Both the position numbers and the translations under genes were made by a program. Below are positions 1-64,000 of a stretch of DNA of 64,000 bases, piece after piece. Source of the DNA: Halobaculum roseum (GTDB taxonomy: Archaea > Halobacteriota > Halobacteria > Halobacteriales > Haloferacaceae); the NCBI RefSeq assembly GCF_019880245.1, contig NZ_CP082286.1, positions 496,001 through 560,000 of the forward strand, given 5' to 3'. Positions within the stretch are counted from its first letter, which is position 1; each line of letters begins with the position of its first letter. The notes under the pieces were generated by a model that saw only the letters and a program-made list of their open reading frames with translations, searched no databases and had not been told where the DNA came from.

Positions 1-612
1 CTGCCCGACGGGCTGGTGCCCGACACCTACGACGGCTCGGCGTGGCTCTCGGTCGTCCCGTTCACCAACGTCGCCGTTCGGCCGAAGGGGATGCCGGAGG
101 GCGCCGGCATCCGCCTCCCGGAGCTCAACGTCCGCACGTACGTCACCCGCGACGGCGTCCCGAGCGTCTACTTCTTCAGCCTCGACGCGCAGGGAGTCGC
201 CAGCGTCGTCGGGGCCCGGGTGTTCCACCGCCTCCCGTACTACTACGCGCGGATCTCGCTCGGCTCGGACGGCCGCGGCGGCGTCCGCTTCCGGAGCCGT
301 CGCCTCCACCCCGGCAGCCGGCCGGCGCGCTACGAGGCGACGTACCGCCCGACCGGCGAGGGGTTCCGCGCCCCCGACGACCCGATGGCCGAGTTCCTCG
401 TCGAGCGGTACCGCTTCTACACGGAGGCGCAGGACGGGTCGATCCGCTACACGGACGTGGACCACGAGCCGTGGACGCTGCACCCCGCCGAGGCCGACGT
501 GACGGCGAACACACTCCTGAGATCCCACGGCTTCACGACGCCGGACGCCGACCCTGTGTACCACTACAGCCCCGGGTTGGACGTGGTAACGTCGCGGAGC
601 AAGCGGCTGTAA
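1..612 (+). CDS. DUF2071 (YqjF-like) family protein, 5' end missing
   Basis: The frame is open from base 1 and the segment LPDGLVPDTYDGSAWLSVVPF matches the part of DUF2071 proteins that normally follows 30-40 N-terminal residues, so the true start lies outside the window; the GTG at 16 is probably internal. DUF2071 proteins share the acetoacetate-decarboxylase-like fold, but no reaction is established for them. Visible family features are the Trp-Leu-Ser-Val-Val-Pro-Phe strand, the PELNVRTYV segment and the FFSLDA strand. It ends in TAA at 612 and is convergent with the helicase gene. The family call is from remembered sequence character; the function is unknown. Confidence 0.8.
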   Translation: MPDGLVPDTYDGSAWLSVVPFTNVAVRPKGMPEGAGIRLPELNVRTYVTRDGVPSVYFFSLDAQGVASVVGARVFHRLPYYYARISLGSDGRGGVRFRSRRLHPGSRPARYEATYRPTGEGFRAPDDPMAEFLVERYRFYTEAQDGSIRYTDVDHEPWTLHPAEADVTANTLLRSHGFTTPDADPVYHYSPGLDVVTSRSKRL

Positions 613-671
613 GCGGGACCGCGGACGGACGTGAGGCGTCGCGGGCGACGACTACTTCCAGAGGGCGAGGA

Positions 672-3509
672 CTACTCCCAGAAGCTCTTCGTCCGCGCGT
701 ACTGGCGCTCCTGTTTCAGGATGTCGCGGTAGAAGTCGTCCTCGTCCTCGCGCAGCTTCCCGATGATCCGCGCGGCGTTGTGCGGGCCGACGCCGCGGGC
801 GGCCAACGCGATCACCGCCTGCTTGCCGTGCGCCTGCACGAGGTTCGCGGCGCGGTTCGCCTTCCGGGTCAGTTTCTCCTGTTCGTCGTCCTTGTCGCTC
901 GTGCGGACCGCCTTCACGACCTCGTCGGCCCAGGGGTTGAGCGCGGCGATGCGGGTGGAGCCGCACTCGGGACACTCCGGCGTGTCGCGGACGCGACGGA
1001 CCTTCGTCCGCTGCTTCCACTCGCCGCAGTGGACGCACAGCTGGATCACGTGGTCGTCCATGATGCGGTCGCGGATCGTCTCGATCACGGAGGCGTCGGC
1101 GTTCTCGGGGACGAGGAACTCCCGGCCCGAGGAGCGGCCGTCCGTCCCCAGCGGCGTGCGCTCGCGGGCTGCGACGACCTCGACCCTGCCCTCGTCGATG
1201 TCCCCGAGCAGTTCGGCGGTCTCCTCGACCGCGAGTTCCGTGTGGAACACCTCCCGAACCGCCTCGTCGAAGACCGGCGTGTCCTCCAGCGCGGCCATGA
1301 GGCGGTCGCCGCCGAACCGTTTGTTCCCCTGATAGCGCTTGAGCGCGCCGAACTTCGCGGCGACGTGCGCGAGGGTGAACTTCAGCGTGTCCGAGTGCTT
1401 CAACGCGAGTTCGAGGAGCGCCTCGACGTGCTTCGGGTCGGTCTCCTCCAGCACCTCGATGACGGTTCCGGGGGTGACGCCGTTGGGAACCTCCAGCTCG
1501 ACGCGGTAGGGGTCGGCCTCCATCCCGACCGACGAGCCCGTTCGCTGGCCGATCAGCGCCGAGAGGAGGCGTCCGAGGGTTCGGTTCACCTCGTGGCCGA
1601 AGGCGGCGTTGACGGCGATGCTTCGCCCGTGGCCCTCCACGACGATCCGGTCGTCCGTCGGCATCGGGTGGCCGGCGTCGACGTGGCGCCCGACCGTGTC
1701 GAGGCCGACCGAGACGGTGTCGGCATCGGCGGGATAGCGGCCGGCGAACTCGCGGGCGACCGCGTCGGCGTCGGCGCCGCCGGCGAACTGCGGCTCGGCG
1801 ACGCCGCGCATCTCCCCGACCTCCGCGGCGACGGCGCGGGGGACGGGGATCTCCTGGCCGGTCCAGGAGGGCACCTCGCCGGCGGGGTCCTCGATGGGCG
1901 CCACGTTCACCTCCGCCTCCTCGTCGTCGATGTCGTTGATGCGCCACAGCTCCCCGCGCTGGATGAACGCCTCCCCCGGCGCCGCGAAGTTGACGACGAA
2001 CCGCTCGTCGAGCGTGCCGATCTGGCGGCGCGAGGAGATGTCGTACACGTCGTACGTCTCCTCGTCAGGGATCATCGAGAGGTTCCGGTAGTAGTACTGC
2101 CAGGTGCCGCCGGAGGTCTCCAGCACGTCGCGCTCCTCGTCGATCCACAGCAGGCGGTTGCCCGACAGCTCCCTCGCCACCTCGCGGAACGTCTCCTCCG
2201 GGAGGTCGCGGAAGGGGTACGCCCGGGTGATCAGCTCGTACGCCTCGCGGGCGTCGACCTCACCCATGTCCATGAGGAGGCCGACGATCTGGTTCGCGAG
2301 CGTGTCGAGGCTGCCGTGGTGGATTCCGGACTCCTCGACCTCCCCCGCGACGGCCCGTCGGGCGATCGCCAGCGCCTCCATCGTGTCGTCGGGGGCGTCG
2401 GTGACGACGGTGCCGTGGCTGGTCTCGTCGCGGCGGTGGCCCGCGCGGCCGACCCGCTGGAGGAGGCGTGCGACCTCTCGCGGGGAGTTGTACTGCACGA
2501 CGTGGTCCACCCGTCCCACGTCGATCCCCAGCTCCATCGACGAGGTGCACACGAGGCCCGCTATCTCGCCGGCCTTGAACGCGTCCTCGACCTCGATGCG
2601 GGCGTCCTTCGACAGCGACCCGTGATGGACGCCGATGGGCTCCCCCAGCGTCTTGAACCGCGAGCCGAGCGCCTCGGCGGTCTGTCGGGTGTTGACGAAG
2701 ATCAGGACCGACTCGTGCTCGCGGACGATGTCGCGGATCAGCCGCACGTGGCTCGCGATGTCGGTGTCCGTCGCCAGCTTCCCGGCCAGGCGTTCGTCCT
2801 CGGGCGTCGTCGACGGCGAGACCACGTCGAACTCGACCTTGCTCCCCACATCGACCTCGATTATCTCACAGCCGCGGTCGCCGGTGAGGAACTTCCCCAC
2901 CTCCTCGGGGTCGCCGACGGTCGCCGAGAGGCCGACCCGCTGGAAGTCGCCCGCGAGCCGGCGCACCCGCTCCAGGCCGACTGTCAACTGCGCCCCCCGC
3001 TTCGAGGCCGCCAGCTCGTGAACCTCGTCGACGACGACGTGATCCACGTCCGCGAGGGCCGCGCGGAGCTTCTCTCCCGTCAACATCGCCTGGAGCGTCT
3101 CGGGCGTCGTGACGAGCACGTCCGGCGGGTCGTTCGCCTGCTTGCTCCGCTGGTAGTCGGTGGTGTCGCCGTGGCGGACCTGCACGTCGAGGTCGAGGTA
3201 GTCGCCCCACCACTCCAGGCGCTCGCGCATGTCGCGGTTGAGAGCCCGCAGCGGCGTCACGTACAGCGCACCCAACCCCTCGGGTCGCGTCTCCGCCAAC
3301 GCCGACAGCACGGGCAGCATCGCCGTCTCCGTCTTGCCGGTTCCCGTGGGGGCGATGACGAGTGCGTCGCGGCCGTCCGCCAGCGGCGGGATCGCCCGGC
3401 GCTGCGGCGCCGTCGGCGTCGCGAACCCCCGCTCGGACAGTGCCGATCGCACCTCCTCGCCCAGCGCCGCGAAGGCGTCCATCCCGGTCGCTCGCGGCGT
3501 GTCGCTCAT
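672..3509 (-). CDS. lhr: Lhr-type DEAD/DEAH-box superfamily 2 helicase
   Basis: A 945-residue ATP-dependent nucleic-acid helicase. A Q-like motif (PTAPQRRAI, residues 32-40) precedes Walker A APTGTGKTET (53-62). It also has the PLRALNR and TTPETLQ motifs, a DEVH box in VVVDEVHEL, motif III GLSATVG, and motif VI in the LLQRVGRAGHR segment. The long C-terminal half (winged-helix plus Lhr core extension) and a four-cysteine zinc ribbon near residues 820-850 (CVHCG and CPECG) are typical of archaeal Lhr proteins. Lhr enzymes are 3'-5' translocases linked to DNA repair and RNA metabolism. The exact archaeal subgroup cannot be settled by eye. The ATG at 3509 is the first start that gives the whole Q motif. 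Confidence 0.92.
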   Translation of the reverse strand: MSDTPRATGMDAFAALGEEVRSALSERGFATPTAPQRRAIPPLADGRDALVIAPTGTGKTETAMLPVLSALAETRPEGLGALYVTPLRALNRDMRERLEWWGDYLDLDVQVRHGDTTDYQRSKQANDPPDVLVTTPETLQAMLTGEKLRAALADVDHVVVDEVHELAASKRGAQLTVGLERVRRLAGDFQRVGLSATVGDPEEVGKFLTGDRGCEIIEVDVGSKVEFDVVSPSTTPEDERLAGKLATDTDIASHVRLIRDIVREHESVLIFVNTRQTAEALGSRFKTLGEPIGVHHGSLSKDARIEVEDAFKAGEIAGLVCTSSMELGIDVGRVDHVVQYNSPREVARLLQRVGRAGHRRDETSHGTVVTDAPDDTMEALAIARRAVAGEVEESGIHHGSLDTLANQIVGLLMDMGEVDAREAYELITRAYPFRDLPEETFREVARELSGNRLLWIDEERDVLETSGGTWQYYYRNLSMIPDEETYDVYDISSRRQIGTLDERFVVNFAAPGEAFIQRGELWRINDIDDEEAEVNVAPIEDPAGEVPSWTGQEIPVPRAVAAEVGEMRGVAEPQFAGGADADAVAREFAGRYPADADTVSVGLDTVGRHVDAGHPMPTDDRIVVEGHGRSIAVNAAFGHEVNRTLGRLLSALIGQRTGSSVGMEADPYRVELEVPNGVTPGTVIEVLEETDPKHVEALLELALKHSDTLKFTLAHVAAKFGALKRYQGNKRFGGDRLMAALEDTPVFDEAVREVFHTELAVEETAELLGDIDEGRVEVVAARERTPLGTDGRSSGREFLVPENADASVIETIRDRIMDDHVIQLCVHCGEWKQRTKVRRVRDTPECPECGSTRIAALNPWADEVVKAVRTSDKDDEQEKLTRKANRAANLVQAHGKQAVIALAARGVGPHNAARIIGKLREDEDDFYRDILKQERQYARTKSFWE

Positions 3510-3593
3510 CGACGCGGATTGCGTCGCGAGCCGGTTAAGCGTCGCGCTCCAGGCGCTTGCCGGCCGCCTCGTTCCCGGCGCTCGGACCGCGCG

Positions 3594-3743
3594 TTACTCC
3601 CGGCTGACGGCGATGTTTCGGACGGCGCCGTCGCACTCCGGACACGTGCCCGGGTGGCTGTTCGTTCGGGTCCGCGCTCCGCACCCGAGGCACTCGAACA
3701 CGCCCTCCGACGGGCTGTACGGGTCTATTTCGTTGGTCGGCAT
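3594..3743 (-). CDS. Rubrerythrin-like zinc-ribbon miniprotein (49 aa)
   Basis: A 49-residue ORF, MPTNEIDPYSPSEG through to a TAA stop, containing two zinc knuckles: CLGCG at residues 18-22 and CPEC at 34-37. This is the layout of the small archaeal rubrerythrin-like proteins common in haloarchaea, which keep the rubredoxin-type metal site but lack the four-helix diiron domain. A single structural zinc or iron ion is likely. It sits between the helicase and the NADH dehydrogenase-like gene with gaps of about 85 and 105 nt, probably as its own transcript. The AT-rich TTTTCTACGG stretch just upstream (about 3776-3786) may belong to its promoter. The role is unknown. Confidence 0.8.
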   Translation of the reverse strand: MPTNEIDPYSPSEGVFECLGCGARTRTNSHPGTCPECDGAVRNIAVSRE

Positions 3744-3847
3744 GTCAATCCGTAACACGGCAAAGGTTGTAACTGTTTTCTACGGATCAGTATGGGCAGT
3801 ACTAGGTATAAAAGGGATAGCGGTGAACGTACGTCCAGTTCTATCCG

Positions 3848-4990
3848 CTACAGCAGCTCCTCCTCGGCCAACTCGACGGCGTTGCGAACGGCGCCCACGG
3901 AGGTGAGGTAGCCGGCGCCGACGCCCGCCTTCGACGCCCTCGCGGCCGCGCCGGTGAGCACCGTCGGTCCCAGTTGCGCGACGGCGCCGTCGCCGACGGA
4001 GACGAGCCACCCGGGCACGTCGAAGCGATAACTGGCGAGCCGCGGCGCGAAGTCGTCCGGCGAGGCCGATAGCTCGTGGTCGACGAGTCGGCCGACGTTC
4101 TCGGCGGCCGTCTTCGCCTCGCGCACGGCCGCCGACGCGGAGGCGGGAACCGCCTCGCCGTCGGCGTCGACGACGCGGGCGGCGTCGCCCAACGCGAACG
4201 TGCGGTCAGTGAGCCGGAGGTCCGCCCGGACGACGGGTCGGTCGCCGTCGAGGGCGTCGTCGCCGGCGATGCCGCCGGTCCAGACGAGTTGGTCGTAGCG
4301 GAGATCGCCCGCGTCGGTGACGATCCGGTCGTCGAACACCGCTTCGACGGCGGTGCCTGTCTCCACGTCGACGCCGCGCGTCCCCAACTGCTCGCGGACC
4401 GCCCGGCCGAAACTCGCGGGGAAGTTCGGGGCGACCTCGTCCAACTGTTCCACCAGCGCGATCTCCACGTCGTCGGGCACCTCGGCGCCCTCCTCGCGGG
4501 CCAGCGCCGCGAGCTCGCCGGCGACCTGCACCCCCGACAGGCCGGCGCCGCCGACCACGACGCGGCCGCCGTCGTCGACCACCTCCAGGAACCGCTCCCG
4601 GATCGCGGCGGCGTCGTCGAGCGACTTCAACGGCGTCGCGTGCTCGTGCAGCCCCTCGATCCCGTAGTAGGCGGTCTCCGAGCCGAGACACACCGCCCCG
4701 AAGTCCCACTCGATCGCATCGCCGTCGGCCAACTCGGCGCGTCTCGCCCCCGCGTCCACGTCGACGACGCGGTCGACGACCAATTCCGCGCGGTCGAGCA
4801 GGTCCTCCAGGGGAACCGAGATCGCGTCGGCGACCGCGGGGCGGCGGATCGCGCGGTGGGTCTCGTGGACGAGGACGTGCTCCTCGCCGTCGTTGACGAG
4901 GGTGATGTCGACCTCCGACGGGAGCCGGGATTCGAGCCTGCGGGTCAGGGCGACGCCGGCGTAGCCGGCGCCGAGAACGACGACGTGCAT
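3848..4990 (-). CDS. NDH-2-like FAD/NAD(P)-dependent oxidoreductase
   Basis: A 380-residue pyridine nucleotide-disulphide oxidoreductase family member, closest in style to type II NADH dehydrogenases. The FAD-binding GxGxxG motif (VVVLGAGYAGVAL) opens the protein, the second NAD(P)-binding motif is VVVGGAGLSGVQVAGEL, and a late GD motif (FALGDAARV) contacts the flavin. NDH-2 enzymes pass electrons from NADH to membrane quinone without pumping protons. I chose the ATG at 4990 over an upstream start at 5062 because the Rossmann motif begins immediately after it and the upstream extension is Arg/Pro-rich and un-haloarchaeal. Substrate specificity cannot be read from the sequence. Confidence 0.82.
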   Translation of the reverse strand: MHVVVLGAGYAGVALTRRLESRLPSEVDITLVNDGEEHVLVHETHRAIRRPAVADAISVPLEDLLDRAELVVDRVVDVDAGARRAELADGDAIEWDFGAVCLGSETAYYGIEGLHEHATPLKSLDDAAAIRERFLEVVDDGGRVVVGGAGLSGVQVAGELAALAREEGAEVPDDVEIALVEQLDEVAPNFPASFGRAVREQLGTRGVDVETGTAVEAVFDDRIVTDAGDLRYDQLVWTGGIAGDDALDGDRPVVRADLRLTDRTFALGDAARVVDADGEAVPASASAAVREAKTAAENVGRLVDHELSASPDDFAPRLASYRFDVPGWLVSVGDGAVAQLGPTVLTGAAARASKAGVGAGYLTSVGAVRNAVELAEEELL

Positions 4991-5298
4991 TCGGTTCCGG
5001 TACGGCCGCCGCGGGTAAGGACGTGACGGGCGTCGCGATCGGCCGCCCGTCCGAACGTTCACGTACCGAGCCGGGACCAGCGTCCCCGTGACCTGAGGAG
5101 GACCCGCGGGCGACGAGCGGGTGAGCGGCGCACCGCTCGCGGGAGGCGGGGACGACCGGCGGGGCCGGACGTGACGGCGCCGCCGCGGCGTTCCCGGACG
5201 CAGCCGCGCCGCCTGTCAGCCCGGGGCGCAGCGACGGCTCCGCGTTCGCCGGACCTGTGTCCCCACCCGTTCCCGAAGTTCGGAGCGGTGTCCCCGGA
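4991..5298 (-). other. Intergenic spacer, no gene seen
   Basis: A 308-base GC-rich stretch between two minus-strand genes. Short frames are open here only through base composition and none shows a recognisable domain. A weak inverted repeat (GAGCGG / CCGCTC, near 5131-5146) is the only structure noticed. The downstream oxidoreductase promoter is presumably inside, but no convincing TATA box is visible. Confidence 0.5.
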
Positions 5299-6300
5299 TC
5301 AGAACAGCGCCTTCGACTCGCCGAGGACGCGGGCGGGACCGCCGACCTCCCAGATGTCGGTCTCGACGCCGACCTCGGCGACGCGCTCCTCGACGCGCTC
5401 GGCGTGCTCGGCGGGCGTGTTGACGTAGACGCTCGCGCCGGTGTCCGTCGAGAAGTACACCGGCACGTCCTCCTCCTGCCGGAGCTCGCGGACGGCGTTG
5501 AACACCGCGATGGTCTCGGGCTGCCAGTACACCCAGCCGGCGGGGCCGGTCATCGTCGTCGCCGTCAGCGACAGCGAGTCGTGCTCGGCGATCTCGAAGA
5601 TGCCCGAGAACTCCCCGGTGCGAAGGCGGTCGCGCATCCGCTGGAGCTGCTCGTGGACGTGGGCCATCCGGGCGTCGAACATGTGGCTTGCCTCCGCCTC
5701 GCGGTGGGCCTCCTCGGTCTCCTTGTACGCCGGAACGAGCGCCGTCACGACGCGGAGGTCCTCCTCAGGGTCGAAGCCGTCGGGGCCGACGCCGACGTCG
5801 AGGCGCTCGGCGCGACAGTCCTCGTCGTTCATCCCGGCGTACAGCACCGAGTACGCGCCGGTGACCGCGCGGGCGGCCGACGAGGAGCCGCGCCGGGCGA
5901 CCGTCGAGATCTCGGGGCGCGTCATATCGAGGCCGGCGGCCTCGACCAGCGACATCGCCAGCGCGGCGAAGCCCGAGGAGGAGGAGCCGAAGCCGACGTT
6001 CGACGGGAAGGAGTTCTCCGACTCGACGCGGACGGCGGCGTCCAGGTCCGCGAGGTCGCGGACGTGGTCGGCGACCATCCCGATGCGCTCTGCGCCGCGG
6101 CCGTCGACGACCTCGCCGTCGATGCGGTACTCGTCGTCGTCGGGCGCACTGTCGGGTTCCCACTCGACGGTCGTCGTCGTCCGCGAGGGGGCCGTACAGA
6201 GGCTGATCGAGTCGTGGTACGGGAGCCGCCGCTCGGCGTCGCGCATCCCGTGGTACTTCACGAGGCCCTGAATGGGGTGGGCCGTCGCCGTGGCCTTCAT
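5299..6300 (-). CDS. mvaD: Phosphomevalonate/diphosphomevalonate decarboxylase
   Basis: A 333-residue GHMP-fold decarboxylase of the mevalonate pathway, needed to make the isopentenyl units of archaeal lipids. The N-terminus MKATATAHPIQGLVKYHGM is characteristic of the haloarchaeal enzyme. The phosphate-binding loop is NVGFGSSSSGFAALA, and the Asp-containing DTGASVYVN segment near the C-terminus fits the decarboxylase family. Haloarchaea use a variant route in which this protein decarboxylates mevalonate 5-phosphate and isopentenyl phosphate kinase finishes the pathway (established for Haloferax volcanii); this assignment follows from that family knowledge. The ATG at 6300 is the only sensible start. 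Confidence 0.9.
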   Translation of the reverse strand: MKATATAHPIQGLVKYHGMRDAERRLPYHDSISLCTAPSRTTTTVEWEPDSAPDDDEYRIDGEVVDGRGAERIGMVADHVRDLADLDAAVRVESENSFPSNVGFGSSSSGFAALAMSLVEAAGLDMTRPEISTVARRGSSSAARAVTGAYSVLYAGMNDEDCRAERLDVGVGPDGFDPEEDLRVVTALVPAYKETEEAHREAEASHMFDARMAHVHEQLQRMRDRLRTGEFSGIFEIAEHDSLSLTATTMTGPAGWVYWQPETIAVFNAVRELRQEEDVPVYFSTDTGASVYVNTPAEHAERVEERVAEVGVETDIWEVGGPARVLGESKALF

Positions 6301-6418
6301 ACCCGCCGAACGGGCAGGCGGGGGGTTAGTCGTTCCGAATGGCCGTACCCGGACCGTCGGCGTCGGCAGCGGTGCCGGTGTCCCGGATCGCGTCGCCGTC
6401 GACGGCGGCCGGCCCGCG

Positions 6419-7276
6419 TCACTCGTACTCGTAGAACCCCTTCCCGGTCTTCTTGCCGAGGTCGCCGGCGGCGACCTTCCGCTTGAGGAGGTAGGCGGGC
6501 TTGTAGCGGTCGCCCAGCTCCTCGTGGAGCGTCTCGCTTGCGTCGAGACAGATGTCGAGGCCGATGTGGTCGGCCAGTTCGAGCGGGCCCATCGGGACGT
6601 TCGTGCCGAGCTTCATCCCCTTGTCCATGTCCTCCTTCGAGGCGACGCCCTCGTCGTACGCGCGGATCCCCTCGTTGATCCACGGCATGAGGACGCGGTT
6701 GGTGACGAACCCGGGCTTGTCGTCGCTCTCCCACGTCTCCTTTCCGAGGTCCTCGGCGAACGCGTGTGCGAACTCGGTCACTTCGGCGGCCGTCTTCTCG
6801 CCGGTGACGACCTCGACACCCGCCATGATCGGGACGGGGTTCATGAAGTGGAGGCCGACGACGAGGTCCTCGCGGTCGGTCGCCGAGGCGATTGTCGTGA
6901 TGGAGAGCGTCGAGGTGTTCGTGGCGAGCACGACATCGTCGTCGGTCACGTCCTCGAGGTCCCCGAAGATGTCCTGCTTCACCTCCATGTCCTCGAGCGC
7001 CGCCTCGACCACGAGGTCGGCGTCTGCGAGATCGCCGATGGCTGTCGTTCCCGTGATCCGGTCCTGGATGGTCTCGGGCGACTCGTCGAGTTCGTCCTTC
7101 GCGTCGAGGCGCGACAGCGACGACTCGATCGACTCCAGCCCGTTGTCGACGAACCGTCGTTCGATGTCGCGCATCACCACGTCGTAGCCGGCGGTCGCGG
7201 CGACCTGGGCGATGCCGTTGCCCATCGTGCCCGCGCCGACGACGCCAACCGTCCGAATTTCGGAGAGTCCGCGCAT
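6419..7276 (-). CDS. 3-hydroxyacyl-CoA dehydrogenase
   Basis: A 285-residue NAD-dependent 3-hydroxyacyl-CoA dehydrogenase that oxidises L-3-hydroxyacyl-CoA in beta-oxidation, or 3-hydroxybutyryl-CoA in related routes. The Rossmann motif GVVGAGTMGNGIAQ is at residues 11-24, and the catalytic His lies in GLHFMNPVPIM near residue 143. VTGEKTAAEV and the C-terminal helical domain with GKKTGKGFYEY are diagnostic of the family. Length equals the stand-alone form, with no fused hydratase. The ATG at 7276 (MRGLSEIRTVGVV) is preferred to the ATG at 7300, which adds an atypical Ala/Gly/Pro leader. Confidence 0.92.
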   Translation of the reverse strand: MRGLSEIRTVGVVGAGTMGNGIAQVAATAGYDVVMRDIERRFVDNGLESIESSLSRLDAKDELDESPETIQDRITGTTAIGDLADADLVVEAALEDMEVKQDIFGDLEDVTDDDVVLATNTSTLSITTIASATDREDLVVGLHFMNPVPIMAGVEVVTGEKTAAEVTEFAHAFAEDLGKETWESDDKPGFVTNRVLMPWINEGIRAYDEGVASKEDMDKGMKLGTNVPMGPLELADHIGLDICLDASETLHEELGDRYKPAYLLKRKVAAGDLGKKTGKGFYEYE

Positions 7277-7370
7277 GGGAGGTGATGCCCCGGCGGCCAC
7301 CGTAAGCGTAGCGGAGCGGCAGCGTGGGAACGCCGACGGAATTATCCACGAATGAGAATGTGCGCAGAAA

Positions 7371-7379
7371 GATTAAACC
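7371..7379 (+). promoter_or_regulatory. TATA-like element for the gene at 7414
   Basis: GATTAAACC inside an otherwise GC-rich spacer, preceded by a purine-rich AGAAA that could act as BRE. It would place the transcription start near 7400 and leave a short leader before the GTG at 7414. Confidence 0.4.
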
Positions 7380-7413
7380 GTCCGGGTCCGAGGCATCCGA
7401 CAGGTGACCAGGT

Positions 7414-8154
7414 GTGGGGGATGAGGATGTCAGGGAGTTGAAATTCGTGGGGCCGGCGACGGCCGCCGTCCTCGCGGACGCGCCGTTCGGCGCCGCGGAC
7501 GTTCGCGAGAAAGCCGTCTCCTACCGGATGCTGATCGACGCCGGGGTGAACCCTGGCGTCGCCGCGCGCATCCGTCGTGAGCACTCGCTGGCGTGGTCGT
7601 TCGAGTCGGAGGGCGAGGACCTCGCCCGCCGGTCGAGCCAGGTCCGCGGTCTCGGCGACGCCGAACGGGCGTGGGTCGCCGCCTCGTCGGGCGACTGGCA
7701 GGGTCAGGACGCCGGGGGATCCGACGCCGCGGAGGGCGGCGCCGGCGGCGACGACACTGACGACGACGTTCGGGTCGTCACCGACGACGACGCTGCTGCC
7801 ACGGCCACCGACGACACCGCGGCCACGACCGACGACGAGGAGACGGACGACGGTGAGGCCGCCGAACGGGCGTGGGTCGCCGCCTCCGCCCGCGGCGACG
7901 CGTCGGGCACGAAAACCGACGGCTCGGGCGACCCCGTCGCCGCGGAGTCCGCGTGGCGCGAGCGCTCCCGACCGACGCCAGTTGTCGACGTGGCGGGGGT
8001 CAACGATCGGGACGCAGCCGACCTCGCGGAGGCGGGGATCACCTCCGCACGCGCGCTCGCCATCGCCGACCCCGAGGAGATCGGTGAGGCCCTCGATCGC
8101 GACGCCGCGCACGTGGCAGAACTCCGCGACGCAGCCGCCGAACACGTCGACTGA
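7414..8154 (+). CDS. Haloarchaeal acidic protein with helix-hairpin-helix-like ends
   Basis: A 246-residue protein without an enzyme signature. The N-terminal 60 residues (ELKFVGPATAAVLADAPFG) and the C-terminal 60 (VAGVNDRDAADLAEAGITSA) both resemble helix-hairpin-helix modules of the kind found in DNA-binding proteins. The middle is a low-complexity Asp/Thr/Ala linker. A short motif recurs: AERAWVAAS near residues 84 and 150, then AESAWRERS near 176. It precedes the aldolase/FBPase pair but has its own promoter. I infer a nucleic-acid or protein interaction role; the biological function is unknown. Confidence 0.7.
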   Translation: MGDEDVRELKFVGPATAAVLADAPFGAADVREKAVSYRMLIDAGVNPGVAARIRREHSLAWSFESEGEDLARRSSQVRGLGDAERAWVAASSGDWQGQDAGGSDAAEGGAGGDDTDDDVRVVTDDDAAATATDDTAATTDDEETDDGEAAERAWVAASARGDASGTKTDGSGDPVAAESAWRERSRPTPVVDVAGVNDRDAADLAEAGITSARALAIADPEEIGEALDRDAAHVAELRDAAAEHVD

Positions 8155-8210
8155 TCGACGGAAGGCGATACTCGCGGCCGAGTAAATATCAATCCACGTA
8201 CACCATTTGA

Positions 8211-8216
8211 TTTATC
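8211..8216 (+). promoter_or_regulatory. TATA box fixing a leaderless aldolase start
   Basis: TTTATC lies 25-30 bases upstream of the ATG at 8241, so the transcript should begin at or within a few bases of that codon. This is why the ATG at 8241 is chosen over the in-frame GTG at 8226, which would lie upstream of the predicted transcription start. Confidence 0.65.
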
Positions 8217-8240
8217 ATCGATGGCGTGGCGGAATCATAC

Positions 8241-9056
8241 ATGCTCCCCGACGCGGACGCGGCGATCACCCGGGACGGTAAGGCGCTCATTCTCGCGTAC
8301 GACCACGGGATCGAACACGGCCCGGTGGACTTCGAGCCGAACCCGGAGACGGCCGATCCCGAGCGGGTGTTCGAGCTCGCGACCCACGACGCGGTGACGG
8401 CGCTCGCGGTCGGGAAGGGCGTCGCGGAGGCGTACTACCCCAGCTACGACGACGACGTGGCGCTGTTGGCGAAGCTCAACGGCACGTCGAACCTCTGGAT
8501 GGGCGAGCCCGACTCCGCGGTGAACTGGTCGGTCGAGTACGCCGCCGAGCTCGGCGCCGACGCGATCGGCTTCACGCTGTACGGCGGCTCGAACCACGAG
8601 GTGGAGATGGCCGAGGAGTTCCGCGACGCCCAGGAGGCGGCCCGCGAGCAAGACATGGGCGTCGTCATGTGGTCGTACCCGCGCGGACAGGGGCTGAAGA
8701 ACGACACCGCCCCCGACACGATCGCGTACGCCGCCCGGCTCGGGCTCGAACTCGGCGCCGACATCACGAAGGTGAAGTACCCCGGATCGCCGGAGGCGAT
8801 GGCTCATGCGGCCGACATGGCCGGCCCGACGAAGGTGGTGATGTCCGGCGGGTCGAAGACCGACGACCGCGCGTTCCTGGAGACGGTCGCCGGCGCGATC
8901 GACGGCGGCGCGAAGGGGCTCGCGGTCGGCCGGAACGTCTTCCAGCGGGAGAACCCCGAGGAGATCCTCGACGCCCTGGAGGCGGTCATCTTCGAGGAGG
9001 CGTCCGTCGACGAGGCGCTCGAACACACCTCCGCCTCCGCCGTCGCCGACGACTGA
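8241..9056 (+). CDS. fba: Class I fructose-bisphosphate aldolase, archaeal (DhnA) type
   Basis: A 271-residue (beta/alpha)8 aldolase that interconverts fructose 1,6-bisphosphate and the triose phosphates; in haloarchaea it mainly serves gluconeogenesis. Family motifs visible are LAYDHGIEHGP (residues 18-28), ALAVGKGVAE, WSYPRG, the Schiff-base lysine region DITKVKYPG (174-182) and the phosphate-binding VVMSGGSKTDD. The C-terminal GLAVGRNVFQ loop also binds phosphate. Its TGA stop overlaps the ATG of the fructose-1,6-bisphosphatase gene by one base, giving a two-gene gluconeogenic operon. Confidence 0.93.
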   Translation: MLPDADAAITRDGKALILAYDHGIEHGPVDFEPNPETADPERVFELATHDAVTALAVGKGVAEAYYPSYDDDVALLAKLNGTSNLWMGEPDSAVNWSVEYAAELGADAIGFTLYGGSNHEVEMAEEFRDAQEAAREQDMGVVMWSYPRGQGLKNDTAPDTIAYAARLGLELGADITKVKYPGSPEAMAHAADMAGPTKVVMSGGSKTDDRAFLETVAGAIDGGAKGLAVGRNVFQRENPEEILDALEAVIFEEASVDEALEHTSASAVADD

Positions 9057-9985
9057 TGGAGGGAGCCGACTCCGATCCCGGCGACGGCGCCGCGGACTCG
9101 GCCGACCCCGACGCGGTCGCCGCCGCGGAGGCGGTGCTGGAGGCCGTCGCCGCGGCGGCTCCCGAGATCCGCGCGGGGCTGCCGGGGCGACGCCGCTACC
9201 TCGACGACGAGAACCCGTCCGGTGAGGACGTGCTCGCGGCCGACGTGTACGCCGACGAGCTGCTGGAGGCGACGTTGGGCGACATCGACGGCGTCGGCAC
9301 CTACGCCAGCGAGGAGCGCGAGTCGACGGTCGACACGGGCGACGGGGCGGTGTCGGTCGCGGTCGACCCGTTGGACGGCTCCTCGAACCTGGAGTCGAAC
9401 AACCCGATGGGCACGGTCGTCGCGATCTACGACGGGGACCTCCCGGCCTCCGGGCGCGACCTCGTCGGCGCCGGGTTCGTGTTGTACGGTCCGGTCACGA
9501 CGATGGTCGCCGGCGTCGGCGCACCCGCGGACGCGACGATCCGAGAGTACCTCGTCACCGGAGAGGGCGACCGGGAGAAGCTGGAACGGATCGAACTCCC
9601 CGACGACCCGACGGTGTACGGCTTCGGCGGACGCGTCCCCGACTGGCCCGACGACTTCGCCGCCTACGTCGACGAGGTCGAGGACGAACTGAAGCTGCGC
9701 TACGGCGGCGCGATGATCGCGGACGTGAGCCAGGTGCTCTCCTACGGCGGCGTGTTCGCGTACCCGGCGCTGGAGTCCGCGCCCGACGGGAAGCTTCGCC
9801 TCCAGTTCGAGGGGAACCCCGTCGCATATCTCGTGGAGGGCGCCGGGGGCCGGTCCTCCGACGGCGCCCGGTCGCTGTTGGACGTCGAGGCGACCGGGAT
9901 CCACCAGCGGGTGCCGGTCCACGTCGGGAACGAGGCGCTGATCGAACGGCTCGAAGCGGCGCTCGACGAGGTTCCAGCCCGATAG
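9056..9985 (+). CDS. fbp: Class I fructose-1,6-bisphosphatase
   Basis: A 309-residue phosphatase that hydrolyses fructose 1,6-bisphosphate to fructose 6-phosphate, the irreversible step of gluconeogenesis. The metal-binding signature VDPLDGSSNLESNNPMG lies near residues 102-118. YASEERES carries further metal-ligand acids upstream, and LRLQFEGNPVAYLVEGAGG is the conserved C-terminal block. The first 25 residues are an acidic Asp/Ala tail typical of halophilic adaptation. Start and stop overlap with the aldolase implies translational coupling. Confidence 0.93.
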   Translation: MEGADSDPGDGAADSADPDAVAAAEAVLEAVAAAAPEIRAGLPGRRRYLDDENPSGEDVLAADVYADELLEATLGDIDGVGTYASEERESTVDTGDGAVSVAVDPLDGSSNLESNNPMGTVVAIYDGDLPASGRDLVGAGFVLYGPVTTMVAGVGAPADATIREYLVTGEGDREKLERIELPDDPTVYGFGGRVPDWPDDFAAYVDEVEDELKLRYGGAMIADVSQVLSYGGVFAYPALESAPDGKLRLQFEGNPVAYLVEGAGGRSSDGARSLLDVEATGIHQRVPVHVGNEALIERLEAALDEVPAR

Positions 9986-10034
9986 CGCTTCCCGAACCGA
10001 TAGACCCACACGTCGGGCGTGCGGAAGCCGGACA

Positions 10035-10262
10035 ATGAGAGACCGCTACAAGGCGCTCATGCTGCGCAGTTTCAAGGACGCGATGGACATCGTCGACGAG
10101 TACAACGGGTGGGCCCAGGAGGCGTTCGACGACTCCTCGCCGGTGCCGCCGCAGGCGGTGCCGCAGGTCGCGATGATGCTGTATCAGAGCCGGGTGATGG
10201 ACGGGTGGGGCGGCGAGGGCGGGTTCGACGTGCCGGAGTTCGACGACAAGATGTTCGACTAG
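10035..10262 (+). CDS. Small conserved haloarchaeal protein (75 aa)
   Basis: A 75-residue acidic protein, MRDRYKALMLRSFKDAMDIV..., ending in VPEFDDKMFD. It has a plausible amphipathic first helix, no cysteines and no membrane segment. Codon usage and acidity look coding, and the frame is closed by a clean TAG at 10262 immediately before a hairpin-rich spacer. It follows fbp by about 50 bases on the same strand and could be the third gene of that operon. No function recognised. Confidence 0.65.
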   Translation: MRDRYKALMLRSFKDAMDIVDEYNGWAQEAFDDSSPVPPQAVPQVAMMLYQSRVMDGWGGEGGFDVPEFDDKMFD

Positions 10263-10613
10263 CGTCGCCGAACGAGCGAACGGAGTGAGCGAGTGAGGCG
10301 ACGGTACCACGGCGTTCACAAATCGCGGTGCGATTTGTGAGCTCACGAGACCAAAGGTCTCGTGAACGGCGAGGTCTGCGGGCCGAGCCGCCCAGAAAAT
10401 TAGCGAGGCGCGAGGGAGCGAACGGAGTGAGCGACCGAGCGTCTCGGCACGCGGCGTTCACGAGACGCACAGCGTCTCGTGAGCTCACGAGAGCTTCGCT
10501 CTCGTGAACGGCGAGGTGTGCGCGACCGACCGAAGGGAGGTCGCGTGGCCCGAGCCGCCCAGCAGAACACCGTCGCCGAACGAGTGATACCGCCCGCGAC
10601 CGACACCCGGCGC
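10263..10613. repeat. Spacer with a tandem duplicated double-triloop hairpin element
   Basis: No gene is seen in this 351-base spacer. It carries two imperfect copies, 142 bases apart, of a block made of GGCGTTCAC, hairpin, GAGCTC centre, hairpin, GTGAACGGCGAGGT. The four perfect hairpins are at 10317-10339 (arms CACAAATCGC, loop GGT), 10344-10364 (CACGAGACC, AAA), 10459-10481 (CACGAGACGC, ACA) and 10486-10506 (CACGAGAGC, TTC). Arms differ between hairpins yet always pair, and every loop is three bases. Each block is preceded by GAGCGAACGGAGTGAGCGA and followed by a GAGCCGCCCAG segment. It lies between two convergent genes, so it may serve as a bidirectional terminator. Confidence 0.8.
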
Positions 10614-12566
10614 TCAGTCGTCGCTCGCGGTCACGTCCGCCTCGACGGTGCCGACGCGACGCTCGAAGAAGTCGTCGAGCAGTTCGAGGCTCCGGATCTT
10701 GTCGTCGATGTCCGAGGAACCGTGGCCCTCCTCGCCGAGTTCCTCGTACTCGTAGTCGTCGCTCTCCTCGTAGCCGGCGTCCTGGAGGGCGTCGCGGAAG
10801 ATTCGCGCCTGCGACACCGGGACCCGACGGTCGTTGACGCCGTGGACGATCAGGAGGGGGGCCGCGAGGTTGTCGACGTGGGTGACCGGCGATCGCTCCT
10901 CGTACAGCGCCTCGTTCTCGTCGGGCTCGCCGAGGTACTTCACCATCAGCTCCGAGCGGAAGTGGGGCATGGTGTTCTCGGCCATGTCGAACAGGTCCGA
11001 GACGCCGACCCACGCGACCCCCGCGGCGTAGAGGTCGGGGAACTGCACCAGCTGCCAGTACGCCGAGTAGCCGCCGTATGAACCGCCGAAGACGACGACT
11101 CGGTCGTCGTCGAGCCAGTCGTTCTCCGCTAGGACGCGCTCGGCGGCCGTGGCAACGTCCCCCTGCTCGGCGCCGCCCCAGTCGTCGTACAGCTCCTCGA
11201 CGAACTCCCGGCCGCGGCCGGTGGAGCCGCGATAGTTCACCTGGAGCACGGAGAAGCCGCGCGAGAGCAGGAACTGCGTGCGGTAGCCGAACGAGAGCGT
11301 GTCGCGGTGGCGCGGGCCGCCGTGGGGGTTGACGACCAACGGCGACGGCCGCTCGCCGGAGTCGTAGAAGATCGCGCCGATCTCCAGTTCGTCGTACGGG
11401 TCGTGCTCGACGGCGCGCTGTGGCGTCTCGGGCACGCCGTCGGACTCGACGGTGACGTACTCCGCGTCGGCGAAGTCGTCGGGGGAGAAGGGGCCGTACT
11501 CGGCCTCCAACACCGTCTCGTATTCGTCGGCGTTGAGGTCGTACGCGAGCAGTTCGGGCCGGCGAGTCGGCGTGGTGTGCATGAGCAGCACGCGGTTCTC
11601 GTCGAGGACCCACCCGTCGTCCGAGGGGCCGCGACCGAAGGTGGACACGCCGCCGGGCACGTCGAGTTCGCGCCCCTCACCGGTCGTCGTGTCGTAGAGG
11701 ACCGGGACGACCTCGGCGTCGCGCGTCCGCGTCGCGAGGAAGCGATCGCCGTCGGGGAGGAAGAACTCGGGCGTCTCCTCGTACTCGCCGGTCCCGAACC
11801 ACGTCACGTCGTCGGCCTCGAAGTCGTACACGCCGCAGCGACCCTTGTCGGGCGTGTTGTCGGAGACGAGCAGCTTGTCGCCGTCGGGGTGCCAGTCCGC
11901 CGGCGCCGACTCAGCGCCGGTCTCGCCGATATCGAGGTTTCGGGCGTTCGATCCGTCGAGATCGTCGCCGGCCGCCGGCCGGCCCTCCGTGGCGCTTCGC
12001 GCCACGCTGGCGACGAACACGTCCGCGTTGTCGTAGTCCTCGGACGTGTTCGTCGTGAACGCGAACCGCTCGCAGTCGGGCGACAGCTCCGCCGTCCAGA
12101 CGGCGCGGTCGTAGTCGGTGACCTTCGTCGTCTCGCCCGAGGGGAGGTCGTGGCGGTAGACGTTCATCTGCCCGTCGGCGTTCGACCCGACCAGCAGCGT
12201 CTCGCCGTCGTCGCCGACCGACTGGAGCGTCACCTGTCCGTCCATCTCGACGACCGGTTCGGCGGTGCCGTCGCGGTCGATGGCGTGGATATCGTTCTGC
12301 TCGTTGCCGGCCTCGTCGAGGTGGAAGAGGACGCGCTGGCCGGCGGCGTCCCACGCGAAGCCGTGGCGGGCGTCCTTCGGAACCTGACCGTCGGACCACC
12401 GGTCCAGTTCTCCGGTGTCGGGATCGAGGAGGTACAGTTCGTTGCGGCCGTCGATGTCGTAGTACAGCGCGATTTCGGACCCGTCCGGGGTCGACGCGGG
12501 GTGCGCCATCGTCGGCAGCTCTGCGAGGGCTCGGAGGGTGTCGTCCGGGGTATCGGTCACGTCCAC
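10614..12566 (-). CDS. S9 family (prolyl oligopeptidase-like) serine peptidase
   Basis: A 650-residue protein: an N-terminal beta-propeller of TolB/WD40-like repeats (LYLLDPDTGEL, MNVYRHDLPSGE and similar blades) followed by an alpha/beta-hydrolase domain from about residue 395. The catalytic triad is visible: Ser in GGSYGGYS near 495, Asp in VNDRRVP near 578 and His in EEGHGSS at about 615. S9 peptidases cleave small peptides after proline or act as acylaminoacyl peptidases; no export signal is seen, so it is likely cytoplasmic. The GTG at 12566 is chosen because it keeps the VDVTDTPDDTLRALAELP leader; the ATG at 12509 is a shorter alternative. Confidence 0.88.
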   Translation of the reverse strand: MDVTDTPDDTLRALAELPTMAHPASTPDGSEIALYYDIDGRNELYLLDPDTGELDRWSDGQVPKDARHGFAWDAAGQRVLFHLDEAGNEQNDIHAIDRDGTAEPVVEMDGQVTLQSVGDDGETLLVGSNADGQMNVYRHDLPSGETTKVTDYDRAVWTAELSPDCERFAFTTNTSEDYDNADVFVASVARSATEGRPAAGDDLDGSNARNLDIGETGAESAPADWHPDGDKLLVSDNTPDKGRCGVYDFEADDVTWFGTGEYEETPEFFLPDGDRFLATRTRDAEVVPVLYDTTTGEGRELDVPGGVSTFGRGPSDDGWVLDENRVLLMHTTPTRRPELLAYDLNADEYETVLEAEYGPFSPDDFADAEYVTVESDGVPETPQRAVEHDPYDELEIGAIFYDSGERPSPLVVNPHGGPRHRDTLSFGYRTQFLLSRGFSVLQVNYRGSTGRGREFVEELYDDWGGAEQGDVATAAERVLAENDWLDDDRVVVFGGSYGGYSAYWQLVQFPDLYAAGVAWVGVSDLFDMAENTMPHFRSELMVKYLGEPDENEALYEERSPVTHVDNLAAPLLIVHGVNDRRVPVSQARIFRDALQDAGYEESDDYEYEELGEEGHGSSDIDDKIRSLELLDDFFERRVGTVEADVTASDD

Positions 12567-12689
12567 CGATTCGACCCCGGAAACTTCAGTGTACCCAGAA
12601 TCGAATTTCTGAAATCGATCTGAATCGTTTGGCGGTGAGCGCCGCCCGCCATGGAAAACCCTTTCCGCAATTCTTGCGCACACCACCGT

Positions 12690-14507
12690 ATGAAAGTCCA
12701 CGTGGGCGCGGGTGCGACCGAGGAGGAGGCCGGCGCCATCGCCTCGGCGCTGGCCGAGCACTTCGGCGTCGACATCGAGGTGTACGCCGGCGACGACGCT
12801 CATGACGACGACGGCGCCGCCGACGAGCCGATCGCGACCGCCGAGCCGCCCGAGATCGAGTACCCCTTGGACGACGACCTGGGTCCGACCGACCGCGAGG
12901 CAGAACTCCGCGCGGAGATCGACGACATCCTCGAGGGCGGTCCCGAGAAGTACAAGCAGCGACTCCCCGAGCAGGGGAAGCTGTTCGTTCGCGACCGTCT
13001 CGACCTGTGGTTCGGCGACGGCGGGGCCGGCGGGACCGGCGACGCCGACCGCGATGACGCCGCCGACGGCGTGAAGTTCGAGGACGGGAAGTTCGCCCAC
13101 TTCGACGCGTGGCACGGGAACTCCCCCGACGTGGGGGAGGCCGACGAGGGGAACCGGCTCCCCGCCGACGGCCTCATCACTGGCGCCGCCGAGTTCGAGG
13201 GTCGGGACCTGCACTTCATGGCGAACGACTTCACGGTGAAGGCGGGGTCGATGGCCGGTCGCGGCGTCGAGAAGTTCCTCCGGATGCAACAGCGCGCGCT
13301 CAAGAACGGGAAGCCGGTCCTCTACCTGATGGACTCCTCTGGGGGCCGGATCGACCAGCAGACCGGGTTCTTCGCCAACCGCGAGGGGATCGGGAAGTAC
13401 TACTACAACCACTCGATGCTCTCGGGGCGCGTCCCGCAGATCTGCGTGCTCTACGGCCCCTGCATCGCCGGCGCCGCCTACACGCCGGTGTTCGCCGATT
13501 TCACCGTCATGGTGGAGGGGATGTCCGCGATGGCGATCGCGTCGCCGCGGATGGTGAAGATGGTCACCGGCGAGGAGATAGAGATGGACGACCTGGGTGG
13601 CCCGGACGTGCACGCGAAGTACTCCGGCAGCGCAGACCTCGTCGCCGAGGACGAGCAGCACGCCCGGCAACTCGTCGCGGACCTGATGAGCTATCTCCCC
13701 GACAAGGCCGGCGAGAAGCCGCCCCACAGCGAGCCGAAGCCGCCGACGTATTCGCCCGACGGTATCGACGAGCTGATCCCGGAGGCGCCGAACCGCCCGT
13801 ACGACGTACACGACCTGCTCGACCGCATCTGCGACGCGGAATCGGTCTTCGAGCTGAAACCGGAGTACGGCACGGAGATCGTCACGGCGTTCGCCCGCAT
13901 CGACGGCAAGCCCGTCGGCGTCGTCGCCAACCAGCCGACCGAGCGCTCGGGCGCCATCTTCCCGGACGCCGCCGAGAAGGCCGCCGAGTTCATCTGGACC
14001 TGTGACGCCTACGAGATCCCCCTGCTGTACCTCTGTGACACGCCGGGGTTCATGGCCGGCTCGCAGGTCGAGAAGGACGCCATCCTCGAGAAGGGCAAGA
14101 AGTTCATCTACGCGACCTCCTCGGCCACCGTCCCCAAGCAGACCGTCGTCGTCCGCAAGGCGTACGGCGCGGGCATCTACGCGATGGGCGGCCCCGCCTA
14201 CGAGCCGGAGTCCGTCATCGGCCTCCCCTCCGGCGAGATCGGGATCATGGGCCCCGAGGCGGCGATCAACGCCGTCTACGCCAACAAGCTCGCCGAGATC
14301 GACGACCCCGACGAGCGCGCCGAGCGCGAGGACGAACTCCGCGAGGAGTACCGCCGCGACATCGACATCCACCGGATGGCGAGCGAGGTCGTCATCGACG
14401 AGATCGTCCCCCCCTCCGACCTCCGCGAGGAGCTCGTCCAGCGGTTCGACTTCTACGAGGACATCGAGAAGTCGGTCCCCGACAAGAAGCACGGCACGGT
14501 CCTCTGA
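12690..14507 (+). CDS. Acyl-CoA (propionyl/acetyl-CoA) carboxylase, carboxyltransferase subunit
   Basis: A 605-residue biotin-dependent carboxyltransferase that moves CO2 from carboxybiotin to acetyl- or propionyl-CoA. Both crotonase-fold halves are present: the first with YLMDSSGGRIDQQ and GPCIAGAAYTPVFADF, the second with GVVANQPTERSGAIFPDAA, LCDTPGFMAGSQVE and the RKAYGAGIYAMGG oxyanion segment. It is longer than typical PccB proteins (about 515 aa) because of an N-terminal acidic extension of roughly 60 residues (MKVHVGAGATEEEAGAIAS...). No biotin carboxylase or biotin carrier gene is nearby. The ATG at 12690 is preferred to one at 12651, which adds a Cys/His-rich leader unlike the rest. 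Confidence 0.88.
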   Translation: MKVHVGAGATEEEAGAIASALAEHFGVDIEVYAGDDAHDDDGAADEPIATAEPPEIEYPLDDDLGPTDREAELRAEIDDILEGGPEKYKQRLPEQGKLFVRDRLDLWFGDGGAGGTGDADRDDAADGVKFEDGKFAHFDAWHGNSPDVGEADEGNRLPADGLITGAAEFEGRDLHFMANDFTVKAGSMAGRGVEKFLRMQQRALKNGKPVLYLMDSSGGRIDQQTGFFANREGIGKYYYNHSMLSGRVPQICVLYGPCIAGAAYTPVFADFTVMVEGMSAMAIASPRMVKMVTGEEIEMDDLGGPDVHAKYSGSADLVAEDEQHARQLVADLMSYLPDKAGEKPPHSEPKPPTYSPDGIDELIPEAPNRPYDVHDLLDRICDAESVFELKPEYGTEIVTAFARIDGKPVGVVANQPTERSGAIFPDAAEKAAEFIWTCDAYEIPLLYLCDTPGFMAGSQVEKDAILEKGKKFIYATSSATVPKQTVVVRKAYGAGIYAMGGPAYEPESVIGLPSGEIGIMGPEAAINAVYANKLAEIDDPDERAEREDELREEYRRDIDIHRMASEVVIDEIVPPSDLREELVQRFDFYEDIEKSVPDKKHGTVL

Positions 14508-14664
14508 TCGAGGGTATCCCCGATAGCGGGACCACACCCGCCGTGACCTGACCACGGACCGGACGACGGTCAGCGGGTGTGCGGTGCCCCGTCGTCCGAG
14601 GCGCCCGCACCGCCTGTTCGCCATCCCCCACGTCCCGGGTGTCCCCTCCCGTCGACGCCTGAGT

Positions 14665-15270
14665 TCACCGGTCGAGCGCCGAACGCAGCAGCCGAACCTC
14701 CGTTCGGACCGCCCGCCAGGAGTCGATCGATCCCGGGATCGAGTCCGCCGTGGCCCGCTCGCCGGACCGCGCGTGCTCGTCGACGAGCGACCGCACGCTC
14801 TGCGGGTCGTCGACGCGGCGGAAGGCCACGTCGCCGCCGGCCGTCTCCAGCCGCACGGTACCGTAGCCGAACAGCGAGCCGGTAACCGACTGCTCGTATG
14901 CGGTGTTCTCGACCATCGACAGCCGCGCACGGACGACGCGCCGCCCGACGATCCCGGTCTTCACCGACGCCGCGCGGTCGGTGAGGACGTACCGGGTGTT
15001 CGCGAGCGACAGCGACGCGAGCCCGGGGATCGCGAGACCGACGAGGACGGCGAGCGCCGCGATCGCGACCCCGAAGCGACTCGTCGCCGCCGGCCCGACG
15101 GCGACGGCCATCCCGCCGCCGGCGACGAGCAGCCCGACGAGGCCGGCCGGAGCCGCCGCCGAGAGCCGCGGCCGGCCGGTCCAGCGCACCGTCTCGCCGT
15201 CGTCGACGGTGACCGACGACGGAACGGCCCCGACGGTGACGACACCGTCGGGTTCCGCGTCGGCCGTCAT
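14665..15270 (-). CDS. PH-domain (bPH2/YdbS-like) membrane protein
   Basis: A 201-residue protein with two hydrophobic segments near residues 38-58 and 66-90, followed by a bacterial-type PH domain recognisable from SLANTRYVLTDRAASVKTGIV and FGYGTVRLETAGGD. The start overlaps the TGA of the upstream PH-domain gene by four bases (ATGA), so the two are co-translated. bPH2 proteins of this layout are membrane anchored with unknown ligands. Likely paralogue and partner of its upstream neighbour; the function is unknown. Confidence 0.8.
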   Translation of the reverse strand: MTADAEPDGVVTVGAVPSSVTVDDGETVRWTGRPRLSAAAPAGLVGLLVAGGGMAVAVGPAATSRFGVAIAALAVLVGLAIPGLASLSLANTRYVLTDRAASVKTGIVGRRVVRARLSMVENTAYEQSVTGSLFGYGTVRLETAGGDVAFRRVDDPQSVRSLVDEHARSGERATADSIPGSIDSWRAVRTEVRLLRSALDR

Positions 15271-15941
15271 CGGTCGTCGTCGTCGCCGGCCGTCGACGCC
15301 CCGTCGGCGTCGGACACCTCGCCGGTCCCGCCGGCGGGCCCGTTCTCGCCGTCGCGGTCGTCTGCGTCGACATCGTCCCCGGCGGCCACAGCGCCGGCGC
15401 CGTCGTCCTCGACGGCCGCGCGGATCGCGCGCAGTTCGCCGAGGATGTCGTCGAGCACGTCGGCTTTCGTCTCCCCGTCGCCGACGTCGCCGCGGCGGTC
15501 TCGGGCGCGGATGCGCTCGTTCACCAGCTCCTGGATCCGCTTGGGCTCGGCGACGCTGTCGAAGCTGAGTTCGACGCCCGAGCCGCCGGCCGTGGAGATG
15601 TCGACCGAGCCGTAGCCGAACTGCGTGCCGAAGAAGTCCTGCGAGTAGGAGGTGTCCTGGACCTTCTCGAAGCCGACCCGCTTCACGTCCCGGGAGACGA
15701 CGCCGCGCTTCTTGTACAGCGCCTCGGTGGTGATCACGTACTCCGTGTTCTCGCGCGAGAGGTACGCCGAGACGACGATCGGGATGCCCACGAGCACCAG
15801 CGACAGGGGGACGCCGACGACGAGCGCGGGGACGAGGCTCATCGAGTGCGGCTTGCCCGTCCAGACGACCTCCTCCTCGGGGTCGAGCGAGAGCCAGTCG
15901 AAGCCGTCCGGAAGCGTGTCCTCGGTGGAGGGAGATTCCAT
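15267..15941 (-). CDS. PH-domain (bPH2/YdbS-like) membrane protein
   Basis: A 224-residue paralogue of the neighbouring gene. The membrane hairpin spans about residues 36-62 (LVPALVVGVPLSLVLVGIPI), and the PH domain that follows shows the hallmark TEYVITTEALYKKRGVV, QDTSYSQDFFGTQFGYGSV and KRIQELVNERI. The last 60 residues are a disordered Asp/Gly/Ala tail. The start at 15941 is chosen because the family begins with an acidic leader (DWLSLDPEEEVVWTGKP) just after it; longer frames upstream overlap the next gene. Function unknown. Confidence 0.82.
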   Translation of the reverse strand: MESPSTEDTLPDGFDWLSLDPEEEVVWTGKPHSMSLVPALVVGVPLSLVLVGIPIVVSAYLSRENTEYVITTEALYKKRGVVSRDVKRVGFEKVQDTSYSQDFFGTQFGYGSVDISTAGGSGVELSFDSVAEPKRIQELVNERIRARDRRGDVGDGETKADVLDDILGELRAIRAAVEDDGAGAVAAGDDVDADDRDGENGPAGGTGEVSDADGASTAGDDDDR

Positions 15942-15994
15942 GGCCGTTGCTCCCGCGTCGGAGGTGATAAATGCCCGCGCCGACGCGCCGCGCG

Positions 15995-16687
15995 TCAGTC
16001 CGCCCGGTGGGCCCGGAGGACCCGGCGGTAGTACGGCTCCATCACCCGTATCGCCTCCTCCCAGTGATCGCGGGTGTGGCGATCGTGAAGTTCGACCCCG
16101 AGGAGATACCGGACCGGCGCGGTGCCGAACCCCTCCCGGCCGTCGCTCGGCTTGGTCGGGTAGTTCTCGTCGCCGACCGCGGCGCGGTATTCGAGCAACT
16201 GCGCGCGCAACATCGGGGTCCAGTAGTCGCCGTTCGCCTTGTGGTTGCGCCACGCCCGGGTCGTCGCGGTCGCGTACTCCCGGTCGATGTCGGCGACGGC
16301 GGCACGCTCGGCCAACGCATCGTAGACGCGCCCCCAGTCGCCGCCGCGGATCGACTCGGGGTCGATCCGGTCGCCGTCCATGTGGTCGGTCTCCAACTCG
16401 TCTTTCGCCCACAGCGCGTCCACGTACGCGCGAGCCGCGCGCCGCGCGGTGTCTTCGTCGACGTGGGCGAACTGCCGGCGGTCGACCTCGGCGAACGACT
16501 CGACTGCCGCGTCCCGTTCGCCCCGGTCGTGGTACCGGAAACCTGCACACAGCTCGCGTGCCATGTGACGGGCAACGTGCTCGACGGACTCGTCGGCTTC
16601 GTCGGCATCGATCTGATCCGGGTTCTTCAGCGTCCGGTCCGCCTCGCGATGTGTTTCGTGTCCGCCGGTGGGTTCGTTTCTCGTCAT
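15995..16687 (-). CDS. Hypothetical haloarchaeal protein (230 aa)
   Basis: A 230-residue soluble, charged protein with no domain I recognise. The first 35 residues are His/Asp/Glu-rich and probably disordered. The remainder is helical with conserved-looking aromatic patches (AFGYHD-type and WRNHKANGDYWTPMLRAQLLEYR). No signal peptide, cysteine cluster or nucleotide-binding loop. It lies 53 bases upstream of the PH-domain pair on the same strand. Composition is fully haloarchaeal, so it is very likely a real gene; no function proposed. Confidence 0.65.
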   Translation of the reverse strand: MTRNEPTGGHETHREADRTLKNPDQIDADEADESVEHVARHMARELCAGFRYHDRGERDAAVESFAEVDRRQFAHVDEDTARRAARAYVDALWAKDELETDHMDGDRIDPESIRGGDWGRVYDALAERAAVADIDREYATATTRAWRNHKANGDYWTPMLRAQLLEYRAAVGDENYPTKPSDGREGFGTAPVRYLLGVELHDRHTRDHWEEAIRVMEPYYRRVLRAHRAD

Positions 16688-16810
16688 GTTCGGCGGCGGA
16701 TCCCCTCCACCGGTGACACTACCAGTTTTCGATCCGACAGCGACAAAATCCTACCCCGGCCGATCGGAGAACATCGGATCGAACCGCCGCCGGTCCGGCC
16801 GTCCGACGAA

Positions 16811-17284
16811 CTACTCGGCGTGCTCGCGCTTCAGCGACAGCACCGTCCGCTCGAACGTGCACACGAGCGTCTCGCCGTCGTCTGTGTCCGGATCGAGCCT
16901 GTACGCGTCGACGCGCATCGTCACGACGCCGCGCTCGCCGTCGCTGGTCTCGCGCTTGTCCAGAACCGTCGACTCAGCGCGGACCGTGTCGCCGTGAAAC
17001 ACCGGGTTCGGGTGCTCCACGTCGTCGTACGAGAGGTTCGCGACGATGGTTCCGTCGGTCGTGTCCGGAACGGACAGCCCGGTCGCCAGCGCCATCGTGT
17101 AGATGCCGTTCACCAGTCGCTCGCCGAACTGCGTGTCGGCGGCGAACTCCGCATCGAGGTGGAGCGGCTGCTGGTTCATCGTCATGTCGCAGAAGACCTG
17201 GTTGTCCCGCTCGGAGACGGTGCGGCGCTTCTCGTGGACGATCGTCTCGCCGACCTCGAACTCCTCGTAATACTTGCCGGCCAT
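16811..17284 (-). CDS. MaoC-like (hot-dog) enoyl-CoA hydratase
   Basis: A 157-residue single-hot-dog dehydratase. The Asp/His pair expected for MaoC hydratases is probably within VFCDMTMNQQPLHLDAEFA, and GERLVNGIYTMALATGLSV is the substrate-binding helix. It hydrates 2-enoyl-CoA thioesters. The gene is divergent from a CitE-like lyase, an arrangement suggesting hydratase plus lyase acting on a branched dicarboxyl-CoA such as mesaconyl-CoA; that link is inference. The ATG at 17284 gives the usual MAGKYYEEFEVGE opening. Confidence 0.82.
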   Translation of the reverse strand: MAGKYYEEFEVGETIVHEKRRTVSERDNQVFCDMTMNQQPLHLDAEFAADTQFGERLVNGIYTMALATGLSVPDTTDGTIVANLSYDDVEHPNPVFHGDTVRAESTVLDKRETSDGERGVVTMRVDAYRLDPDTDDGETLVCTFERTVLSLKREHAE

Positions 17285-17429
17285 GCGTGGGGCGACGGCG
17301 GGACGGGTGAAAACCGTGCGGGAACCGTCGCCGACGCCCGACGCCGGTCGCCGTCGTTGCGGGCGCCGACACCTTCCGACCGGGGAGCAGTCGGCGGGAT
17401 TGATACGCCGGTCCGACGAACCTCGACCT

Positions 17430-18293
17430 ATGCCACGACGCAGCGTCATGTTCTCGCCGGGCGACCGCCCCGAGTTGATGCGCAAGGCGCCCGCGACCGG
17501 CGCGGACACGATCGTCTTCGACCTGGAGGACGCGGTCGCGCCCGGCCGCAAGGCGGAGGCGCGGAGGGCCGTCCGCGATGTGCTCTCGGACCCCGACTTC
17601 GACCCGAACGCGGAGGTGTGCGTCCGCGTCACCGGAACCGAGACGTACCGCGATCTGGAGGTCCTCACGGACGACGGTGACGCCGCCTTCGACGCCGTGA
17701 TGCTCCCGAAAGCGGAGTCGGGCGACGCGGTCGAGCACCTCGGCGACCAACTCCGCGAGCACGGCCGCCGGGTGCCCGTGATCGCGCTGATCGAGACCGC
17801 CCGCGGCGTCCTCCGCGCCGAGGCGATCGCGGACGCGAAGCCGACCGACGCGGTCGCGTTCGGCGCCGAGGACCTCTCGGCGGACCTAGGCGCGACGCGG
17901 ACGGCCGAGGGGACGGAAGTGCTTTACGCCCGCGAGAGGACGGTCACCGCGGCCGCAGCCGCCGGCGTCGACGCGATCGACACCGTCTACACCGACTTCG
18001 GCGATGAGGCGGGGCTCGCCGAGGAGACGCGCTTCGCGGCGACCCTCGGCTACGACGGCAAGATGGCGATCCACCCCTCGCAGGTGCCGGTGATCAACGA
18101 CGCGTTCACCCCCGACGACGAGGATATCGCGTGGGCCCGGCGCGTGCTCGACGCCCGCGAGGAGGCGGCAGCCGACGATCGCGGGGTGTTCGAGGTCGAC
18201 GGCGAGATGATCGACGCGCCGCTGATCGCGCAGGCAGAGCGCGTCCGCGAGTACGCGCGGCTGGCGGACGTGTGGGAACAGGAGAGACAGTAA
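17430..18293 (+). CDS. HpcH/HpaI (CitE-like) acyl-CoA lyase
   Basis: A 287-residue TIM-barrel lyase of the CitE/malyl-CoA lyase family. Motifs are SVMFSPGDRPELM (CoA site), FDLEDAVAPGRKAEAR with the metal-binding Glu/Asp, CVRVTGTET with the catalytic Arg, ALIETARGVL, FGAEDLSADLGA and GKMAIHPSQVPVIN. Members cleave malyl-, methylmalyl- or citramalyl-CoA to glyoxylate or pyruvate plus acyl-CoA; which one cannot be told here. Divergent from the MaoC-type hydratase, with a GATTGATACG promoter-like stretch about 25-33 bases upstream of the ATG. Confidence 0.85.
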   Translation: MPRRSVMFSPGDRPELMRKAPATGADTIVFDLEDAVAPGRKAEARRAVRDVLSDPDFDPNAEVCVRVTGTETYRDLEVLTDDGDAAFDAVMLPKAESGDAVEHLGDQLREHGRRVPVIALIETARGVLRAEAIADAKPTDAVAFGAEDLSADLGATRTAEGTEVLYARERTVTAAAAAGVDAIDTVYTDFGDEAGLAEETRFAATLGYDGKMAIHPSQVPVINDAFTPDDEDIAWARRVLDAREEAAADDRGVFEVDGEMIDAPLIAQAERVREYARLADVWEQERQ

Positions 18294-18337
18294 GGGTCGG
18301 CCGTTCGATCCGGGTCCCTCGCCGCGTCGTTACCGCG

Positions 18338-19654
18338 TCAGGGCCACAGGCCGCGGACGCTCTTCGCCTCCGCGATGCGGTCGAGCGCCACGACGTAGGC
18401 GGCGTCGCGCCAGGTGACGTCCTTGTCCTCGACCTCGCCGCGGACGGCGTCCCACGCCGAGAGCATCTCCGACTCCAGTTCCTCCTGGACCTGTTCGAGC
18501 GTCCACGTGCGCCGGTTGATGTCCTGGAGCCACTCGAAGTAGCTGACGGTGACGCCGCCGGCGTTCGCGAGGATGTCCGGGATGACGTGGACGCCGCGTT
18601 CGGCGAGGATCTCGTCGGCCGGGAACGTCGTCGGGCCGTTGGCGCCCTCGACGACGATGTCGGCGCGGATCTCGTTCGCGTTGTCGACGGTGATGACGTT
18701 GCCGACGGCGGCCGGGATCAGCACGTCGACGTCGAGTTCGAGGATGTCGTTCCCCTCGTCGAGCAGGTCGGCGCCGTCGGCGTCGGCGCCGTACTCGGTG
18801 ACGGCGTTCGGCTGCTCGGCGAAGCTCGGGATCGCGTGCGTGTCGAGTCCCGACGGGTCGTGGACGGCGCCGCCGGAGTCGGAGACGGCGACCACGTCCG
18901 CCCCCCAGTCGTCGAGCAGGCGGGCGGCGTTCGCGCCCACCGAGCCGTACCCCTGCACGGCGACGGTGAGGCCGTCGAGGTCGAAGTCGTAGTACCGCGC
19001 CGCCTCTCGTGTGATGATCGCGACCGAGCGACCGGGGGCCTCCTCGCGCCCCTCCGAGCCGCCGACGACGGGCGGCTTGCCCGTGACGACGCCGGGGATC
19101 GTCTCGCCCTCCTGCATCGAGTACGCGTCCATGAACCACGCCATCGTCTGGGCGTCGGTGCCCATGTCGGGCGCCGGGATGTCCTTCTTGGGCCCGACGA
19201 ACTTGCGCAGTTCCTCGGCGAACCGGCGGGTCAGCCGTTCCTTCTCGTCGGTCGACAGCTCCTTCGGGTTGACGACGACCCCGCCCTTCCCGCCGCCGAA
19301 GGGCAGGTCCATCACGGCGCACTTCCAGGTCATCCACATCGAGAGGCCGACGCACTCCTCCTCGCTCACCTCCGGGTGGAAGCGCAGGCCGCCCTTGTAC
19401 GGGCCGCGCACGTCGTCGTGCTGTGCGCGGTAGCCGGTGAACACCTCGACGGAGCCGTCGTCGCGCTCCAGCGGGACCGCGACGCGGTGGACCGTCGTCG
19501 GGTGCTTGAGGCGCTCGATGACGCCGGGGTCGACGTCGAGGTGGGCCGCGGCGTGCTCCAACTGCCGTCGCGCGGTCTCCAGCGCCGATTCGGGCTCGTG
19601 CTGTTCGTCGGTGGCGACGCGCTTCTCGCCGGTGCCTGCGGTTCCGGTGGACAT
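18338..19654 (-). CDS. Glu/Leu/Phe/Val family glutamate dehydrogenase (paralogue 1)
   Basis: A 438-residue hexameric-type glutamate dehydrogenase: reversible oxidative deamination of glutamate to 2-oxoglutarate and ammonia. Substrate-site motifs are [13 protein letters not shown] and [21 protein letters not shown]. The nucleotide-binding fold begins at [17 protein letters not shown], and [16 protein letters not shown] plus [17 protein letters not shown] complete the family signature. It has about 25 extra N-terminal residues compared with its divergent paralogue. Haloarchaea carry several isoforms with different NAD/NADP use; the cofactor is not assignable by eye. Confidence 0.92.
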
Positions 19655-19864
19655 GATGGGTGTCGACCGCCGCGAACGCGGCGGCGTCGATGTCCGCCGG
19701 TCGGAGACAGATGAATATAGTATTGATGGTATGGTCGTTTCTAAGGTATATATATTCAATAATATCCGAGAGGATCCCGACGGTGCTCGGCGTCGGCCGG
19801 CGACGAACCGGCGCTTCTCCGTTCTCCGGTAAGCATAACCCCCGACCGACGGAACGGTGGACCA
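19655..19864. promoter_or_regulatory. AT-rich divergent promoter region between the two gdh genes
   Basis: A 210-base spacer holding the most AT-rich stretch of this part of the window. GAATATAGTATTG (about 19713-19725) and GGTATATATATTC (about 19745-19757) are candidate TATA boxes for the minus-strand gene, and AAGCATAACC (19831-19840) sits 25-34 bases before the plus-strand ATG at 19865, consistent with a leaderless plus-strand transcript. Shared control of the two dehydrogenases is plausible but unproven. Confidence 0.55.
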
Positions 19865-21121
19865 ATGACTGACCAAGCGAACCCATTCGAGAGCCTCCAG
19901 GAGCAGATCGACGACGCGGCGGCGCACCTCGACGTGGCCGACGACGTGCTCGAACGGCTGAAACATCCCGAGCGGGTGCTTGAGTTGAACCTCTCCGTCG
20001 AGTTGGACGACGGGTCGCTGGAGCGGTTTCGGGGGTTCCGGTCGGAGTTCAACGGCGACCGCGGCCCGTACAAGGGCGGCATCCGCTATCACCCGGGCGT
20101 CACGCGCGACGAGGTGAAGGCCCTATCGGGGTGGATGGTGTACAAGTGCGCCGTCGTCGACATCCCCTACGGCGGCGGCAAGGGCGGGATCGTCGTCGAC
20201 CCCTCGGACTACTCCGACGCGGAGATCGAGCGGCTCACCCGCTCGTTCGCCGAGGAGCTGCGCCCGCTCATCGGCGAGGACACGGACATCCCGGCGCCCG
20301 ACGTGAACACGGGCCAGCGGGAGATGAACTGGATCAAGGACACCTACGAGACGCTGGAGAACACGACCGAGCCCGGAGTCGTCACGGGGAAGTCGCTGGA
20401 CACGGGGGGATCCGAAGGTCGCGTCGAGGCGACGGGTCGGTCGACGATGCTCACCGCCCGCGAGGCGTTCGACTACCTCGACAAGGACATCGAGGGCGCC
20501 AGCGTCGCCGTCCAGGGGTACGGCAACGCCGGCCACATCGCGGCGTACCTCATCGAGGACATGGGCGCGAACGTCGTAGCCGTCTCCGACTCCTCGGGCG
20601 CCGTCTACGCCGAGGACGGCCTCGACACCCGCGACGTGAAGGCTCACAAGAACGAGACGGGATCGGTGGCGGGCTACGCCGGCGCCGACGAGGAGTTCTC
20701 GAACGAGGACCTGCTCACGATGGACGTCGACCTGCTCGTGCCGGCCGCGCTGGAGAACGCCATCGACGGCGACCTCGCCCGCGACGTGGAGGCTGACGTG
20801 ATCGTCGAGGCCGCGAACGGGCCGCTCACGCCGGAGGCCGACGACGTGCTCACTGAGGCCGAGGTACACGTGTTCCCCGACATTCTCGCGAACGCCGGCG
20901 GCGTCACCGTCAGCTACTTCGAGTGGGTCCAGAACCGCCAGCGGTTCTACTGGACCGAGGAGCGAGTCAACGAGGAGCTGGAGCACCACATCGTGAGCGC
21001 CTTCGACGACCTGGTCGAGAGCTACGAGTCGCTCGACCTGCCGAACTTCCGCACGGCGGCGTACGTCGTCGCCGTCCAGCGGGTCGCCGACGCGTTCGCC
21101 GACAGCGGCAACTGGCCCTGA
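19865..21121 (+). CDS. gdhA: Glutamate dehydrogenase (paralogue 2)
   Basis: A 418-residue glutamate dehydrogenase with the same signature blocks as the divergent neighbour: [74 protein letters not shown] and [17 protein letters not shown]. It has the standard length for archaeal enzymes. The two proteins differ throughout, so they are old paralogues rather than a recent duplication. It likely links ammonium assimilation or glutamate catabolism to the 2-oxoglutarate pool. Confidence 0.93.
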
Positions 21122-21265
21122 ACGGCCGTCGGTCGCGACGCTCGTACCGGCTCGCGTGAACGGAATCGGTCTCGCGGATCGAAACCGATCTCGTGGATCG
21201 GAACCCGTGCGATCGCCTCGCACGACCGGACTATCCCTATTGTCGCGGTCATCCTCCGTGTTCAC

Positions 21266-22363
21266 ATGCAACGCGCGCTCACGAGGCGACGCCTGCTCGG
21301 AGCGCTCGGGGTCGCAGGATCCACGGCGCTGTCGGGGTGTGTGGGCGGTATCTCCGGGCGCGGAGACGGCGCGATCACGGCCGGCGGCGCGTCGGGACCG
21401 CCCCAACGTGACGGCCCCCTGTATCAGCCGTGGGATCACGAGACGGTGCGGGAGGCCGTCGTCGACGGCGGGCCCGGGAAGGACGGTATCCCGTCCGTGG
21501 ACGATCCGTCGTTCGCGCCCGCGAGCGAGTCGGACCTCGCCGACGACGAGGTGGTGTTCGGCTACGCGGGCGCCGAGGACGTGAAGGCGTACACCCAGCG
21601 CGTGCTCGTCTGGCACGAGGTCGCGAACGACACCCTCGACGGGACGCCGGTCGCGGTCACCTACTGCCCGCTCACCGGCACCGCGATGGGGTTCGAGCGC
21701 GGCGAGACGACCTTCGGCGTCTCCGGACGGCTGGTGAACAACAACCTCGTCATGTACGACCGCGCGACCGACTCCCGGTGGCCGCAGCTGCTCGCGACGG
21801 CCGTCGACGGCCCGCTCGCGGGCGACCAGCTCCGCGAGTTCCGGCTCGTCTGGACGACGTGGGGACGCTGGCGCGAGACCCACCCCGACACGCTGGTGTT
21901 GACAGAGGAGACCGGCTACGCCAAGCGCTACGGCTCGGATCCGTACGGCAACTACAACCCCACCAGCGGCTACTACGGCGGCGGGGGGCCGCTGTTCGCG
22001 TCGCTCGACGAGGGGTGGGCCGAGACGCTCGACGAGCCGAAGCGCGTCGTGATCGGCGCCAGGACCGCCGAGGGTGCCGTCGCGTTCGACAAGCCGTCGT
22101 TGCGCGAACGCGGGCTGCTCGAAACGGCCGGCGACGGGGACGGCGACGACGGCTTGCTCGCGGCGTACGACCCGGCGCTCGACTCGTCGTGGGTGTACCG
22201 CCGGGGCGCCGGGAGCGTGGCCCCCGGCGACGATGAGGGGCAGTTCGTCGTCGACGGCGAGACGCACCGCGCGGGCGACCTGCCGCTGGAGCCTGTCTAC
22301 GCCTTCGACGCCATGTGGCACGCCTGGGCCGGCTTCTACCCGGAGACCGCGTATGTCTCGTGA
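21266..22363 (+). CDS. DUF3179 family Tat-exported lipoprotein
   Basis: A 365-residue DUF3179 protein. The N-terminus is a twin-arginine signal followed by a lipobox (TRRRLLGALGVAGSTALSGC, Cys at about residue 25), so it should be folded before export and lipid-anchored. Diagnostic family segments are VTYCPLTGTAMGFER, FGVSGRLVNNNLVMYDR, SRWPQLLATAVDG and YGSDPYGNYN. No biochemical role is established for DUF3179. Its 3' end overlaps the next membrane-protein gene by 11 bases, indicating co-translation. Confidence 0.88.
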   Translation: MQRALTRRRLLGALGVAGSTALSGCVGGISGRGDGAITAGGASGPPQRDGPLYQPWDHETVREAVVDGGPGKDGIPSVDDPSFAPASESDLADDEVVFGYAGAEDVKAYTQRVLVWHEVANDTLDGTPVAVTYCPLTGTAMGFERGETTFGVSGRLVNNNLVMYDRATDSRWPQLLATAVDGPLAGDQLREFRLVWTTWGRWRETHPDTLVLTEETGYAKRYGSDPYGNYNPTSGYYGGGGPLFASLDEGWAETLDEPKRVVIGARTAEGAVAFDKPSLRERGLLETAGDGDGDDGLLAAYDPALDSSWVYRRGAGSVAPGDDEGQFVVDGETHRAGDLPLEPVYAFDAMWHAWAGFYPETAYVS

Positions 22364-23006
22364 ACACGAGCCCCCGGAGGATCGGGGTCCGACCGCCGTC
22401 GCGGCGACGGCGCTGGCGCGCACCCGCCGAGGGCTCGCCGCCGCGCTGGCCGACCCAGTCGCGGTGGCGGTGCTGCTCGCGTCCACCGCGGTCTATTCGC
22501 TCGTGTACGCCGTCGCCGTCGGCGATCTCGGGGCGGCACCCCGTTCGGCGGGCGTCGCCGGCGCGGACGCCGGCGCGGTCTCCGTGACCGCCGTCCCGGC
22601 GCCGCTCGCTCGCGCGGTCTCGGGGGAAGGCGTCGCCCTCGTGGCGGTCGGTCCAGTCGAGTACCTGTTCGTGCCAGCGACGCTGGCGGTCGCCGTCGCC
22701 ATCGGCCTGCTCGTGGGCGCGAACCTGGCGCTATCGGCGCTGGCGTGGCGACGGCCGTCCGTCTGCGATATCTCTCCGGCCTCGGGACTGGCGGCCGGGC
22801 TGCCGGCGCTGCTGTCGGGGACGGCCTGCTGCGGCCCGCTGGTGTTCATCGTCCTCGGGATACAGGCGACGAGCGCGGCGCTGACGGCGATCGCGTGGCT
22901 GCGACCGGCCGCCGTGCTCCTGCTGGTCGCCTCGCTGCTGTGGGCGGGATGGCGCCTCGACGTTCAGGCCTCCTCCCCGTCGGGGAAGATGCTCTCGGGG
23001 ATGTAG
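22353..23006 (+). CDS. Four-helix membrane protein with a CCGP motif
   Basis: A 217-residue integral membrane protein with hydrophobic segments at roughly residues 35-57, 106-130, 144-170 and 172-200. The third segment contains GTACCGPLVFIVLGIQA, a vicinal Cys-Cys-Gly-Pro motif of the sort seen in metal- or thiol-handling membrane proteins. The ATG at 22353 lies inside the last codons of the DUF3179 gene. The 3' end overlaps the convergent acetamidase coding sequence by 43 bases, so the C-terminal tail (QASSPSGKMLSGM) is read from the antisense strand of another gene. Function unknown. Confidence 0.72.
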   Translation: MSREHEPPEDRGPTAVAATALARTRRGLAAALADPVAVAVLLASTAVYSLVYAVAVGDLGAAPRSAGVAGADAGAVSVTAVPAPLARAVSGEGVALVAVGPVEYLFVPATLAVAVAIGLLVGANLALSALAWRRPSVCDISPASGLAAGLPALLSGTACCGPLVFIVLGIQATSAALTAIAWLRPAAVLLLVASLLWAGWRLDVQASSPSGKMLSGM

Positions 23007-23971
23007 GCGGTCACCGTCCAGTTGGGCGCGTCGACCACCTCGCTGATCTTGAGGTCCATCGCCGCCGAGCACAGCAGGTACGCCTCGCCGCGGGTGAGCC
23101 CACGGTGCTCCGAGAGGTGGGTGATCATGTGGCGGGTCGCCTTCCTCGTCGCCTCCATCAGATCGGAGTCGATGCCGGTGGTGGCGTACATCGGCTCGTC
23201 GACGCCTGTCGGCGTGAACGGCCCCGAGGTGGCGAGCTCGGGCTGTTCGATGTCCAGGTCCTTCCGGACGCGGAACCGCGCCGTGACGAACATCGGCGCT
23301 TCTACGCCCGTGACACACACCTCGCCGTCGCCCTGGGCGGCGTGACAGTCCCCCGTCGAGAACAGGGCGCCCTCCACCTCGACCGGGAGATACACCGTGG
23401 AACCGGCGGTCATGTGTTTCACGTCCATGTTGCCGCCGACCGACCGCGGCGGGAGCGTGTCGTGCTCGCCCGCCTCCGCGGGCGCGTTGCCGATGACGCC
23501 CGGGAACGGGTCCAGCGGCACCTCGATGCCGTTCACGAACGTCCCCACGTCGCCCTCGAGATCCCAGATGTGGATGCCCGGCTCGTCGAACTCCTCCGGG
23601 AGCAGACCCAGGCCCATGTCGCCGGGGAAGTACAGGTTGTACCCCCAGCCCTTGTGCTGGAGGTCGAGCAGTTCCACTTCGAGCACGTCGCCCGGCTCGG
23701 CGTCCTCGACGTACACCGGGCCCGTCAGGGGATGGACCGGATCGAAGCTCACGTCCATCACGTCCTCGGCCGTGGTTTCCACGTCGACCTGGCGATCCAC
23801 CGCGTCCCGGCACTCGAACCGGACCACGTCGCCGTCCTCGACGGTCAGCGCCGGCTCCAGGGAGTTGTCCCACGCCGAGTGGATGTTGCGGTCGGCGTCG
23901 GAGAGGCGGTAGTCGACGGTGTACGACTGCTCTTCATCGTGGCCGTAATGTGGCATGTGATCACCGTTCAT
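22964..23971 (-). CDS. Acetamidase/formamidase family protein
   Basis: A 335-residue FmdA/AmdA family amidohydrolase releasing ammonia from short-chain amides. Visible conserved blocks are HSAWDNSLEPALTVEDGD, VHPLTGPVYVEDAEPGDVL, GGNMDVKHMTAGSTVYLPV, FSTGDCHAAQGDGEVCVTG and LSEHRGLTRGEAYLLCSAA. Full family length, cytoplasmic. A downstream ATG at 23956 (MPHYGHDEE) is equally plausible as the start. The neighbouring glutamate dehydrogenases would be able to use the ammonium formed, although no operon joins them. Confidence 0.88.
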   Translation of the reverse strand: MNGDHMPHYGHDEEQSYTVDYRLSDADRNIHSAWDNSLEPALTVEDGDVVRFECRDAVDRQVDVETTAEDVMDVSFDPVHPLTGPVYVEDAEPGDVLEVELLDLQHKGWGYNLYFPGDMGLGLLPEEFDEPGIHIWDLEGDVGTFVNGIEVPLDPFPGVIGNAPAEAGEHDTLPPRSVGGNMDVKHMTAGSTVYLPVEVEGALFSTGDCHAAQGDGEVCVTGVEAPMFVTARFRVRKDLDIEQPELATSGPFTPTGVDEPMYATTGIDSDLMEATRKATRHMITHLSEHRGLTRGEAYLLCSAAMDLKISEVVDAPNWTVTAYIPESIFPDGEEA

Positions 23972-24076
23972 ACCGAGGCGTCAAAAACACGCCCGAACCG
24001 GCGTTCCGAACCGGAAGCCGGCGCTCGCGACCGGGGACGCTCGCGGGGACGGGCTACGCCGGCGAGTACACCTGCT

Positions 24077-24286
24077 GTGCGTCGCGGGCCGGAACAGCTG
24101 GGCGTCGTCGTCACGGCGGCGATACTCGGGCTCGTGGCCGCGTATCAGGCCGCCGCCAGCGAAGCGGTAGAACACCCGCTCCGCGCCGGGTTTAACCGGA
24201 GAGAACCGGCTCGAATGCGGACGGAAGCGAGGGCGGGGCGAAACCGGTCAGTGCTCCTCGCGCCGGAGCGCCAGCCTGGCAGCTAG
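24077..24286 (+). CDS. Possible small membrane protein, doubtful
   Basis: A 69-residue frame from a GTG with one hydrophobic helix (LGVVVTAAILGLVAAYQAAA) followed by a basic tail that overlaps the 3' end of the convergent FG-GAP gene. It has no visible ribosome-binding site. The helix looks designed rather than random, but the Arg-rich tail is unlike haloarchaeal proteins. Listed only because it is the best candidate in the 276-base gap 23972-24247; no other gene is seen there. Confidence 0.2.
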   Translation: MRRGPEQLGVVVTAAILGLVAAYQAAASEAVEHPLRAGFNRREPARMRTEARAGRNRSVLLAPERQPGS

Positions 24287-27130
24287 GGCGACCCCGACGA
24301 ACGGGAGCACCTGAAGCGGAGTGATCGAGTTCAACGGGCCGATTCCCGTTCCGATCTGTTGCTGACTGTTCGGCGGTCCGCACGACGTCACGCTTCCACT
24401 GGTTCCGCCCGAGAAGGTGCACTCGTCGGTACTCGACTTGACCACCACCGTCGAGACCGTTTCCTCGGACGACCAATCCGACTCGATCGGCTCGCCCTCG
24501 TCGTTCGTCACGACGTCCGTGATCTCGACGCCCTCGTCGTCGCCGCCTTCCGGGGCGAACGCGTTCCCGTTCCACTCGAACTTCACCAGGAGGCTTTCAC
24601 CCTCCGGACAGGGGTCGTTCACCTGCTGGGTTCCCCCCTCGACGCAGAACGCGATGAAGCTGATCCCGGCGAGGTTCGGCTCTGTCGTCGTAGTCGTCTC
24701 GGTGGGCGTGTCGGTGGGGGTGTCTGTTGGCGTGTCGGTGGGGGTGTCTGTTGGCGTGTCGGTGGGGGTGTCTGTTGGCGTGTCGGTGGGGGTGTCTGTT
24801 GGCGTGTCGGTGGGGGTGTCTGTTGGCGTGTCGGTGGGGGTGTCTGTTGGCGTGTCGGTGGGGGTGTCTGTTGGCGTGTCGGTGGGGGTGTCTGTTGGCG
24901 TGTCGGTGGGGGTGTCGGTTGGCGTGTCGGTGGGGGTGTCGGTTGGCGTGTCGGTGGGGGTGTCGGTTGGCGTGTCGGTGGGGGTGTCGGTTGGCGTGTC
25001 GGTGGGGGTGTCGGTTGGCGTGTCGGTGGGGGTGTCGGTTGGCGTCTCGGTGGGGGTGTCGGTTGGCGTCTCGGTGGGGGTGTCGGTTGGCGTCTCGGTG
25101 GGGTCACAGTCGACAGTGACCGTTTCAACGGTCATCGACGCCGAATGTTTCGAACGCGTCTTTATCCGGTACTCGCCGTTCTCGAGTTCCTTCAGGTGGT
25201 ACATCTCGCCGGCACCGAGCACAACGTGCTTATCGAAGTGGTCCGGCCCCTCGATGGTCACTTTGACCGTGAGATGGTTAGGGTTCTCGAGGACGAGTTT
25301 GCCGCCGTCATCGCGACACTCGATATGGGTGCCGACTTTCTTGAGATCCTTCTCATCCTTGTCGTCTTTCCTGTCTTTCTCGTCCTTGTCGTCTCTCTCA
25401 TCCTTGTCGTCCTTCCTGTCTTTCTCGTCCTTGTCGTCTCTCTCATCCTTGTCGTCCTTCCTGTCTTTCTCGTCCTTGTCGTCTCTCTCATCCTTGTCGT
25501 CCTTCCTGTCTTTCTTCTCCTCCGGACAGTCGCCGTGGAGAAGGTACGCGGCGCCAGCGTTGGTAGCGCCGGAGTCGTTGCGCGGCGCGCCGACGAGCAC
25601 GTCCGCGGCGTCATCGCCGTTTACGTCGCCCGCGTCCGCGACGGCGAAGCCGGCACGGTCGCCCGCGCCTTCGCCTTGCAGTTGCGCGTCGGCGTCATCC
25701 AGAGCGACCGTTCGCCGGTCATCGTCGTCGCCCGAAACCACGTACGCGACGCCCGTGTTGTTGCCGCGCTTCGTGTCGACTCGTGGCGCGCCGACGAACA
25801 CGTCCGCGTACTCGCTACAGTCCCCGCCGACGAGCGCGACCGATCTGCCGGCGAGGTCGCGCTCGTCCATCCCGTACGCCGTGATGTTCGCATCGGTGAG
25901 GTTGCCGTCGGACAGCGATTCACGTCCGAAAACGACGTACGCGGCGCCGGCGTCCTTCGCCCGCTCGTCGGCGAACGGCGCTCCGACGACGAAGTCGTCG
26001 ATCCCGTCGCCGTTCACGTCCTCCGCCCCCGCGAGGGAGTACCCGACCCTGTAGCCCGGCGCGGGGCCGTCGAAGCGTGCCGTCGCGGACGAGAGGCTCT
26101 CGGTTCCCGCGTCGAACACGTCCGAGAGGACGTAGACGGCGCCCTGGTTGTCGCTGGTCGTCCGGTCGACCTCCGCACCCAGCGCGCTCGCCACGACCTC
26201 GTCGCGGCCGTCGTCGTCCACGTCGCCCGCGCCCGCGACAGCGGAGCCCGCCAGGTCGTTGTCGTCCTGCCCGAGGAAGGTGCTGTCGGCGTCCTCGAGC
26301 GAGATCGTCCCTTCGGGGCCCGCAGTCATGTCGACGACGTACAGCGCCCCCGATTCGTTGCCAGCGGACGTGTCGACTCTGGGCGCCCCGACGACGACCG
26401 CACCGCCCTCGTCGTCGGCGTCTTCCGTTCCGTCGGTCGCGTCCTCGGCGCTCACGACGCCGACCGAGAAGCCCGCCATGTCGTTCTCGTCGACACCCTC
26501 GAGCGTCACGTTAGCCGCCGAGGAGAGCGACGACTCCCCCTCGATCGACGGTCCGCCGTAGATCACGTACGCCCCGCCCGGGCCCGTCCCCGGCGCGTCG
26601 GTGCCCGGGACGCCGACGACGATGTCGCTGTACTCGTCGCCGTTCAGGTCGCCGCCCGCGAGGGACCATCCCGCAGAGTCGTTCTCGGCGGGACCGGTGA
26701 ACGTCGCGTCGGCCTCCGACAGGTCGATCTCCTCGGGCTCGACGGGACCGTAAAACAGGTACGCCGCGCCGCCGTTCGATTCCTCGGTATCGTTGTTGGG
26801 AGCGCCGACCAGTATATCGTCGTGGCCGTCCCCGTTTACGTCGCCGACGCCAGCGACGGACCAGCCGGCGTTGTCGCCCTGACCCGCCCCGATAAACTTC
26901 GAATCCGCCTCTTCGAGGTCGATCTCGCCACGCAGCCGTTCACCTCGGTTCGGTCCGTACTCGGGATGGTCGCCGTCCACTTCGTTCAGGTCCGTGTCGA
27001 CGTTCACTGCCGTGTTCGCCGCGGCCGTATCGTGCGCGCCCGCCGCTCCCCCCCAGCCGACGACCGGAGCGAGAGCCACTATCAGAACGAGTACCAGCAC
27101 ACGCAGACCGCCGTGACTGCTTGTTCGCAT
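24248..27130 (-). CDS. Secreted FG-GAP repeat (integrin-like) protein with charged and Thr/Pro repeats
   Basis: A 960-residue surface protein. Residues 1-30 form a signal peptide (LRVLVLVLIVALAPVVGWGG). From about 60 to 530 come roughly seven FG-GAP beta-propeller blades, each with a calcium-loop pattern such as GDVNGDGHDDILVGAP. About 537-597 is a Lys/Asp/Glu/Arg repeat (KDRKDDKDERDDKDE), likely a rigid single alpha-helix. A small beta domain follows, then about 675-813 is a Thr-Asp-Thr-Pro repeat (mucin-like stalk), a Cys-containing domain, and finally a hydrophobic C-terminal helix with Arg-Arg-Glu-Glu-His as membrane anchor. FG-GAP propellers mediate adhesion or protein binding. The ATG at 27130 is used because it starts the signal peptide directly. 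Confidence 0.85.
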   Translation of the reverse strand: MRTSSHGGLRVLVLVLIVALAPVVGWGGAAGAHDTAAANTAVNVDTDLNEVDGDHPEYGPNRGERLRGEIDLEEADSKFIGAGQGDNAGWSVAGVGDVNGDGHDDILVGAPNNDTEESNGGAAYLFYGPVEPEEIDLSEADATFTGPAENDSAGWSLAGGDLNGDEYSDIVVGVPGTDAPGTGPGGAYVIYGGPSIEGESSLSSAANVTLEGVDENDMAGFSVGVVSAEDATDGTEDADDEGGAVVVGAPRVDTSAGNESGALYVVDMTAGPEGTISLEDADSTFLGQDDNDLAGSAVAGAGDVDDDGRDEVVASALGAEVDRTTSDNQGAVYVLSDVFDAGTESLSSATARFDGPAPGYRVGYSLAGAEDVNGDGIDDFVVGAPFADERAKDAGAAYVVFGRESLSDGNLTDANITAYGMDERDLAGRSVALVGGDCSEYADVFVGAPRVDTKRGNNTGVAYVVSGDDDDRRTVALDDADAQLQGEGAGDRAGFAVADAGDVNGDDAADVLVGAPRNDSGATNAGAAYLLHGDCPEEKKDRKDDKDERDDKDEKDRKDDKDERDDKDEKDRKDDKDERDDKDEKDRKDDKDEKDLKKVGTHIECRDDGGKLVLENPNHLTVKVTIEGPDHFDKHVVLGAGEMYHLKELENGEYRIKTRSKHSASMTVETVTVDCDPTETPTDTPTETPTDTPTETPTDTPTDTPTDTPTDTPTDTPTDTPTDTPTDTPTDTPTDTPTDTPTDTPTDTPTDTPTDTPTDTPTDTPTDTPTDTPTDTPTDTPTDTPTDTPTDTPTDTPTDTPTDTPTDTPTETTTTTEPNLAGISFIAFCVEGGTQQVNDPCPEGESLLVKFEWNGNAFAPEGGDDEGVEITDVVTNDEGEPIESDWSSEETVSTVVVKSSTDECTFSGGTSGSVTSCGPPNSQQQIGTGIGPLNSITPLQVLPFVGVALAARLALRREEH
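24711..25096. repeat. 24-bp tandem repeat, about 16 copies
   Basis: Tandem array of a 24-base unit (GGCGTGTCGGTG followed by GGGGTGTCTGTT or GGGGTGTCGGTT), each unit being two degenerate 12-mers encoding Thr-Asp-Thr-Pro on the minus strand. Eight adjacent units carry TCTGTT and the next eight carry TCGGTT; the last three have GTCTCGG in place of GTGTCGG. This block-wise variation indicates spread by unequal exchange or slippage. Confidence 0.9.
25367..25501. repeat. 45-bp tandem repeat, three copies
   Basis: Three nearly identical 45-base units beginning CTTCCTGTCTTTCTCG at 25367, 25412 and 25457, plus a partial fourth. On the minus strand each encodes a 15-residue Lys/Asp/Glu/Arg unit. The pyrimidine-rich strand is far from the local GC-rich composition. 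Confidence 0.88.
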
Positions 27131-28096
27131 ACCACACATACAGATCAACAAGCGGTATTGTTACTCTGACAACATGAATGCCGATATGCGGGTAGATCGA
27201 GTCTACTTTCGGAAATCGTACGTTTCGGGAGCGATAATCTGTGAACGCTCGCGCGGCCTTCGGCTCCACGACGCCGGGTGTACAGAAACATCGGGCATCT
27301 GGCGTGAAATGCTCCCGATGCGACCGGGTCTCCCCGCACACGCTCTACATGACGCGGACGGTGTCTCTGATGGAGTCGGAGACGGTATCGCTGAAGGTAT
27401 CGTGGACGGCGTTGCTGTTGGTGTCGCTGTCGGAGTTGGAGACCAGGAAGGAACGACGTCGCCGTGTCAGTCTCGGCGGGTGTCGTACTCGCCGTCGCCG
27501 TGTGTTCCGCGGTCTTCGTCGGTCATCGCCCCCCGAAGGTGGCCCAGCCGGCGACCGGCGCGACGAGTAACCTTAGCGTGGACAGAAGGACGGTGTCGCT
27601 GTGAGACCCTCGGGGTCCATCCCCGCTATCACGCGGTCGTTCGTTTGGTTAGCCGCCGTGCCGGACAGATCGACGCTCAGTAGACCGAACGTGCGTGAAT
27701 CAGCTCGGCGGCGTCGGCGGGGGTCTCGATGGCGTCAGTCCCCCATTCCGGCGCAACATCGACGTACTTGACCGGCGTCCACGGGCGGAGGGGAGAACGG
27801 ATCCGGCGACTGAGAGTCGGGGGAGGCCGCAGACTGACGGCCGACGGGACAGCTCCGGGATCGACCCCGTACGACTGGCCGCGGCTCCGAGGTATCTCAC
27901 GTCTCTTCGGAGTACCCGTCTCTTCTCGCCGTGAGTTCGACTTCGGCATACGCCTCGTCGAACGACGCCGAGCAGGCTCGGGGAGCCCGACGAAGCGTAG
28001 CTTCGTCGAACTACGCTGAACGGAGTTCAGCGAGTTCGATGAGGCTCACGCCTCGTCGAACTACGAAAATCGGAGATTTTCGAGTTTGACTTCGAC
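27131..28096. other. 966-base intergenic region, no convincing gene
   Basis: Open frames here give Arg/Ser-rich translations unlike haloarchaeal proteins. The first 50 bases contain the FG-GAP gene promoter (GAGTAACAATACC on the minus strand). A 12-base periodic stretch lies at about 27352-27440. A 19-codon minus-strand frame from 27526 is followed, in another frame, by a Ser/Asp/Thr-rich stretch ending at 27345, possibly a decayed small gene. The last 110 bases are serial hairpins, annotated separately. Confidence 0.55.
27988..28082. repeat. Serial triloop hairpins at the 3' side of the dehydratase gene
   Basis: Four consecutive inverted repeats: 27988-28008 (arms CGACGAAGC, loop GTA), 28014-28032 (CGCTGAAC, loop GGA), 28037-28058 (CGATGAGGC with one G-T pair, four-base loop) and 28064-28082 (CGAAAATC, loop GGA). 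Arms differ but pairing is kept. The string ACGCCTCGTCGAAC or close variants recurs at about 27950, 28049 and at the stop-codon end of the dehydratase gene (about 28099), so the gene end is echoed twice downstream. A terminator role is likely. Confidence 0.75.
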
Positions 28097-29335
28097 TTAC
28101 GCCTCGTCAAACAGGGTCTCGCCGTCGACCATGTGCTCCTCGACGGTGTCCATGTCGAGGGTGAGGCCGATGCCGGGCTCCTCGGGGATGGTGATGTAGC
28201 CGTCCTCGATCACGTCCTCCTCGACGAGGTCCTCCCACCAGCCCAGCTCGTAGGAGTGGTACTCGACGGCCAGCGAGTTGGGGATGGCGGCGCCGACGTG
28301 GGCGCTCGCCATCGTCGCGACCGGCGAGGAGACGTTGTGCATCGCGACCGGGACGTAGTACTGGTTCGCCACGTCCGCGATCTTGCGGGTCTCGCGCATG
28401 CCGCCGACCTTGGGCATGTCGGGGGCGATGATGTCGACCGCCTGGTTCTCGATGAGCCGGCGCTCCTCGGTGACGCGGTAGCGGTTCTCGCCGACCGTGA
28501 TCGGCGTGACGGTGGACTTCGTGACCTCCTCCTGCACCTCGAGGTTCTCCGGCGGGACGGGGTCCTCCAGCCACCACACGTCGTACTCCTCGATGGCGTC
28601 CGCGAGACGTTTGGCCGAGCCGCCCGAGAACGTCCAGTGGCAGTCGAAGGCGACGTCAGCGCGGTCCTTCACGCGCTCGGTGACCTTCTCGACGATCTCG
28701 GCCTTGTGGCGGATCTCGCCCGGTCGGAGGTGGCGGTTCGCGCGGTCCTTCTCGAAGCCGGAGGGCACGTCGAGGTCGAACTTCAGCGCGTCGTAGCCCA
28801 GATCCTCGACGACGCGCTCGGCCTCGTCGGCGCACGCCTCGGGGTCCGCCTCCTCCTCGGTGTGGCAGTCACAGTAGACGCGCATCTCGTCGCGGTACTT
28901 GCCGCCCAGCAGCTGGTAGGCCGGGACCTCCAGGATCTTGCCCGCGAGGTCGTGGAGCGCGACCTCGATGCCCGAGATGGCGCTGACGGTCACTCCCTCG
29001 ACCGACCCCTCCCCGGACATCTTCTGGATGAGGTGCTCGTACAGCCGGTCGATGTCGAGCGGGTTCTCCCCGACGAGGAACGGCGTCATCCGCTCGATGA
29101 GTTCGGGGACGCCCGCGCCCCAGTACGCCTCCCCGGTGCCGACGATGCCCGCGTCGGTGTACACGCGCACGAGCGTCCACGGGAAGTTCCCGTCGACCAT
29201 CGTGCACTGCACGTCCGTGATCTCCACGTCGCGACCGCCGCCTCGCTTCGCCGTCACGCCCATCGTCTCCCCGGAGAGCTCCCGCATCGTGTACTCCGCG
29301 TTCGGGTCGTGGAGCGAGTCGTAGTTCCGGCTCAT
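28097..29335 (-). CDS. Enolase-superfamily sugar acid dehydratase (gluconate/xylonate/galactonate type)
   Basis: A 412-residue mandelate racemase/muconate lactonizing enzyme family protein that dehydrates an aldonate to its 2-keto-3-deoxy acid. The capping domain (ITDVQCTMVDGNFPWTLVRV) is followed by the barrel with metal ligands Asp in FDCHWTF, Glu in WLEDPVPPE and Glu in TVGENRYRV, the base His in MHNVSSPVA, and EYHSYELGWWED. Haloarchaeal relatives include the gluconate dehydratase of the semi-phosphorylative Entner-Doudoroff route and the xylonate dehydratase of pentose oxidation; I cannot decide between them. No sugar-oxidation partner genes are adjacent. Confidence 0.85.
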   Translation of the reverse strand: MSRNYDSLHDPNAEYTMRELSGETMGVTAKRGGGRDVEITDVQCTMVDGNFPWTLVRVYTDAGIVGTGEAYWGAGVPELIERMTPFLVGENPLDIDRLYEHLIQKMSGEGSVEGVTVSAISGIEVALHDLAGKILEVPAYQLLGGKYRDEMRVYCDCHTEEEADPEACADEAERVVEDLGYDALKFDLDVPSGFEKDRANRHLRPGEIRHKAEIVEKVTERVKDRADVAFDCHWTFSGGSAKRLADAIEEYDVWWLEDPVPPENLEVQEEVTKSTVTPITVGENRYRVTEERRLIENQAVDIIAPDMPKVGGMRETRKIADVANQYYVPVAMHNVSSPVATMASAHVGAAIPNSLAVEYHSYELGWWEDLVEEDVIEDGYITIPEEPGIGLTLDMDTVEEHMVDGETLFDEA

Positions 29336-29427
29336 ACTCGCCTGTTTACTCGCATTAGTGTAAAGGTTGGCAGTCTCTCGCGGGGGTCGGTCGCGACGGA
29401 TGGTCGGAGGTGCCCCGGCGGAACGAG

Positions 29428-29652
29428 TCAGCGACCGCCCGACGAGCGGACCAACTCGACGGCGCGGTAGGCGCCGTACGAGAGCGCGACGAACCCGACG
29501 GCGAAGACGACGGCGCCGACCGCGAGGCCGTAGTCGCGCCAGGCGACGTTGACGGCGACGAGCAGGATGTACACCAGTCCGGCGAGCGCGGGCACGCCGA
29601 GGATCGTCGCGATCAGCGACTTCGTCTCGTCGAACGGGCGGCGGGCGGACAC
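29428..29652 (-). CDS. Small two-helix membrane protein (74 aa)
   Basis: A 74-residue protein starting at GTG (MSARRPFDETKSLIATILG) with two hydrophobic helices, about residues 14-35 and 42-63, and a short charged tail. I prefer this start to the ATG at 29691 because CCTTTAG on the minus strand (29687-29681) sits about 30 bases upstream, fitting a leaderless mRNA. It precedes the dehydratase gene on the same strand. Function unknown. Confidence 0.6.
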   Translation of the reverse strand: MSARRPFDETKSLIATILGVPALAGLVYILLVAVNVAWRDYGLAVGAVVFAVGFVALSYGAYRAVELVRSSGGR

Positions 29653-29829
29653 GGTGGTTGGTCCGACACGCCCGTGTGTGCTAAAGGACACGGGTTCCCG
29701 AGCGTCGCCACGACGGTCCCCAGAACCACTCCACGGAGAGGGATTCCGTAGTTAACTGGTACTCTGCCGATCGACGCTCACGCCCCCGGTACCTTCGAAG
29801 CGGACTCCCCTCCACACAGTGGCACATAC

Positions 29830-29840
29830 TTAATTATATT
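29830..29840 (+). promoter_or_regulatory. TATA box, leaderless start at 29860
   Basis: TTAATTATATT, centred about 26 bases before the ATG at 29860. This favours 29860 over the in-frame GTG at 29851. Confidence 0.7.
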
Positions 29841-29859
29841 CAGACAACATGTGTGGCAT

Positions 29860-30474
29860 ATGGGAGCGGACGTACACGGTGGGGTGGGGCCCGCCATCGA
29901 CGAAAACTGGTCGGACGGGACGGCGATGCTTCTCGAGGTTCCGGGGCTCGATCCCCGCGAGCGAGTCGCATGCCGCAGGTTGTTACCCAACTCCGACGGG
30001 ATCGCCAGGTACTGTCGCTTCTCGTTCAGACGCTCCGTCGACGATCAGTTCACGGAGATCTGCCGGCACGGCGACGAGTTGCCCGACCATGGCGTGTGTG
30101 TACAGGTTCGCGGGGGGATCGGGGGAGCGTTCGATCCGACGACCGGCGGTTCCGACGAGGGTCCGCTGTCGGTTCAGACCGTCACCGACCCGTCGAACGT
30201 CACGAAGCTCGGGATCACACTGACGGAAGTGATCGACGAGGCGCCCGACGATGGAGCGACGGCGATCTGCTTCGATTCGCTGACCGTCCTGTTACAGTAC
30301 GTGTCGCTGGAGGAGGCGATCCAGTTCGTGAGTTTGACGAACAGTATCGTCGGCGGGTCCGGCGGCTCCATCCATTATCACGTCGACCCGAGCGCACACG
30401 AGACGGAGACGATCGGGGCGCTTCGCCAGGTGATGGACACCGTGGTCAGCATCGACGAGATCAGCGAGGCGTGA
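29860..30474 (+). CDS. Degenerate KaiC/RecA-fold haloarchaeal protein (DUF7504-like)
   Basis: A 204-residue soluble protein related over its whole length to the product of the minus-strand gene at 30552. Both share an ILV-rich core with TAICFDSLTVLLQYVS, a central strand, and the terminal block HYHVDPSAHETETIGALRQV, which resembles the C-terminal half of KaiC-like ATPases. The position of the Walker A loop is occupied by LEVPGLDPRERVA, lacking the Gly-Lys-Ser/Thr core, so ATP hydrolysis is unlikely. It opens the 29.8-40.5 kb surface-system block. Regulatory or scaffold role inferred only. Confidence 0.7.
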   Translation: MGADVHGGVGPAIDENWSDGTAMLLEVPGLDPRERVACRRLLPNSDGIARYCRFSFRRSVDDQFTEICRHGDELPDHGVCVQVRGGIGGAFDPTTGGSDEGPLSVQTVTDPSNVTKLGITLTEVIDEAPDDGATAICFDSLTVLLQYVSLEEAIQFVSLTNSIVGGSGGSIHYHVDPSAHETETIGALRQVMDTVVSIDEISEA

Positions 30475-30551
30475 GAACCGATCGTAGTTGACAGCCCGTG
30501 TTCGTGTGGCAGGTCCCGGTGTGGCCGTTGGGTGTCCCGTCCGGGGGACGG

Positions 30552-31442
30552 TCACTCCAACGAGACATCCCCGTCCTCATCGTACTCGACCGTCGCCTCG
30601 AACAGGGAGGCGAACGTTCCGATCGTCTCGGTCGTGTGTCGCGACGGATCGAGGTGATACTGGGCGCGAGCGTTCGCGGTCGAGATCCGACCGGTGAGGA
30701 CGTGGAGAAACCGGAAGATGCGTTGGTGTTCGGTGCTCGCTTCGAGCAGTTCCGACAGGGAGTGCATGCACACGGCAGTCTCGTTCGTCGAGTCCATCCA
30801 GTCGGCGATCGTCCGACTGATCAGGATACCGATGCGCCGGAGGTCCGTCGGGTCCGACACCCGCTGAACGTTCACCGACCGGTCGAACTCGCCGGCGGAG
30901 ACTCGGTCGCTGTACATCGGGACGTGGATCACGGTCAGCTCCCCGATCTCGACCGGCAGATAGTTCCGAAGGATCGACAGCCGCTGGAGGGGCGATTCGT
31001 TGATCGCGACGAGCACGACATCGATCGGCTCACCGGACCGACCCGCCAACAGCCGGGAACAGAGGATGTCCTCGATGACGGCGCCCTCGGGGCCCTTGAC
31101 CAGCACGTTCGGGATGTCTCCGACCAGTTCCAGCAGCGTCGCGATGGTGTCCTCCGCTGACGACGACACTCCTCCCGTCTCCGGCGAATCCACGGCGTCC
31201 CAATCGTCCATCGCGTATCCGTCCGGGTCGGCGTGGTCGGTCCGGTTCGGTTCCCCGCCGGTCCGTCGATCGATCGATTCCGCGAGATCGGAGAGCGTTC
31301 GTGACCGGGACTCTCCATCGGGTGTGGTGTCCGTGTCGCGACCCTCCTCGCCGCCGTCTACGTCCTGGGCGATGTCCCGGAGGGCTCCAAGATCCGACTC
31401 GGTCTCGTCCGCGTCGGGATCCCGTGACTCGTCGCTGCTCAC
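30552..31442 (-). CDS. Degenerate KaiC/RecA-fold haloarchaeal protein (DUF7504-like)
   Basis: A 296-residue protein. Residues 1-100 are an acidic disordered leader (SDESRDPDADETESD...). The fold begins with NVLVKGPEGAVIEDILCSRL, a P-loop-like stretch without the catalytic Lys-Thr/Ser, and includes VVLVAINESPLQRLSILRN, AVCMHSLSELLEAS and YHLDPSRHTTETIGTFASLF. The GTG at 31442 is chosen over the ATG at 31466 because a TATA box (TTTTAT, 31470-31465) lies 23-28 bases upstream of it and would overlap the longer start. Convergent with its shorter homologue at 29860. Confidence 0.72.
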   Translation of the reverse strand: MSSDESRDPDADETESDLGALRDIAQDVDGGEEGRDTDTTPDGESRSRTLSDLAESIDRRTGGEPNRTDHADPDGYAMDDWDAVDSPETGGVSSSAEDTIATLLELVGDIPNVLVKGPEGAVIEDILCSRLLAGRSGEPIDVVLVAINESPLQRLSILRNYLPVEIGELTVIHVPMYSDRVSAGEFDRSVNVQRVSDPTDLRRIGILISRTIADWMDSTNETAVCMHSLSELLEASTEHQRIFRFLHVLTGRISTANARAQYHLDPSRHTTETIGTFASLFEATVEYDEDGDVSLE

Positions 31443-31464
31443 ACGTTCTTCACGCAAGACGATC

Positions 31465-31470
31465 ATAAAA
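31465..31470 (-). promoter_or_regulatory. TATA box, leaderless GTG start at 31442
   Basis: ATAAAA on the plus strand (TTTTAT in gene direction), 23-28 bases before the GTG. It covers the alternative ATG at 31466, which therefore cannot be in the message. Confidence 0.65.
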
Positions 31471-31577
31471 CACTGTCCCGATAGTACAGCGGGTGGAGCG
31501 TATCCCTAACGCACATCCGGGATCAATTAGCTGATCGAACGAGTAAAACAACGGCCTCGAACGCCCGGAGGCTCACA

Positions 31578-32903
31578 TCACCGCTCGTCCTGCCAATCGA
31601 ACCGGTCGGCGGCGTCCGCGCCCCCATCGGACTCGTCCGTCCCGTCCGGGCGGGAGTCGGAGTCGGTCTCCTCCGTGATATCGGTGGAGAGTTCCAGCGG
31701 GAGATCCGCCGGGTCATCGACCTCCTCGGACTGAGTTCCCTCCGATCCGCCCGCGTCCTCCGAGCGGGGCCTCTCGGGTCGTTCGGGAGGCGTGTCGATG
31801 GTGGGTTCCGAACCCGCGTCGGTTTCCGACGGCGTACGTGGATCCGGCTGCGGCGAAGACATCCCTCCCTCCGGCGGGTTCGATCGGGTCCCAGCCTCCG
31901 GGTTTGACGAGGGCGAGCGCACGTCCGGCTGGCTCGATCTATCCGTCTCTCGGTCCAGTTTCGGGGGGGATCCGCCCCGACGGGAGCGGTCCGCTCGACC
32001 GCCCGATCGGCCGGTTCCTCTCGTCTCGGCGATCGCAGTCGAGAACAGGAACCACTTCGGCTCCTCCCGGAGGCCGGTGAACGGTTCCTCACAGCCCGGG
32101 CACTCGGGATCGGTCAGCAGCGACAGATCGACCGACTCCTCGCAGTGTTCACACGTCGCCTCCGAGACGCCGAGTTCCATCGCCGTCCGCATGAGCTGTC
32201 GATGCCGATCGGTCGATCGCCGGAGTTCCTTCAACTCCGTGCGGAACTGCTCGACCGTCTGTCGGTGGTCCGCCTGGATCGACTCGGTCCGCTCCTCGAG
32301 CCCGTCGGTGGTCCGGACCAGATACGTGAGAATCGTTTCCAGGTCCTCGAACTCGGCGTCGAGTCGGTCACGTATCGCCTCCTGCTCCCCGGACAGCGTC
32401 GAGCGGATCGACTCCAGCTCTTGCCGTAGATCCTGGATCCGTGCGACGGTTATCGACTCGTGGTTCTCAAGTTCGTCCTCCAGCTCGTCCAGGCGGTCGC
32501 CGATCTCGTCGACGTTCGCCTCGAGCTCCGCCCCCCGGTTGATGTCGGCCTCCAGCTCCGCCTGCAGGTTCGCAACCCAGTTCAGGAGCTCGTCGATCCG
32601 TTCGGGTTCCGACGAGCTCTCCCCGTCCGTCGTCGTGTTCTCCGACTCCCGCTCGGCGTCTCGGCTCTCGTGTCGCGGTGACGGGGTCGACCGGGAGGGA
32701 TCCTGACTGTCGATGTCCTCCCGTCTCGTCGACTCGAGTAACTGCGTGACTTCGTTCAGGGTCCAATACGACGAGAGCAGCCGCTCGAACAGTTCTTCCT
32801 CGGAGATCCCTTCGGAGGCCGCCTGCTCGGCTAACCACTCCTCAAGCGAGTCATCCGTCCCGTCGGAAGCGCTATCATCTGAGGAGTCGTTTGCCATTCC
32901 CAT
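31578..32903 (-). CDS. Coiled-coil protein with a four-cysteine zinc knuckle
   Basis: A 441-residue cytoplasmic protein. About residues 100-235 form a long heptad-rich coiled coil (LEANVDEIGDRLDELEDELE, then LRQELESIRSTLSGEQEAIR). A zinc knuckle CEHC plus CPGC lies near 250-275, and the last 150 residues are disordered Ser/Pro/Glu-rich. The N-terminus has a short helix pair (LEEWLAEQAASEGISEEELF). A second ATG at 32897 is equally possible. The architecture suggests a dimeric scaffold or regulator; it is read in the same direction as the KaiC-like gene at 30552, from which a 135-base spacer separates it. No function recognised. Confidence 0.72.
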   Translation of the reverse strand: MGMANDSSDDSASDGTDDSLEEWLAEQAASEGISEEELFERLLSSYWTLNEVTQLLESTRREDIDSQDPSRSTPSPRHESRDAERESENTTTDGESSSEPERIDELLNWVANLQAELEADINRGAELEANVDEIGDRLDELEDELENHESITVARIQDLRQELESIRSTLSGEQEAIRDRLDAEFEDLETILTYLVRTTDGLEERTESIQADHRQTVEQFRTELKELRRSTDRHRQLMRTAMELGVSEATCEHCEESVDLSLLTDPECPGCEEPFTGLREEPKWFLFSTAIAETRGTGRSGGRADRSRRGGSPPKLDRETDRSSQPDVRSPSSNPEAGTRSNPPEGGMSSPQPDPRTPSETDAGSEPTIDTPPERPERPRSEDAGGSEGTQSEEVDDPADLPLELSTDITEETDSDSRPDGTDESDGGADAADRFDWQDER

Positions 32904-33121
32904 CGAAACCAGTTGGATAGCCTTACGCTCCGACCGTGAAAACAGTACCGGACAAATACTCCGGCATTTGTCCGTCTCGCCGATAAATTAGGACGGATGC
33001 GGATAAATAATTGTCTTCCTTCTCGGATAGTATAGTATTCGCTGCAACCGCCGACGATCATCCGTCTGTCGACCATATAGGTTAACTAACGTCAACTCGT
33101 AGTAACGCGCACCTACCCAGC
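32904..33121. promoter_or_regulatory. AT-rich divergent promoter region
   Basis: A 218-base spacer between the coiled-coil gene (minus) and the beta-helix gene (plus). An inverted repeat GGACAAATACTCCGGCATTTGTCC (first and last eight bases complementary, about 32950-32973) is the clearest element. GATAAATTAGG and GATAAATAATTG follow, and CATATAGGTTAAC (about 33074-33086) is a candidate plus-strand TATA region. No gene seen. Confidence 0.5.
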
Positions 33122-34690
33122 ATGTCCCGGTCACTGTGGTATCTCGGCGTGTTGCTTATCATCGCCGGGGTCGTGTTCAGTGCCGTTCCGACCGGGAGCT
33201 ACAGTACGATCGCGGGGTCGCGGCCGGTCGACATCTCGATCGCCGACGACGATTCGGCGGTGATCGCGCTCGTCGACACGGGGGAGTCGGTGACGAACCC
33301 GGGGCAGGGCGGGGGCGGAACGCCGGTCGCGAGGCTGTTCAACAACTTCGATTCGACGCTGACGGTTCGGTTCGACGTGGCGGTCGATACGGAGGCCGTC
33401 ACCGTCTCCGATCCCGACGACCCGGTGACGATCGCGCCGAGTGACGGCCACCAGATCACGGCGCGGTGCACGCCGAGTGTCGGTGGCTCGGGGACGGCAA
33501 CGCTCACCCTCACAGTCATCGAGGCGACCGGCGACCGGGCCCGCGTCACCGACGCGGTGCTGACGGCACAGTTCCCCTACGACTGTCCGGGTGGCGGCGG
33601 CGGCGGGAACGAGCCGCGCCCGGGGAACGGTGTCGCGTACATCGACACCGACGGCGACGGCGAGTACGACGAGGGGGAGGCCACCCTCACCGCGGAGGAG
33701 GTGGCGACCTTCGACAACGACGACGCCGAGCTCGTCGTTCACACCGACGGGGAAACGGTGTCGACGCGACGGGAGATGGATATCACGGCCGCTTCGGTGA
33801 CCGTCCGGGGAACGACGCTCTCCAGTAACCGGGGAGTGTCGATCGCCGCGGACGGCGGCACGGTGTCGTTCCGCGACGCGACGGTTCGGGGGAACAACGG
33901 CCCCGTCGAGATCGAGGGGCGGTCGCTCACCGCCGAGGCAACGACGATCGAGACCAACCAGGGGATCGGCGTCCAGACGGAGACGGAGCTCAGCGTCACC
34001 GACTCCACGTTGCGTGCGCAAAACGGCGAGATAGCCCTCGAAGGGGAGCGCATCTCCGCACGCGGGACGGAGTTCTCCACGAACGAGGACCTGAGCCTCG
34101 CCGCGGACGGCGGGCCGGTCGACATCGAGGACGCGAGCCTCACCTCACAGAACGGCGAGATCAGTGTCTCCGGCGCCGGCGTCTCGGGTGCCGGCGCCTC
34201 GATCACGACGAACGACGCCGTCTCGATCGACAGCGAGGACGGGACGGTCTCGCTCACGGATGCGACCGTCGAGTCCCAGAACGGGGAGATCGCCGTTGCG
34301 GCCCGCGAGCTGGACGCGTCGGGCGCGAGCATCCGAACGAACAGGGAGATCTCGCTGACGACCGACGAAGGCCCGCTCACGATGCGTGATGCGGCGGTGA
34401 CCTCACAGAACGGCGCCATCGAGATCGCCTCGGCGGCGACGCTCGATGCCCAACGGGCGACCGTCGAGACGAACCGCGACATCTCGCTCGGCTCGGTCGG
34501 CGACATGACGCTGTCCTCGGCATCCCTCCGGACGCAGAACGGCGAGCTGACGGCCGAGTTGGATCTAGAGGCGGCGACGCTGACCGTCGACGGACTCACG
34601 ATCCAAAGCCGGGGCAACACGCTTACGTACAGCCCCGCGGAAGCGACCGTCTCCGGATCGCCGGCCTCCGGTCAGGTCGTGTCGGATTGA
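33122..34690 (+). CDS. Secreted beta-helix surface protein with six 43-residue repeats
   Basis: A 522-residue exported protein. One N-terminal hydrophobic helix (WYLGVLLIIAGVVFSAV, residues 6-22) is followed by a beta-sandwich-like domain (about 35-150) that opens SRPVDISIADDDSAVIALV, similar to the start of the DUF1102-like proteins downstream. Then come a Gly-rich hinge and an Asp-rich loop (DTDGDGEYDEGE, calcium-like). From about 230 to 490 six repeats of about 43 residues follow, each with two coils of about 21 residues that alternate a Thr-Asn turn (TTNREISL) with a Gln-Asn-Gly turn (SQNGEI). That periodicity fits a right-handed beta-solenoid. Probable cell-surface structural protein. 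Confidence 0.75.
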   Translation: MSRSLWYLGVLLIIAGVVFSAVPTGSYSTIAGSRPVDISIADDDSAVIALVDTGESVTNPGQGGGGTPVARLFNNFDSTLTVRFDVAVDTEAVTVSDPDDPVTIAPSDGHQITARCTPSVGGSGTATLTLTVIEATGDRARVTDAVLTAQFPYDCPGGGGGGNEPRPGNGVAYIDTDGDGEYDEGEATLTAEEVATFDNDDAELVVHTDGETVSTRREMDITAASVTVRGTTLSSNRGVSIAADGGTVSFRDATVRGNNGPVEIEGRSLTAEATTIETNQGIGVQTETELSVTDSTLRAQNGEIALEGERISARGTEFSTNEDLSLAADGGPVDIEDASLTSQNGEISVSGAGVSGAGASITTNDAVSIDSEDGTVSLTDATVESQNGEIAVAARELDASGASIRTNREISLTTDEGPLTMRDAAVTSQNGAIEIASAATLDAQRATVETNRDISLGSVGDMTLSSASLRTQNGELTAELDLEAATLTVDGLTIQSRGNTLTYSPAEATVSGSPASGQVVSD

Positions 34691-34829
34691 CCGTTCGCAC
34701 GCGGTCCGTTCGGCTGCTGGTTCGGTCGAACGGCTGAGGCCACCGACTGCTTCGACGGACGAACTCGAAGCCGACTCACGGTTCGTGCCGTCTCCGGGTT
34801 CCCTCCAGCGAGCCGACCCATTCCGTGCC

Positions 34830-36041
34830 TCACAGGAATCGCCGTTTGAACCGCTGGACCATGGTGATGTTCCGTCCGGTCGACCGGAGCCGGATCGGCC
34901 CGGCGCCGACGGAGAGGAGGCCGAGCGTCACGGCGACGCCGGCCAGGAACAGGTCGATCGCCGCGATCGCCACGTACGGGTGCACCGCGTGTAACGAGAG
35001 GATGACTGACCGCGGCAACACCGGAATGTACCGCCACTCGCCGATCGCCCGGCTGTACGCGCCGGTCTCCTCCGGCGCCCTGATACGCAGGGTCGTCGTT
35101 CGTTCCGAGCGCGCCGGGACGACGAACACGGACTGAGAGACACTCAGATCCGGGTGTTGCGGTTCGACCACGGTCAGCGTCGGGACGAACCCGTCGTTGA
35201 TGACGCGGTACTCGATCGTCGTCTCGGCACCGGCACCGACGACGAGCGGGTTGTCGTTCGGCGACTGTGAGCTGACGATGTCGAAGGAGGTCGTCCCCGA
35301 CGCCACCACCATGCTCGCGGTCGCCGGTGCCACGACGATCAGGACGATCACCAGCAGGAACGTCGACGTTCGAACGTAGTCCTTGCGGGACCGCGATCGA
35401 CTGGTTCGGCGGTCACTGCCTGCGGATCCCGTGACCAGACTCACGACGATCAGTCCGATCCCGACCCACACGAGCGACTGTGCCGGCCCCGCCCCCTGCA
35501 ACAGGGCCCCGAGGTTCAACGTCGACATGACGACGCCGATGGCCCCCGTGGCTACGCCCTGAATCGCGAGCACTCCCGTTCCGAGGTTGGGAATGACGAC
35601 CACCTGCCCGTTCACTTGGAGCGCCTCGGCGACGATCCGCGACTCCGGGACCGGCGGCTCGACGCTCTCCTGATCGGTAAACGGGTTGGCGTCCCCGCGA
35701 GTGATATACCCCTCCTCCGTTTCGCCGACGACCCGGTGTGTCGTGAGGCCGCCCCCCTGGAGCTCCTGGGCGTCGAACACGACGACGTCGCCCTCCTCCG
35801 GGGGCGGCGTCAGCGCCGCGGGCACGGCGATGAACCCGTCACCCGGCTCAAGCGTCGGCTCCATGCTCCCCGTCTCGACGTAGCCCAGCAGGACGGGTTG
35901 GCCGGCCGCCTGGCCGAACAGGAGCGCACCCGCGCCCAGAACCAACAGGAGCAGCACCAGGTTCTGGAGCGCGTCGGAGAGCTTCACGAACTCCAGTTGA
36001 CGGCCGGATACGTTAAATCGTTGCTCAGAAAGTGCGCGCAT
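34830..36041 (-). CDS. Sec11/SipW-like signal peptidase I with extra C-terminal domain
   Basis: A 403-residue membrane protease. TM1 is at about 26-46. The S26B catalytic pattern follows: Ser59 in ETGSMEPTL, His102 in THRVVGE and Asp117 in TRGDANPFTD, with GDVVVFD as the substrate strand. Standard archaeal signal peptidases end near residue 200; this one continues with TM segments at about 185-205 and 225-247, an extracellular beta-rich domain (about 250-340, SFDIVSSQS...VINDGFVPTLTVVEP) and a final TM at 355-378. The extra domain resembles TasA/camelysin-type domains. Its convergent and divergent neighbours are exported beta proteins, so a dedicated SipW-like processing role is inferred. Confidence 0.85.
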   Translation of the reverse strand: MRALSEQRFNVSGRQLEFVKLSDALQNLVLLLLVLGAGALLFGQAAGQPVLLGYVETGSMEPTLEPGDGFIAVPAALTPPPEEGDVVVFDAQELQGGGLTTHRVVGETEEGYITRGDANPFTDQESVEPPVPESRIVAEALQVNGQVVVIPNLGTGVLAIQGVATGAIGVVMSTLNLGALLQGAGPAQSLVWVGIGLIVVSLVTGSAGSDRRTSRSRSRKDYVRTSTFLLVIVLIVVAPATASMVVASGTTSFDIVSSQSPNDNPLVVGAGAETTIEYRVINDGFVPTLTVVEPQHPDLSVSQSVFVVPARSERTTTLRIRAPEETGAYSRAIGEWRYIPVLPRSVILSLHAVHPYVAIAAIDLFLAGVAVTLGLLSVGAGPIRLRSTGRNITMVQRFKRRFL

Positions 36042-36268
36042 CGCCGACGCGACCGAAGTCCGTCGGAAGCGATGGTGCGTGTCCGCGTTCTAGGTGCGTC
36101 GTCGACCCCGAACACGGTCGTCGAAGCGTGGAAAGCTCGGCTTGAACGGGTATATGATTGCTTGTAGCTGTTTCCAGCAGAGCTTGGAGACGTTCAAGCA
36201 CGTGAATACAAAGTGGGTAGGGGGTAAGGGAATACTATAGACACAGACACGCTGTGTAAGAGGATACT
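36042..36268. promoter_or_regulatory. Promoter region of the three-gene TasA-like cluster
   Basis: A 227-base spacer, AT-richer than its surroundings. GGAATACTATAG (36230-36241) lies about 30 bases before the ATG at 36269 and is the likely TATA box. An inverted repeat ACACAG / CTGTGT (36241-36257) sits between it and the start. AGAGG five to ten bases before the ATG could be a weak ribosome-binding site. No gene seen. Confidence 0.5.
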
Positions 36269-36844
36269 ATGGGAATCAACAGACGCAACATTCTGATCGG
36301 ACTCGGTGCAGTGGTCGGGGGCGGCGGCGCCCTCGTGAGTACGGGCGCGTTTACCACCGTGAGTGCGGAGCGGTCGGTTGAAGTCAGTACGGCAGGCGAC
36401 GCGAGCGCGTTCCTCACGATCACGGGGGACGACCAGTACGTCACCGACGACAGCGGCGACGGAACGCTCACGATCGACCTGGGTGGCCCCGACAGCAACG
36501 GATTCAACCAGGAGGCGGTGACGACGCTCGACGGCGTCGTGACGATCACCAACAACGCCGCCGACGACAGCTCGGCGACGGTCGGCGTGTCGACCGACGG
36601 AGCTGACACCGCGGCAGCGGCCGGGTCGGCCTCGCTGCTGATCGAGGACGGGGGCGACGCGGTCGCGGAGGTGACGTTCTACGTCGGCGAACAGGACGCG
36701 AACTCCATCGACGACGGATCCACCCAGAGTATCGACGCCGGGAACTCCGCCGAACTGGACGTGAAGATCGATACGCGGAGTGACACACTCGACGATTCCG
36801 ACGCGTCCACCGGCGGACTCACCATCGTCGCAGAGGAAGCCTGA
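36269..36844 (+). CDS. Tat-exported DUF1102/TasA-like subunit 1
   Basis: A 191-residue secreted protein. The N-terminus MGINRRNILIGLGAVVGGGG is a twin-arginine-type signal with cleavage likely after Val-Ser-Ala near residue 33. The mature chain opens ERSVEVSTAGDASAFLTI, typical of DUF1102 and reminiscent of TasA/camelysin fibre proteins, and is beta-rich and acidic (VVTITNNAADDSSATVGV). No cysteines or C-terminal anchor. First of three tandem genes; probable extracellular subunit processed by the adjacent signal peptidase (inference). Confidence 0.78.
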   Translation: MGINRRNILIGLGAVVGGGGALVSTGAFTTVSAERSVEVSTAGDASAFLTITGDDQYVTDDSGDGTLTIDLGGPDSNGFNQEAVTTLDGVVTITNNAADDSSATVGVSTDGADTAAAAGSASLLIEDGGDAVAEVTFYVGEQDANSIDDGSTQSIDAGNSAELDVKIDTRSDTLDDSDASTGGLTIVAEEA

Positions 36845-36882
36845 ATATTCAAGTAATCCGAACATAACAGAACGCTATACTA

Positions 36883-37590
36883 ATGCAACGAAGAAAGTTC
36901 ATCACGGCGGTCGGGACGATCGGTGTCGGATCGGGAATGGCGCTGGGGACGGGTGCGGTCGACGCTGTAACCAGTAGTAACGGTGACAGTAGCTTCCGGG
37001 TCGTCGCTCCGGGTGCGGACATCACCATCGATCCCCCAAGCAGTTCGAGCAGTCCGGTCGAAACCGGTACGTCCATCGATTTCGGGGCACTGGAGATCGG
37101 CGACCTCCCCAAGGTCGCCGTCACGGACGCCGACGGGATGGTTCAGATCGAGGTCGCGGTGGAACTCGGGACAACACCGGGCGATGTCGGAACGGTGTTC
37201 ACCGTCACGAACAACAGTAGCACGACGGCGTACGATGTCGGCTTCACGTACACGGGGTACGGCGAGACAGTCACCGGCGGCGAGTACGATACCATCGATC
37301 AATCAGTCGCCCAGAGTGCGTTCCAGCTGATCGACGGAGAAACGGACTCGAGTCCGTCCACGTATTCGCCTACCGGTGGTGGTACGGATCCCGCGAACAG
37401 GTTCTCTCTCCCGAACAGCTCCGATAGCAAGGAAGTCGCCCTCTCGATCGACGCAGGCCTGTCCGAGCTCACGAACAACCTCGGGAACGACGGGACGTTC
37501 GATCAGGACGTCTCCGAGAACGACTTCTCCAGTACCTCCTACAGCCTGATCGAGGAAGTCACTGCGAACGCCCAGGGAAGTTCCCAGTAA
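36883..37590 (+). CDS. Tat-exported TasA/DUF1102-like subunit 2
   Basis: A 235-residue secreted protein with a twin-arginine-type signal (MQRRKFITAVGTIGVGSGMA). The mature chain is Ser/Thr/Asp/Gly-rich with the recurring pattern SSFRVVAPGADITI and VFTVTNNSSTTAYDVGFTYT, an immunoglobulin-like beta arrangement. No cysteine or membrane anchor. It follows subunit 1 by 38 bases and precedes subunit 3 by 12, so the three form one operon. Low similarity to subunit 1 outside the fold pattern. Function inferred from context only. Confidence 0.72.
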   Translation: MQRRKFITAVGTIGVGSGMALGTGAVDAVTSSNGDSSFRVVAPGADITIDPPSSSSSPVETGTSIDFGALEIGDLPKVAVTDADGMVQIEVAVELGTTPGDVGTVFTVTNNSSTTAYDVGFTYTGYGETVTGGEYDTIDQSVAQSAFQLIDGETDSSPSTYSPTGGGTDPANRFSLPNSSDSKEVALSIDAGLSELTNNLGNDGTFDQDVSENDFSSTSYSLIEEVTANAQGSSQ

Positions 37591-37602
37591 TCGGTAGCCC
37601 CG

Positions 37603-38208
37603 ATGCACAGACGACGCCAATTCCTCGTCGCGGTCGGGAGCGCGGTCGCGACGGGTGGTGTCGTCGGGTTGAGTGCCTCCTCGTCGGTTGCATCCAGCAC
37701 CAACGCCGACTTCCGTATCGTCGCGCCACAACTGATCACCCTCACCCCGACAAACGACCCGCCGATCCACGTTCGAACGAACGACGACGGCTACGTCACA
37801 GCGATCACGCCCGGGGGCGGGGAACGGGGCGTCAACGGGCACGCGATCACCCGGTTCGAGGACATCGTCGACATCACGAATGCGACCACGGCCGACCTCA
37901 CGGGGATCTACTTCGAGTTCGAGGCGACCAGCGACACGCTCGACGACGGGACGCTCGCCGATATCGAGGCCGCGCTGGTGGTCACCGCGGGATCGGAGCC
38001 CCTCGCCACGACCGGCGAGTCCGGCGACGACCTCCTCGCTGCGAGCGACGACCCGACCGTCGCCGACGGCGTCCTCGGGCCCGGCGAGTCCGTCCCCTTC
38101 GGCGTCCAGGTGAACCTCATCCCCGAGACGGCGCCGGGTACGATCTCGTCGCTCCCGAGCGGCGAGTACGACGTGCGGCTGCGCGTCATCACCGAGCGAG
38201 ACGGCTGA
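37603..38208 (+). CDS. Tat-exported TasA/DUF1102-like subunit 3
   Basis: A 201-residue secreted protein with a twin-arginine signal (MHRRRQFLVAVGSAVATGG) and a mature start ADFRIVAPQLITLTPTND that parallels the FRVVAPGADITI of subunit 2. The rest is acidic beta sheet (DIVDITNATTADLTGIYFEF) ending GEYDVRLRVITERDG. No anchor or cysteine. The stronger resemblance to subunit 2 than to subunit 1 suggests that 2 and 3 arose by duplication and then diverged. Confidence 0.72.
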   Translation: MHRRRQFLVAVGSAVATGGVVGLSASSSVASSTNADFRIVAPQLITLTPTNDPPIHVRTNDDGYVTAITPGGGERGVNGHAITRFEDIVDITNATTADLTGIYFEFEATSDTLDDGTLADIEAALVVTAGSEPLATTGESGDDLLAASDDPTVADGVLGPGESVPFGVQVNLIPETAPGTISSLPSGEYDVRLRVITERDG

Positions 38209-38327
38209 GGACGGCACAACCGGCAGGAGTGTCCCCTTCTATCGATCCGTCCGGTCGTTAATTATAGTCACCTCCCCAATACATAGGTGGAATTATGGGT
38301 CTCTTACCTCTGTAGCAGGGTAGCCCG

Positions 38328-38891
38328 ATGGCACAGCACGGCGATGACGGGTTGCTCGCCGCGGAGACGAGCGAGGGGGACCTCTCCCGCGATGAGATAT
38401 TCGAGCTCATCAGCAATCCGCGTCGGCGCCACGCGATCCGGTACTGCAAGATGCAGGACGGGCCGGTCCAACTGGCCGACCTCGCCGAACAGGTGGCCGC
38501 GTGGGAACACGACAAGGAGATCGCGGACGTCACCTCCAGCGAGCGGAAGACGGTGTACACGTCCCTCCAGCAGACCCATCTCCCCCGGCTCGACCGGGCG
38601 AACGTCATCGACTTCGAGAACGGAACCGTCGAGTTGACCGACCAGATACGGCAGCTGAACATCTACCTCGATATCGTTCCCGAGGGATCGATCTCGTGGG
38701 GCGTGTACTATCTGGGGCTGTCCCTCCTGTCGATCGTCGTTCTGGCCGCGTTGTGGTTGGACTTTCTGCCGACCGATCCGCCGTCGGTGCTCGTGTACCC
38801 GACGGCGGTCGTGGTCGTCTTCGCCGTCTCGGCGGTCTATCACACCTACCTGAACCACCGGTACCGGTTCGAGGAGTTCGAGCGCCCCTGA
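38328..38891 (+). CDS. HTH-domain membrane protein (DUF7344-like)
   Basis: A 187-residue protein. Residues 15-115 form a winged-helix domain (EIFELISNPRRRHAIRYCKM, then LADLAEQVAAWEHDKEIADV and SERKTVYTSLQQTHLPRLDR), followed by two membrane helices at about 122-144 and 152-172. Haloarchaea have many such regulators in which a DNA-binding domain is tied to the membrane. TCTTACC, 20-27 bases before the ATG, may be the TATA box. Its position next to the surface-protein genes suggests it controls them. Confidence 0.78.
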   Translation: MAQHGDDGLLAAETSEGDLSRDEIFELISNPRRRHAIRYCKMQDGPVQLADLAEQVAAWEHDKEIADVTSSERKTVYTSLQQTHLPRLDRANVIDFENGTVELTDQIRQLNIYLDIVPEGSISWGVYYLGLSLLSIVVLAALWLDFLPTDPPSVLVYPTAVVVVFAVSAVYHTYLNHRYRFEEFERP

Positions 38892-38918
38892 ACCCGACGC
38901 GGACCGTCGGGTTCGAGA

Positions 38919-39941
38919 TCAGAACTCCAGCCACATGTCGGTCTCCTCGGCGTCGTGCGCGTAATAGTAGATCTCGTCGCCGTCGATCACCGCGTACGCG
39001 TCGAGTTCAGGGTCGAAGATGACACGACGGCCGGAGTCGATCGCCACGTCGACGAGGTCCTCCAGGGTGAGGATCGAGATGTACTGTTTGTCCGACTCCG
39101 TCGGGAACTCGCCCCGGGAGATCCACTCCTCGTTGCGGTCGTGAACGATGTTCACGCGGAGGGTTTCCGGGTCGGCGGTCCGTTCGATCCGAACGACCGT
39201 CGCGCTCAGGAGGATCAACACCAGCCCGAGCACGCCGATACCGCCGTACTCGAACGGTGTCGGCGGCTGTCGGACCTCACGGGTCACCGTCCTCGACCGG
39301 GTTTCCTCGGCGCTCGGCTGCTCCTCGAGGTAGTAGGCCTGACCCGACAGGACGAACGGCGTGGTCGTCGAGTACGTCCCGTCGTACCGGTCGGTTTCGT
39401 ACGTGGTGTTCACGACGACGGTTATTCGAAACTGCCCGGCGCCGCCGACCACCGCCTGTCTCGCCAACAGCGCCTCACGGATCCGGCTGACGTTGACCGT
39501 GGCTCGATGCGTCACCGTTCCGTTCGTCGGCGTGGACGTCGCCTCGATCAGCGTTCGACGTTCCGAGAAGAACGGTCGGTCGTCCCGGAGCCCGACCGTC
39601 TCGATGGCGAGCGTGTGCCCGACAGCCTCCAACCGGCCGTCCGGCCCGCTTGTCCGGGTGACGAACGTCAACTCCGGCGAGACGGACGTGAAGTACACCG
39701 ACCGATTCCTGAGCGTCGTCCCCCGATCGTACAGCGTCGTGTTTCCGGTGACGACCGCCTCGGTATCGACGTCGGTCTCCATGGACTGGACGTTTCGCTC
39801 CTCGGAGACGGTCTCGACGGTCGGCGTGGCGAAGACGTACCCGGCGGCGACGAGACAGAGCAGCCCCGCGATCACCAGCGAGACGGCGAGCGGGCGGGCC
39901 CGCTGTGCGATGAAGTACGTGGCTCGGTCTTCAAACGCCAT
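38919..39941 (-). CDS. DUF5305-like bitopic/polytopic membrane protein
   Basis: A 340-residue protein with TM helices at about 20-41 and 244-266. Between them lies an extracellular beta-rich domain (residues 45-240) with repeated Thr/Val strands such as TEAVVTGNTTLYDRG and TTYETDRYDGTYSTTTPFVL. The C-terminal cytoplasmic part (VNIVHDRNEEWISRGEF...IFDPELDAYAVIDGDEIYYY) looks like a small regulatory domain. In haloarchaea such proteins are recurrent neighbours of S26 peptidases and DUF1102 proteins (from memory, not checked). GGGAGTG five bases before the ATG may be a ribosome-binding site. Confidence 0.75.
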   Translation of the reverse strand: MAFEDRATYFIAQRARPLAVSLVIAGLLCLVAAGYVFATPTVETVSEERNVQSMETDVDTEAVVTGNTTLYDRGTTLRNRSVYFTSVSPELTFVTRTSGPDGRLEAVGHTLAIETVGLRDDRPFFSERRTLIEATSTPTNGTVTHRATVNVSRIREALLARQAVVGGAGQFRITVVVNTTYETDRYDGTYSTTTPFVLSGQAYYLEEQPSAEETRSRTVTREVRQPPTPFEYGGIGVLGLVLILLSATVVRIERTADPETLRVNIVHDRNEEWISRGEFPTESDKQYISILTLEDLVDVAIDSGRRVIFDPELDAYAVIDGDEIYYYAHDAEETDMWLEF

Positions 39942-40096
39942 CGATCACTCCCGTCCCGGTCCCGTGATGTCCACTCGTACCCACTCATGGTACCCACCGG
40001 AATCGCCACTAAAAACGTTTCTCCTGTGAGAGGTGTCGTACCCGTCGGTTCTCCACACGGATCACCCGAAGGGCTCCACGGTGTGCGTTCGAGGGG

Positions 40097-40549
40097 TCAC
40101 AACAGGAGCCCGAGATGAACGTGGTTCGCGATCAGCACGGCGTTCTGATATGCGGCGGCGGCGTACACGAACGACACCGACCCGTACGCCCCGCCACGGA
40201 GGAGCACGGGCCAGGTCGGCGAGCCGGTCCACCGGTACAGTTCACACGCGCCGAGCTCGACGACGATCGCGACGGCGAACACGACGACCCCTCCGAACAC
40301 GACGACGCCGGTAACCGTCCCCATCTCGTGGAATATCGCCGAGGCGATCGGATTGAGCTCCGTGATCCCCGGGATATAGAGGAGACCGACCGCCGTCGTA
40401 CACATGTCCGCGATCTTCGTGAACACCAGCAGCGTGACTCCCGGTATCAACAACGTCTGGCTCCGTCTCCCGCCCGTGGACCCACGTGCGGCCCGAGATC
40501 TGCGGACGTGCCGTCCCACTCCATCCACCGGATTGACAAGACAACCCAT
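40097..40549 (-). CDS. DUF5658-like four-helix membrane protein
   Basis: A 150-residue integral membrane protein. After a basic leader come hydrophobic segments at about 32-55, 65-80, 84-104 and 117-145. The pattern TKIADMCTTAVGLLYIPGITELNP with a polar Asp and Glu-Leu-Asn-Pro turn is typical of small DUF5658-type proteins. TCAATAAACG on the minus strand lies 16-25 bases upstream of the ATG, near the right distance for a leaderless transcript. Function unknown. Confidence 0.65.
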   Translation of the reverse strand: MGCLVNPVDGVGRHVRRSRAARGSTGGRRSQTLLIPGVTLLVFTKIADMCTTAVGLLYIPGITELNPIASAIFHEMGTVTGVVVFGGVVVFAVAIVVELGACELYRWTGSPTWPVLLRGGAYGSVSFVYAAAAYQNAVLIANHVHLGLLL

Positions 40550-40694
40550 TGATAGTGAGTGTTTCGTTTATTGACAGTATTCCGAGGTGGGTGTCGGTGC
40601 TGTCTCACGAAGCCATACGGGATCGTCGACACCTCCCGGCGGTCGGCTCGGTTCCGGACGGCGAGTCGGAGCGATCGGCCGCCGCTCCGTGTCG

Positions 40695-41759
40695 TCACGT
40701 CGTCTCGATGCCCTCGATAACGAAGCGGTGTGCCTCGATATCCTCGAGCATCGCACCCCAGCCGCCGACGGACACCGTCCCGTCCGGCGTTTCGAGCGTG
40801 AGCACGGCCTCGTCAGTGAACGAGGCGAGGGCCGGACCGTCCCCCTTTCCGGGAGTGTAGGTGATGTCGACGACCTGCCCCGTCACTTCTCGGTCGGACC
40901 CGTCCTGGCGGGATTGCCCGTAGATCGTCACGAAGATCCCCTTTCCGGCCTCGAACTCCGGAAGGATCGCCCGGATGCACTCCCTGATGTTCGTGTAGGT
41001 GCGGGGGGACTGCTCGTCACGGACACTGTAGACGAGGGGCCACGGCTCCCAGAACGCCGTCTGGAAGTACCAGTCGAACATCCGCGACAACGAGTAATCG
41101 TTCACCAGCAGGCCGTACTCCTGGCTCGGATGCGGCGTCTCCTCGGGGGTGAAGCACGCGGACATCCGGTCGGCCAACACGAGAAACGGTGTCGGGAGCC
41201 GTCTGTGCCGCGCTTCGGTGACTGCCCCCTCGAGATCGATGTCCGGCAGCGTCTCGACCCCGGTCAGCGTCACCTTCACGACGACGCCGCGGTCGAGGGC
41301 GGCAGCGAGGTCCGCACGGAACGATTCGAACCGATCGGGAGTCATCGCGATCTCCAGTTCGTTTCGGGCGTCGGCGATGTGTTCGCGAGCCCGGTCGTAC
41401 ACGCTCGACACCGGCCGGATCACGCTGACGCGGTGGTTCTCTACTTTCGGCTCCTCCCACCGATCTTTGAGTTCCTCTCCGGCGGTACTCACCGTTTCCG
41501 CGTAGGCATCCAACCGTTCGACGACGTCCTCGGGGTCGCGCGCACGTGCATGTAAGCTCCCCTGCTCGTACGTCTCGACGTATCCCTCCCCCTCGAGATT
41601 CCGGAGGACGTCGTAGATCCGCGCCTGCGGGACATCGCTCGCGTCGGCGATCTCGGTCGCCGAGGCGCTTCCCAACTCCAGCACCGCGACGTATGCCTTC
41701 GCCTCGTACTGCGTGAGCCCGACGTCTTCGAGCGTCGAGCGAAGCGTGTCTGTATTCAT
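40695..41759 (-). CDS. trmB: TrmB family sugar-responsive transcription regulator
   Basis: A 354-residue regulator. The N-terminal winged helix (LTQYEAKAYVAVLELGSASA, residues 15-34, and ARIYDVLRNLEGEGYVETY) is the TrmB DNA-binding domain. A central helical linker (EDVVERLDAYAETVSTAGEE) follows. The C-terminal sugar-binding domain shows IRECIRAILPEFEAGKGIFV and YGQSRQDGSDREVTGQVVDI. In haloarchaea TrmB switches between sugar uptake and gluconeogenesis and releases DNA upon sugar binding. It directly follows the ABC ATPase gene and has its own TATA box. Confidence 0.9.
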   Translation of the reverse strand: MNTDTLRSTLEDVGLTQYEAKAYVAVLELGSASATEIADASDVPQARIYDVLRNLEGEGYVETYEQGSLHARARDPEDVVERLDAYAETVSTAGEELKDRWEEPKVENHRVSVIRPVSSVYDRAREHIADARNELEIAMTPDRFESFRADLAAALDRGVVVKVTLTGVETLPDIDLEGAVTEARHRRLPTPFLVLADRMSACFTPEETPHPSQEYGLLVNDYSLSRMFDWYFQTAFWEPWPLVYSVRDEQSPRTYTNIRECIRAILPEFEAGKGIFVTIYGQSRQDGSDREVTGQVVDITYTPGKGDGPALASFTDEAVLTLETPDGTVSVGGWGAMLEDIEAHRFVIEGIETT

Positions 41760-41780
41760 GGAGTACTGTTTCGCAGTTGC

Positions 41781-41788
41781 GAATTAAA
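41781..41788 (-). promoter_or_regulatory. TATA box for trmB overlapping the end of the ATPase gene
   Basis: GAATTAAA on the plus strand (TTTAATTC in gene direction), 22-29 bases before the trmB ATG at 41759 and overlapping the TAA stop of the ATPase gene. It permits expression of the regulator independently of the transporter. Confidence 0.6.
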
Positions 41789-42944
41789 GCGTGGCTCCCT
41801 CGGGGAGCCGCTCGGTCTCCATCGCGCGATTGAAGATCGTCTCGCCGCTGCCGCTGTCGAACATGTGAATTCGGTCGCGCGGGAACCGAAGCCGGATGTC
41901 CTGGCCGATCGAGATGTCGTATTCGCCGGACACGGAGGCAACTACTTCCCGATCGTCGATACTCACGTGGAGCAGGTTCTCACGCCCCATCGGCTCGACG
42001 ACGTCGACGCTCGCGACGACCGTCGCGGGCCCGGTCTCGGTGGCCAACTCGATGTCTTCGGGACGGATCCCGAGCGTAACGTGCCCGCGATCGCCGAGCT
42101 GTGTCGACTGCTCGTCCGTGACTTCGTACGTGATATCGCCACGACGGCCCACGCCTGTCCGGGGGGTGTACTCCAACTCGACGAAGTTCATCGACGGCGA
42201 CCCGATGAACCCGGCGACGAACCGATTGGCCGGTTCGTGATAGCACTCCAAGGGCGTCCCGAGTTGCTGGAGGGCGCCGTCGTTCAACACCGCGATGCGG
42301 TCGCCCATCGTCATCGCCTCGGTCTGGTCGTGTGTCACGTACACCGTCGCGACGCCGAGTTGCTCGTGGAGTTGCTGGAGTTCCGTCCGCATCTCGGTCC
42401 GGAGCTTCGCGTCGAGGTTCGACAGCGGCTCGTCCATCAGGAACACTTCGGGTTCCCGGACGATCGCGCGGCCGAGCGCGACCCGTTGTTTCTGCCCCCC
42501 GGAGAGCGCGTCTGGGCGGCGATCGAGCAGCTCCGTGATACTGAGCATCTCGGCGGTCTCGTTGACGCGGGCGTCGATCGCGTCGTCCGGGAGGTCGCTC
42601 GTCATCTCGAGGCCGAACCGCATGTTCTCGGCCACCGTCTTGTGCGGGTACAGCGCGTAGTTCTGGAACACCATCGCGATGTCCCGGTCCTTCGGCTTCG
42701 CCTCGTTGACGACCTCGCCGCCGACCCGGACTTCGCCGTCGGTGATCGTCTCGAGCCCGGCCAGCAACCGAAGCGTCGTCGACTTGCCGCACCCGGAGGG
42801 ACCAACGAGGACGAGGAACTCGCCGTCCCGCACCTGGATGTCGAGATCCTCGACCGCGACGACTTCCCCTCCGTCGGAGTCGAAGGTCTTCGTGACCCCG
42901 TCGTACTCGACGGCGGGACGCTGTGAGTGGTCCGCTCGTGCCAT
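41784..42944 (-). CDS. Carbohydrate ABC transporter ATPase (UgpC/MsmX type)
   Basis: A 386-residue ATP-binding subunit for a CUT1 sugar importer. Walker A is GPSGCGKSTT (residues 48-57), the Q-loop is VFQNYALYPHKTV, the signature LSGGQKQRVALG, Walker B VFLMDEPLSNLD and the switch His is in YVTHDQTEAMTM. The C-terminal 130 residues form the TOBE/OB-fold regulatory domain (LGIRPEDIELA). It would energise the permease pair at 47.6-49.5 kb, which lacks an ATPase of its own. The 14-bp operator at 42984 lies just upstream of its promoter. Confidence 0.93.
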   Translation of the reverse strand: MARADHSQRPAVEYDGVTKTFDSDGGEVVAVEDLDIQVRDGEFLVLVGPSGCGKSTTLRLLAGLETITDGEVRVGGEVVNEAKPKDRDIAMVFQNYALYPHKTVAENMRFGLEMTSDLPDDAIDARVNETAEMLSITELLDRRPDALSGGQKQRVALGRAIVREPEVFLMDEPLSNLDAKLRTEMRTELQQLHEQLGVATVYVTHDQTEAMTMGDRIAVLNDGALQQLGTPLECYHEPANRFVAGFIGSPSMNFVELEYTPRTGVGRRGDITYEVTDEQSTQLGDRGHVTLGIRPEDIELATETGPATVVASVDVVEPMGRENLLHVSIDDREVVASVSGEYDISIGQDIRLRFPRDRIHMFDSGSGETIFNRAMETERLPEGATL

Positions 42945-42983
42945 GTCCTATCACACTCCTTCAGTCGCATCGACTTAGTCGTT

Positions 42984-42997
42984 ACTACTGTAGTAGT
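42984..42997. promoter_or_regulatory. Putative TrmB operator, site 1
   Basis: ACTACTGTAGTAGT, a near-perfect palindrome located 40-53 bases upstream of the ABC ATPase start and directly upstream of a GACTAAG TATA-like box. The identical 14-mer, inverted, occurs at 46151-46164. Placement upstream of the TATA box is that of an activator site. Confidence 0.65.
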
Positions 42998-43005
42998 GTG
43001 CTGTG

Positions 43006-43455
43006 TCACGCGCCGTAGCCGACGAGCCACGGGACGAACACGGGGGCGACGTAGCCGAACCACTGGGCCGTCCATGCGATCCCGAGCCACAGGAGTCCCC
43101 ACGGCGAGGAGACGACGACCGGTCGGACGGGCCATCCCGCACCGGCGTGGGTCATCTCCCGTGGGTAGACGAAATCGGCGACGAGATGGGCGGCCATTCC
43201 GAGCGTCACGAAGTTGATCGCGACCGTACTCGCCGACGTCAGTACGCCGAGCCGGTCGAGGAGGACGTACGCCGTGCTCGGAATCAGGAGCGTGTGACAC
43301 ACCCAGGACCGGTGGAATCGCTCGGCGATCGCGTCCACGTCCGGGAGCAACACGCCCGCGAGCAACGGAACCGCGACGAGCGGGTGATAGCCGAACGCGA
43401 CGGCGACGAACGCGAGCGGCACGACGCTCGCGATATGGATCTGTCGATCGGTCAC
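43006..43455 (-). CDS. YdjM-like (DUF457) metal-dependent membrane hydrolase
   Basis: A 149-residue membrane protein of the LexA-regulated YdjM/DUF457 type. Four hydrophobic helices and the family residues VLLPDVDAIAERFHRSWVCH (Asp-Val-Asp and His pair in a membrane-proximal loop) are present, with MAAHLVADFVYPREMTH later. The GTG at 43455 overlaps the stop of the upstream DUF624-like gene by four bases (GTGA), so the two are coupled. Presence in a sugar-transport cluster is unexplained. Confidence 0.78.
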   Translation of the reverse strand: MTDRQIHIASVVPLAFVAVAFGYHPLVAVPLLAGVLLPDVDAIAERFHRSWVCHTLLIPSTAYVLLDRLGVLTSASTVAINFVTLGMAAHLVADFVYPREMTHAGAGWPVRPVVVSSPWGLLWLGIAWTAQWFGYVAPVFVPWLVGYGA

Positions 43456-44144
43456 GGGTCTCCCTCGACGAGTAACTCCCCCTGATACGCCTTGACGACC
43501 CGGATCGCGCCCCCGCCCGCGGTTTCCTCGTACGCGACCACCTCCAGTACGGCGAGCAACCCGGGGAGCAACAGCGGCACCGCGACTCCCAGTCCGACAC
43601 AGATCAGGATCACCAGCCCGACGAACAACACATGCAGCGCCGAGAACGCGGGCGCCGCGAGCAGGTGCCGTGCCGCATCCCACAGCGCGTGCCGCGTGCT
43701 CGGCGCTCCCTCGCGTGTCAACAGCGTCGCCGCGCGAAACGCCACCGCGAACGTCGCGACGAACGCGTAGACGCCGAGAAGTGACCCGATCAGGAGGGGT
43801 CCGCTCCGACTCGCGATGGCGGTACCGGCGTACCACACGGTCACGGCGGCGACGGCGACCGGCAGCGCCGTCAGGAGTGCCCCCCGGCGAAACGCCGAGC
43901 GAAACGTCCGAACGAAGACGCCGATCCGCTCCCGTTCGGTCGTCCGACCGCCCGCCGTACGCTCGGTCACACCCTCGTGAGTCGCGGCCACGATCGCGAT
44001 GATCGCGGGCCCGAGCGTCACGACCGGGATCGCGGCGACACTGAAGAGCAGACTGAGCGCGACGACGCTCGTCAGGTCCGAGTAGGCGGCCCGTCCGAAC
44101 GCCGCGAGCGCGCCGGCGGGGTCGAGCGTCGGGCGCGAACTCAC
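43452..44144 (-). CDS. DUF624-like membrane protein of the sugar locus
   Basis: A 230-residue protein with six predicted membrane helices (for example VVALSLLFSVAAIPVVTLGP and LHVLFVGLVILICVGLGVAV). The pattern resembles DUF624 (YesL-type) proteins, which recur in bacterial polysaccharide-utilisation loci beside CUT1 transporters. It lies 27 bases downstream of the debranching-enzyme gene and is coupled to the YdjM-like gene, so all three probably form one message. Molecular role unknown. Confidence 0.7.
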   Translation of the reverse strand: MSSRPTLDPAGALAAFGRAAYSDLTSVVALSLLFSVAAIPVVTLGPAIIAIVAATHEGVTERTAGGRTTERERIGVFVRTFRSAFRRGALLTALPVAVAAVTVWYAGTAIASRSGPLLIGSLLGVYAFVATFAVAFRAATLLTREGAPSTRHALWDAARHLLAAPAFSALHVLFVGLVILICVGLGVAVPLLLPGLLAVLEVVAYEETAGGGAIRVVKAYQGELLVEGDP

Positions 44145-44171
44145 AGTAGGGTCACCGGGCGCCCGGGTACA

Positions 44172-46106
44172 TTAGTGCTTACTCCTGGGGTGCCCGGTGT
44201 CGATCTCGTCGCCGGAGATCGCCTGGAGGCAGGCGAGCGGGGCCCCAGCGGCCCACGCCTGTGGCTCGCACGCTTCCCCGTACGTGACGGGGATATCGGT
44301 GTTCCCTCGATCGAAGCCGGCGAACAGCTCCGGCAGCCGGTCGTTCCCCCGTGCCCGTGCGGCGGCGATGAGGCCCTCCGCGATCCGGCGGGCGCCGTCC
44401 GTGCGCCCGTATCGGGCCATCCCGAGGGCGACGAGCGAGTTGTCGTGTGGCCAGACGCTCCCGAGGTGGTAGCTCTGGGGGTTGTAGGCCTCGTGACTCG
44501 ACGCGAACGTCCGGATCCCCCACCCGGTGAACATGTCGGGTTCGAGCAGTCGGTCCACGACGGCGTCGGCACGCTCCTCGGGGACGATCCCGCTCCAGAG
44601 GCAGTGTCCCGGGTTCGTCGTGACGGAGGGGATCGGAGTCCCGTCGCCGTCGATCCCGACCGCGTAGAACCGTTCGCCCGGGAGCCAGAACGTCACGTCG
44701 AACCGCTCCTTGAGGTTGGTCGCAGCCTCCCGTAGATCGCGCGAACGTGCGTGTTCGTCGGCCTGACGAGCGATCTCGGCGCCACGGTCGAGCGCGTCGT
44801 ACGCGTACCCCTGTACCTCGGCGACCGCGAGCTCCCCGCTCGGGTGGGTGCCGTCGGGGTAGACGATGCCGTCGTTGCTGTCCTTCCACGAGATATGACG
44901 GAGTTGGCCGTCCTCCTGGTCGTCGTCGACAGGGTACGAGAGGAACCCGCCGTCGGCGACCTCCCCGGTGATCCACGTGAGGGCGCGGCTCACCGCGGGC
45001 CACAGCTCCGTCAGGAACTCGTCGTCGCCCGTTCGTTGCCACACCTCGTGCACGAGCACGACGAACAGCGGTGTCGCGTCTATCGTCCCGTAATACGGAC
45101 GGTGTGGGACCAGCTCACGTGCGGCGAGCTCCCCGTGGCGGACCTCGTGGAGGATCTTCCCGGGCTCGGCGTCCACCGCCGGGTCGGTTCGCGTCGCTTG
45201 CTGCGCGGCGAGGTACCGACACGTCCCCTTGGCGATGGTCGTCGACAGCGACAGGGATTGATACGCCGCGATGAGCGAATCGCGACCGAACGCGGTCGCG
45301 AACCACGGAACGCCCGCCGAGAGGATCGACCCGTGTTCCGTCTCCTGGCGCAGTTCGAGGAGGTTTTCGCGACTCTCGATCAACACGTCTTCCCACGCCT
45401 CCTCGGGACGGGCGAGCGACGTCTCCGTCTGCCACGTTCGATTTCGCTCGCGAACGTCCTCCCCTGCGGCGTCGACCGCCGCCGCCGGATCGTCCGGCCG
45501 CCCGTCGACGGTCACGGCGACCGGAAGCGAGAGGGTTTCCCGCGCATCGAGTTCGAGATCGACGACCACCGTCCCGTCCCCGCGGGCCGTTCCGTTCCGC
45601 GTCGTTACCGAAACCGCGTCGTCTCCCCCCACCTCGACCGAGACGCGTCGGCGAAACTCGATGTCCGACGGGGCGTACGTGAACGAGAGTCCACGGTCCG
45701 TCGTGGTCGTGTGAACCGTCCGGTCGACGTCGGCGACCATCCCCCGAACCTCGAACAGGTCGTCGAAACACGATCCAACCGATAGCAGGACCTCGGTCTC
45801 GGCCGGCTCGTCGGTGAGGTTCGATATCGAAACCCGCTCGAAGAGCCCGTCCGTCACGAACTGCCTGCGAGACACGTGGAACTCGCGGGACCCGGTATCC
45901 AGCGGCGTGCCGAGGTGGAGCAACCGTTCCCCCGGTCGACGGTCGGTGACGTCCAGCGTCTCGAGTTCCGGACCGAGCGAGAGCTCGTAGCGATCGAGAT
46001 GGCGAGTATCGCGATGGTAGAACCCGTCGTGCTCTCGAGTCGGCTGTCCCTCGCCATCCGTTACGAGGAACGTCGACCCGGAGACGACCGTGCTGTCGCG
46101 CTTCAT
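44172..46106 (-). CDS. Amylo-alpha-1,6-glucosidase / glycogen-debranching-type enzyme
   Basis: A 644-residue protein of the archaeal and bacterial glycogen-debranching type (N-terminal beta domain about 1-260, C-terminal (alpha/alpha)6 barrel). It opens SGSTFLVTDGEG and YHRDTRHLDRYEL, characteristic of the N-terminal domain. The barrel has AGVPWFATAFGRDSLI, GTIDATPLFVVLVHEVW, GWKDSND-like SWKDSNDGI, EVQGYAYDAL and SVWPHDNSLVALG. It hydrolyses alpha-1,6 branch points of maltodextrins or acts on related glucosides. No signal peptide, so it acts in the cytoplasm on imported sugar. The ATG at 46106 fits a leaderless start (TATA 27-31 bases upstream). Confidence 0.88.
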   Translation of the reverse strand: MKRDSTVVSGSTFLVTDGEGQPTREHDGFYHRDTRHLDRYELSLGPELETLDVTDRRPGERLLHLGTPLDTGSREFHVSRRQFVTDGLFERVSISNLTDEPAETEVLLSVGSCFDDLFEVRGMVADVDRTVHTTTTDRGLSFTYAPSDIEFRRRVSVEVGGDDAVSVTTRNGTARGDGTVVVDLELDARETLSLPVAVTVDGRPDDPAAAVDAAGEDVRERNRTWQTETSLARPEEAWEDVLIESRENLLELRQETEHGSILSAGVPWFATAFGRDSLIAAYQSLSLSTTIAKGTCRYLAAQQATRTDPAVDAEPGKILHEVRHGELAARELVPHRPYYGTIDATPLFVVLVHEVWQRTGDDEFLTELWPAVSRALTWITGEVADGGFLSYPVDDDQEDGQLRHISWKDSNDGIVYPDGTHPSGELAVAEVQGYAYDALDRGAEIARQADEHARSRDLREAATNLKERFDVTFWLPGERFYAVGIDGDGTPIPSVTTNPGHCLWSGIVPEERADAVVDRLLEPDMFTGWGIRTFASSHEAYNPQSYHLGSVWPHDNSLVALGMARYGRTDGARRIAEGLIAAARARGNDRLPELFAGFDRGNTDIPVTYGEACEPQAWAAGAPLACLQAISGDEIDTGHPRSKH

Positions 46107-46132
46107 CGGTTTCGCTATTGGAAAGGCCGTAG

Positions 46133-46137
46133 TTAAA
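46133..46137 (-). promoter_or_regulatory. TATA box of the debranching-enzyme gene
   Basis: TTAAA on the plus strand (TTTAA in gene direction), 27-31 bases upstream of the ATG at 46106. Confidence 0.55.
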
Positions 46138-46150
46138 CGCACCGGCTGTT

Positions 46151-46164
46151 ACTACTACAGTAGT
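46151..46164. promoter_or_regulatory. Putative TrmB operator, site 2
   Basis: ACTACTACAGTAGT, exact reverse complement of site 1. It lies between the divergent debranching-enzyme and substrate-binding-protein genes, upstream of both TATA boxes, so one bound regulator could act in both directions. Confidence 0.65.
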
Positions 46165-46184
46165 TCGCTAGCCACAAGATATTA

Positions 46185-46200
46185 GTATGAATACTCATAC
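46185..46200. promoter_or_regulatory. 16-bp perfect palindrome at the binding-protein promoter
   Basis: GTATGAATACTCATAC: arms GTATGA and TCATAC around ATAC. It starts within the TATA-like stretch AGATATTAGTA (46177-46187) and ends 14 bases before the ATG at 46214, a position where a bound protein would block transcription. Confidence 0.5.
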
Positions 46201-46213
46201 GTGGTGAACGAGC

Positions 46214-47575
46214 ATGACAGACGATAGCAGGAACGACGGGAGCACGCGGCGACGCGTCATCGCCGGGCTCGGCGCGGTCGGTGCGACAGGTGTCCTGGCG
46301 GGCTGCACCTCCGGTGGCGGCGGCGGCCAGAACGGCGGCTCGGACGGGTCGGGCGACGGGAACGGCGGCGGCGAGTCGACGACGGAGGGGACGCCCACGC
46401 CGGTGTCGGCGGAGCTGACGCTTTCCGGCTGGGCCGCGAACAACGAGGAGTCGGCGTTGCTGGACGAGTTGGTCACCGACTTCAACGACGAACACGACGG
46501 GATCGACGTCGAGTACAACGCGATCCAGTCGAAGTACAAACAGAAGCTGCGGACGCAACTCGGTGCCGGGAACGCCCCCGACGTGTTCTACGTCGATTCG
46601 GGGTACTTCTCTTCGTTCGCGGACGCGGACGTGCTGCTTCCGCTCGATGACCTCGCGGCCGCCGACTCGTTCGACACGGACGACTTCTTCCAGCCGTTGC
46701 TGGACGCGTTCCGCTACGACGGGAGCCTCTACGGGATCCCCAAGGACTTCTCGACGCTCGGGTTGTTCCACAACACCGCGATGTTCGAGGAGGCGGACGT
46801 CGGCGTCCCAGAGACGTGGTCCGAACTGTCCGACGCGCTGTCGGCGCTCGACGACAACGTCTCCGACGAGAACTTCAAGGCGCCGATGATCGAGTACGCG
46901 AACGGTCGTGCGTGGTGGGCGTTCCTCTATCAGAACGGCGGGCAGGTGCTCTCGGACGACGGCAGCGAAGCCGTCTTCGCGTCCGACTCGGGCGTCGAGG
47001 CGCTCGAGTTCCTGGTCGGGCTCAAGGAGGACGGCCTGCTGGCGGTTCCGAGCGATCTGGGATCCGGGTGGCACGGCGCCGCCCTCGCGAGTGGTGAGGT
47101 CGCAACTGCAGTTCTCGGCCCGTGGGGGCTTCCCTTCCTCGAGGGCTACGAGAACAACCCCGACATCAACGAGAACGTTGACGTGGCACACCTCCCGACT
47201 CCCAGCGACGGCGAGCGGGCGACGATCGCGTACACTGTTTCCTACAGCGCCTCCGCGAACACGAGTTCGGCCGCGGGGTCGAAGGAACTGATCCGGAGTC
47301 TGACGAGCGACGAGGGGATGGCCCAGTGGGCACGCAAGGGGCTGGCCCTCTCCGCGCGGAAGTCCCACAGCGAGCTCGAGTACTACGACGACCACCCGCG
47401 ACGGCGGACGCTGCTCGAGGCCGGCGAGTGGTCACGCCCCTTCTCGTTCGGTCCGAACAGCGAGGCGATCGCCAACCGGATCCGCCCGCAGCTCGAGGCC
47501 GCGATGCTCGGCGAGAAATCGCCGTCCGATGCGCTCTCGACGGCCCAGGGGAAGATCAACTCCGAGGTTCTCTGA
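46214..47575 (+). CDS. Sugar ABC transporter substrate-binding lipoprotein
   Basis: A 453-residue extracellular solute-binding protein (family 1, maltose-binding-like). It has a Tat signal plus lipobox (STRRRVIAGLGAVGATGVLAGC), then a Gly/Ser/Asp-rich linker of about 40 residues. The ligand-binding fold shows LTLSGWAANNEESALLDELV, APDVFYVDSGYF, LYGIPKDFSTLGLFHN and GEVATAVLGPWGLPFLEGYE. It captures oligosaccharides outside the membrane and docks on the permeases that follow. First gene of an operon with the two permeases (5-base gap). Confidence 0.92.
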   Translation: MTDDSRNDGSTRRRVIAGLGAVGATGVLAGCTSGGGGGQNGGSDGSGDGNGGGESTTEGTPTPVSAELTLSGWAANNEESALLDELVTDFNDEHDGIDVEYNAIQSKYKQKLRTQLGAGNAPDVFYVDSGYFSSFADADVLLPLDDLAAADSFDTDDFFQPLLDAFRYDGSLYGIPKDFSTLGLFHNTAMFEEADVGVPETWSELSDALSALDDNVSDENFKAPMIEYANGRAWWAFLYQNGGQVLSDDGSEAVFASDSGVEALEFLVGLKEDGLLAVPSDLGSGWHGAALASGEVATAVLGPWGLPFLEGYENNPDINENVDVAHLPTPSDGERATIAYTVSYSASANTSSAAGSKELIRSLTSDEGMAQWARKGLALSARKSHSELEYYDDHPRRRTLLEAGEWSRPFSFGPNSEAIANRIRPQLEAAMLGEKSPSDALSTAQGKINSEVL

Positions 47576-47580
47576 CCGGT

Positions 47581-48600
47581 ATGGCGACGGAACCCCTGCA
47601 GTCCACAGCGGAGCGCACCGCCGAGCGTCTCCGGACTGCGCTGCACGACCTGAAGGGGTACGCCGGTATCACCGAGGACCAGAACAACCTGATGGGGTTC
47701 GCGTTCATCGCCCCCAACATCGTCGTCTTCTCGCTGTTCCTGTTGGGGCCGGTCCTGTTCGCCTTCTACGTCTCGTTCCAGGAGTGGAGCATCCTCGCCG
47801 GCGCAGGCGAGTGGACGGGCATCGGAAACTACGTCGATGTCCTCGAGCCGCTCCCGATAAGCTACGCCGACGGGAGTCTCCAGTGGCGTCCGGAGGTGTT
47901 CACCGACCCATCGGCCAGCCTGTGGTGGTACTCGCTGAAGAACACGTTCGTCTACGCGATCGGGACCGTGCCGCTGCAGATCTTCGGCGGCCTCGCGGTC
48001 GCGCTCATGCTCGACAAGCGGGTCCGACTCAGGAAGGCGTACCGTGCCGCCTACTTCATGCCGGTGATGTTGTCGGGTGCCGCCTCCGCGGTCATGTGGC
48101 GGTGGTTCCTCGCCGGCGACGGCGTGATCAACGGGATCCTCCCCACGTTCCTCGAACACAACTGGGCGGGGGACCCGGGGACCGCCCTCGGCGGCGTCAT
48201 GCTGATGGCCATCTGGGGCGGGATCGGCTCGAACATGATCTTCTTCCTCGCGGGACTCCAGAACATCCCCGAGGAGCTGTACGAGGCCGCCCGGATCGAC
48301 GGCGCGAGCCGCTGGCACCGCTTCCGCCACGTCACGTGGCCCAGCCTGGGTAACACCAACTTCTTCGTGTTCGTGATGGCGATCATCTCCGCGTTTCAGG
48401 TGTTCGGCATCGCGCTGGTCTTCTCCCAGGGCGGTCCGGTGTACGCGACGACGACGACGGTGCTGCTCATCTACCAGCGCGCCTTCGAGGAGGGCGCCTT
48501 CGGTGAGGGCGCCGCGATGGCGTTCCTGCTGTTCCTCCTGATCTTCGCGTTCAGCTACTACCAGTACCGGTACCGCGAGGAAACGGAGGTGGACTACTGA
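47581..48600 (+). CDS. Carbohydrate ABC transporter permease (MalF-like)
   Basis: A 339-residue inner-membrane permease with six main TM helices; the first is IVVFSLFLLGPVLFAFYVSF. It has a large extracellular loop after TM1 and the EAA motif EAARIDGASRWHRFRHVTWP that couples to the ATPase. The leader of about 30 residues is cytoplasmic. Its TGA overlaps the ATG of the second permease by one base. Confidence 0.92.
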   Translation: MATEPLQSTAERTAERLRTALHDLKGYAGITEDQNNLMGFAFIAPNIVVFSLFLLGPVLFAFYVSFQEWSILAGAGEWTGIGNYVDVLEPLPISYADGSLQWRPEVFTDPSASLWWYSLKNTFVYAIGTVPLQIFGGLAVALMLDKRVRLRKAYRAAYFMPVMLSGAASAVMWRWFLAGDGVINGILPTFLEHNWAGDPGTALGGVMLMAIWGGIGSNMIFFLAGLQNIPEELYEAARIDGASRWHRFRHVTWPSLGNTNFFVFVMAIISAFQVFGIALVFSQGGPVYATTTTVLLIYQRAFEEGAFGEGAAMAFLLFLLIFAFSYYQYRYREETEVDY

Positions 48601-49466
48601 TGGCCCGGTCCGACTACGAGTACCCCGGCTACGAGCGCAGCGGCGTCAGCTACTGGTCGAAGACGACGGTACTGTACCTGCTCGTGACCGCGGGTGCGCT
48701 GTGGATGACGCTGCCGTTCTGGTGGACGCTCACGACCTCGCTGTCGGCGTCGCCGACGGCCGCCACGGTCTCGTTCATCCCGGCGGAGTTCACGCTTCAG
48801 AACTTCATCACTCTCTGGGAGCGGCCGGACATCCTGCTCGTCCGGTGGTTCCTCAACACGATGCTGTTCGCGGGTGCGGTGACCGCGTTCAACCTCACCT
48901 TCGACTCGCTGGCGGGGTACGCGCTCGCGAAGGTCGACTTCTGGGGCCGTGAGAAGATCTTCCTCGGGTTCATCTCGACGATGATGATCCCGGGGATGGT
49001 CACGCTGATCCCGGTGTACCTCCTCCTGGTCGAACTGGGGTGGGTCAACACCTATCAGGGACTGATCGCCCCGCTCGTCGCCCAGCCGTTGGGGATCTTC
49101 CTGCTCCGGCAGCACTTCAAGAGCCTGCCGTCGGCGCTGGGCGACGCCGCGAAGATCGACGGCTGTAACGAGTTCCAAACCTTCTACAAGGTGTACCTGC
49201 CCCTGGCGAAGCCAGCGTTGGCGACGCTGGGCATCTTCACGTTCATGGGCGCCTGGAACAACTTCCAGTGGCCGCTCATCATCGCGAACGACGCGGAGAT
49301 GTACACGCTCCCGATCGCGTTGTTCGCGGTTCGGAACCAGTACTTCGCAGAGTGGGGGCTGATGATGGCCGCCGCGCTGATCATCGTCGCGCCGGTGATT
49401 GTCGCGTTCCTGGCCGCCCAGAACTACTTCATCCAGGGGATGAGTCTCTCCGGGATGAAGGGGTGA
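48600..49466 (+). CDS. Carbohydrate ABC transporter permease (MalG-like)
   Basis: A 288-residue permease partner with six TM helices and the EAA-type motif DAAKIDGCNEFQTFYKVYLP. Start coupling with the MalF-like gene (TGATG) ensures equal amounts. Together with the binding protein and the distant ATPase at 41784 it forms one CUT1 importer, most likely for maltodextrin-type sugars given the debranching enzyme (inference). Confidence 0.92.
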   Translation: MARSDYEYPGYERSGVSYWSKTTVLYLLVTAGALWMTLPFWWTLTTSLSASPTAATVSFIPAEFTLQNFITLWERPDILLVRWFLNTMLFAGAVTAFNLTFDSLAGYALAKVDFWGREKIFLGFISTMMIPGMVTLIPVYLLLVELGWVNTYQGLIAPLVAQPLGIFLLRQHFKSLPSALGDAAKIDGCNEFQTFYKVYLPLAKPALATLGIFTFMGAWNNFQWPLIIANDAEMYTLPIALFAVRNQYFAEWGLMMAAALIIVAPVIVAFLAAQNYFIQGMSLSGMKG

Positions 49467-49858
49467 CGGGGGGCCAAGAACGCCCCCATTGACTCAGGAT
49501 CGATCCGTTTCCGTTTTCGACGGCCGTGCTATGGCTGCCACCCACCCAGCTTTTGCTGCGCTCGCTCGCGGTGGGTGGCTTCGCGTGCTCTCATGATCGT
49601 CGTCGTGGGAGGAGTCTCCCTCACCTCCTCGACAACGATCGGCGGAGCGTGAGCCGCATACGCTTCGAGACACGCCGACGGAGGGACCGGGTCGCGGTGG
49701 CCGACGATCCCCGTGATCATCGTGTGTCCGACGTGAGCCGAGGATCGCCGATTCTGATCGCCGCCCGTCGGGTGGCTTCGGACGCCCCTGTTCTCACCCG
49801 CGACCGCGATGTTGACACGACCGCCATCCTTTACCCCGACGAACGCGCGCGTCGATTC
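49467..49858. other. 392-base spacer with nested hairpins
   Basis: No gene seen. Besides the first hairpin, a long inverted repeat (GCCACCCACC at 49537-49546, GGTGGGTGGC at 49570-49579) encloses a small stem CAGC-TTTT-GCTG. TTTACC at 49830-49835 lies 24-29 bases before the shikimate kinase ATG and is its likely TATA box. Confidence 0.6.
49469..49487 (+). terminator. Hairpin after the permease operon
   Basis: GGGGGC / GCCCCC arms with a seven-base loop, starting three bases past the stop codon at 49466. No long T-run follows, but its place and strength suggest a terminator or mRNA 3'-end stabiliser. Confidence 0.5.
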
Positions 49859-50734
49859 ATGGAAGGACGCGCCGCCGCGCCGGGCGCCGGAACCGTCGTC
49901 AACGCCCTCGCGACGGGCCGCGGCGCCGCGTTCGCGCTGGATCTGGAGACGACCGCGACGGTCGAACTCGACCCCGACGCCGAGGGCGTGACCGGCGCCA
50001 TCGCCGGCGCACCCGACGGCGACACGACGCTGATCGAGCGGTGCGTCGAGCGCGTCGTCGACCGCTACGGCGCCGACGAGGGCGGCGCCGTCGAGACCGA
50101 AAGCGAGGTGCCGACCGCCGCGGGGCTGAAGAGTTCGAGCGCGGCCGCGAACGCGACCGTGGTGGCGACGCTGTCGGCGCTCGGGCTGGAAGTCGCGAAC
50201 GACCCGGACGCCGACGTGACGAAGACGGAGGCGTGCCGCGTCGGCGTGCGCGCCGCGCGCGACGCCGGCGTCACCGTGACGGGCGCGTTCGACGACGCCT
50301 CGGCGTCGATGCTCGGCGGCGTCACCGTCACCGACAACCGCGAGGACGAGCTCCTCGCTCGCGACGACCCGTTCGCCGAGCACGCGCTGGTGTGGACGCC
50401 ACCGGAACGGGCGTACTCGGCCGACGCGGACACCGCCGCGTGCGAGCGCGTCGCGCCGATGGCGGAGCTCGCGACCGAACTGGCGCTCGACGGCGAATAC
50501 GCGCGGGCGATGACGGTGAACGGCCTCGCCTTCTCCGCGGCGCTGGGGTTCCCGACCGACCCCGCGGTCGAGGCGATGGCCGACTGCGCCGGCGTCTCGC
50601 TGTCGGGGACCGGCCCGAGCGTCGTCGCCGTCGGCGACCGCGGGGCGCTGACGGCGGTGCGCGAGCGGTGGGAGGACCGGGACGGCGAGACGCGGCTGAC
50701 CCGGACGCGCGAGACCGGGACGCGGGTGCTGTGA
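49859..50734 (+). CDS. aroK: Archaeal shikimate kinase (GHMP type)
   Basis: A 291-residue GHMP-superfamily shikimate kinase, the archaeal replacement for the bacterial P-loop enzyme. The ATP loop is PTAAGLKSSSAAANATVV, the N-terminal GAGTVVNALATGRGAAFALD is the usual opening, and VTGAFDDASASMLGG and SLSGTGPSVVAVGD are GHMP motif 3 regions. It phosphorylates shikimate on the route to chorismate. The ATG at 49859 is preceded by a TATA box at the leaderless distance. The stop overlaps the start of chorismate mutase. Confidence 0.93.
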   Translation: MEGRAAAPGAGTVVNALATGRGAAFALDLETTATVELDPDAEGVTGAIAGAPDGDTTLIERCVERVVDRYGADEGGAVETESEVPTAAGLKSSSAAANATVVATLSALGLEVANDPDADVTKTEACRVGVRAARDAGVTVTGAFDDASASMLGGVTVTDNREDELLARDDPFAEHALVWTPPERAYSADADTAACERVAPMAELATELALDGEYARAMTVNGLAFSAALGFPTDPAVEAMADCAGVSLSGTGPSVVAVGDRGALTAVRERWEDRDGETRLTRTRETGTRVL

Positions 50735-51102
50735 GCGACACGCGATACGACGACACCGAAACCATGAGCTACGAGGACACCGACCAGACCGACGAGACGC
50801 GGGAGACAGACGACGTACCGGCCGAGCTCGAGGAGATGAGCCTGGACGAACTGCGCGAGGAGATCGCCGACATCGACCGCGAGTTGGTCGAACTCATCGC
50901 CCGGCGGACGTACGTCGCCGACACCATCGCCGAGGTGAAGGAGCGTCGCGACCTGCCGACGACCGACGAGACCCAGGAGCAGGCCGTGATGGACCGTGCC
51001 GGCGAGAACGCCGAGCGCTTCGAGGTGGACGCGAACCTCGTGAAGGCGATCTTCCGGCTGTTGATCGAGTTGAACAAGGTGGAACAGCGGGAGAGCCGGT
51101 AG
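50731..51102 (+). CDS. Chorismate mutase (AroQ class)
   Basis: A 123-residue all-helical chorismate mutase converting chorismate to prephenate. The core MSLDELREEIADIDRELVEL, ARRTYVADTIAEVKERRDLP and AIFRLLIELNKVEQRESR carries the AroQ active-site Arg, Lys and Glu/Gln residues. The GTG at 50731 overlaps the aroK stop (GTGA); an ATG at 50764 is a shorter alternative, and the extra leader is acidic and disordered. Its last 11 codons are echoed at 54158-54189. Confidence 0.92.
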   Translation: MSDTRYDDTETMSYEDTDQTDETRETDDVPAELEEMSLDELREEIADIDRELVELIARRTYVADTIAEVKERRDLPTTDETQEQAVMDRAGENAERFEVDANLVKAIFRLLIELNKVEQRESR

Positions 51103-51105
51103 CCG
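51071..51105 (+). repeat. Direct repeat copy 1 (chorismate mutase 3' end)
   Basis: 35-base segment including the stop codon; 29 of 35 bases match 54158-54192, with CGGGAGAGCCGGTA identical. Both copies read Leu-Asn-x-Val-Glu-x-Arg-Glu-Ser-Arg-stop. Confidence 0.75.
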
Positions 51106-51302
51106 AACTCGCGCGCTTCAAGGCAGCTATTGTTGTTCAAGCAATTGATCCTTCTTCCAATAATACCTCTTTCGCTCGTCGATCGACGATCGATACCACA
51201 GAAGTCTTTCACCGGATTGGCGTCGCGCCCAGGATTCGGGAACTGTATCCTTCGCTCATTTCTACTCGTTCACGGAACGCAGAGGTCAAAATAGGCGAGA
51301 GA
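51103..51302. other. AT-richer spacer at the island edge
   Basis: 200 bases with poly-pyrimidine and AATAATACC stretches plus the inverted repeat CGTCGATCGACG (about 51178-51189). No gene, RNA or attachment site recognised beyond the adjacent direct repeat. Confidence 0.45.
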
Positions 51303-51617
51303 TCAGGTCGGACTCGGGGCCGTTATCGATACCTCGAGATCGATGTCCAGGTCGTGCCCGGAGATCGGCCCGTTGTCGATGATGTTCTGCGGTTCCATGT
51401 CTGGATGGCCGATATCCCCGTCTACTCCCGTTCCGAGGAGTGCACCGCTCATCGGAAGCGGTGGACGGCCAGGAGCCCGTATGACCTCGCCGGGATCGTC
51501 CCCGACGACGATTCGCATACCCATCCCAGCCCATTCGTGGGGGGCACAGAACAGGTCGTACACGCCTTCTTCCTCGAAGCGATAGAGCCAGAACCCGTGG
51601 TGCTCGTTGACCGTCAT
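51303..51617 (-). pseudogene. Cupredoxin-like protein, C-terminal fragment
   Basis: A 104-residue frame holding the second half of a plastocyanin/halocyanin-type domain: YRFEEEGVYDLFCAPHEWAG with the Cys and His copper ligands and GMGMRIVVGD with the Met. The first half, with the other His, is in the preceding frame; the two overlap by ATGA at 51614-51617 and together make one continuous domain. Either a -1 frameshift has broken the gene (or the assembly), or the halves are translated by coupling. The 45-residue tail after the domain is not typical. Confidence 0.6.
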
Positions 51618-52102
51618 GAGAACGCCGGAACGCCGTCGGGGACGCGTTGCTGGCGCTCTTGACCGGGGTGGTATGCCGTCACCGTGTGCTCCGGCGTGTT
51701 GAAACCGAATTCGACGATCGCCCCGGGCTCCACGTGAAGCCCTACGGGGGCGAAGTGGAACGCACCGAACTCGACCGTCAGGGCCGGGAGGTTCGTATCG
51801 TCGATTTTGTCCTCGTCGACGTGGAGTTCGACGGTTTCATCCGGCTCCAACCGGTTCGGAATTTCGTCGTCGCTCGTCCCTGAATAGCCGAAGTGCGTGT
51901 GGATCGTCGGTGGGTCGGTTTCGTCGGTCCCGCCATGCTGGCCGTGGGGCTCAGCAGGATTCCGCTCCGCCGTAGCAACGACTCCGAATATCGGGAGCGC
52001 CGCGCCGAGACCGGTCGCTGTGAGGACTGTTCTGCGTCGCCAGATCGGTTCACTGTTCGATACGTCTGGGTTCTCCGTTGGATAATCCGCTGATCGTGTC
52101 AT
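51614..52102 (-). pseudogene. Cupredoxin-like protein, N-terminal fragment
   Basis: A 162-residue frame. A Tat-like signal (WRRRTVLTATGLGAALPIFG) is followed by a Gly/His linker, an acidic beta domain (TVELHVDEDKIDDTNLPALT) and a cupredoxin start (GAIVEFGFNTPEHTVTAYHP) with one copper His. It stops right after VPDGVPAFS, where intact relatives continue into the Cys-His-Met loop found in the next frame. ATG overlaps the cupin gene stop (TAATG). Electron-carrier or copper-binding function expected if the two frames are joined. Confidence 0.6.
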
Positions 52103-52797
52103 TATTGGGTTCTGCTTTCGGGCGAATCGCTCGTTCGTGACACCTGTATCGTCTGGGAGTCGGGCAAGCGGTAGCCAAACACACGGCCGAGGACAGTCAG
52201 GGCTTTGAAGACCCAATGCGGCGGGCTCACCGCATAGATATCCTCCTCGTGTTCCGTCGTCAGCATCGCGATCTGCAGGATGTCGGTGAACTCCTCCGGC
52301 GGGAGTGACACATCCCGCTCCGTGACGAGCTGATGGAACCGCCGGAAGAACGCCTCGTGCTGAAGGGCGGGTTCGTGGACGTTCACGATCTCGACGGGGG
52401 TCGTGTTCCTGAACGTATGGGCTGTGCCTGGAGGGACAGTGTGTTCCTCACCGACCGTTAGCTCCATCCATTCCCCCTCCGCGTACACTTCCAGCACACC
52501 TGAAACCACCTCGTAGCGCTCCTCGGCGTGTGGATGGGTGTGGACGAACGGGCCCTCGTCGGGGACGTCTTCGATCTCGAATCGCATTTCCAGCAGTTCC
52601 CCGCCCGTGTCCGCCGTCGAACGCATGATTTCCCAGCGGCCGGGGAAACCGCCCCAATCGAGGACGCGATCCTGCTTGCTACGGTCTACTGCCGCCATGG
52701 AGTTACCCCCGTGATATGCAGGCTGGTCGGCATCGATTTGCTTGTCATCGTCATTCGTCACCTCCTGTGCCGTCCGTTCCGCCGCTTGTGTCGCCAC
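52102..52797 (-). CDS. Cupin-domain protein
   Basis: A 231-residue protein with a single cupin barrel: FVHTHPHAEERYEVVSGVLE supplies two His and a Glu metal ligand and PPGTAHTFRNTTPVEIVNVH the third His. A helical C-terminal region follows (FTDILQIAMLTTEHEEDIYA). The GTG at 52797 is chosen because a strong Shine-Dalgarno GGAGGTG (52808-52802) lies four bases before it, an unusual feature in this mostly leaderless genome; ATGs at 52824 and 52698 are alternatives. Possibly an oxygenase or a sugar-binding regulator; not assignable. Confidence 0.75.
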   Translation of the reverse strand: MATQAAERTAQEVTNDDDKQIDADQPAYHGGNSMAAVDRSKQDRVLDWGGFPGRWEIMRSTADTGGELLEMRFEIEDVPDEGPFVHTHPHAEERYEVVSGVLEVYAEGEWMELTVGEEHTVPPGTAHTFRNTTPVEIVNVHEPALQHEAFFRRFHQLVTERDVSLPPEEFTDILQIAMLTTEHEEDIYAVSPPHWVFKALTVLGRVFGYRLPDSQTIQVSRTSDSPESRTQ

Positions 52798-52800
52798 GAG

Positions 52801-52808
52801 GCACCTCC
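52801..52808 (-). promoter_or_regulatory. Shine-Dalgarno sequence of the cupin gene
   Basis: GGAGGTGC in gene direction, four bases before the GTG at 52797. It decides the start. A TATA-like TAATACATAAG (52886-52876, gene direction) lies further upstream, giving a true leader. Confidence 0.6.
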
Positions 52809-52926
52809 GCGTAACGGACGCCACAGTGCCGGGTTCTGCTCTGCTACGAGCAGCTAGTGGTAGCGCTGAGACCGACTTATGTATTAGGAGAGAAACATTT
52901 CTCTACCGACGATAGACCTGTCCGGA

Positions 52927-53919
52927 TTACGAAACAACGGTGTCAGTCCGTGGCTCCCGGTCGAACTCGACGATATTCATCTCGTCGTCCAACGTGAGAG
53001 TGAACGCCGTCGTCTCCACCTCGAGACTAACCGATACGCGGATGGGCTTCGTCGAGACGTCGGTCTCGACGTTGTTCTGAAGCAGTTGGATAGCCCCGTT
53101 GACCGTCGGTGAGTCTATGTCTAGCTCGGGATCGCCTGTCAGTTCGGTCGCCAAGACGAGACCAGTGGTAAACATCTCGACCGGTAACCGCTTGGCGAAC
53201 CTACAGTTCTCACACTTCATGTCTGCCCAAACCGGGAACGGTGTCCCACAGGTGTCGCAGGGCTGACCCTCGCTGTCGTGCGCGTCACAGACCGTCACCG
53301 ACGACGAGATCCGTCCTGCACACTCGCGACAGATACCGTACATCAGATAGGTTATGTCCAGGGCACACCGGTACAGTCCGGCTGCGAGTGCTTGCTCAGA
53401 GTCACGAGTCGTCAGACCTCCTGCTGGATAGCTCGTGAGGAAGAGCGTCCCAGTCGGCGCGTGGTCACCGAACAATCCATAGCACTCAGTACACCTGACT
53501 CGGAGCCACTGATCCTCGTAGGTGACCGCAACGGCTGCCCCGCATAACGGGCACCTCTCATCGAGTTCCTGGGAGAACTCGAGGGTTCCCGCTCCAGACA
53601 CGGCTATCACCGTTCTGGCGATCCGCTTACCCGCACTGCTCAACCGATATCCGTCGTCAGTTCGTCGGACGAAATGGGGGGAGAGTTTCGAAAGGTGGTA
53701 GTTGAACTTCCCGTTGTCGTCGACCTCGATCTCGGTTTGTAACTCAGAGTACGACAGCGTCTCGACGGTGTCAGAGCCGTCGTCGTATTCGTAGGCGGCT
53801 CCTGCCCGCCAGAGTACCCGGATGATGTCTAGCCGTATTTCGTTCCCCAGAACAGCGAATGCCTCCTCCGGGGAGAGTCCGTCCAGTTCGAGATCGGGAG
53901 TGAATCGAGTCTGATCCAT
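52927..53919 (-). CDS. ArsR-like winged-helix regulator with multiple zinc ribbons
   Basis: A 330-residue regulator. The N-terminal 110 residues form a winged helix (AFAVLGNEIRLDIIRVLWRA, then ELQTEIEVDDNGKFNYHLSK). Three zinc ribbons follow: CPLCG with CTEC, CREC with CDAH, and CDTCG with CENC. A C-terminal beta/helical ligand-binding-like domain ends FDREPRTDTVVS. Such proteins are typical haloarchaeal stress or metabolite regulators. ACTTAATGAG (gene direction) 22-31 bases before the ATG at 53919 supports a leaderless start. It probably controls the cupin/cupredoxin genes downstream. Confidence 0.82.
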   Translation of the reverse strand: MDQTRFTPDLELDGLSPEEAFAVLGNEIRLDIIRVLWRAGAAYEYDDGSDTVETLSYSELQTEIEVDDNGKFNYHLSKLSPHFVRRTDDGYRLSSAGKRIARTVIAVSGAGTLEFSQELDERCPLCGAAVAVTYEDQWLRVRCTECYGLFGDHAPTGTLFLTSYPAGGLTTRDSEQALAAGLYRCALDITYLMYGICRECAGRISSSVTVCDAHDSEGQPCDTCGTPFPVWADMKCENCRFAKRLPVEMFTTGLVLATELTGDPELDIDSPTVNGAIQLLQNNVETDVSTKPIRVSVSLEVETTAFTLTLDDEMNIVEFDREPRTDTVVS

Positions 53920-54227
53920 GCTATCAATGCACAGGGCACACTCATTAAGTGTACTTTCAGACTGTCGGTGGGGGTCCGAGAAAGTGGGAACACATTCGCT
54001 AAACCTATCCAACGGAGATATCGACGAGACGTCACCGCCGGTGGCGGAGGCTCTTTTATATACGGACAAAATAGACGCTCTCTTCTGCTCAGTTCCGGGG
54101 ACCTAAACACAGACGAAGCAGTCGTATCGCGGCTATCCGTTACGGATTTCAGCGACCTGAACTCGGTCGAACGACGGGAGAGCCGGTAACCGGACCCCGA
54201 TAGCCTGCGCCCCTTCTCCCGAACGTC
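53920..54227. other. 308-base spacer ending in the second direct repeat
   Basis: Holds the promoter of the zinc-ribbon regulator and, on the plus strand, a strong orphan TATA box (TTTTATATAC, 54053-54062) with no recognisable gene behind it. It ends with direct-repeat copy 2. An 11-codon remnant of chorismate mutase can be read just before 54189. Confidence 0.55.
54158..54192 (+). repeat. Direct repeat copy 2 (remnant of chorismate mutase 3' end)
   Basis: Matches 51071-51105 at 29 of 35 bases and encodes the same Leu-Asn-x-Val-Glu-x-Arg-Glu-Ser-Arg-stop tail, but with no mutase gene in front of it. The two copies bracket the AT-richer segment 51106-54157. Confidence 0.75.
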
Positions 54228-55289
54228 TCACGCGACGGTTCCGATACCGCCCTCGTTGCGCGTCAGGAGGTAGCAGACGAACGAGGACAGCCAGTGGGAG
54301 CCGGCGTAGTCGTCGGTGAACGCCTCCTCGACGCCGCGGCGGGCGTGCGCGACGGCGGCCTCCCGGATCGCCGTCCGTCGCGAGCTGTCCGGCAGCGCGT
54401 CGGCGACGCCCGCCAGCGCCCACGCCCGCGAGACGTTCAGCCCGACCAGGTGGAGCGCGACGCCGCCCTCGCCGTCGGCGACGGAGACCGGCGCGGGAAG
54501 CGTGCCCGCGTCGGCGAGGAAACCGTCCACCCACGTCGCGAACGCGTCGCCGTCGAGGACGCGCCGCATGAGGTCCGCCTCCGCGAGCGCGGGCGAGAGG
54601 AAGTCCCAGCCCAGCGGCTCGTTCCCCATCGGGGCGTCGGTGTCGTCGCGGTAGAACGCGAGCGCCGTCTCGACTGCATTCCGTTCGAGCGCGTCGTCGC
54701 CGACCGACCGGGCGTAATCGAGGACCAGCGAGAGGGCGAACGCGGAGTTGCCGTGCGTCCCGACGCGGAACGGCCGATCCATCGGGAGGAACCGCTCGGC
54801 GACGAGGGCGCGGATCCGTTCCTCCAGCGGCGCGAGCGCGTCACCCCACCGCGCCGCCCGCGGGTCGTCCCACCGGTCGAGTTCCGCGGCGAGCGCGAGC
54901 AGCCACGCCCAGCCGTAGGGTCGCTCGAACGTCTCGCGGTCCTCGAACCACGCGAGCTCGCCGGCGACGTGCTCGTCGGTCAACCGTTCGTCGATCCCCT
55001 GGGCGATCGCCTCGCGGTCGGGGTGGTCGGGGAACAGCCGCAGCGCCCGCACCAGACACCAGTGGCTGTGGACCGCCGAGTGCCAGTCGAAGCAGCCGTA
55101 GAAGACGGGGTGACGCTCGCGCGGCGGCGTCACGTCGTCGGGCCCCTCGATCGCGCCCGTCGCGTGGGGGTACTCGGTGTCGACGCCGTCGAGCGGATGT
55201 CGGGTGAGCCGCGCGGCCGCGTCCGCGTCGATCCAGTCGGCGCGACCGGCGATCAGCGTCTCGTCGTCGGGCGGCGAGAGGTCGTCCAT
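54228..55289 (-). CDS. DUF2891 family protein
   Basis: A 353-residue protein of the (alpha/alpha)-barrel-like DUF2891 family. Typical segments are RHPVFYGCFDWHSAVHSHWC near the N-terminus, ERPYGWAWLLALAAEL, GTHGNSAFALSLVLDYARS, PLGWDFLSPALAEADLM and YAGSHWLSSFVCYLLTR. The fold suggests a glycan or sugar-related enzyme, but no activity is known. Cytoplasmic, no signal peptide. Confidence 0.88.
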   Translation of the reverse strand: MDDLSPPDDETLIAGRADWIDADAAARLTRHPLDGVDTEYPHATGAIEGPDDVTPPRERHPVFYGCFDWHSAVHSHWCLVRALRLFPDHPDREAIAQGIDERLTDEHVAGELAWFEDRETFERPYGWAWLLALAAELDRWDDPRAARWGDALAPLEERIRALVAERFLPMDRPFRVGTHGNSAFALSLVLDYARSVGDDALERNAVETALAFYRDDTDAPMGNEPLGWDFLSPALAEADLMRRVLDGDAFATWVDGFLADAGTLPAPVSVADGEGGVALHLVGLNVSRAWALAGVADALPDSSRRTAIREAAVAHARRGVEEAFTDDYAGSHWLSSFVCYLLTRNEGGIGTVA

Positions 55290-55356
55290 ACGGCGGGGTC
55301 CGCCCGAACCGAGTTCAATCGGTCGCCCGCGTGCGACGCGGTCACACCCGGTTCGG

Positions 55357-56046
55357 TCAGTACGTCCACAGGCGGCGGATCCGGTCGGCGACGGCTCCGT
55401 GTTCGGCCCGCAGCGTCTCGGGGTCGCGCTCGCCGTCGACGTTGATCACGTGGACCTCGCCGCGCTCGCCGCCGTAGACGTCCTGGAAGTCGTAGACGAC
55501 TCCGATAACGTCCGTGTCCTCGGGCACGTCGTCGCTCCCGAGCAGGTGGTCGACCTGCCGGTCGACGTTGTACTCGACGAGCCGGTTCACGGCCTCGGCG
55601 TCGTCGAGGCCATCGGGGAGCCGGTCGACGCCGGGTTCGAGATGCGGGGCGAGCAGGTCGACGCAGTGGCGGATCCCCGCCGGCTCGTCGGCGGCGTCGA
55701 AGTCGCCGGCGAGCGCGCCGTACGTCGCCGTCACGGCGCCGCAGCCGGTGTGGCCGACCACGACCGCGATCCGCGTCCCGGCGTGTGCGAGCGGGTACAA
55801 CACGTCGCCGGAGACGGCCTCGCCGGCGTCGGTGCGCTGGACGACCCGGTTGCCGATGTTGCCGCAGGTGAACAGCCGTCCGGGCGTGTCGTTGCCGAAG
55901 ACGTGGTCCTGAAGCACCCGCGAGTCCGAGCAACAGACCGTCACGGCCTCGGGCTGTTGTCCGTCCTGTACCTCGTCGAAGCGACCGGCGAACGCGCGGG
56001 CGTGCCCGGCGTTATCGGCCAACAAGTCGACCACCGTTCGGTTCAT
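55357..56046 (-). CDS. Beta-class carbonic anhydrase
   Basis: A 229-residue beta carbonic anhydrase, interconverting CO2 and bicarbonate. Zinc ligands are visible: Cys39 and Asp41 in VCCSDSR, His99 and Cys102 in VVGHTGCGAV. GNIGNRVV and the C-terminal YDFQDVYGG strand fit the family. The ATG at 56046 (MNRTVVDLLADN) is preferred to one at 56073. Haloarchaeal members probably supply bicarbonate to biotin carboxylases such as the one partnering the carboxyltransferase at 12690 (inference). Confidence 0.9.
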   Translation of the reverse strand: MNRTVVDLLADNAGHARAFAGRFDEVQDGQQPEAVTVCCSDSRVLQDHVFGNDTPGRLFTCGNIGNRVVQRTDAGEAVSGDVLYPLAHAGTRIAVVVGHTGCGAVTATYGALAGDFDAADEPAGIRHCVDLLAPHLEPGVDRLPDGLDDAEAVNRLVEYNVDRQVDHLLGSDDVPEDTDVIGVVYDFQDVYGGERGEVHVINVDGERDPETLRAEHGAVADRIRRLWTY

Positions 56047-56073
56047 ACCCACGTGGTCCGCGTCCGCGTACAT

Positions 56074-56202
56074 ATGTCTGGCTCGTCGAACCGGGCACCG
56101 GTGTCGATTCGCGACCGAACGGTGGCCGTCGAGTCCCGCGCGAACGGCTGCCGAAACTGGACGAAGGAGGAGCTCCGAGCCGTGCGCCCGTCGGGGTTCT
56201 GA
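56074..56202 (+). CDS. Possible 42-residue basic miniprotein, doubtful
   Basis: ATG to TGA frame, MSGSSNRAPVSIRDRTVAVE..., divergent from the carbonic anhydrase. Basic composition and no visible promoter or ribosome-binding site; it may be non-coding. Listed for completeness. Confidence 0.2.
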   Translation: MSGSSNRAPVSIRDRTVAVESRANGCRNWTKEELRAVRPSGF

Positions 56203-56313
56203 TCGCGCGTCGACCCGCGACCTGGTATGGTATTATGGTCCTAATATGGTACTGTGTGTCTAAGGTAGTTCCATGCAACGCTGAAATACCGGGAGGTGTT
56301 TTTCCGAGCCACG

Positions 56314-56442
56314 ATGACAGAACGAACGATGGGCGACATCAGCCACACCGCACCGCACGGCGCCTCCGCGGACCCCGTCTGGGAACGAGGCGGCGAGAAA
56401 CCCGAACCGCGAGCGGACGGCGGCGACCGCGACGACGACTGA
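56314..56442 (+). CDS. Acidic miniprotein (42 aa)
   Basis: A 42-residue frame, MTERTMGDISHTAPHGASAD..., ending GGDRDDD. The His-Thr-Ala-Pro-His-Gly-Ala-Ser core looks like that of small haloarchaeal proteins of unknown role. TGAAATACC (56281-56289) is 25-33 bases upstream, fitting a leaderless start; a second ATG at 56329 is possible. No cysteines. Confidence 0.55.
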   Translation: MTERTMGDISHTAPHGASADPVWERGGEKPEPRADGGDRDDD

Positions 56443-56620
56443 CTTCTCACTGCGACCGATAGGCTCCTCGGAGACTCCCGACCCTCGAGCGACCGCCACG
56501 GTGATCGGCCGTGTCGGACTCGTTCCCACGACCGAACAGCGATCGGTCGGTCCGTGTCCATGACCCGTGTTACCACTGATAACAAATCTTTACTCAAGAT
56601 AGAGTAATCGACGGAAAGAC

Positions 56621-56626
56621 ATATTG
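56621..56626 (+). promoter_or_regulatory. TATA box, leaderless start at 56650
   Basis: ATATTG, 24-29 bases before the ATG at 56650. The spacer 56443-56649 holds nothing else beyond AT-rich AACAAATCTTTACTC. Confidence 0.5.
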
Positions 56627-56649
56627 TGGATGAGCACGAACACTGTAGT

Positions 56650-56859
56650 ATGCCCCAGCAGGTCACCTTCGACTCGTACGCGGCGGCGGTCGCGACTGAC
56701 GCTGACGCGTGGTCACCGAACGAGCGCACGGCGACGCCTGAATCGGTCGATGTCCCGTACGGCGTCGACGATCCGTCGGACGCCGACGGCTCGGAGACGG
56801 TCGGAATCCCCGAGCAGTACACGACGTTCGGCTGCGTGGAGTACCGGCCGCGGGAGTGA
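56650..56859 (+). CDS. Small acidic haloarchaeal protein (69 aa)
   Basis: A 69-residue protein, MPQQVTFDSYAAAVATDADA..., ending TFGCVEYRPRE, rich in Asp, Thr and Pro and containing a single Cys near the C-terminus. No domain recognised. The acidic composition and the TATA box at exact leaderless distance argue that it is expressed. It lies upstream of the ABC exporter operon with a 128-base gap. Confidence 0.6.
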   Translation: MPQQVTFDSYAAAVATDADAWSPNERTATPESVDVPYGVDDPSDADGSETVGIPEQYTTFGCVEYRPRE

Positions 56860-56987
56860 GTCGGCTGCGGAAGTGATGTGTCGGCAGTCGAAGTGAGTCG
56901 ACTGCCCGAGTAACTCGGCCGGGGCGGCGTTCTCACGGCCGATAGGCGCGGCGACGGCCTCTTATCGCGGGGGGCGAATCGGACGGT

Positions 56988-57896
56988 GTGATAACCGTCG
57001 ACGGCCTGCGGAAGGTGTACGGCGACTTCGTCGCCGTGCACGGGAGTACCTTCGACGTGGAGCCGGGGGAGATATTCGGCGTCGTCGGCCCGAACGGCGC
57101 GGGCAAGACGACGACGCTCAAGACGCTCGCGGGGCTGATCGAGCCGACCGCCGGCACCGTCCGGGTCGCCGGCGAGCCGGCGGGCGACCCGGAGACACGA
57201 ACCGCGTTGGGGTTCCTCCCGGAGGAGTCGCCGCTGTACGAGGACATGACCGCGCGGAGCTATCTCCGCTTTTTCGCGGACTTGTACGACGTGCCGCGCG
57301 AGACCGCGAACCAACGGATCGAGACGGCGCTCGACGACCTAGAGCTGGAGCACCGCGACCGCCGGCTGGGGGACGTGTCGAAGGGGATGAAGCGCAAGGT
57401 CGCGATCGCGCGTTCGCTGGTCAACGACCCCGACGTGTTGATCTACGACGAGCCGGCGTCCGGGCTCGACCCGCTCACGACCAACTACGTGCTGGAGTAC
57501 GTCCGCGACCTCGCCGACGCGGGCAAGACCGTGCTGTTCTCGGCGCACAACCTGTATCACGTCGAATCGGTCTGTGACCGCGTCGTGATCATGAACGAGG
57601 GCGAGATCGTCGCGCGCGGCACCGTCGAGGAGATCCGCGCCGAGCACGGCGAGACGACCTACCGCGTGTTCACCACGGTCCCCGTCGAGGGGAGCGAGCC
57701 CGACGGCGACCGCCACGTGTCGACCGTCGACTCGATGGACGCGGTCGAGGCGATCCGCGGGGCGGCGGCGGACGAGGGGGGCGAGGTCGTCGACATTAGA
57801 ACGCGCGAGTCGACGCTTGAGGAGATATTCCTCGACGTGGCCGGCCAGCCGATGCCCGGAAGCCGCCGCACCGATCCCGGGGAGGTCGGGGGGTGA
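56988..57896 (+). CDS. ABC transporter ATPase (ABC-2 exporter type)
   Basis: A 302-residue ATPase. Walker A is GPNGAGKTTT, the signature is SKGMKRKVAIA, Walker B is LIYDEPASGLDP and the H-loop is in FSAHNLYHVE. The C-terminal 80 residues (FTTVPVEGSEPDGD...ESTLEEIFLDVAG) match the NatA/CcmA-type tail. GTG start; TTATCG 21-26 bases upstream is the likely TATA box. Energises the two permease-type proteins encoded immediately downstream. Confidence 0.9.
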   Translation: MITVDGLRKVYGDFVAVHGSTFDVEPGEIFGVVGPNGAGKTTTLKTLAGLIEPTAGTVRVAGEPAGDPETRTALGFLPEESPLYEDMTARSYLRFFADLYDVPRETANQRIETALDDLELEHRDRRLGDVSKGMKRKVAIARSLVNDPDVLIYDEPASGLDPLTTNYVLEYVRDLADAGKTVLFSAHNLYHVESVCDRVVIMNEGEIVARGTVEEIRAEHGETTYRVFTTVPVEGSEPDGDRHVSTVDSMDAVEAIRGAAADEGGEVVDIRTRESTLEEIFLDVAGQPMPGSRRTDPGEVGG

Positions 57897-59752
57897 GACG
57901 CCCCGGCGCGGTCGGTCGCGCGCTCCTCGCCGCCGCCCGCCGGCACGCCCGCAAGACGGGTCGCGTCGCGCGCTGGGAGGTGTCGCGGACGACCGGCACC
58001 GTCGACCGGAAGACCGCAGCCCTCGGCGCCGTCGCGCTCCTGTTGACGGTGGGCGTCGCCGCGGGCGGGTTGTTCGCCGGCGGCGTCGCCCTCGACGACG
58101 ACATCTACGCGGTCGCGGTCAGTCCGGACAGCCCGTACCACGACCCCGTGAGCGACTCCACGCCGCTGGAGGCGGTGCCCGTCGGCGCGCCGAACGCGGA
58201 CGTGTACGTCGACGACCGCGACCCGACCGACCGCGAGGCGACCGTCTCGGTGGCGAACACACGCAAGGGACAGGCCGCACTCGGCGCGTTCCGGTCGGCA
58301 GTCGAGCGACACAACACGCAGCTCCTGCTGGCGGAGGAGAACCAGTCGGCCGCCTTCCCGGTCGGCGTCACCCTCAGCTACGTCGAGCGCGCGAGCGAGC
58401 GCGTCGGCGCCAGCGACGGGGCGGCAGGCGTAGGGGGCTCGGGAGACGACGGCGAGGACGAGGCCGGCGGCGCCGGGGACGGATCCGCCTCCGGATCCGG
58501 CGGCTCCGGACCCGCCGCGGGCGACGGGTCCGGGGACGGGCTCGGTGTCCCCGACTTCGGCGGCGTCGCGGGGCCGCTGTTCGGCGGCCAGCCGACCGGG
58601 TCGCCGGCGGAGATCTCCCCGCCGTTCCCGTTCTCCTCGCTCGTGCTCGCGTTCGCCTTCCTCGTGCCGATGAACTTCGTGATCCAGGCGTACGGATCGA
58701 CGGTGCTCAACGAGCGGATCAACCGCCGGGGGGAGCTGCTGCTCGTCGCGCCGCTGTCGCCGGGCGACATCGTCGCCGGCAAGACCCTGCCGTACGCCGC
58801 GGTCGCGCTCCTCGCGACGGCGCTCATCGCAGCCGGGGTCGGCGGCGGCGTGCTCTCGGTGGCGGCGGTGTTCCCGATCGCGCTCGTGTTCCTCGCGTCG
58901 ACGTTCGTCGGCGCGATGTTCGCGCGCTCGTTCAAGGAACTCACTTTCGTCACCGTCACCGTCTCCGTGACGCTGACGACGTACGCGTTCGTCCCCGCGA
59001 TCTTCGCGACGGTGACGCCGATCGCGCTCATCTCGCCGCTGACGCTCGTCGTCCGCGACCTCCAGGGCGAGGCGGTCGCGATCGGGGAGTACCTGTTCTC
59101 GACGGGCCCGTTCTACCTCGTCGCCGCTACCCTGTTCGCCATGGGCGTCGGCGTCTACCGCGAGGAGGACATGTTCACCCAGCGCGCGGTACCGCTGAAG
59201 TTCCTCGACGCGCTCGCGGTGCGGCTGCACCGCCCCCGCGACGTTGCGCTCCTCGCGGCGCTGTCGGTCCCGTTCGTCTTCGTCGCCGAGCTGCTCGGGG
59301 TCGCGCTGCTGTTCGCGCTGCCACAGGCGGCCGCGGTCGTCGGGCTGCTCGTGGTCGTCGCGGTCGTCGAGGAGATCGCCAAGGGCGTCGCCATCTTCGC
59401 GGGCTTCCACCAGTCGCGTTTCGAGCGCGACCTCCCCACGGCGCTGAAGCTGGGTGCGCTGTCGGGCGCCGGCTTCTTCGTCGCCGAAAAGGCGACGGCG
59501 ATCGTTCAGGTCGTCGGCCTGGGATCGCTCCCGCTCGGGCAGGCCGCGTTCGGCACCGCCGGTGTCGGCGCGGCGTTCGGGCCGGCGCTCGGCCTCGCGC
59601 TGTTGGCGCTCCCGCTCCTCCTGCACGTCGTCACGGCGGCCGTCGGCGCCGTCGGCGCGACGCGCGGACGGCGCGCCTGGGCCGTGACGCTGTTCGTCGC
59701 GATGGCGATCCACTTCGCCTACGATCTCACGGTGGTGAGCGTCCTTGGCTAG
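57893..59752 (+). CDS. Fusion of ABC-2 permease and PrsW intramembrane protease
   Basis: A 619-residue membrane protein with two parts. Residues 1-435 are an ABC-2 permease: TM1 at about 41-65, an extracellular domain with a Gly/Ser/Asp linker (about 176-220), ERINRRGELLLVAPLSPGDI near 272 and further helices. Residues 440-619 form a PrsW-type domain with its three motifs: VVEEIAKG near 490, FVAEKATA near 528 and HFAYDL near 606, the expected zinc-site Glu-Glu, Glu and His/Asp. GTG start overlaps the ATPase stop (GTGA). It probably exports or processes something at the membrane; the substrate is unknown. Confidence 0.85.
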   Translation: MRRPGAVGRALLAAARRHARKTGRVARWEVSRTTGTVDRKTAALGAVALLLTVGVAAGGLFAGGVALDDDIYAVAVSPDSPYHDPVSDSTPLEAVPVGAPNADVYVDDRDPTDREATVSVANTRKGQAALGAFRSAVERHNTQLLLAEENQSAAFPVGVTLSYVERASERVGASDGAAGVGGSGDDGEDEAGGAGDGSASGSGGSGPAAGDGSGDGLGVPDFGGVAGPLFGGQPTGSPAEISPPFPFSSLVLAFAFLVPMNFVIQAYGSTVLNERINRRGELLLVAPLSPGDIVAGKTLPYAAVALLATALIAAGVGGGVLSVAAVFPIALVFLASTFVGAMFARSFKELTFVTVTVSVTLTTYAFVPAIFATVTPIALISPLTLVVRDLQGEAVAIGEYLFSTGPFYLVAATLFAMGVGVYREEDMFTQRAVPLKFLDALAVRLHRPRDVALLAALSVPFVFVAELLGVALLFALPQAAAVVGLLVVVAVVEEIAKGVAIFAGFHQSRFERDLPTALKLGALSGAGFFVAEKATAIVQVVGLGSLPLGQAAFGTAGVGAAFGPALGLALLALPLLLHVVTAAVGAVGATRGRRAWAVTLFVAMAIHFAYDLTVVSVLG

Positions 59753-60947
59753 CGATCGCGAGGGGGACGGGGAGGGGAGCGTCCCGGTCGCCGACGGCGG
59801 CCCCGCCGACGCGCCGGCGGACGACGCCCCGAACCCGATCCCGGGCACCGTCGCCGCGGGCGACCGCGCTGGCCGGGACCCGCGCTGGACGATCGCGAGG
59901 CGGGAGCTGGCGTCGCTACGGTCGGAGAAGACCATCGTACTCGCGCTGCTCATCCAGCTGTTCGTCGCGGCGTTCTCGTCGTTCCTCGTCGTCGGGCTCG
60001 TCTCGCTGTACGACCCCGGCGCCGCGGCGGACTACTCCGTCGACACGGCGGTCGCGGGCGACGACGCCGGCGACCTGCTGCGCGCCGTCGGCGAGACCGA
60101 CGGGATGGACGCCGAGCGGTACCCGACCCGGCAGGCGGCCGCCGAGGCGTTCGCCGACGGCCGGGCCGACGCGGCGCTGCTGTCGACGGCGACCGAACGG
60201 GGCACCCTGGAGGTACGGGTCCTCGTGCCCGACGGCAACGTCGGGACGACGCTGGTCGTCGTGCGCGCCCGCGAGGCGCTGCGGGCGTTCGAGCGACTGG
60301 AGCGCGACCAGCGCTCGGCGTCGCTTTCGGCGGAGGTCCTCGAGTTGCCGCCGCGGGCGGGCTCGTCGCCGTACTTCGGGTTCACCTACACGGTGCTCGT
60401 CCCCCTGTTGCTGTTCCTCCCGGTGTTCATCGCCGGCTCGGTGACGGTCGACTCGCTCACCGAGGAGCTGGAACGGGGGACGCTCGAACTGCTCCGGGTC
60501 GCCCCCGTCACGATGACCGACATCGTCGAGGGGAAGCTGCTCGCGGCCGCCGGCCTCGCGCCGGTGCAGGCGGCGCTGTGGCTCGCGCTGCTGTCGGCCA
60601 ACGGGACCGCCATCGCGCCGTCGCCGACCGCGATCGGCACCGTCACCGGGGTGGTCGGGCTGCTCGCGCTCACCGCGGGGCTGGCCGCGATGGTGACCGC
60701 GCTGGGCGCGGCGCTCGCGCTCACGGCGCCCGATCGACGGGCCGCACAGACGGTGTACTCGCTGGGCGTGCTCGGGCTGTTCGGCGCGGCGGCGCTGTCG
60801 CCGGCCAACCCCGCGAACGTCGCAGCGAAGCTGGCCGTCGGCAGCGCCGACCCCGCGTCGTCTCTCGCGGTCGTCGCCCTCGTCGTCGCCGGCGGGATCG
60901 CCGTCGCGGTCGCCCGCGCCGGCGTGGCGCGCTACGGACCGGCCTGA
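59745..60947 (+). CDS. ABC-2 type permease
   Basis: A 400-residue permease. TM1 (VLALLIQLFVAAFSSFLVVG) is at about 65-84, an extracellular domain occupies about 90-205, followed by five helices with ELERGTLELLRVAPVTMTDI as the cytoplasmic coupling loop. It starts at a TTG within the last three codons of the fusion gene (8-base overlap), so translation is coupled; the acidic first 45 residues are disordered. Third gene of the exporter operon. Confidence 0.85.
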   Translation: MASDREGDGEGSVPVADGGPADAPADDAPNPIPGTVAAGDRAGRDPRWTIARRELASLRSEKTIVLALLIQLFVAAFSSFLVVGLVSLYDPGAAADYSVDTAVAGDDAGDLLRAVGETDGMDAERYPTRQAAAEAFADGRADAALLSTATERGTLEVRVLVPDGNVGTTLVVVRAREALRAFERLERDQRSASLSAEVLELPPRAGSSPYFGFTYTVLVPLLLFLPVFIAGSVTVDSLTEELERGTLELLRVAPVTMTDIVEGKLLAAAGLAPVQAALWLALLSANGTAIAPSPTAIGTVTGVVGLLALTAGLAAMVTALGAALALTAPDRRAAQTVYSLGVLGLFGAAALSPANPANVAAKLAVGSADPASSLAVVALVVAGGIAVAVARAGVARYGPA

Positions 60948-60980
60948 GTCGTCGGCGATCTCGTCGTACGATTCCCCGGA

Positions 60981-62408
60981 TCAGGCCGCGACGATGTCGA
61001 CGACCGTCTCCTTGCCGCACACGAGGTTGTACGCGCCCTCGTCGTCGTTCCAGAGTATCAGGACGTTCTCGACCGAGAGGACCGCGCCGTAGGGGGCCTC
61101 CCGCAGGTCGCGGTTGAGCGACGACTCGCCCGTGAGTACGAGGTAGTGTTCCAACTCCTCGCTCCCGTCGCCGACCTTGAACAGCGGGTTCGCATCCGCG
61201 TCGTCGGTGAGGTCGCCCGAGAGCTTCACCGCGAGGAGGTTCACCCGGTCGGTGACGTGCTCCTCGGAGTCGGCCAGACGGTGGTGGCGCTCGGCGCTGG
61301 CGACGACCGGATGGCGGCGCTCGCCATCGGGCCGGAGGATCGCCCACGAGAACCTCACGTCGGTGTTGACGTACGTCCCGGGCTCCTCGTCGTACGCGCG
61401 CGTCGCGGCGTCGTCGAGCTTCCGCTGGAAGGAGGGGGTCGAGAGATCGGGGCGCTCCTCGAAGGACCACCCGCGATCCTCGGGGGCGTCGCCGGGCCAT
61501 AGCCGCAGGTCGGGCGCGTACACGCTCACGTCGCCCTCGGGCGGCGTCAGGGCGCGCTCGACGCGGCGAAGTTCCGTCGAGGTGTTCAGGTCCGCCGGCG
61601 CCAGCATGACACAGGAGCCGTCGGCGGCGAGCGCGTCGAGATAGCGCGAGGCGACCGCCGCCGGGTCGTCGAGTTCCGAGAGGACGTTGCCGAAGAGGAC
61701 GAGGTCCACGTCGCCGACGGCCTCCGGGTCGAACGCCTCGGCGGTCTCGCGGTGGATCGTCGTGTGGACGTTCGGCCGGGTGTCGGCGAGCACTTCCTCC
61801 AGCACGTCGGCGTTCGCGCTCGGCTCGATCGCGTGGTAGTCGACGAGCGCGTCCTCCGGGAGGTAGTCGAACAGCCCGAGGGCGGGGCCGCCTGTTCCCG
61901 CGCCCACGTCGAGCACGCGGAGGGTCCGGGGAAGCAGTCCGCGGTCCGCGAGCCGGTCGAGCACGTAGCCGACGGCGGCGTAGAAGTCCGGCTGGTGGTA
62001 GACCGCGTACGCGAGCGCGGCGTCGGCGTCGTACTCGACGGGGCGGCCGCGGTAGTAGTCCTCCTTCAGCCGGTCGATCGTCTCCCGGAGCGCGTCCCCG
62101 GAGTCGCCCTCGTGCCAGTCGAGGCCGTAGCGTTCGAACAGCAGGTCCTCGACCGTCTCGACGTGCTCGTCGGGGAACGACCCGGGCGACCACCCCGGCG
62201 GGTCGACGGGCTCGTCGTTCGCGGGGACGAACGTTCCGTCCTCGCGCTCGTAGAGCCCCAGATCGAACGCCTCCTCGCGGAGGGCGGTGCGCACGACCGC
62301 CGGGTGCGGTCGGTCGGGGAGGTACTCGTACACCTCGTCGGGGTCGACGGGGCGGGCGTTGCGGAGGTACTTCGCGGTGTCGCGCAGCGCCTCGCGGTCG
62401 ACGCTCAC
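60981..62408 (-). CDS. Rsm22-like SAM-dependent methyltransferase
   Basis: A 475-residue methyltransferase. The N-terminal half (AKYLRNARPVDPDEVYEYLP, AYAVYHQPDFYAAVGYVLDR) resembles the Rsm22/Mettl17 family associated with the small ribosomal subunit. The SAM site is LRVLDVGAGTGGPALGLF and the acidic strand VLFGNVLSEL. A second domain at the C-terminus (FSWAILRPDGERRHPVV, then VLILWNDDEGAYNLVCGKET) looks beta-rich. The GTG at 62408 (MSVDREALRDTAKYL) is preferred to the ATG at 62450, which adds a Gly/Thr-rich leader. Family knowledge suggests ribosome assembly. Confidence 0.8.
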   Translation of the reverse strand: MSVDREALRDTAKYLRNARPVDPDEVYEYLPDRPHPAVVRTALREEAFDLGLYEREDGTFVPANDEPVDPPGWSPGSFPDEHVETVEDLLFERYGLDWHEGDSGDALRETIDRLKEDYYRGRPVEYDADAALAYAVYHQPDFYAAVGYVLDRLADRGLLPRTLRVLDVGAGTGGPALGLFDYLPEDALVDYHAIEPSANADVLEEVLADTRPNVHTTIHRETAEAFDPEAVGDVDLVLFGNVLSELDDPAAVASRYLDALAADGSCVMLAPADLNTSTELRRVERALTPPEGDVSVYAPDLRLWPGDAPEDRGWSFEERPDLSTPSFQRKLDDAATRAYDEEPGTYVNTDVRFSWAILRPDGERRHPVVASAERHHRLADSEEHVTDRVNLLAVKLSGDLTDDADANPLFKVGDGSEELEHYLVLTGESSLNRDLREAPYGAVLSVENVLILWNDDEGAYNLVCGKETVVDIVAA

Positions 62409-62525
62409 GGCGACCACCCCGCGGCCGCCTGAGGTCGTGGCCGCGGACACGGGACAGCCTGCGGCGAGTGAGTCATTGCCGGCGGCTACTCGGTCGGCGT
62501 GGGTAACGGTTCTGTCTCGCCGGCT

Positions 62526-63368
62526 TCACTCGTCCGCTCGCGACGCGGGGCCGTCGGATCGCTCGTCGTTTCCGGCGTCGTCGCCGGCGTCGTCGGCGTC
62601 GCCGGCGTCCACTCGCGACTCGGCGTCGACAGCGTCGCCGGCGCGCTCGAACAGCGCCGCGAACTCGTTGCGGTCGGCGGCCGCCACGGCCCGGGCCGCC
62701 TCCGCGACCGCGTCGTCGCCGTCGAACGCCTCGCGGATGTCGGCGTACACGCGTGGCTCGCCCTCCGTGACGGTGCGTGCGATCTCGGCGAGCGGCTCGG
62801 AGACGGGCGTGTGGAATCGCTCGTCCACGTCGCCGGCGGCCAGTGCGTACGCGAGGACCGCGGTGTGGGCGCCCGTCTGGACCTTCGCCATCGCGTCGTC
62901 GTGCTCGGTCGCGGTCGTCTCGAACACCTCGTTGCCCACAGTCGCGAACCGCTCGCGGACCCGCTCGACGATTCGGCCCGACTGACCGGGGACGTACGCG
63001 ATCCGGCCGGGGCCGCGGGGCGGCGCGAACAGCGGATGGAAACTGGCGTACTCGCCGGCGGCGTGATCGGCCATCGCGGAGAGGGGCTCGGCCATCACGC
63101 CCGACACGTCGACGAGCGCCCCGCCCGCGGCGTTGTCGGCGTACGTCGCGACCGCGTCGGCGACGACGGGGATCGGCACCGCGAGGACGACGCAGTCGAA
63201 CGACTCGTCGGTGTCGAGCGGGACGACGCGGCCGTCGACGACGTCCTCGGCGGCGTCCATCGCTGTCTGGGGGTTGGTGTCCGCGAGCGCGACGCGCTCG
63301 CTGACCGGGCGGAGGGTCCGCGCGGCCCACCGGCCCATCTCCCCGGCGCCGACGACGAGCAGCTTCAT
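62526..63368 (-). CDS. tyrA: Prephenate dehydrogenase
   Basis: A 280-residue NAD(P)-dependent prephenate dehydrogenase, converting prephenate to 4-hydroxyphenylpyruvate for tyrosine. The Rossmann motif is LLVVGAGEMGRWAARTL (residues 3-19), CVVLAVPIPVVADAV follows, and the active-site His is in YASFHPLFAPPRGPG. The last 50 residues are an acidic Asp/Ala tail. The ATG at 63368 begins the Rossmann strand directly. Together with aroK and chorismate mutase 11-13 kb away it covers the tyrosine branch. Confidence 0.9.
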   Translation of the reverse strand: MKLLVVGAGEMGRWAARTLRPVSERVALADTNPQTAMDAAEDVVDGRVVPLDTDESFDCVVLAVPIPVVADAVATYADNAAGGALVDVSGVMAEPLSAMADHAAGEYASFHPLFAPPRGPGRIAYVPGQSGRIVERVRERFATVGNEVFETTATEHDDAMAKVQTGAHTAVLAYALAAGDVDERFHTPVSEPLAEIARTVTEGEPRVYADIREAFDGDDAVAEAARAVAAADRNEFAALFERAGDAVDAESRVDAGDADDAGDDAGNDERSDGPASRADE

Positions 63369-63448
63369 GCCGTTCGGTATCCGTGTGGCGACCGAAAGGG
63401 TATCGGTCGGGGCGACGGTGTCGCCACCCCGACTATGGGGGCCCGGAG

Positions 63449-63865
63449 CTACTCCACCGCCGCGATCCGGAACCACTCCGACGGGAGCGTGTCGCCGCCG
63501 TGATCCTCGGCCGAGAGGAGGCGCATCCGCACGTCCGACAGCGACACCGGCTCGGCGAACCGCACGCCGACCAGCGTCTCCGAGTCGACCGTTCGCGCCT
63601 CCCCGCGGAAGTCGACCGCGCGGACCGTGACCTTGTCCGCGCCGACACCGCCCTCGACGACCTCGAAATGCGCCTCCAGCAGTCCGGGCGCGACCTCCGT
63701 GATCTCGGCGCCGTCGGCGTCGCTGGCGTCGATCTCGATGGTGTAAGTGCGGACGCCGTCGGGGGCCTGCCGACAGACGGCGACGACGGCGTCGGTCCGT
63801 TCGTCTGCGTCCGCGTCGACGCCGGCAGCGTCGCCGTCGGCCGGCGCGTCGGGATCGCTCGTCAC
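63449..63865 (-). CDS. Hypothetical protein (138 aa)
   Basis: A 138-residue acidic protein with a GTG start one base after the M24 peptidase stop. The first 30 residues are Asp/Ala-rich, the rest beta-rich (VRTYTIEIDASDADGAEITE, VRFAEPVSLSDVRMRLL). No motif recognised. Coupling to the peptidase suggests a functional link, not a proven one. Confidence 0.65.
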   Translation of the reverse strand: MTSDPDAPADGDAAGVDADADERTDAVVAVCRQAPDGVRTYTIEIDASDADGAEITEVAPGLLEAHFEVVEGGVGADKVTVRAVDFRGEARTVDSETLVGVRFAEPVSLSDVRMRLLSAEDHGGDTLPSEWFRIAAVE

Positions 63866-63866
63866 G

Positions 63867-64000
63867 TCACTCCACCACCAGCTCCACGGGGTAGTCCCCG
63901 GTGAGGTTCTCGTAGCCGTCCTCGGTGACGATCACGATGTCCTCGATGCGGACGCCGCCCACCTCGGGGTCGTACAGGCCGGGCTCGACGGTGATCACGT
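63867..64000 (-). CDS. M24 family metallopeptidase, C-terminal end only
   Basis: The last 44 codons of a gene running in from the right edge. [20 protein letters not shown] is the conserved C-terminal block of M24 (Xaa-Pro aminopeptidase-like) enzymes and contains a metal-ligand Glu in VEPGLY and another in RIED. It ends [12 protein letters not shown]. The subfamily cannot be decided from this part. Confidence 0.82.

Follow-up and report, generated by a model that had tools for sequence, protein, structure and literature searches.

What does a haloarchaeon build when a signal peptidase is set among a handful of exported, beta-rich proteins without annotation? The question is raised by Halobaculum roseum, in a stretch of 64,000 nucleotides (the window) where an earlier note had seen a candidate archaeal version of the TasA/SipW matrix-fibre system of Bacillus. 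That note had identified and placed six genes between 33122 and 38891, all of them correctly. A DUF5305 gene lies beyond the coordinates it gave for the system (33122-38208), and is both a conserved partner and the sole copy in this genome. The window holds no tRNA, and the cluster region, laid out below, holds no Rfam RNA.

33122..34690, plus strand: solenoid protein, 522 aa, Sec-type, with an N-terminal pilin-like domain and a beta-solenoid of 43-residue period
34830..36041, minus strand: archaeal-type S26 signal peptidase (S/H/D; TIGR02228), with a C-terminal beta domain between TM segments
36193..36218, plus strand: pilin promoter element TTCAAGCACGTGAATACAAAGTGGGT, core at 36205-36218
36241..36257, plus strand: predicted 5'-leader hairpin ACACAG-ACACG-CTGTGT, with compensatory changes across loci
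36269..36844, plus strand: 191-aa predicted Tat-exported pilin of TafE/9P0A type (TafE score, 9P0A profile match, AF2 model)
36883..37590, plus strand: 235-aa predicted Tat-exported beta subunit, subtype-specific (profile link to the 201-aa subunit)
37603..38208, plus strand: 201-aa predicted Tat-exported beta subunit, subtype-specific (TafE 24 bits; profile link to the 191-aa subunit)
38328..38891, plus strand: DUF7344 winged-HTH membrane protein, candidate regulator (PF24035, 2.6e-27)
38919..39941, minus strand: DUF5305 membrane protein, TM - large domain - TM (PF17231, 8.7e-46)

The cluster as a whole is very probably a divergent tafi (Tat-fimbriae) pilus cluster, a reading supported by the homology of a subunit to a tafi pilin of solved structure, by the make-up and conservation of the gene set, by the peptidase's catalytic triad, by a shared pilin domain and by a conserved promoter element. 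Haloarchaeal tafi pili have been known experimentally since 2025 (Galeva et al. 2025, iScience, as cited in PMC12687288); what is said here of the reference gene cluster follows the naming in NCBIfam and PDB. At E 1.3e-30, a profile built from the 65 sequences of the 191-aa family matches chain C of PDB 9P0A, a ‘Pilin’ whose entry is entitled ‘Structure of Natrinema sp. J7-2 Tafi pilus’. The cluster pilin of Natrinema gari is 100% identical to the 9P0A sequence over the mature region, and its gene sits in the same S26-DUF5305-DUF7344 neighbourhood. The window's divergence shows in the curated NCBIfam cut-offs of TafA, TafC, TafE and TafF, which none of its proteins reaches: the 191-aa protein scores 67.9 bits against TafE (cut-off 155) and 36.7 against TafA (cut-off 190), and the 9P0A-type pilin likewise stays below both (77 and 53 bits). 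No recognisable TafF was detected in the genome, in a search run without a positive control. Two further differences from tafi are the added subtype-specific subunits of 235 and 201 aa and a TafC-like protein bearing a beta-solenoid rather than a LamG/bactofilin C-domain.

Structure prediction of single subunits, which the earlier note had proposed as a check, leads to the same pilin. The AF2 model of the 191-aa protein (pLDDT 81.7) finds 9P0A as its best match (Foldseek 2.8e-4; Z 7.8, rmsd 3.3, 122 aligned), then known donor-strand pili, namely the AbpA bundling pili of Pyrobaculum calidifontis (7UEG, Z 7.2), FimA-type pilins (Z ~6) and the Sulfolobus acidocaldarius thread Saci_0406 (7PNB, Z 5.6), these Z-scores all being below 8, a range also reached by common beta-sandwich arrangements, including unrelated PapD/MSP-like sandwiches of similar Z. 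The aligned core begins at model residue 22 and 9P0A residue 46, leaving some 20 N-terminal residues of the model outside it. Of the relatives named for the structural search, AbpA was recovered and TasA was absent among the 50 matches listed. The likeness to AbpA is structural; a sequence-profile match to the 191-aa family is undetectable, and the gene neighbourhood of AbpA differs from that of the window. Thread Saci_0406 is an archaeal donor-strand filament whose beta subunits, isopeptide-linked and heavily glycosylated, are freed by signal peptidase I after Sec export (PMC9715654), whereas the window subunits carry Tat signals. For the 201-aa subunit the predicted structure has low confidence (pLDDT 60), which makes its structural matches uninterpretable; its PDB sequence matches (DnaK, designed proteins) were set aside as noise.

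Export by the Tat pathway had been claimed for the three tandem beta proteins, and all three do carry RR-type signals, with the twin-Arg motifs NRRNILIG (gene at 36269), QRRKFIT (36883) and HRRRQFLV (37603) at their N-termini; the NCBIfam TAT_signal_seq model scores weakly on the last of these, at 13.2 bits against a cut-off of 16.7. The motifs noticed as recurring across the window proteins also reflect similarity above chance. In profile-profile comparison the 191-aa protein matches the 201-aa subunit (98.1%, E 1.3e-13) and the N-domain of the solenoid protein (95.4%, E 1.7e-8), and the 201-aa subunit matches the 235-aa subunit (91%, E 1.1e-6); the direct link between the 191- and 235-aa proteins is weak (38%, 3e-4). 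The label DUF1102 does not fit the window proteins themselves, none of which matches that Pfam family, although some sister-cluster homologues do; a literature search found no paper on DUF1102.

The solenoid protein begins with a hydrophobic segment (residues 4-22) without twin-Arg, followed by a pilin-like domain that runs to about residue 155 and holds the invariant Cys116 and Cys155. Its 43-residue repeat gives a self-identity of 21.6%, compared with at most 16.7% in 500 shuffles, and the solenoid part is missing from two Haloferax orthologues. One orthologue (L114) matches TafC at 2.9e-11 and the profile of the solenoid protein also matches 9P0A (E 0.011); we propose that it is a TafC-like subunit that would serve as tip or adhesin.

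The peptidase scores 55.3 bits against TIGR02228 (archaeal signal peptidase I), above the cut-off of 51.85. Both of its reported features are borne out: the catalytic residues Ser59/His102/Asp117 (403-aa numbering; S41/H84/D99 when the 385-aa frame is used) do not vary among 18 homologues, and the beta-rich extension is present as the C-terminal beta domain. Translation may start at 35987 instead of 36041, as the alignment with homologues begins only near residue 17. An archaeal-type peptidase of this kind beside beta subunits is what invites comparison with Bacillus, where a dedicated archaeal-type peptidase and a beta subunit make a donor-strand fibre (PMC9674648), and the two systems do appear to work alike. 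Taken in its strict form, the earlier note's proposal would make this a genuine TasA/camelysin-SipW system with an ancestor in common with Bacillus. A small-residue/aromatic motif is conserved at the mature start, TGAF here, and TasA has Phe at P2'; TasA 8AUR also matches a subunit model, at Z 4.9, though this is the low-confidence 201-aa model and only that one. Searches of Pfam and NCBIfam nevertheless returned no camelysin, TasA or SipW-cognate-signal match at E<=1, the SipW model (NF046067) gives the peptidase 26.8 bits against a cut-off of 190, TasA uses Sec where the window subunits have Tat signals, DUF5305 and DUF7344 are extra partner genes in the window, and 9P0A is a much closer relative. 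We consider common descent with the Bacillus system very unlikely.

Conservation of the neighbourhood across Halobacteria, on which the earlier note had staked its proposal, is pan-haloarchaeal. A member of the pilin family occurs in 63 of the 65 complete loci reached via the peptidase, DUF5305 in 59 and DUF7344 in 54, counts that are based on clean alignments, iterative HMMs from gene-caller output having drifted. In common with tafi, the neighbourhood holds genes for an S26 peptidase, for a Tat-exported beta pilin (the 191-aa protein or its homologue), for a tip-like protein with a pilin domain, for DUF7344 and, usually, for DUF5305. In Halorubrum sp. PV6 a single stretch holds S26, a TafC-like protein, a DUF7344-type protein, TafA, TafE and a TafF-like protein, and the exact subtype of the window recurs in Halobellus and in Haloferax, H. 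gibbonsii and H. prahovense included. As a side observation, the drifted solenoid, TafE-like, 235 and 201 models had absorbed one another, and the S26 model had absorbed CARDB/TafF-like anchor proteins. An apparent second S26 paralogue adjoining many Natrialbaceae peptidases was rejected: those sequences that were read proved to be TafF-like, combining a pilin-like N-domain and CARDB domains with a TM segment at the C-terminus.

The same evidence bears on the suggestion that these are secreted or membrane-held matrix or S-layer-associated proteins that do not polymerise, served by a general peptidase. Haloarchaea are rich in secreted beta-rich proteins, no assembly ATPase or usher is seen in the cluster, and in this organism the fibre is a predicted one; homology to a solved pilus subunit and a dedicated neighbourhood repeated across Halobacteria make this explanation improbable, to about the degree of the Bacillus one. 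That the proteins are minor decorations of a pilus of another assembly class, such as type IV, with its genes elsewhere, is scarcely credible, for although haloarchaea make type IV pili and archaella, the window subunits, with their Tat or Sec type I signals, are predicted to fold as beta-sandwiches and not around an N-terminal alpha-helical pilin core.

Given the homology to tafi pilin together with the neighbourhood, the inferences of a fibre, a dedicated peptidase and probable donor-strand assembly stand, and the TasA/SipW label is superseded; the gene content points to a module dedicated to exporting and assembling a surface fibre, complete with its cognate S26 peptidase. In the tafi-type mechanism we favour, the 191-, 235- and 201-aa subunits would be exported folded by the Tat pathway, after which the neighbouring peptidase would cut off the signal, most likely at TGA/F28, and so free an N-terminal strand. 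The subunits, as incomplete immunoglobulin-like folds, would probably polymerise as each gives this strand to its neighbour. The main, rod-forming subunit is likely to be the 191-aa protein, with the solenoid protein and its pilin domain as the putative adhesin or tip, while the beta domain of the peptidase, the DUF5305 protein, or both may hold or pass subunits at the membrane, replacing a chaperone-usher. The product would be a thin, hair-like surface fibre.

Ahead of the 191-aa gene, at 36193-36218, lies an element of the pattern TTC..G(N6)AATACAAAGTRGGT, here reading TTCAAGCACGTGAATACAAAGTGGGT. A single copy of the core is present in this genome, and 12 of 97 haloarchaeal genomes contain it; in every case a pilin gene of this type lies immediately downstream. 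Transcription is predicted to begin near 36238, some 33 nt from where the core starts. The predicted hairpin follows, just 5' of an SD-like GAGG (36260-36263), with seven consensus pairs, three of which show compensatory changes on both sides across 10 loci. Control by the DUF7344 HTH membrane protein, as the earlier note had supposed, is plausible. More tentatively, all this could be read jointly: across a large haloarchaeal lineage that includes Haloferacaceae and Natrialbaceae, tafi pilin genes might be switched on from this element as a dedicated core promoter, whose conservation much exceeds that of an ordinary TATA box and which is all but confined to these genes. This would imply a dedicated transcription factor, for which DUF7344 is the candidate, or a dedicated TFB/TBP, with the leader hairpin added in the window's subtype and a pilin-binding beta domain in the peptidase merging processing and assembly.

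The cluster links the newly recognised Tat-dependent pili to a peptidase, two DUF families and a set of beta proteins that had no annotation. Of 242 genomes, 202 have a relative of the peptidase, in many cases a strong full-length match, which suggests that tafi machinery is widespread rather than rare in Halobacteria, and the promoter element offers a sequence handle for finding the system and for testing it genetically in Haloferax strains of the same subtype.

We conclude that the fibre cluster in this part of the Halobaculum roseum genome (haloarchaeal, 3.72 Mb; the window spans positions 496001-560000 of contig 1) is of the tafi (Tat-fimbriae) type, which was reported in iScience by Galeva et al. 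(2025) and is summarised in PMC12687288. Its features are as follows.

33122-34690, +, exported protein, 522 aa
34830-36041, -, S26 signal peptidase
36193-36218, promoter-like element TTC..G(N6)AATACAAAGTRGGT
36241-36257, short predicted 5'-leader hairpin, directly 5' of a Shine-Dalgarno-like sequence
36269-36844, +, Tat-signal protein, 191 aa, first of three in tandem
36883-37590, +, Tat-signal protein, 235 aa, second of three
37603-38208, +, Tat-signal protein, 201 aa, third of three
38328-38891, +, DUF7344 winged-HTH membrane protein
38919-39941, -, DUF5305 membrane protein

The assignment rests on the NCBIfam pattern of the 191-aa protein (TafE 67.9 bits, TafA 36.7 bits, both below the cut-off), on a profile match to a solved pilus and on the best match of its predicted structure. 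Searched against the PDB, a profile built from 65 relatives of this protein gave one strong sequence match, 9P0A_C "Pilin" (E 1.3e-30), in the entry titled "Structure of Natrinema sp. J7-2 Tafi pilus"; 9P0A is 100% identical across the mature region to the Natrinema gari orthologue, whose NCBIfam scores fall below the cut-off in the same pattern. The AF2 model of the 191-aa monomer (pLDDT 81.7) has 9P0A as its top structural match and the AbpA bundling pili next; further down come FimA-type pilins and the thread of Sulfolobus, interspersed with PapD/MSP-like sandwiches whose Z is similar. The fibre module seen in the earlier note is real and its working principle was guessed well there. The note's TasA/SipW family label gives way to tafi: the peptidase scores above the cut-off of the model for archaeal signal peptidase I but below that for SipW, and the pilin family matches 9P0A.

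By profile-profile comparison the three tandem subunits and the N-domain of the 522-aa protein are one family: the 191-aa protein is linked to the 201-aa protein at 98.1% and to the N-domain at 95.4%, and the 201-aa to the 235-aa protein at 91%, the direct link between the 191- and 235-aa proteins being weak. The recurring motifs noticed earlier are therefore related mature N-termini. Beyond its N-domain the 522-aa protein is a repeat of 43-residue period, which differs in length between orthologues and which Haloferax marinum and H. profundi lack; one orthologue (locus L114) matches TafC at 2.9e-11. Like TafC of canonical clusters it joins a pilin domain to an exchangeable C-terminal part, but this part is a solenoid rather than LamG or bactofilin.

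The catalytic triad of the S26 peptidase is invariant in 18 homologues, and C-terminal of the catalytic domain lie TM segments and, between those at ~210-228 and 339-357 (385-aa numbering), a beta-rich domain that may bind the subunits. In the pilin alignment the mature start, T-G-A-F, is almost invariant, with A and F invariant. In 9P0A the chain comprises 188 residues and its numbering runs to 215, and the window's 191-aa pilin has A27-F28 at matching residue numbers; the predicted mature start is F28, consistent with the 9P0A numbering if this is gap-free. In structural alignments of the modelled monomer the first ~20 residues fall outside the matched core, as would be expected of a donor strand. 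Folded pre-pilins would be exported via Tat, cleaved by the clustered peptidase and then polymerised by donor strand; the solenoid protein would sit at the tip, and the membrane assembly site would be supplied by DUF5305, the beta domain of the peptidase or both. What the analysis shows directly is the homology, the set of genes, the catalytic residues, the fold of the monomer and the promoter element.

Relatives of the peptidase occur in 202 of 242 Halobacteria genomes, some as weak or partial matches. Among 65 loci with complete flanks, selected by the peptidase alone, 63 carry a pilin-family gene, 59 DUF5305 and 54 DUF7344 (52 have all three). The DUF5305 gene belongs to the pilus unit, though it lies beyond the stretch first delimited. 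Whole-genome profile searches found DUF5305 once and DUF7344 11 times. Besides the DUF7344 gene of the cluster, two strong ones stand on opposite strands at another place in the genome, ~4 kb from each other (G000:C3:185327-185566 and 189262-189501). Proteins beyond the cluster's other side, at 30552-31466 (matching DUF7504/DUF7090) and 29860-30474, are outside the conserved neighbourhood. Further along the window, an imperfect 48-nt direct repeat (51061-51108 and 54148-54195, 77%) flanks a low-GC stretch (~0.58-0.62 GC), possibly an insertion, that encodes a regulator and what is probably an export protein of cupredoxin-like type.

The closest relatives of the full arrangement (191-, 235-, 201- and 522-aa types) are nine Halobellus and Haloferax loci, some with parts broken or undetected (in L114, for example, no close match to the 235-aa type was found). 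At a number of Natrialbaceae and Haloferacaceae loci the peptidase adjoins a gene (such as L128:5660-6802 and L159:4178-5809) for a TafF-like anchor, in which CARDB domain(s) accompany a pilin-like N-domain and a TM segment at the C-terminus; this gene is missing from the window's subtype, and a search of the H. roseum genome, run without a positive control, recognised no TafF-like membrane anchor.

All ten loci of the subtype share TTCAAGC(N4)GAATACAAAGTRGGT upstream of the 191-aa gene, with no chance matches expected in the window; the 15-mer has one zero-mismatch copy in the genome. The element in the form TTC..G(N6)AATACAAAGTRGGT also occurs at L112-L120, L125, L133, L139, L149, L190 and other loci. 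With at most one mismatch, the 14-mer core is found in 43 of 67 pilin-gene upstream regions, against 6 of ~1300 stretches taken from these loci as controls. Exact cores number 12 among 97 haloarchaeal genomes, one each in 12 genomes (the reversed control has none in the 97); 11 stand directly upstream of Tat pilin genes already found via TafA or S26, as does the twelfth, in genome G020, upstream of another Tat pilin gene. The core is absent from canonical TafA loci (e.g. L005, L009, L072-L078). Where the start codon is close (L090-L092, L121, L139, L149, L190) it begins ~33 nt 5' of the ATG, the distance expected of the TATA box of a leaderless transcript, and we therefore infer a putative specialised core promoter, with transcription in the window predicted to start near 36238. 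Upstream of the core promoter, GCTTG ... TTCAAGC half-sites ~30 nt apart (36158-36199), retained in several orthologues, are a possible operator. Within the subtype the leader hairpin has 7 pairs, three with changes on both sides, moderate evidence for compensatory change because the ten sequences include several close relatives.

The tafi-type system is of a kind already known. As far as checked, the analysis adds to it, some of this perhaps already being in Galeva et al. 2025, a subtype that has extra subunits and one subunit bearing a solenoid, a very common association with DUF5305 and DUF7344, and a promoter element specific to the pilin genes.
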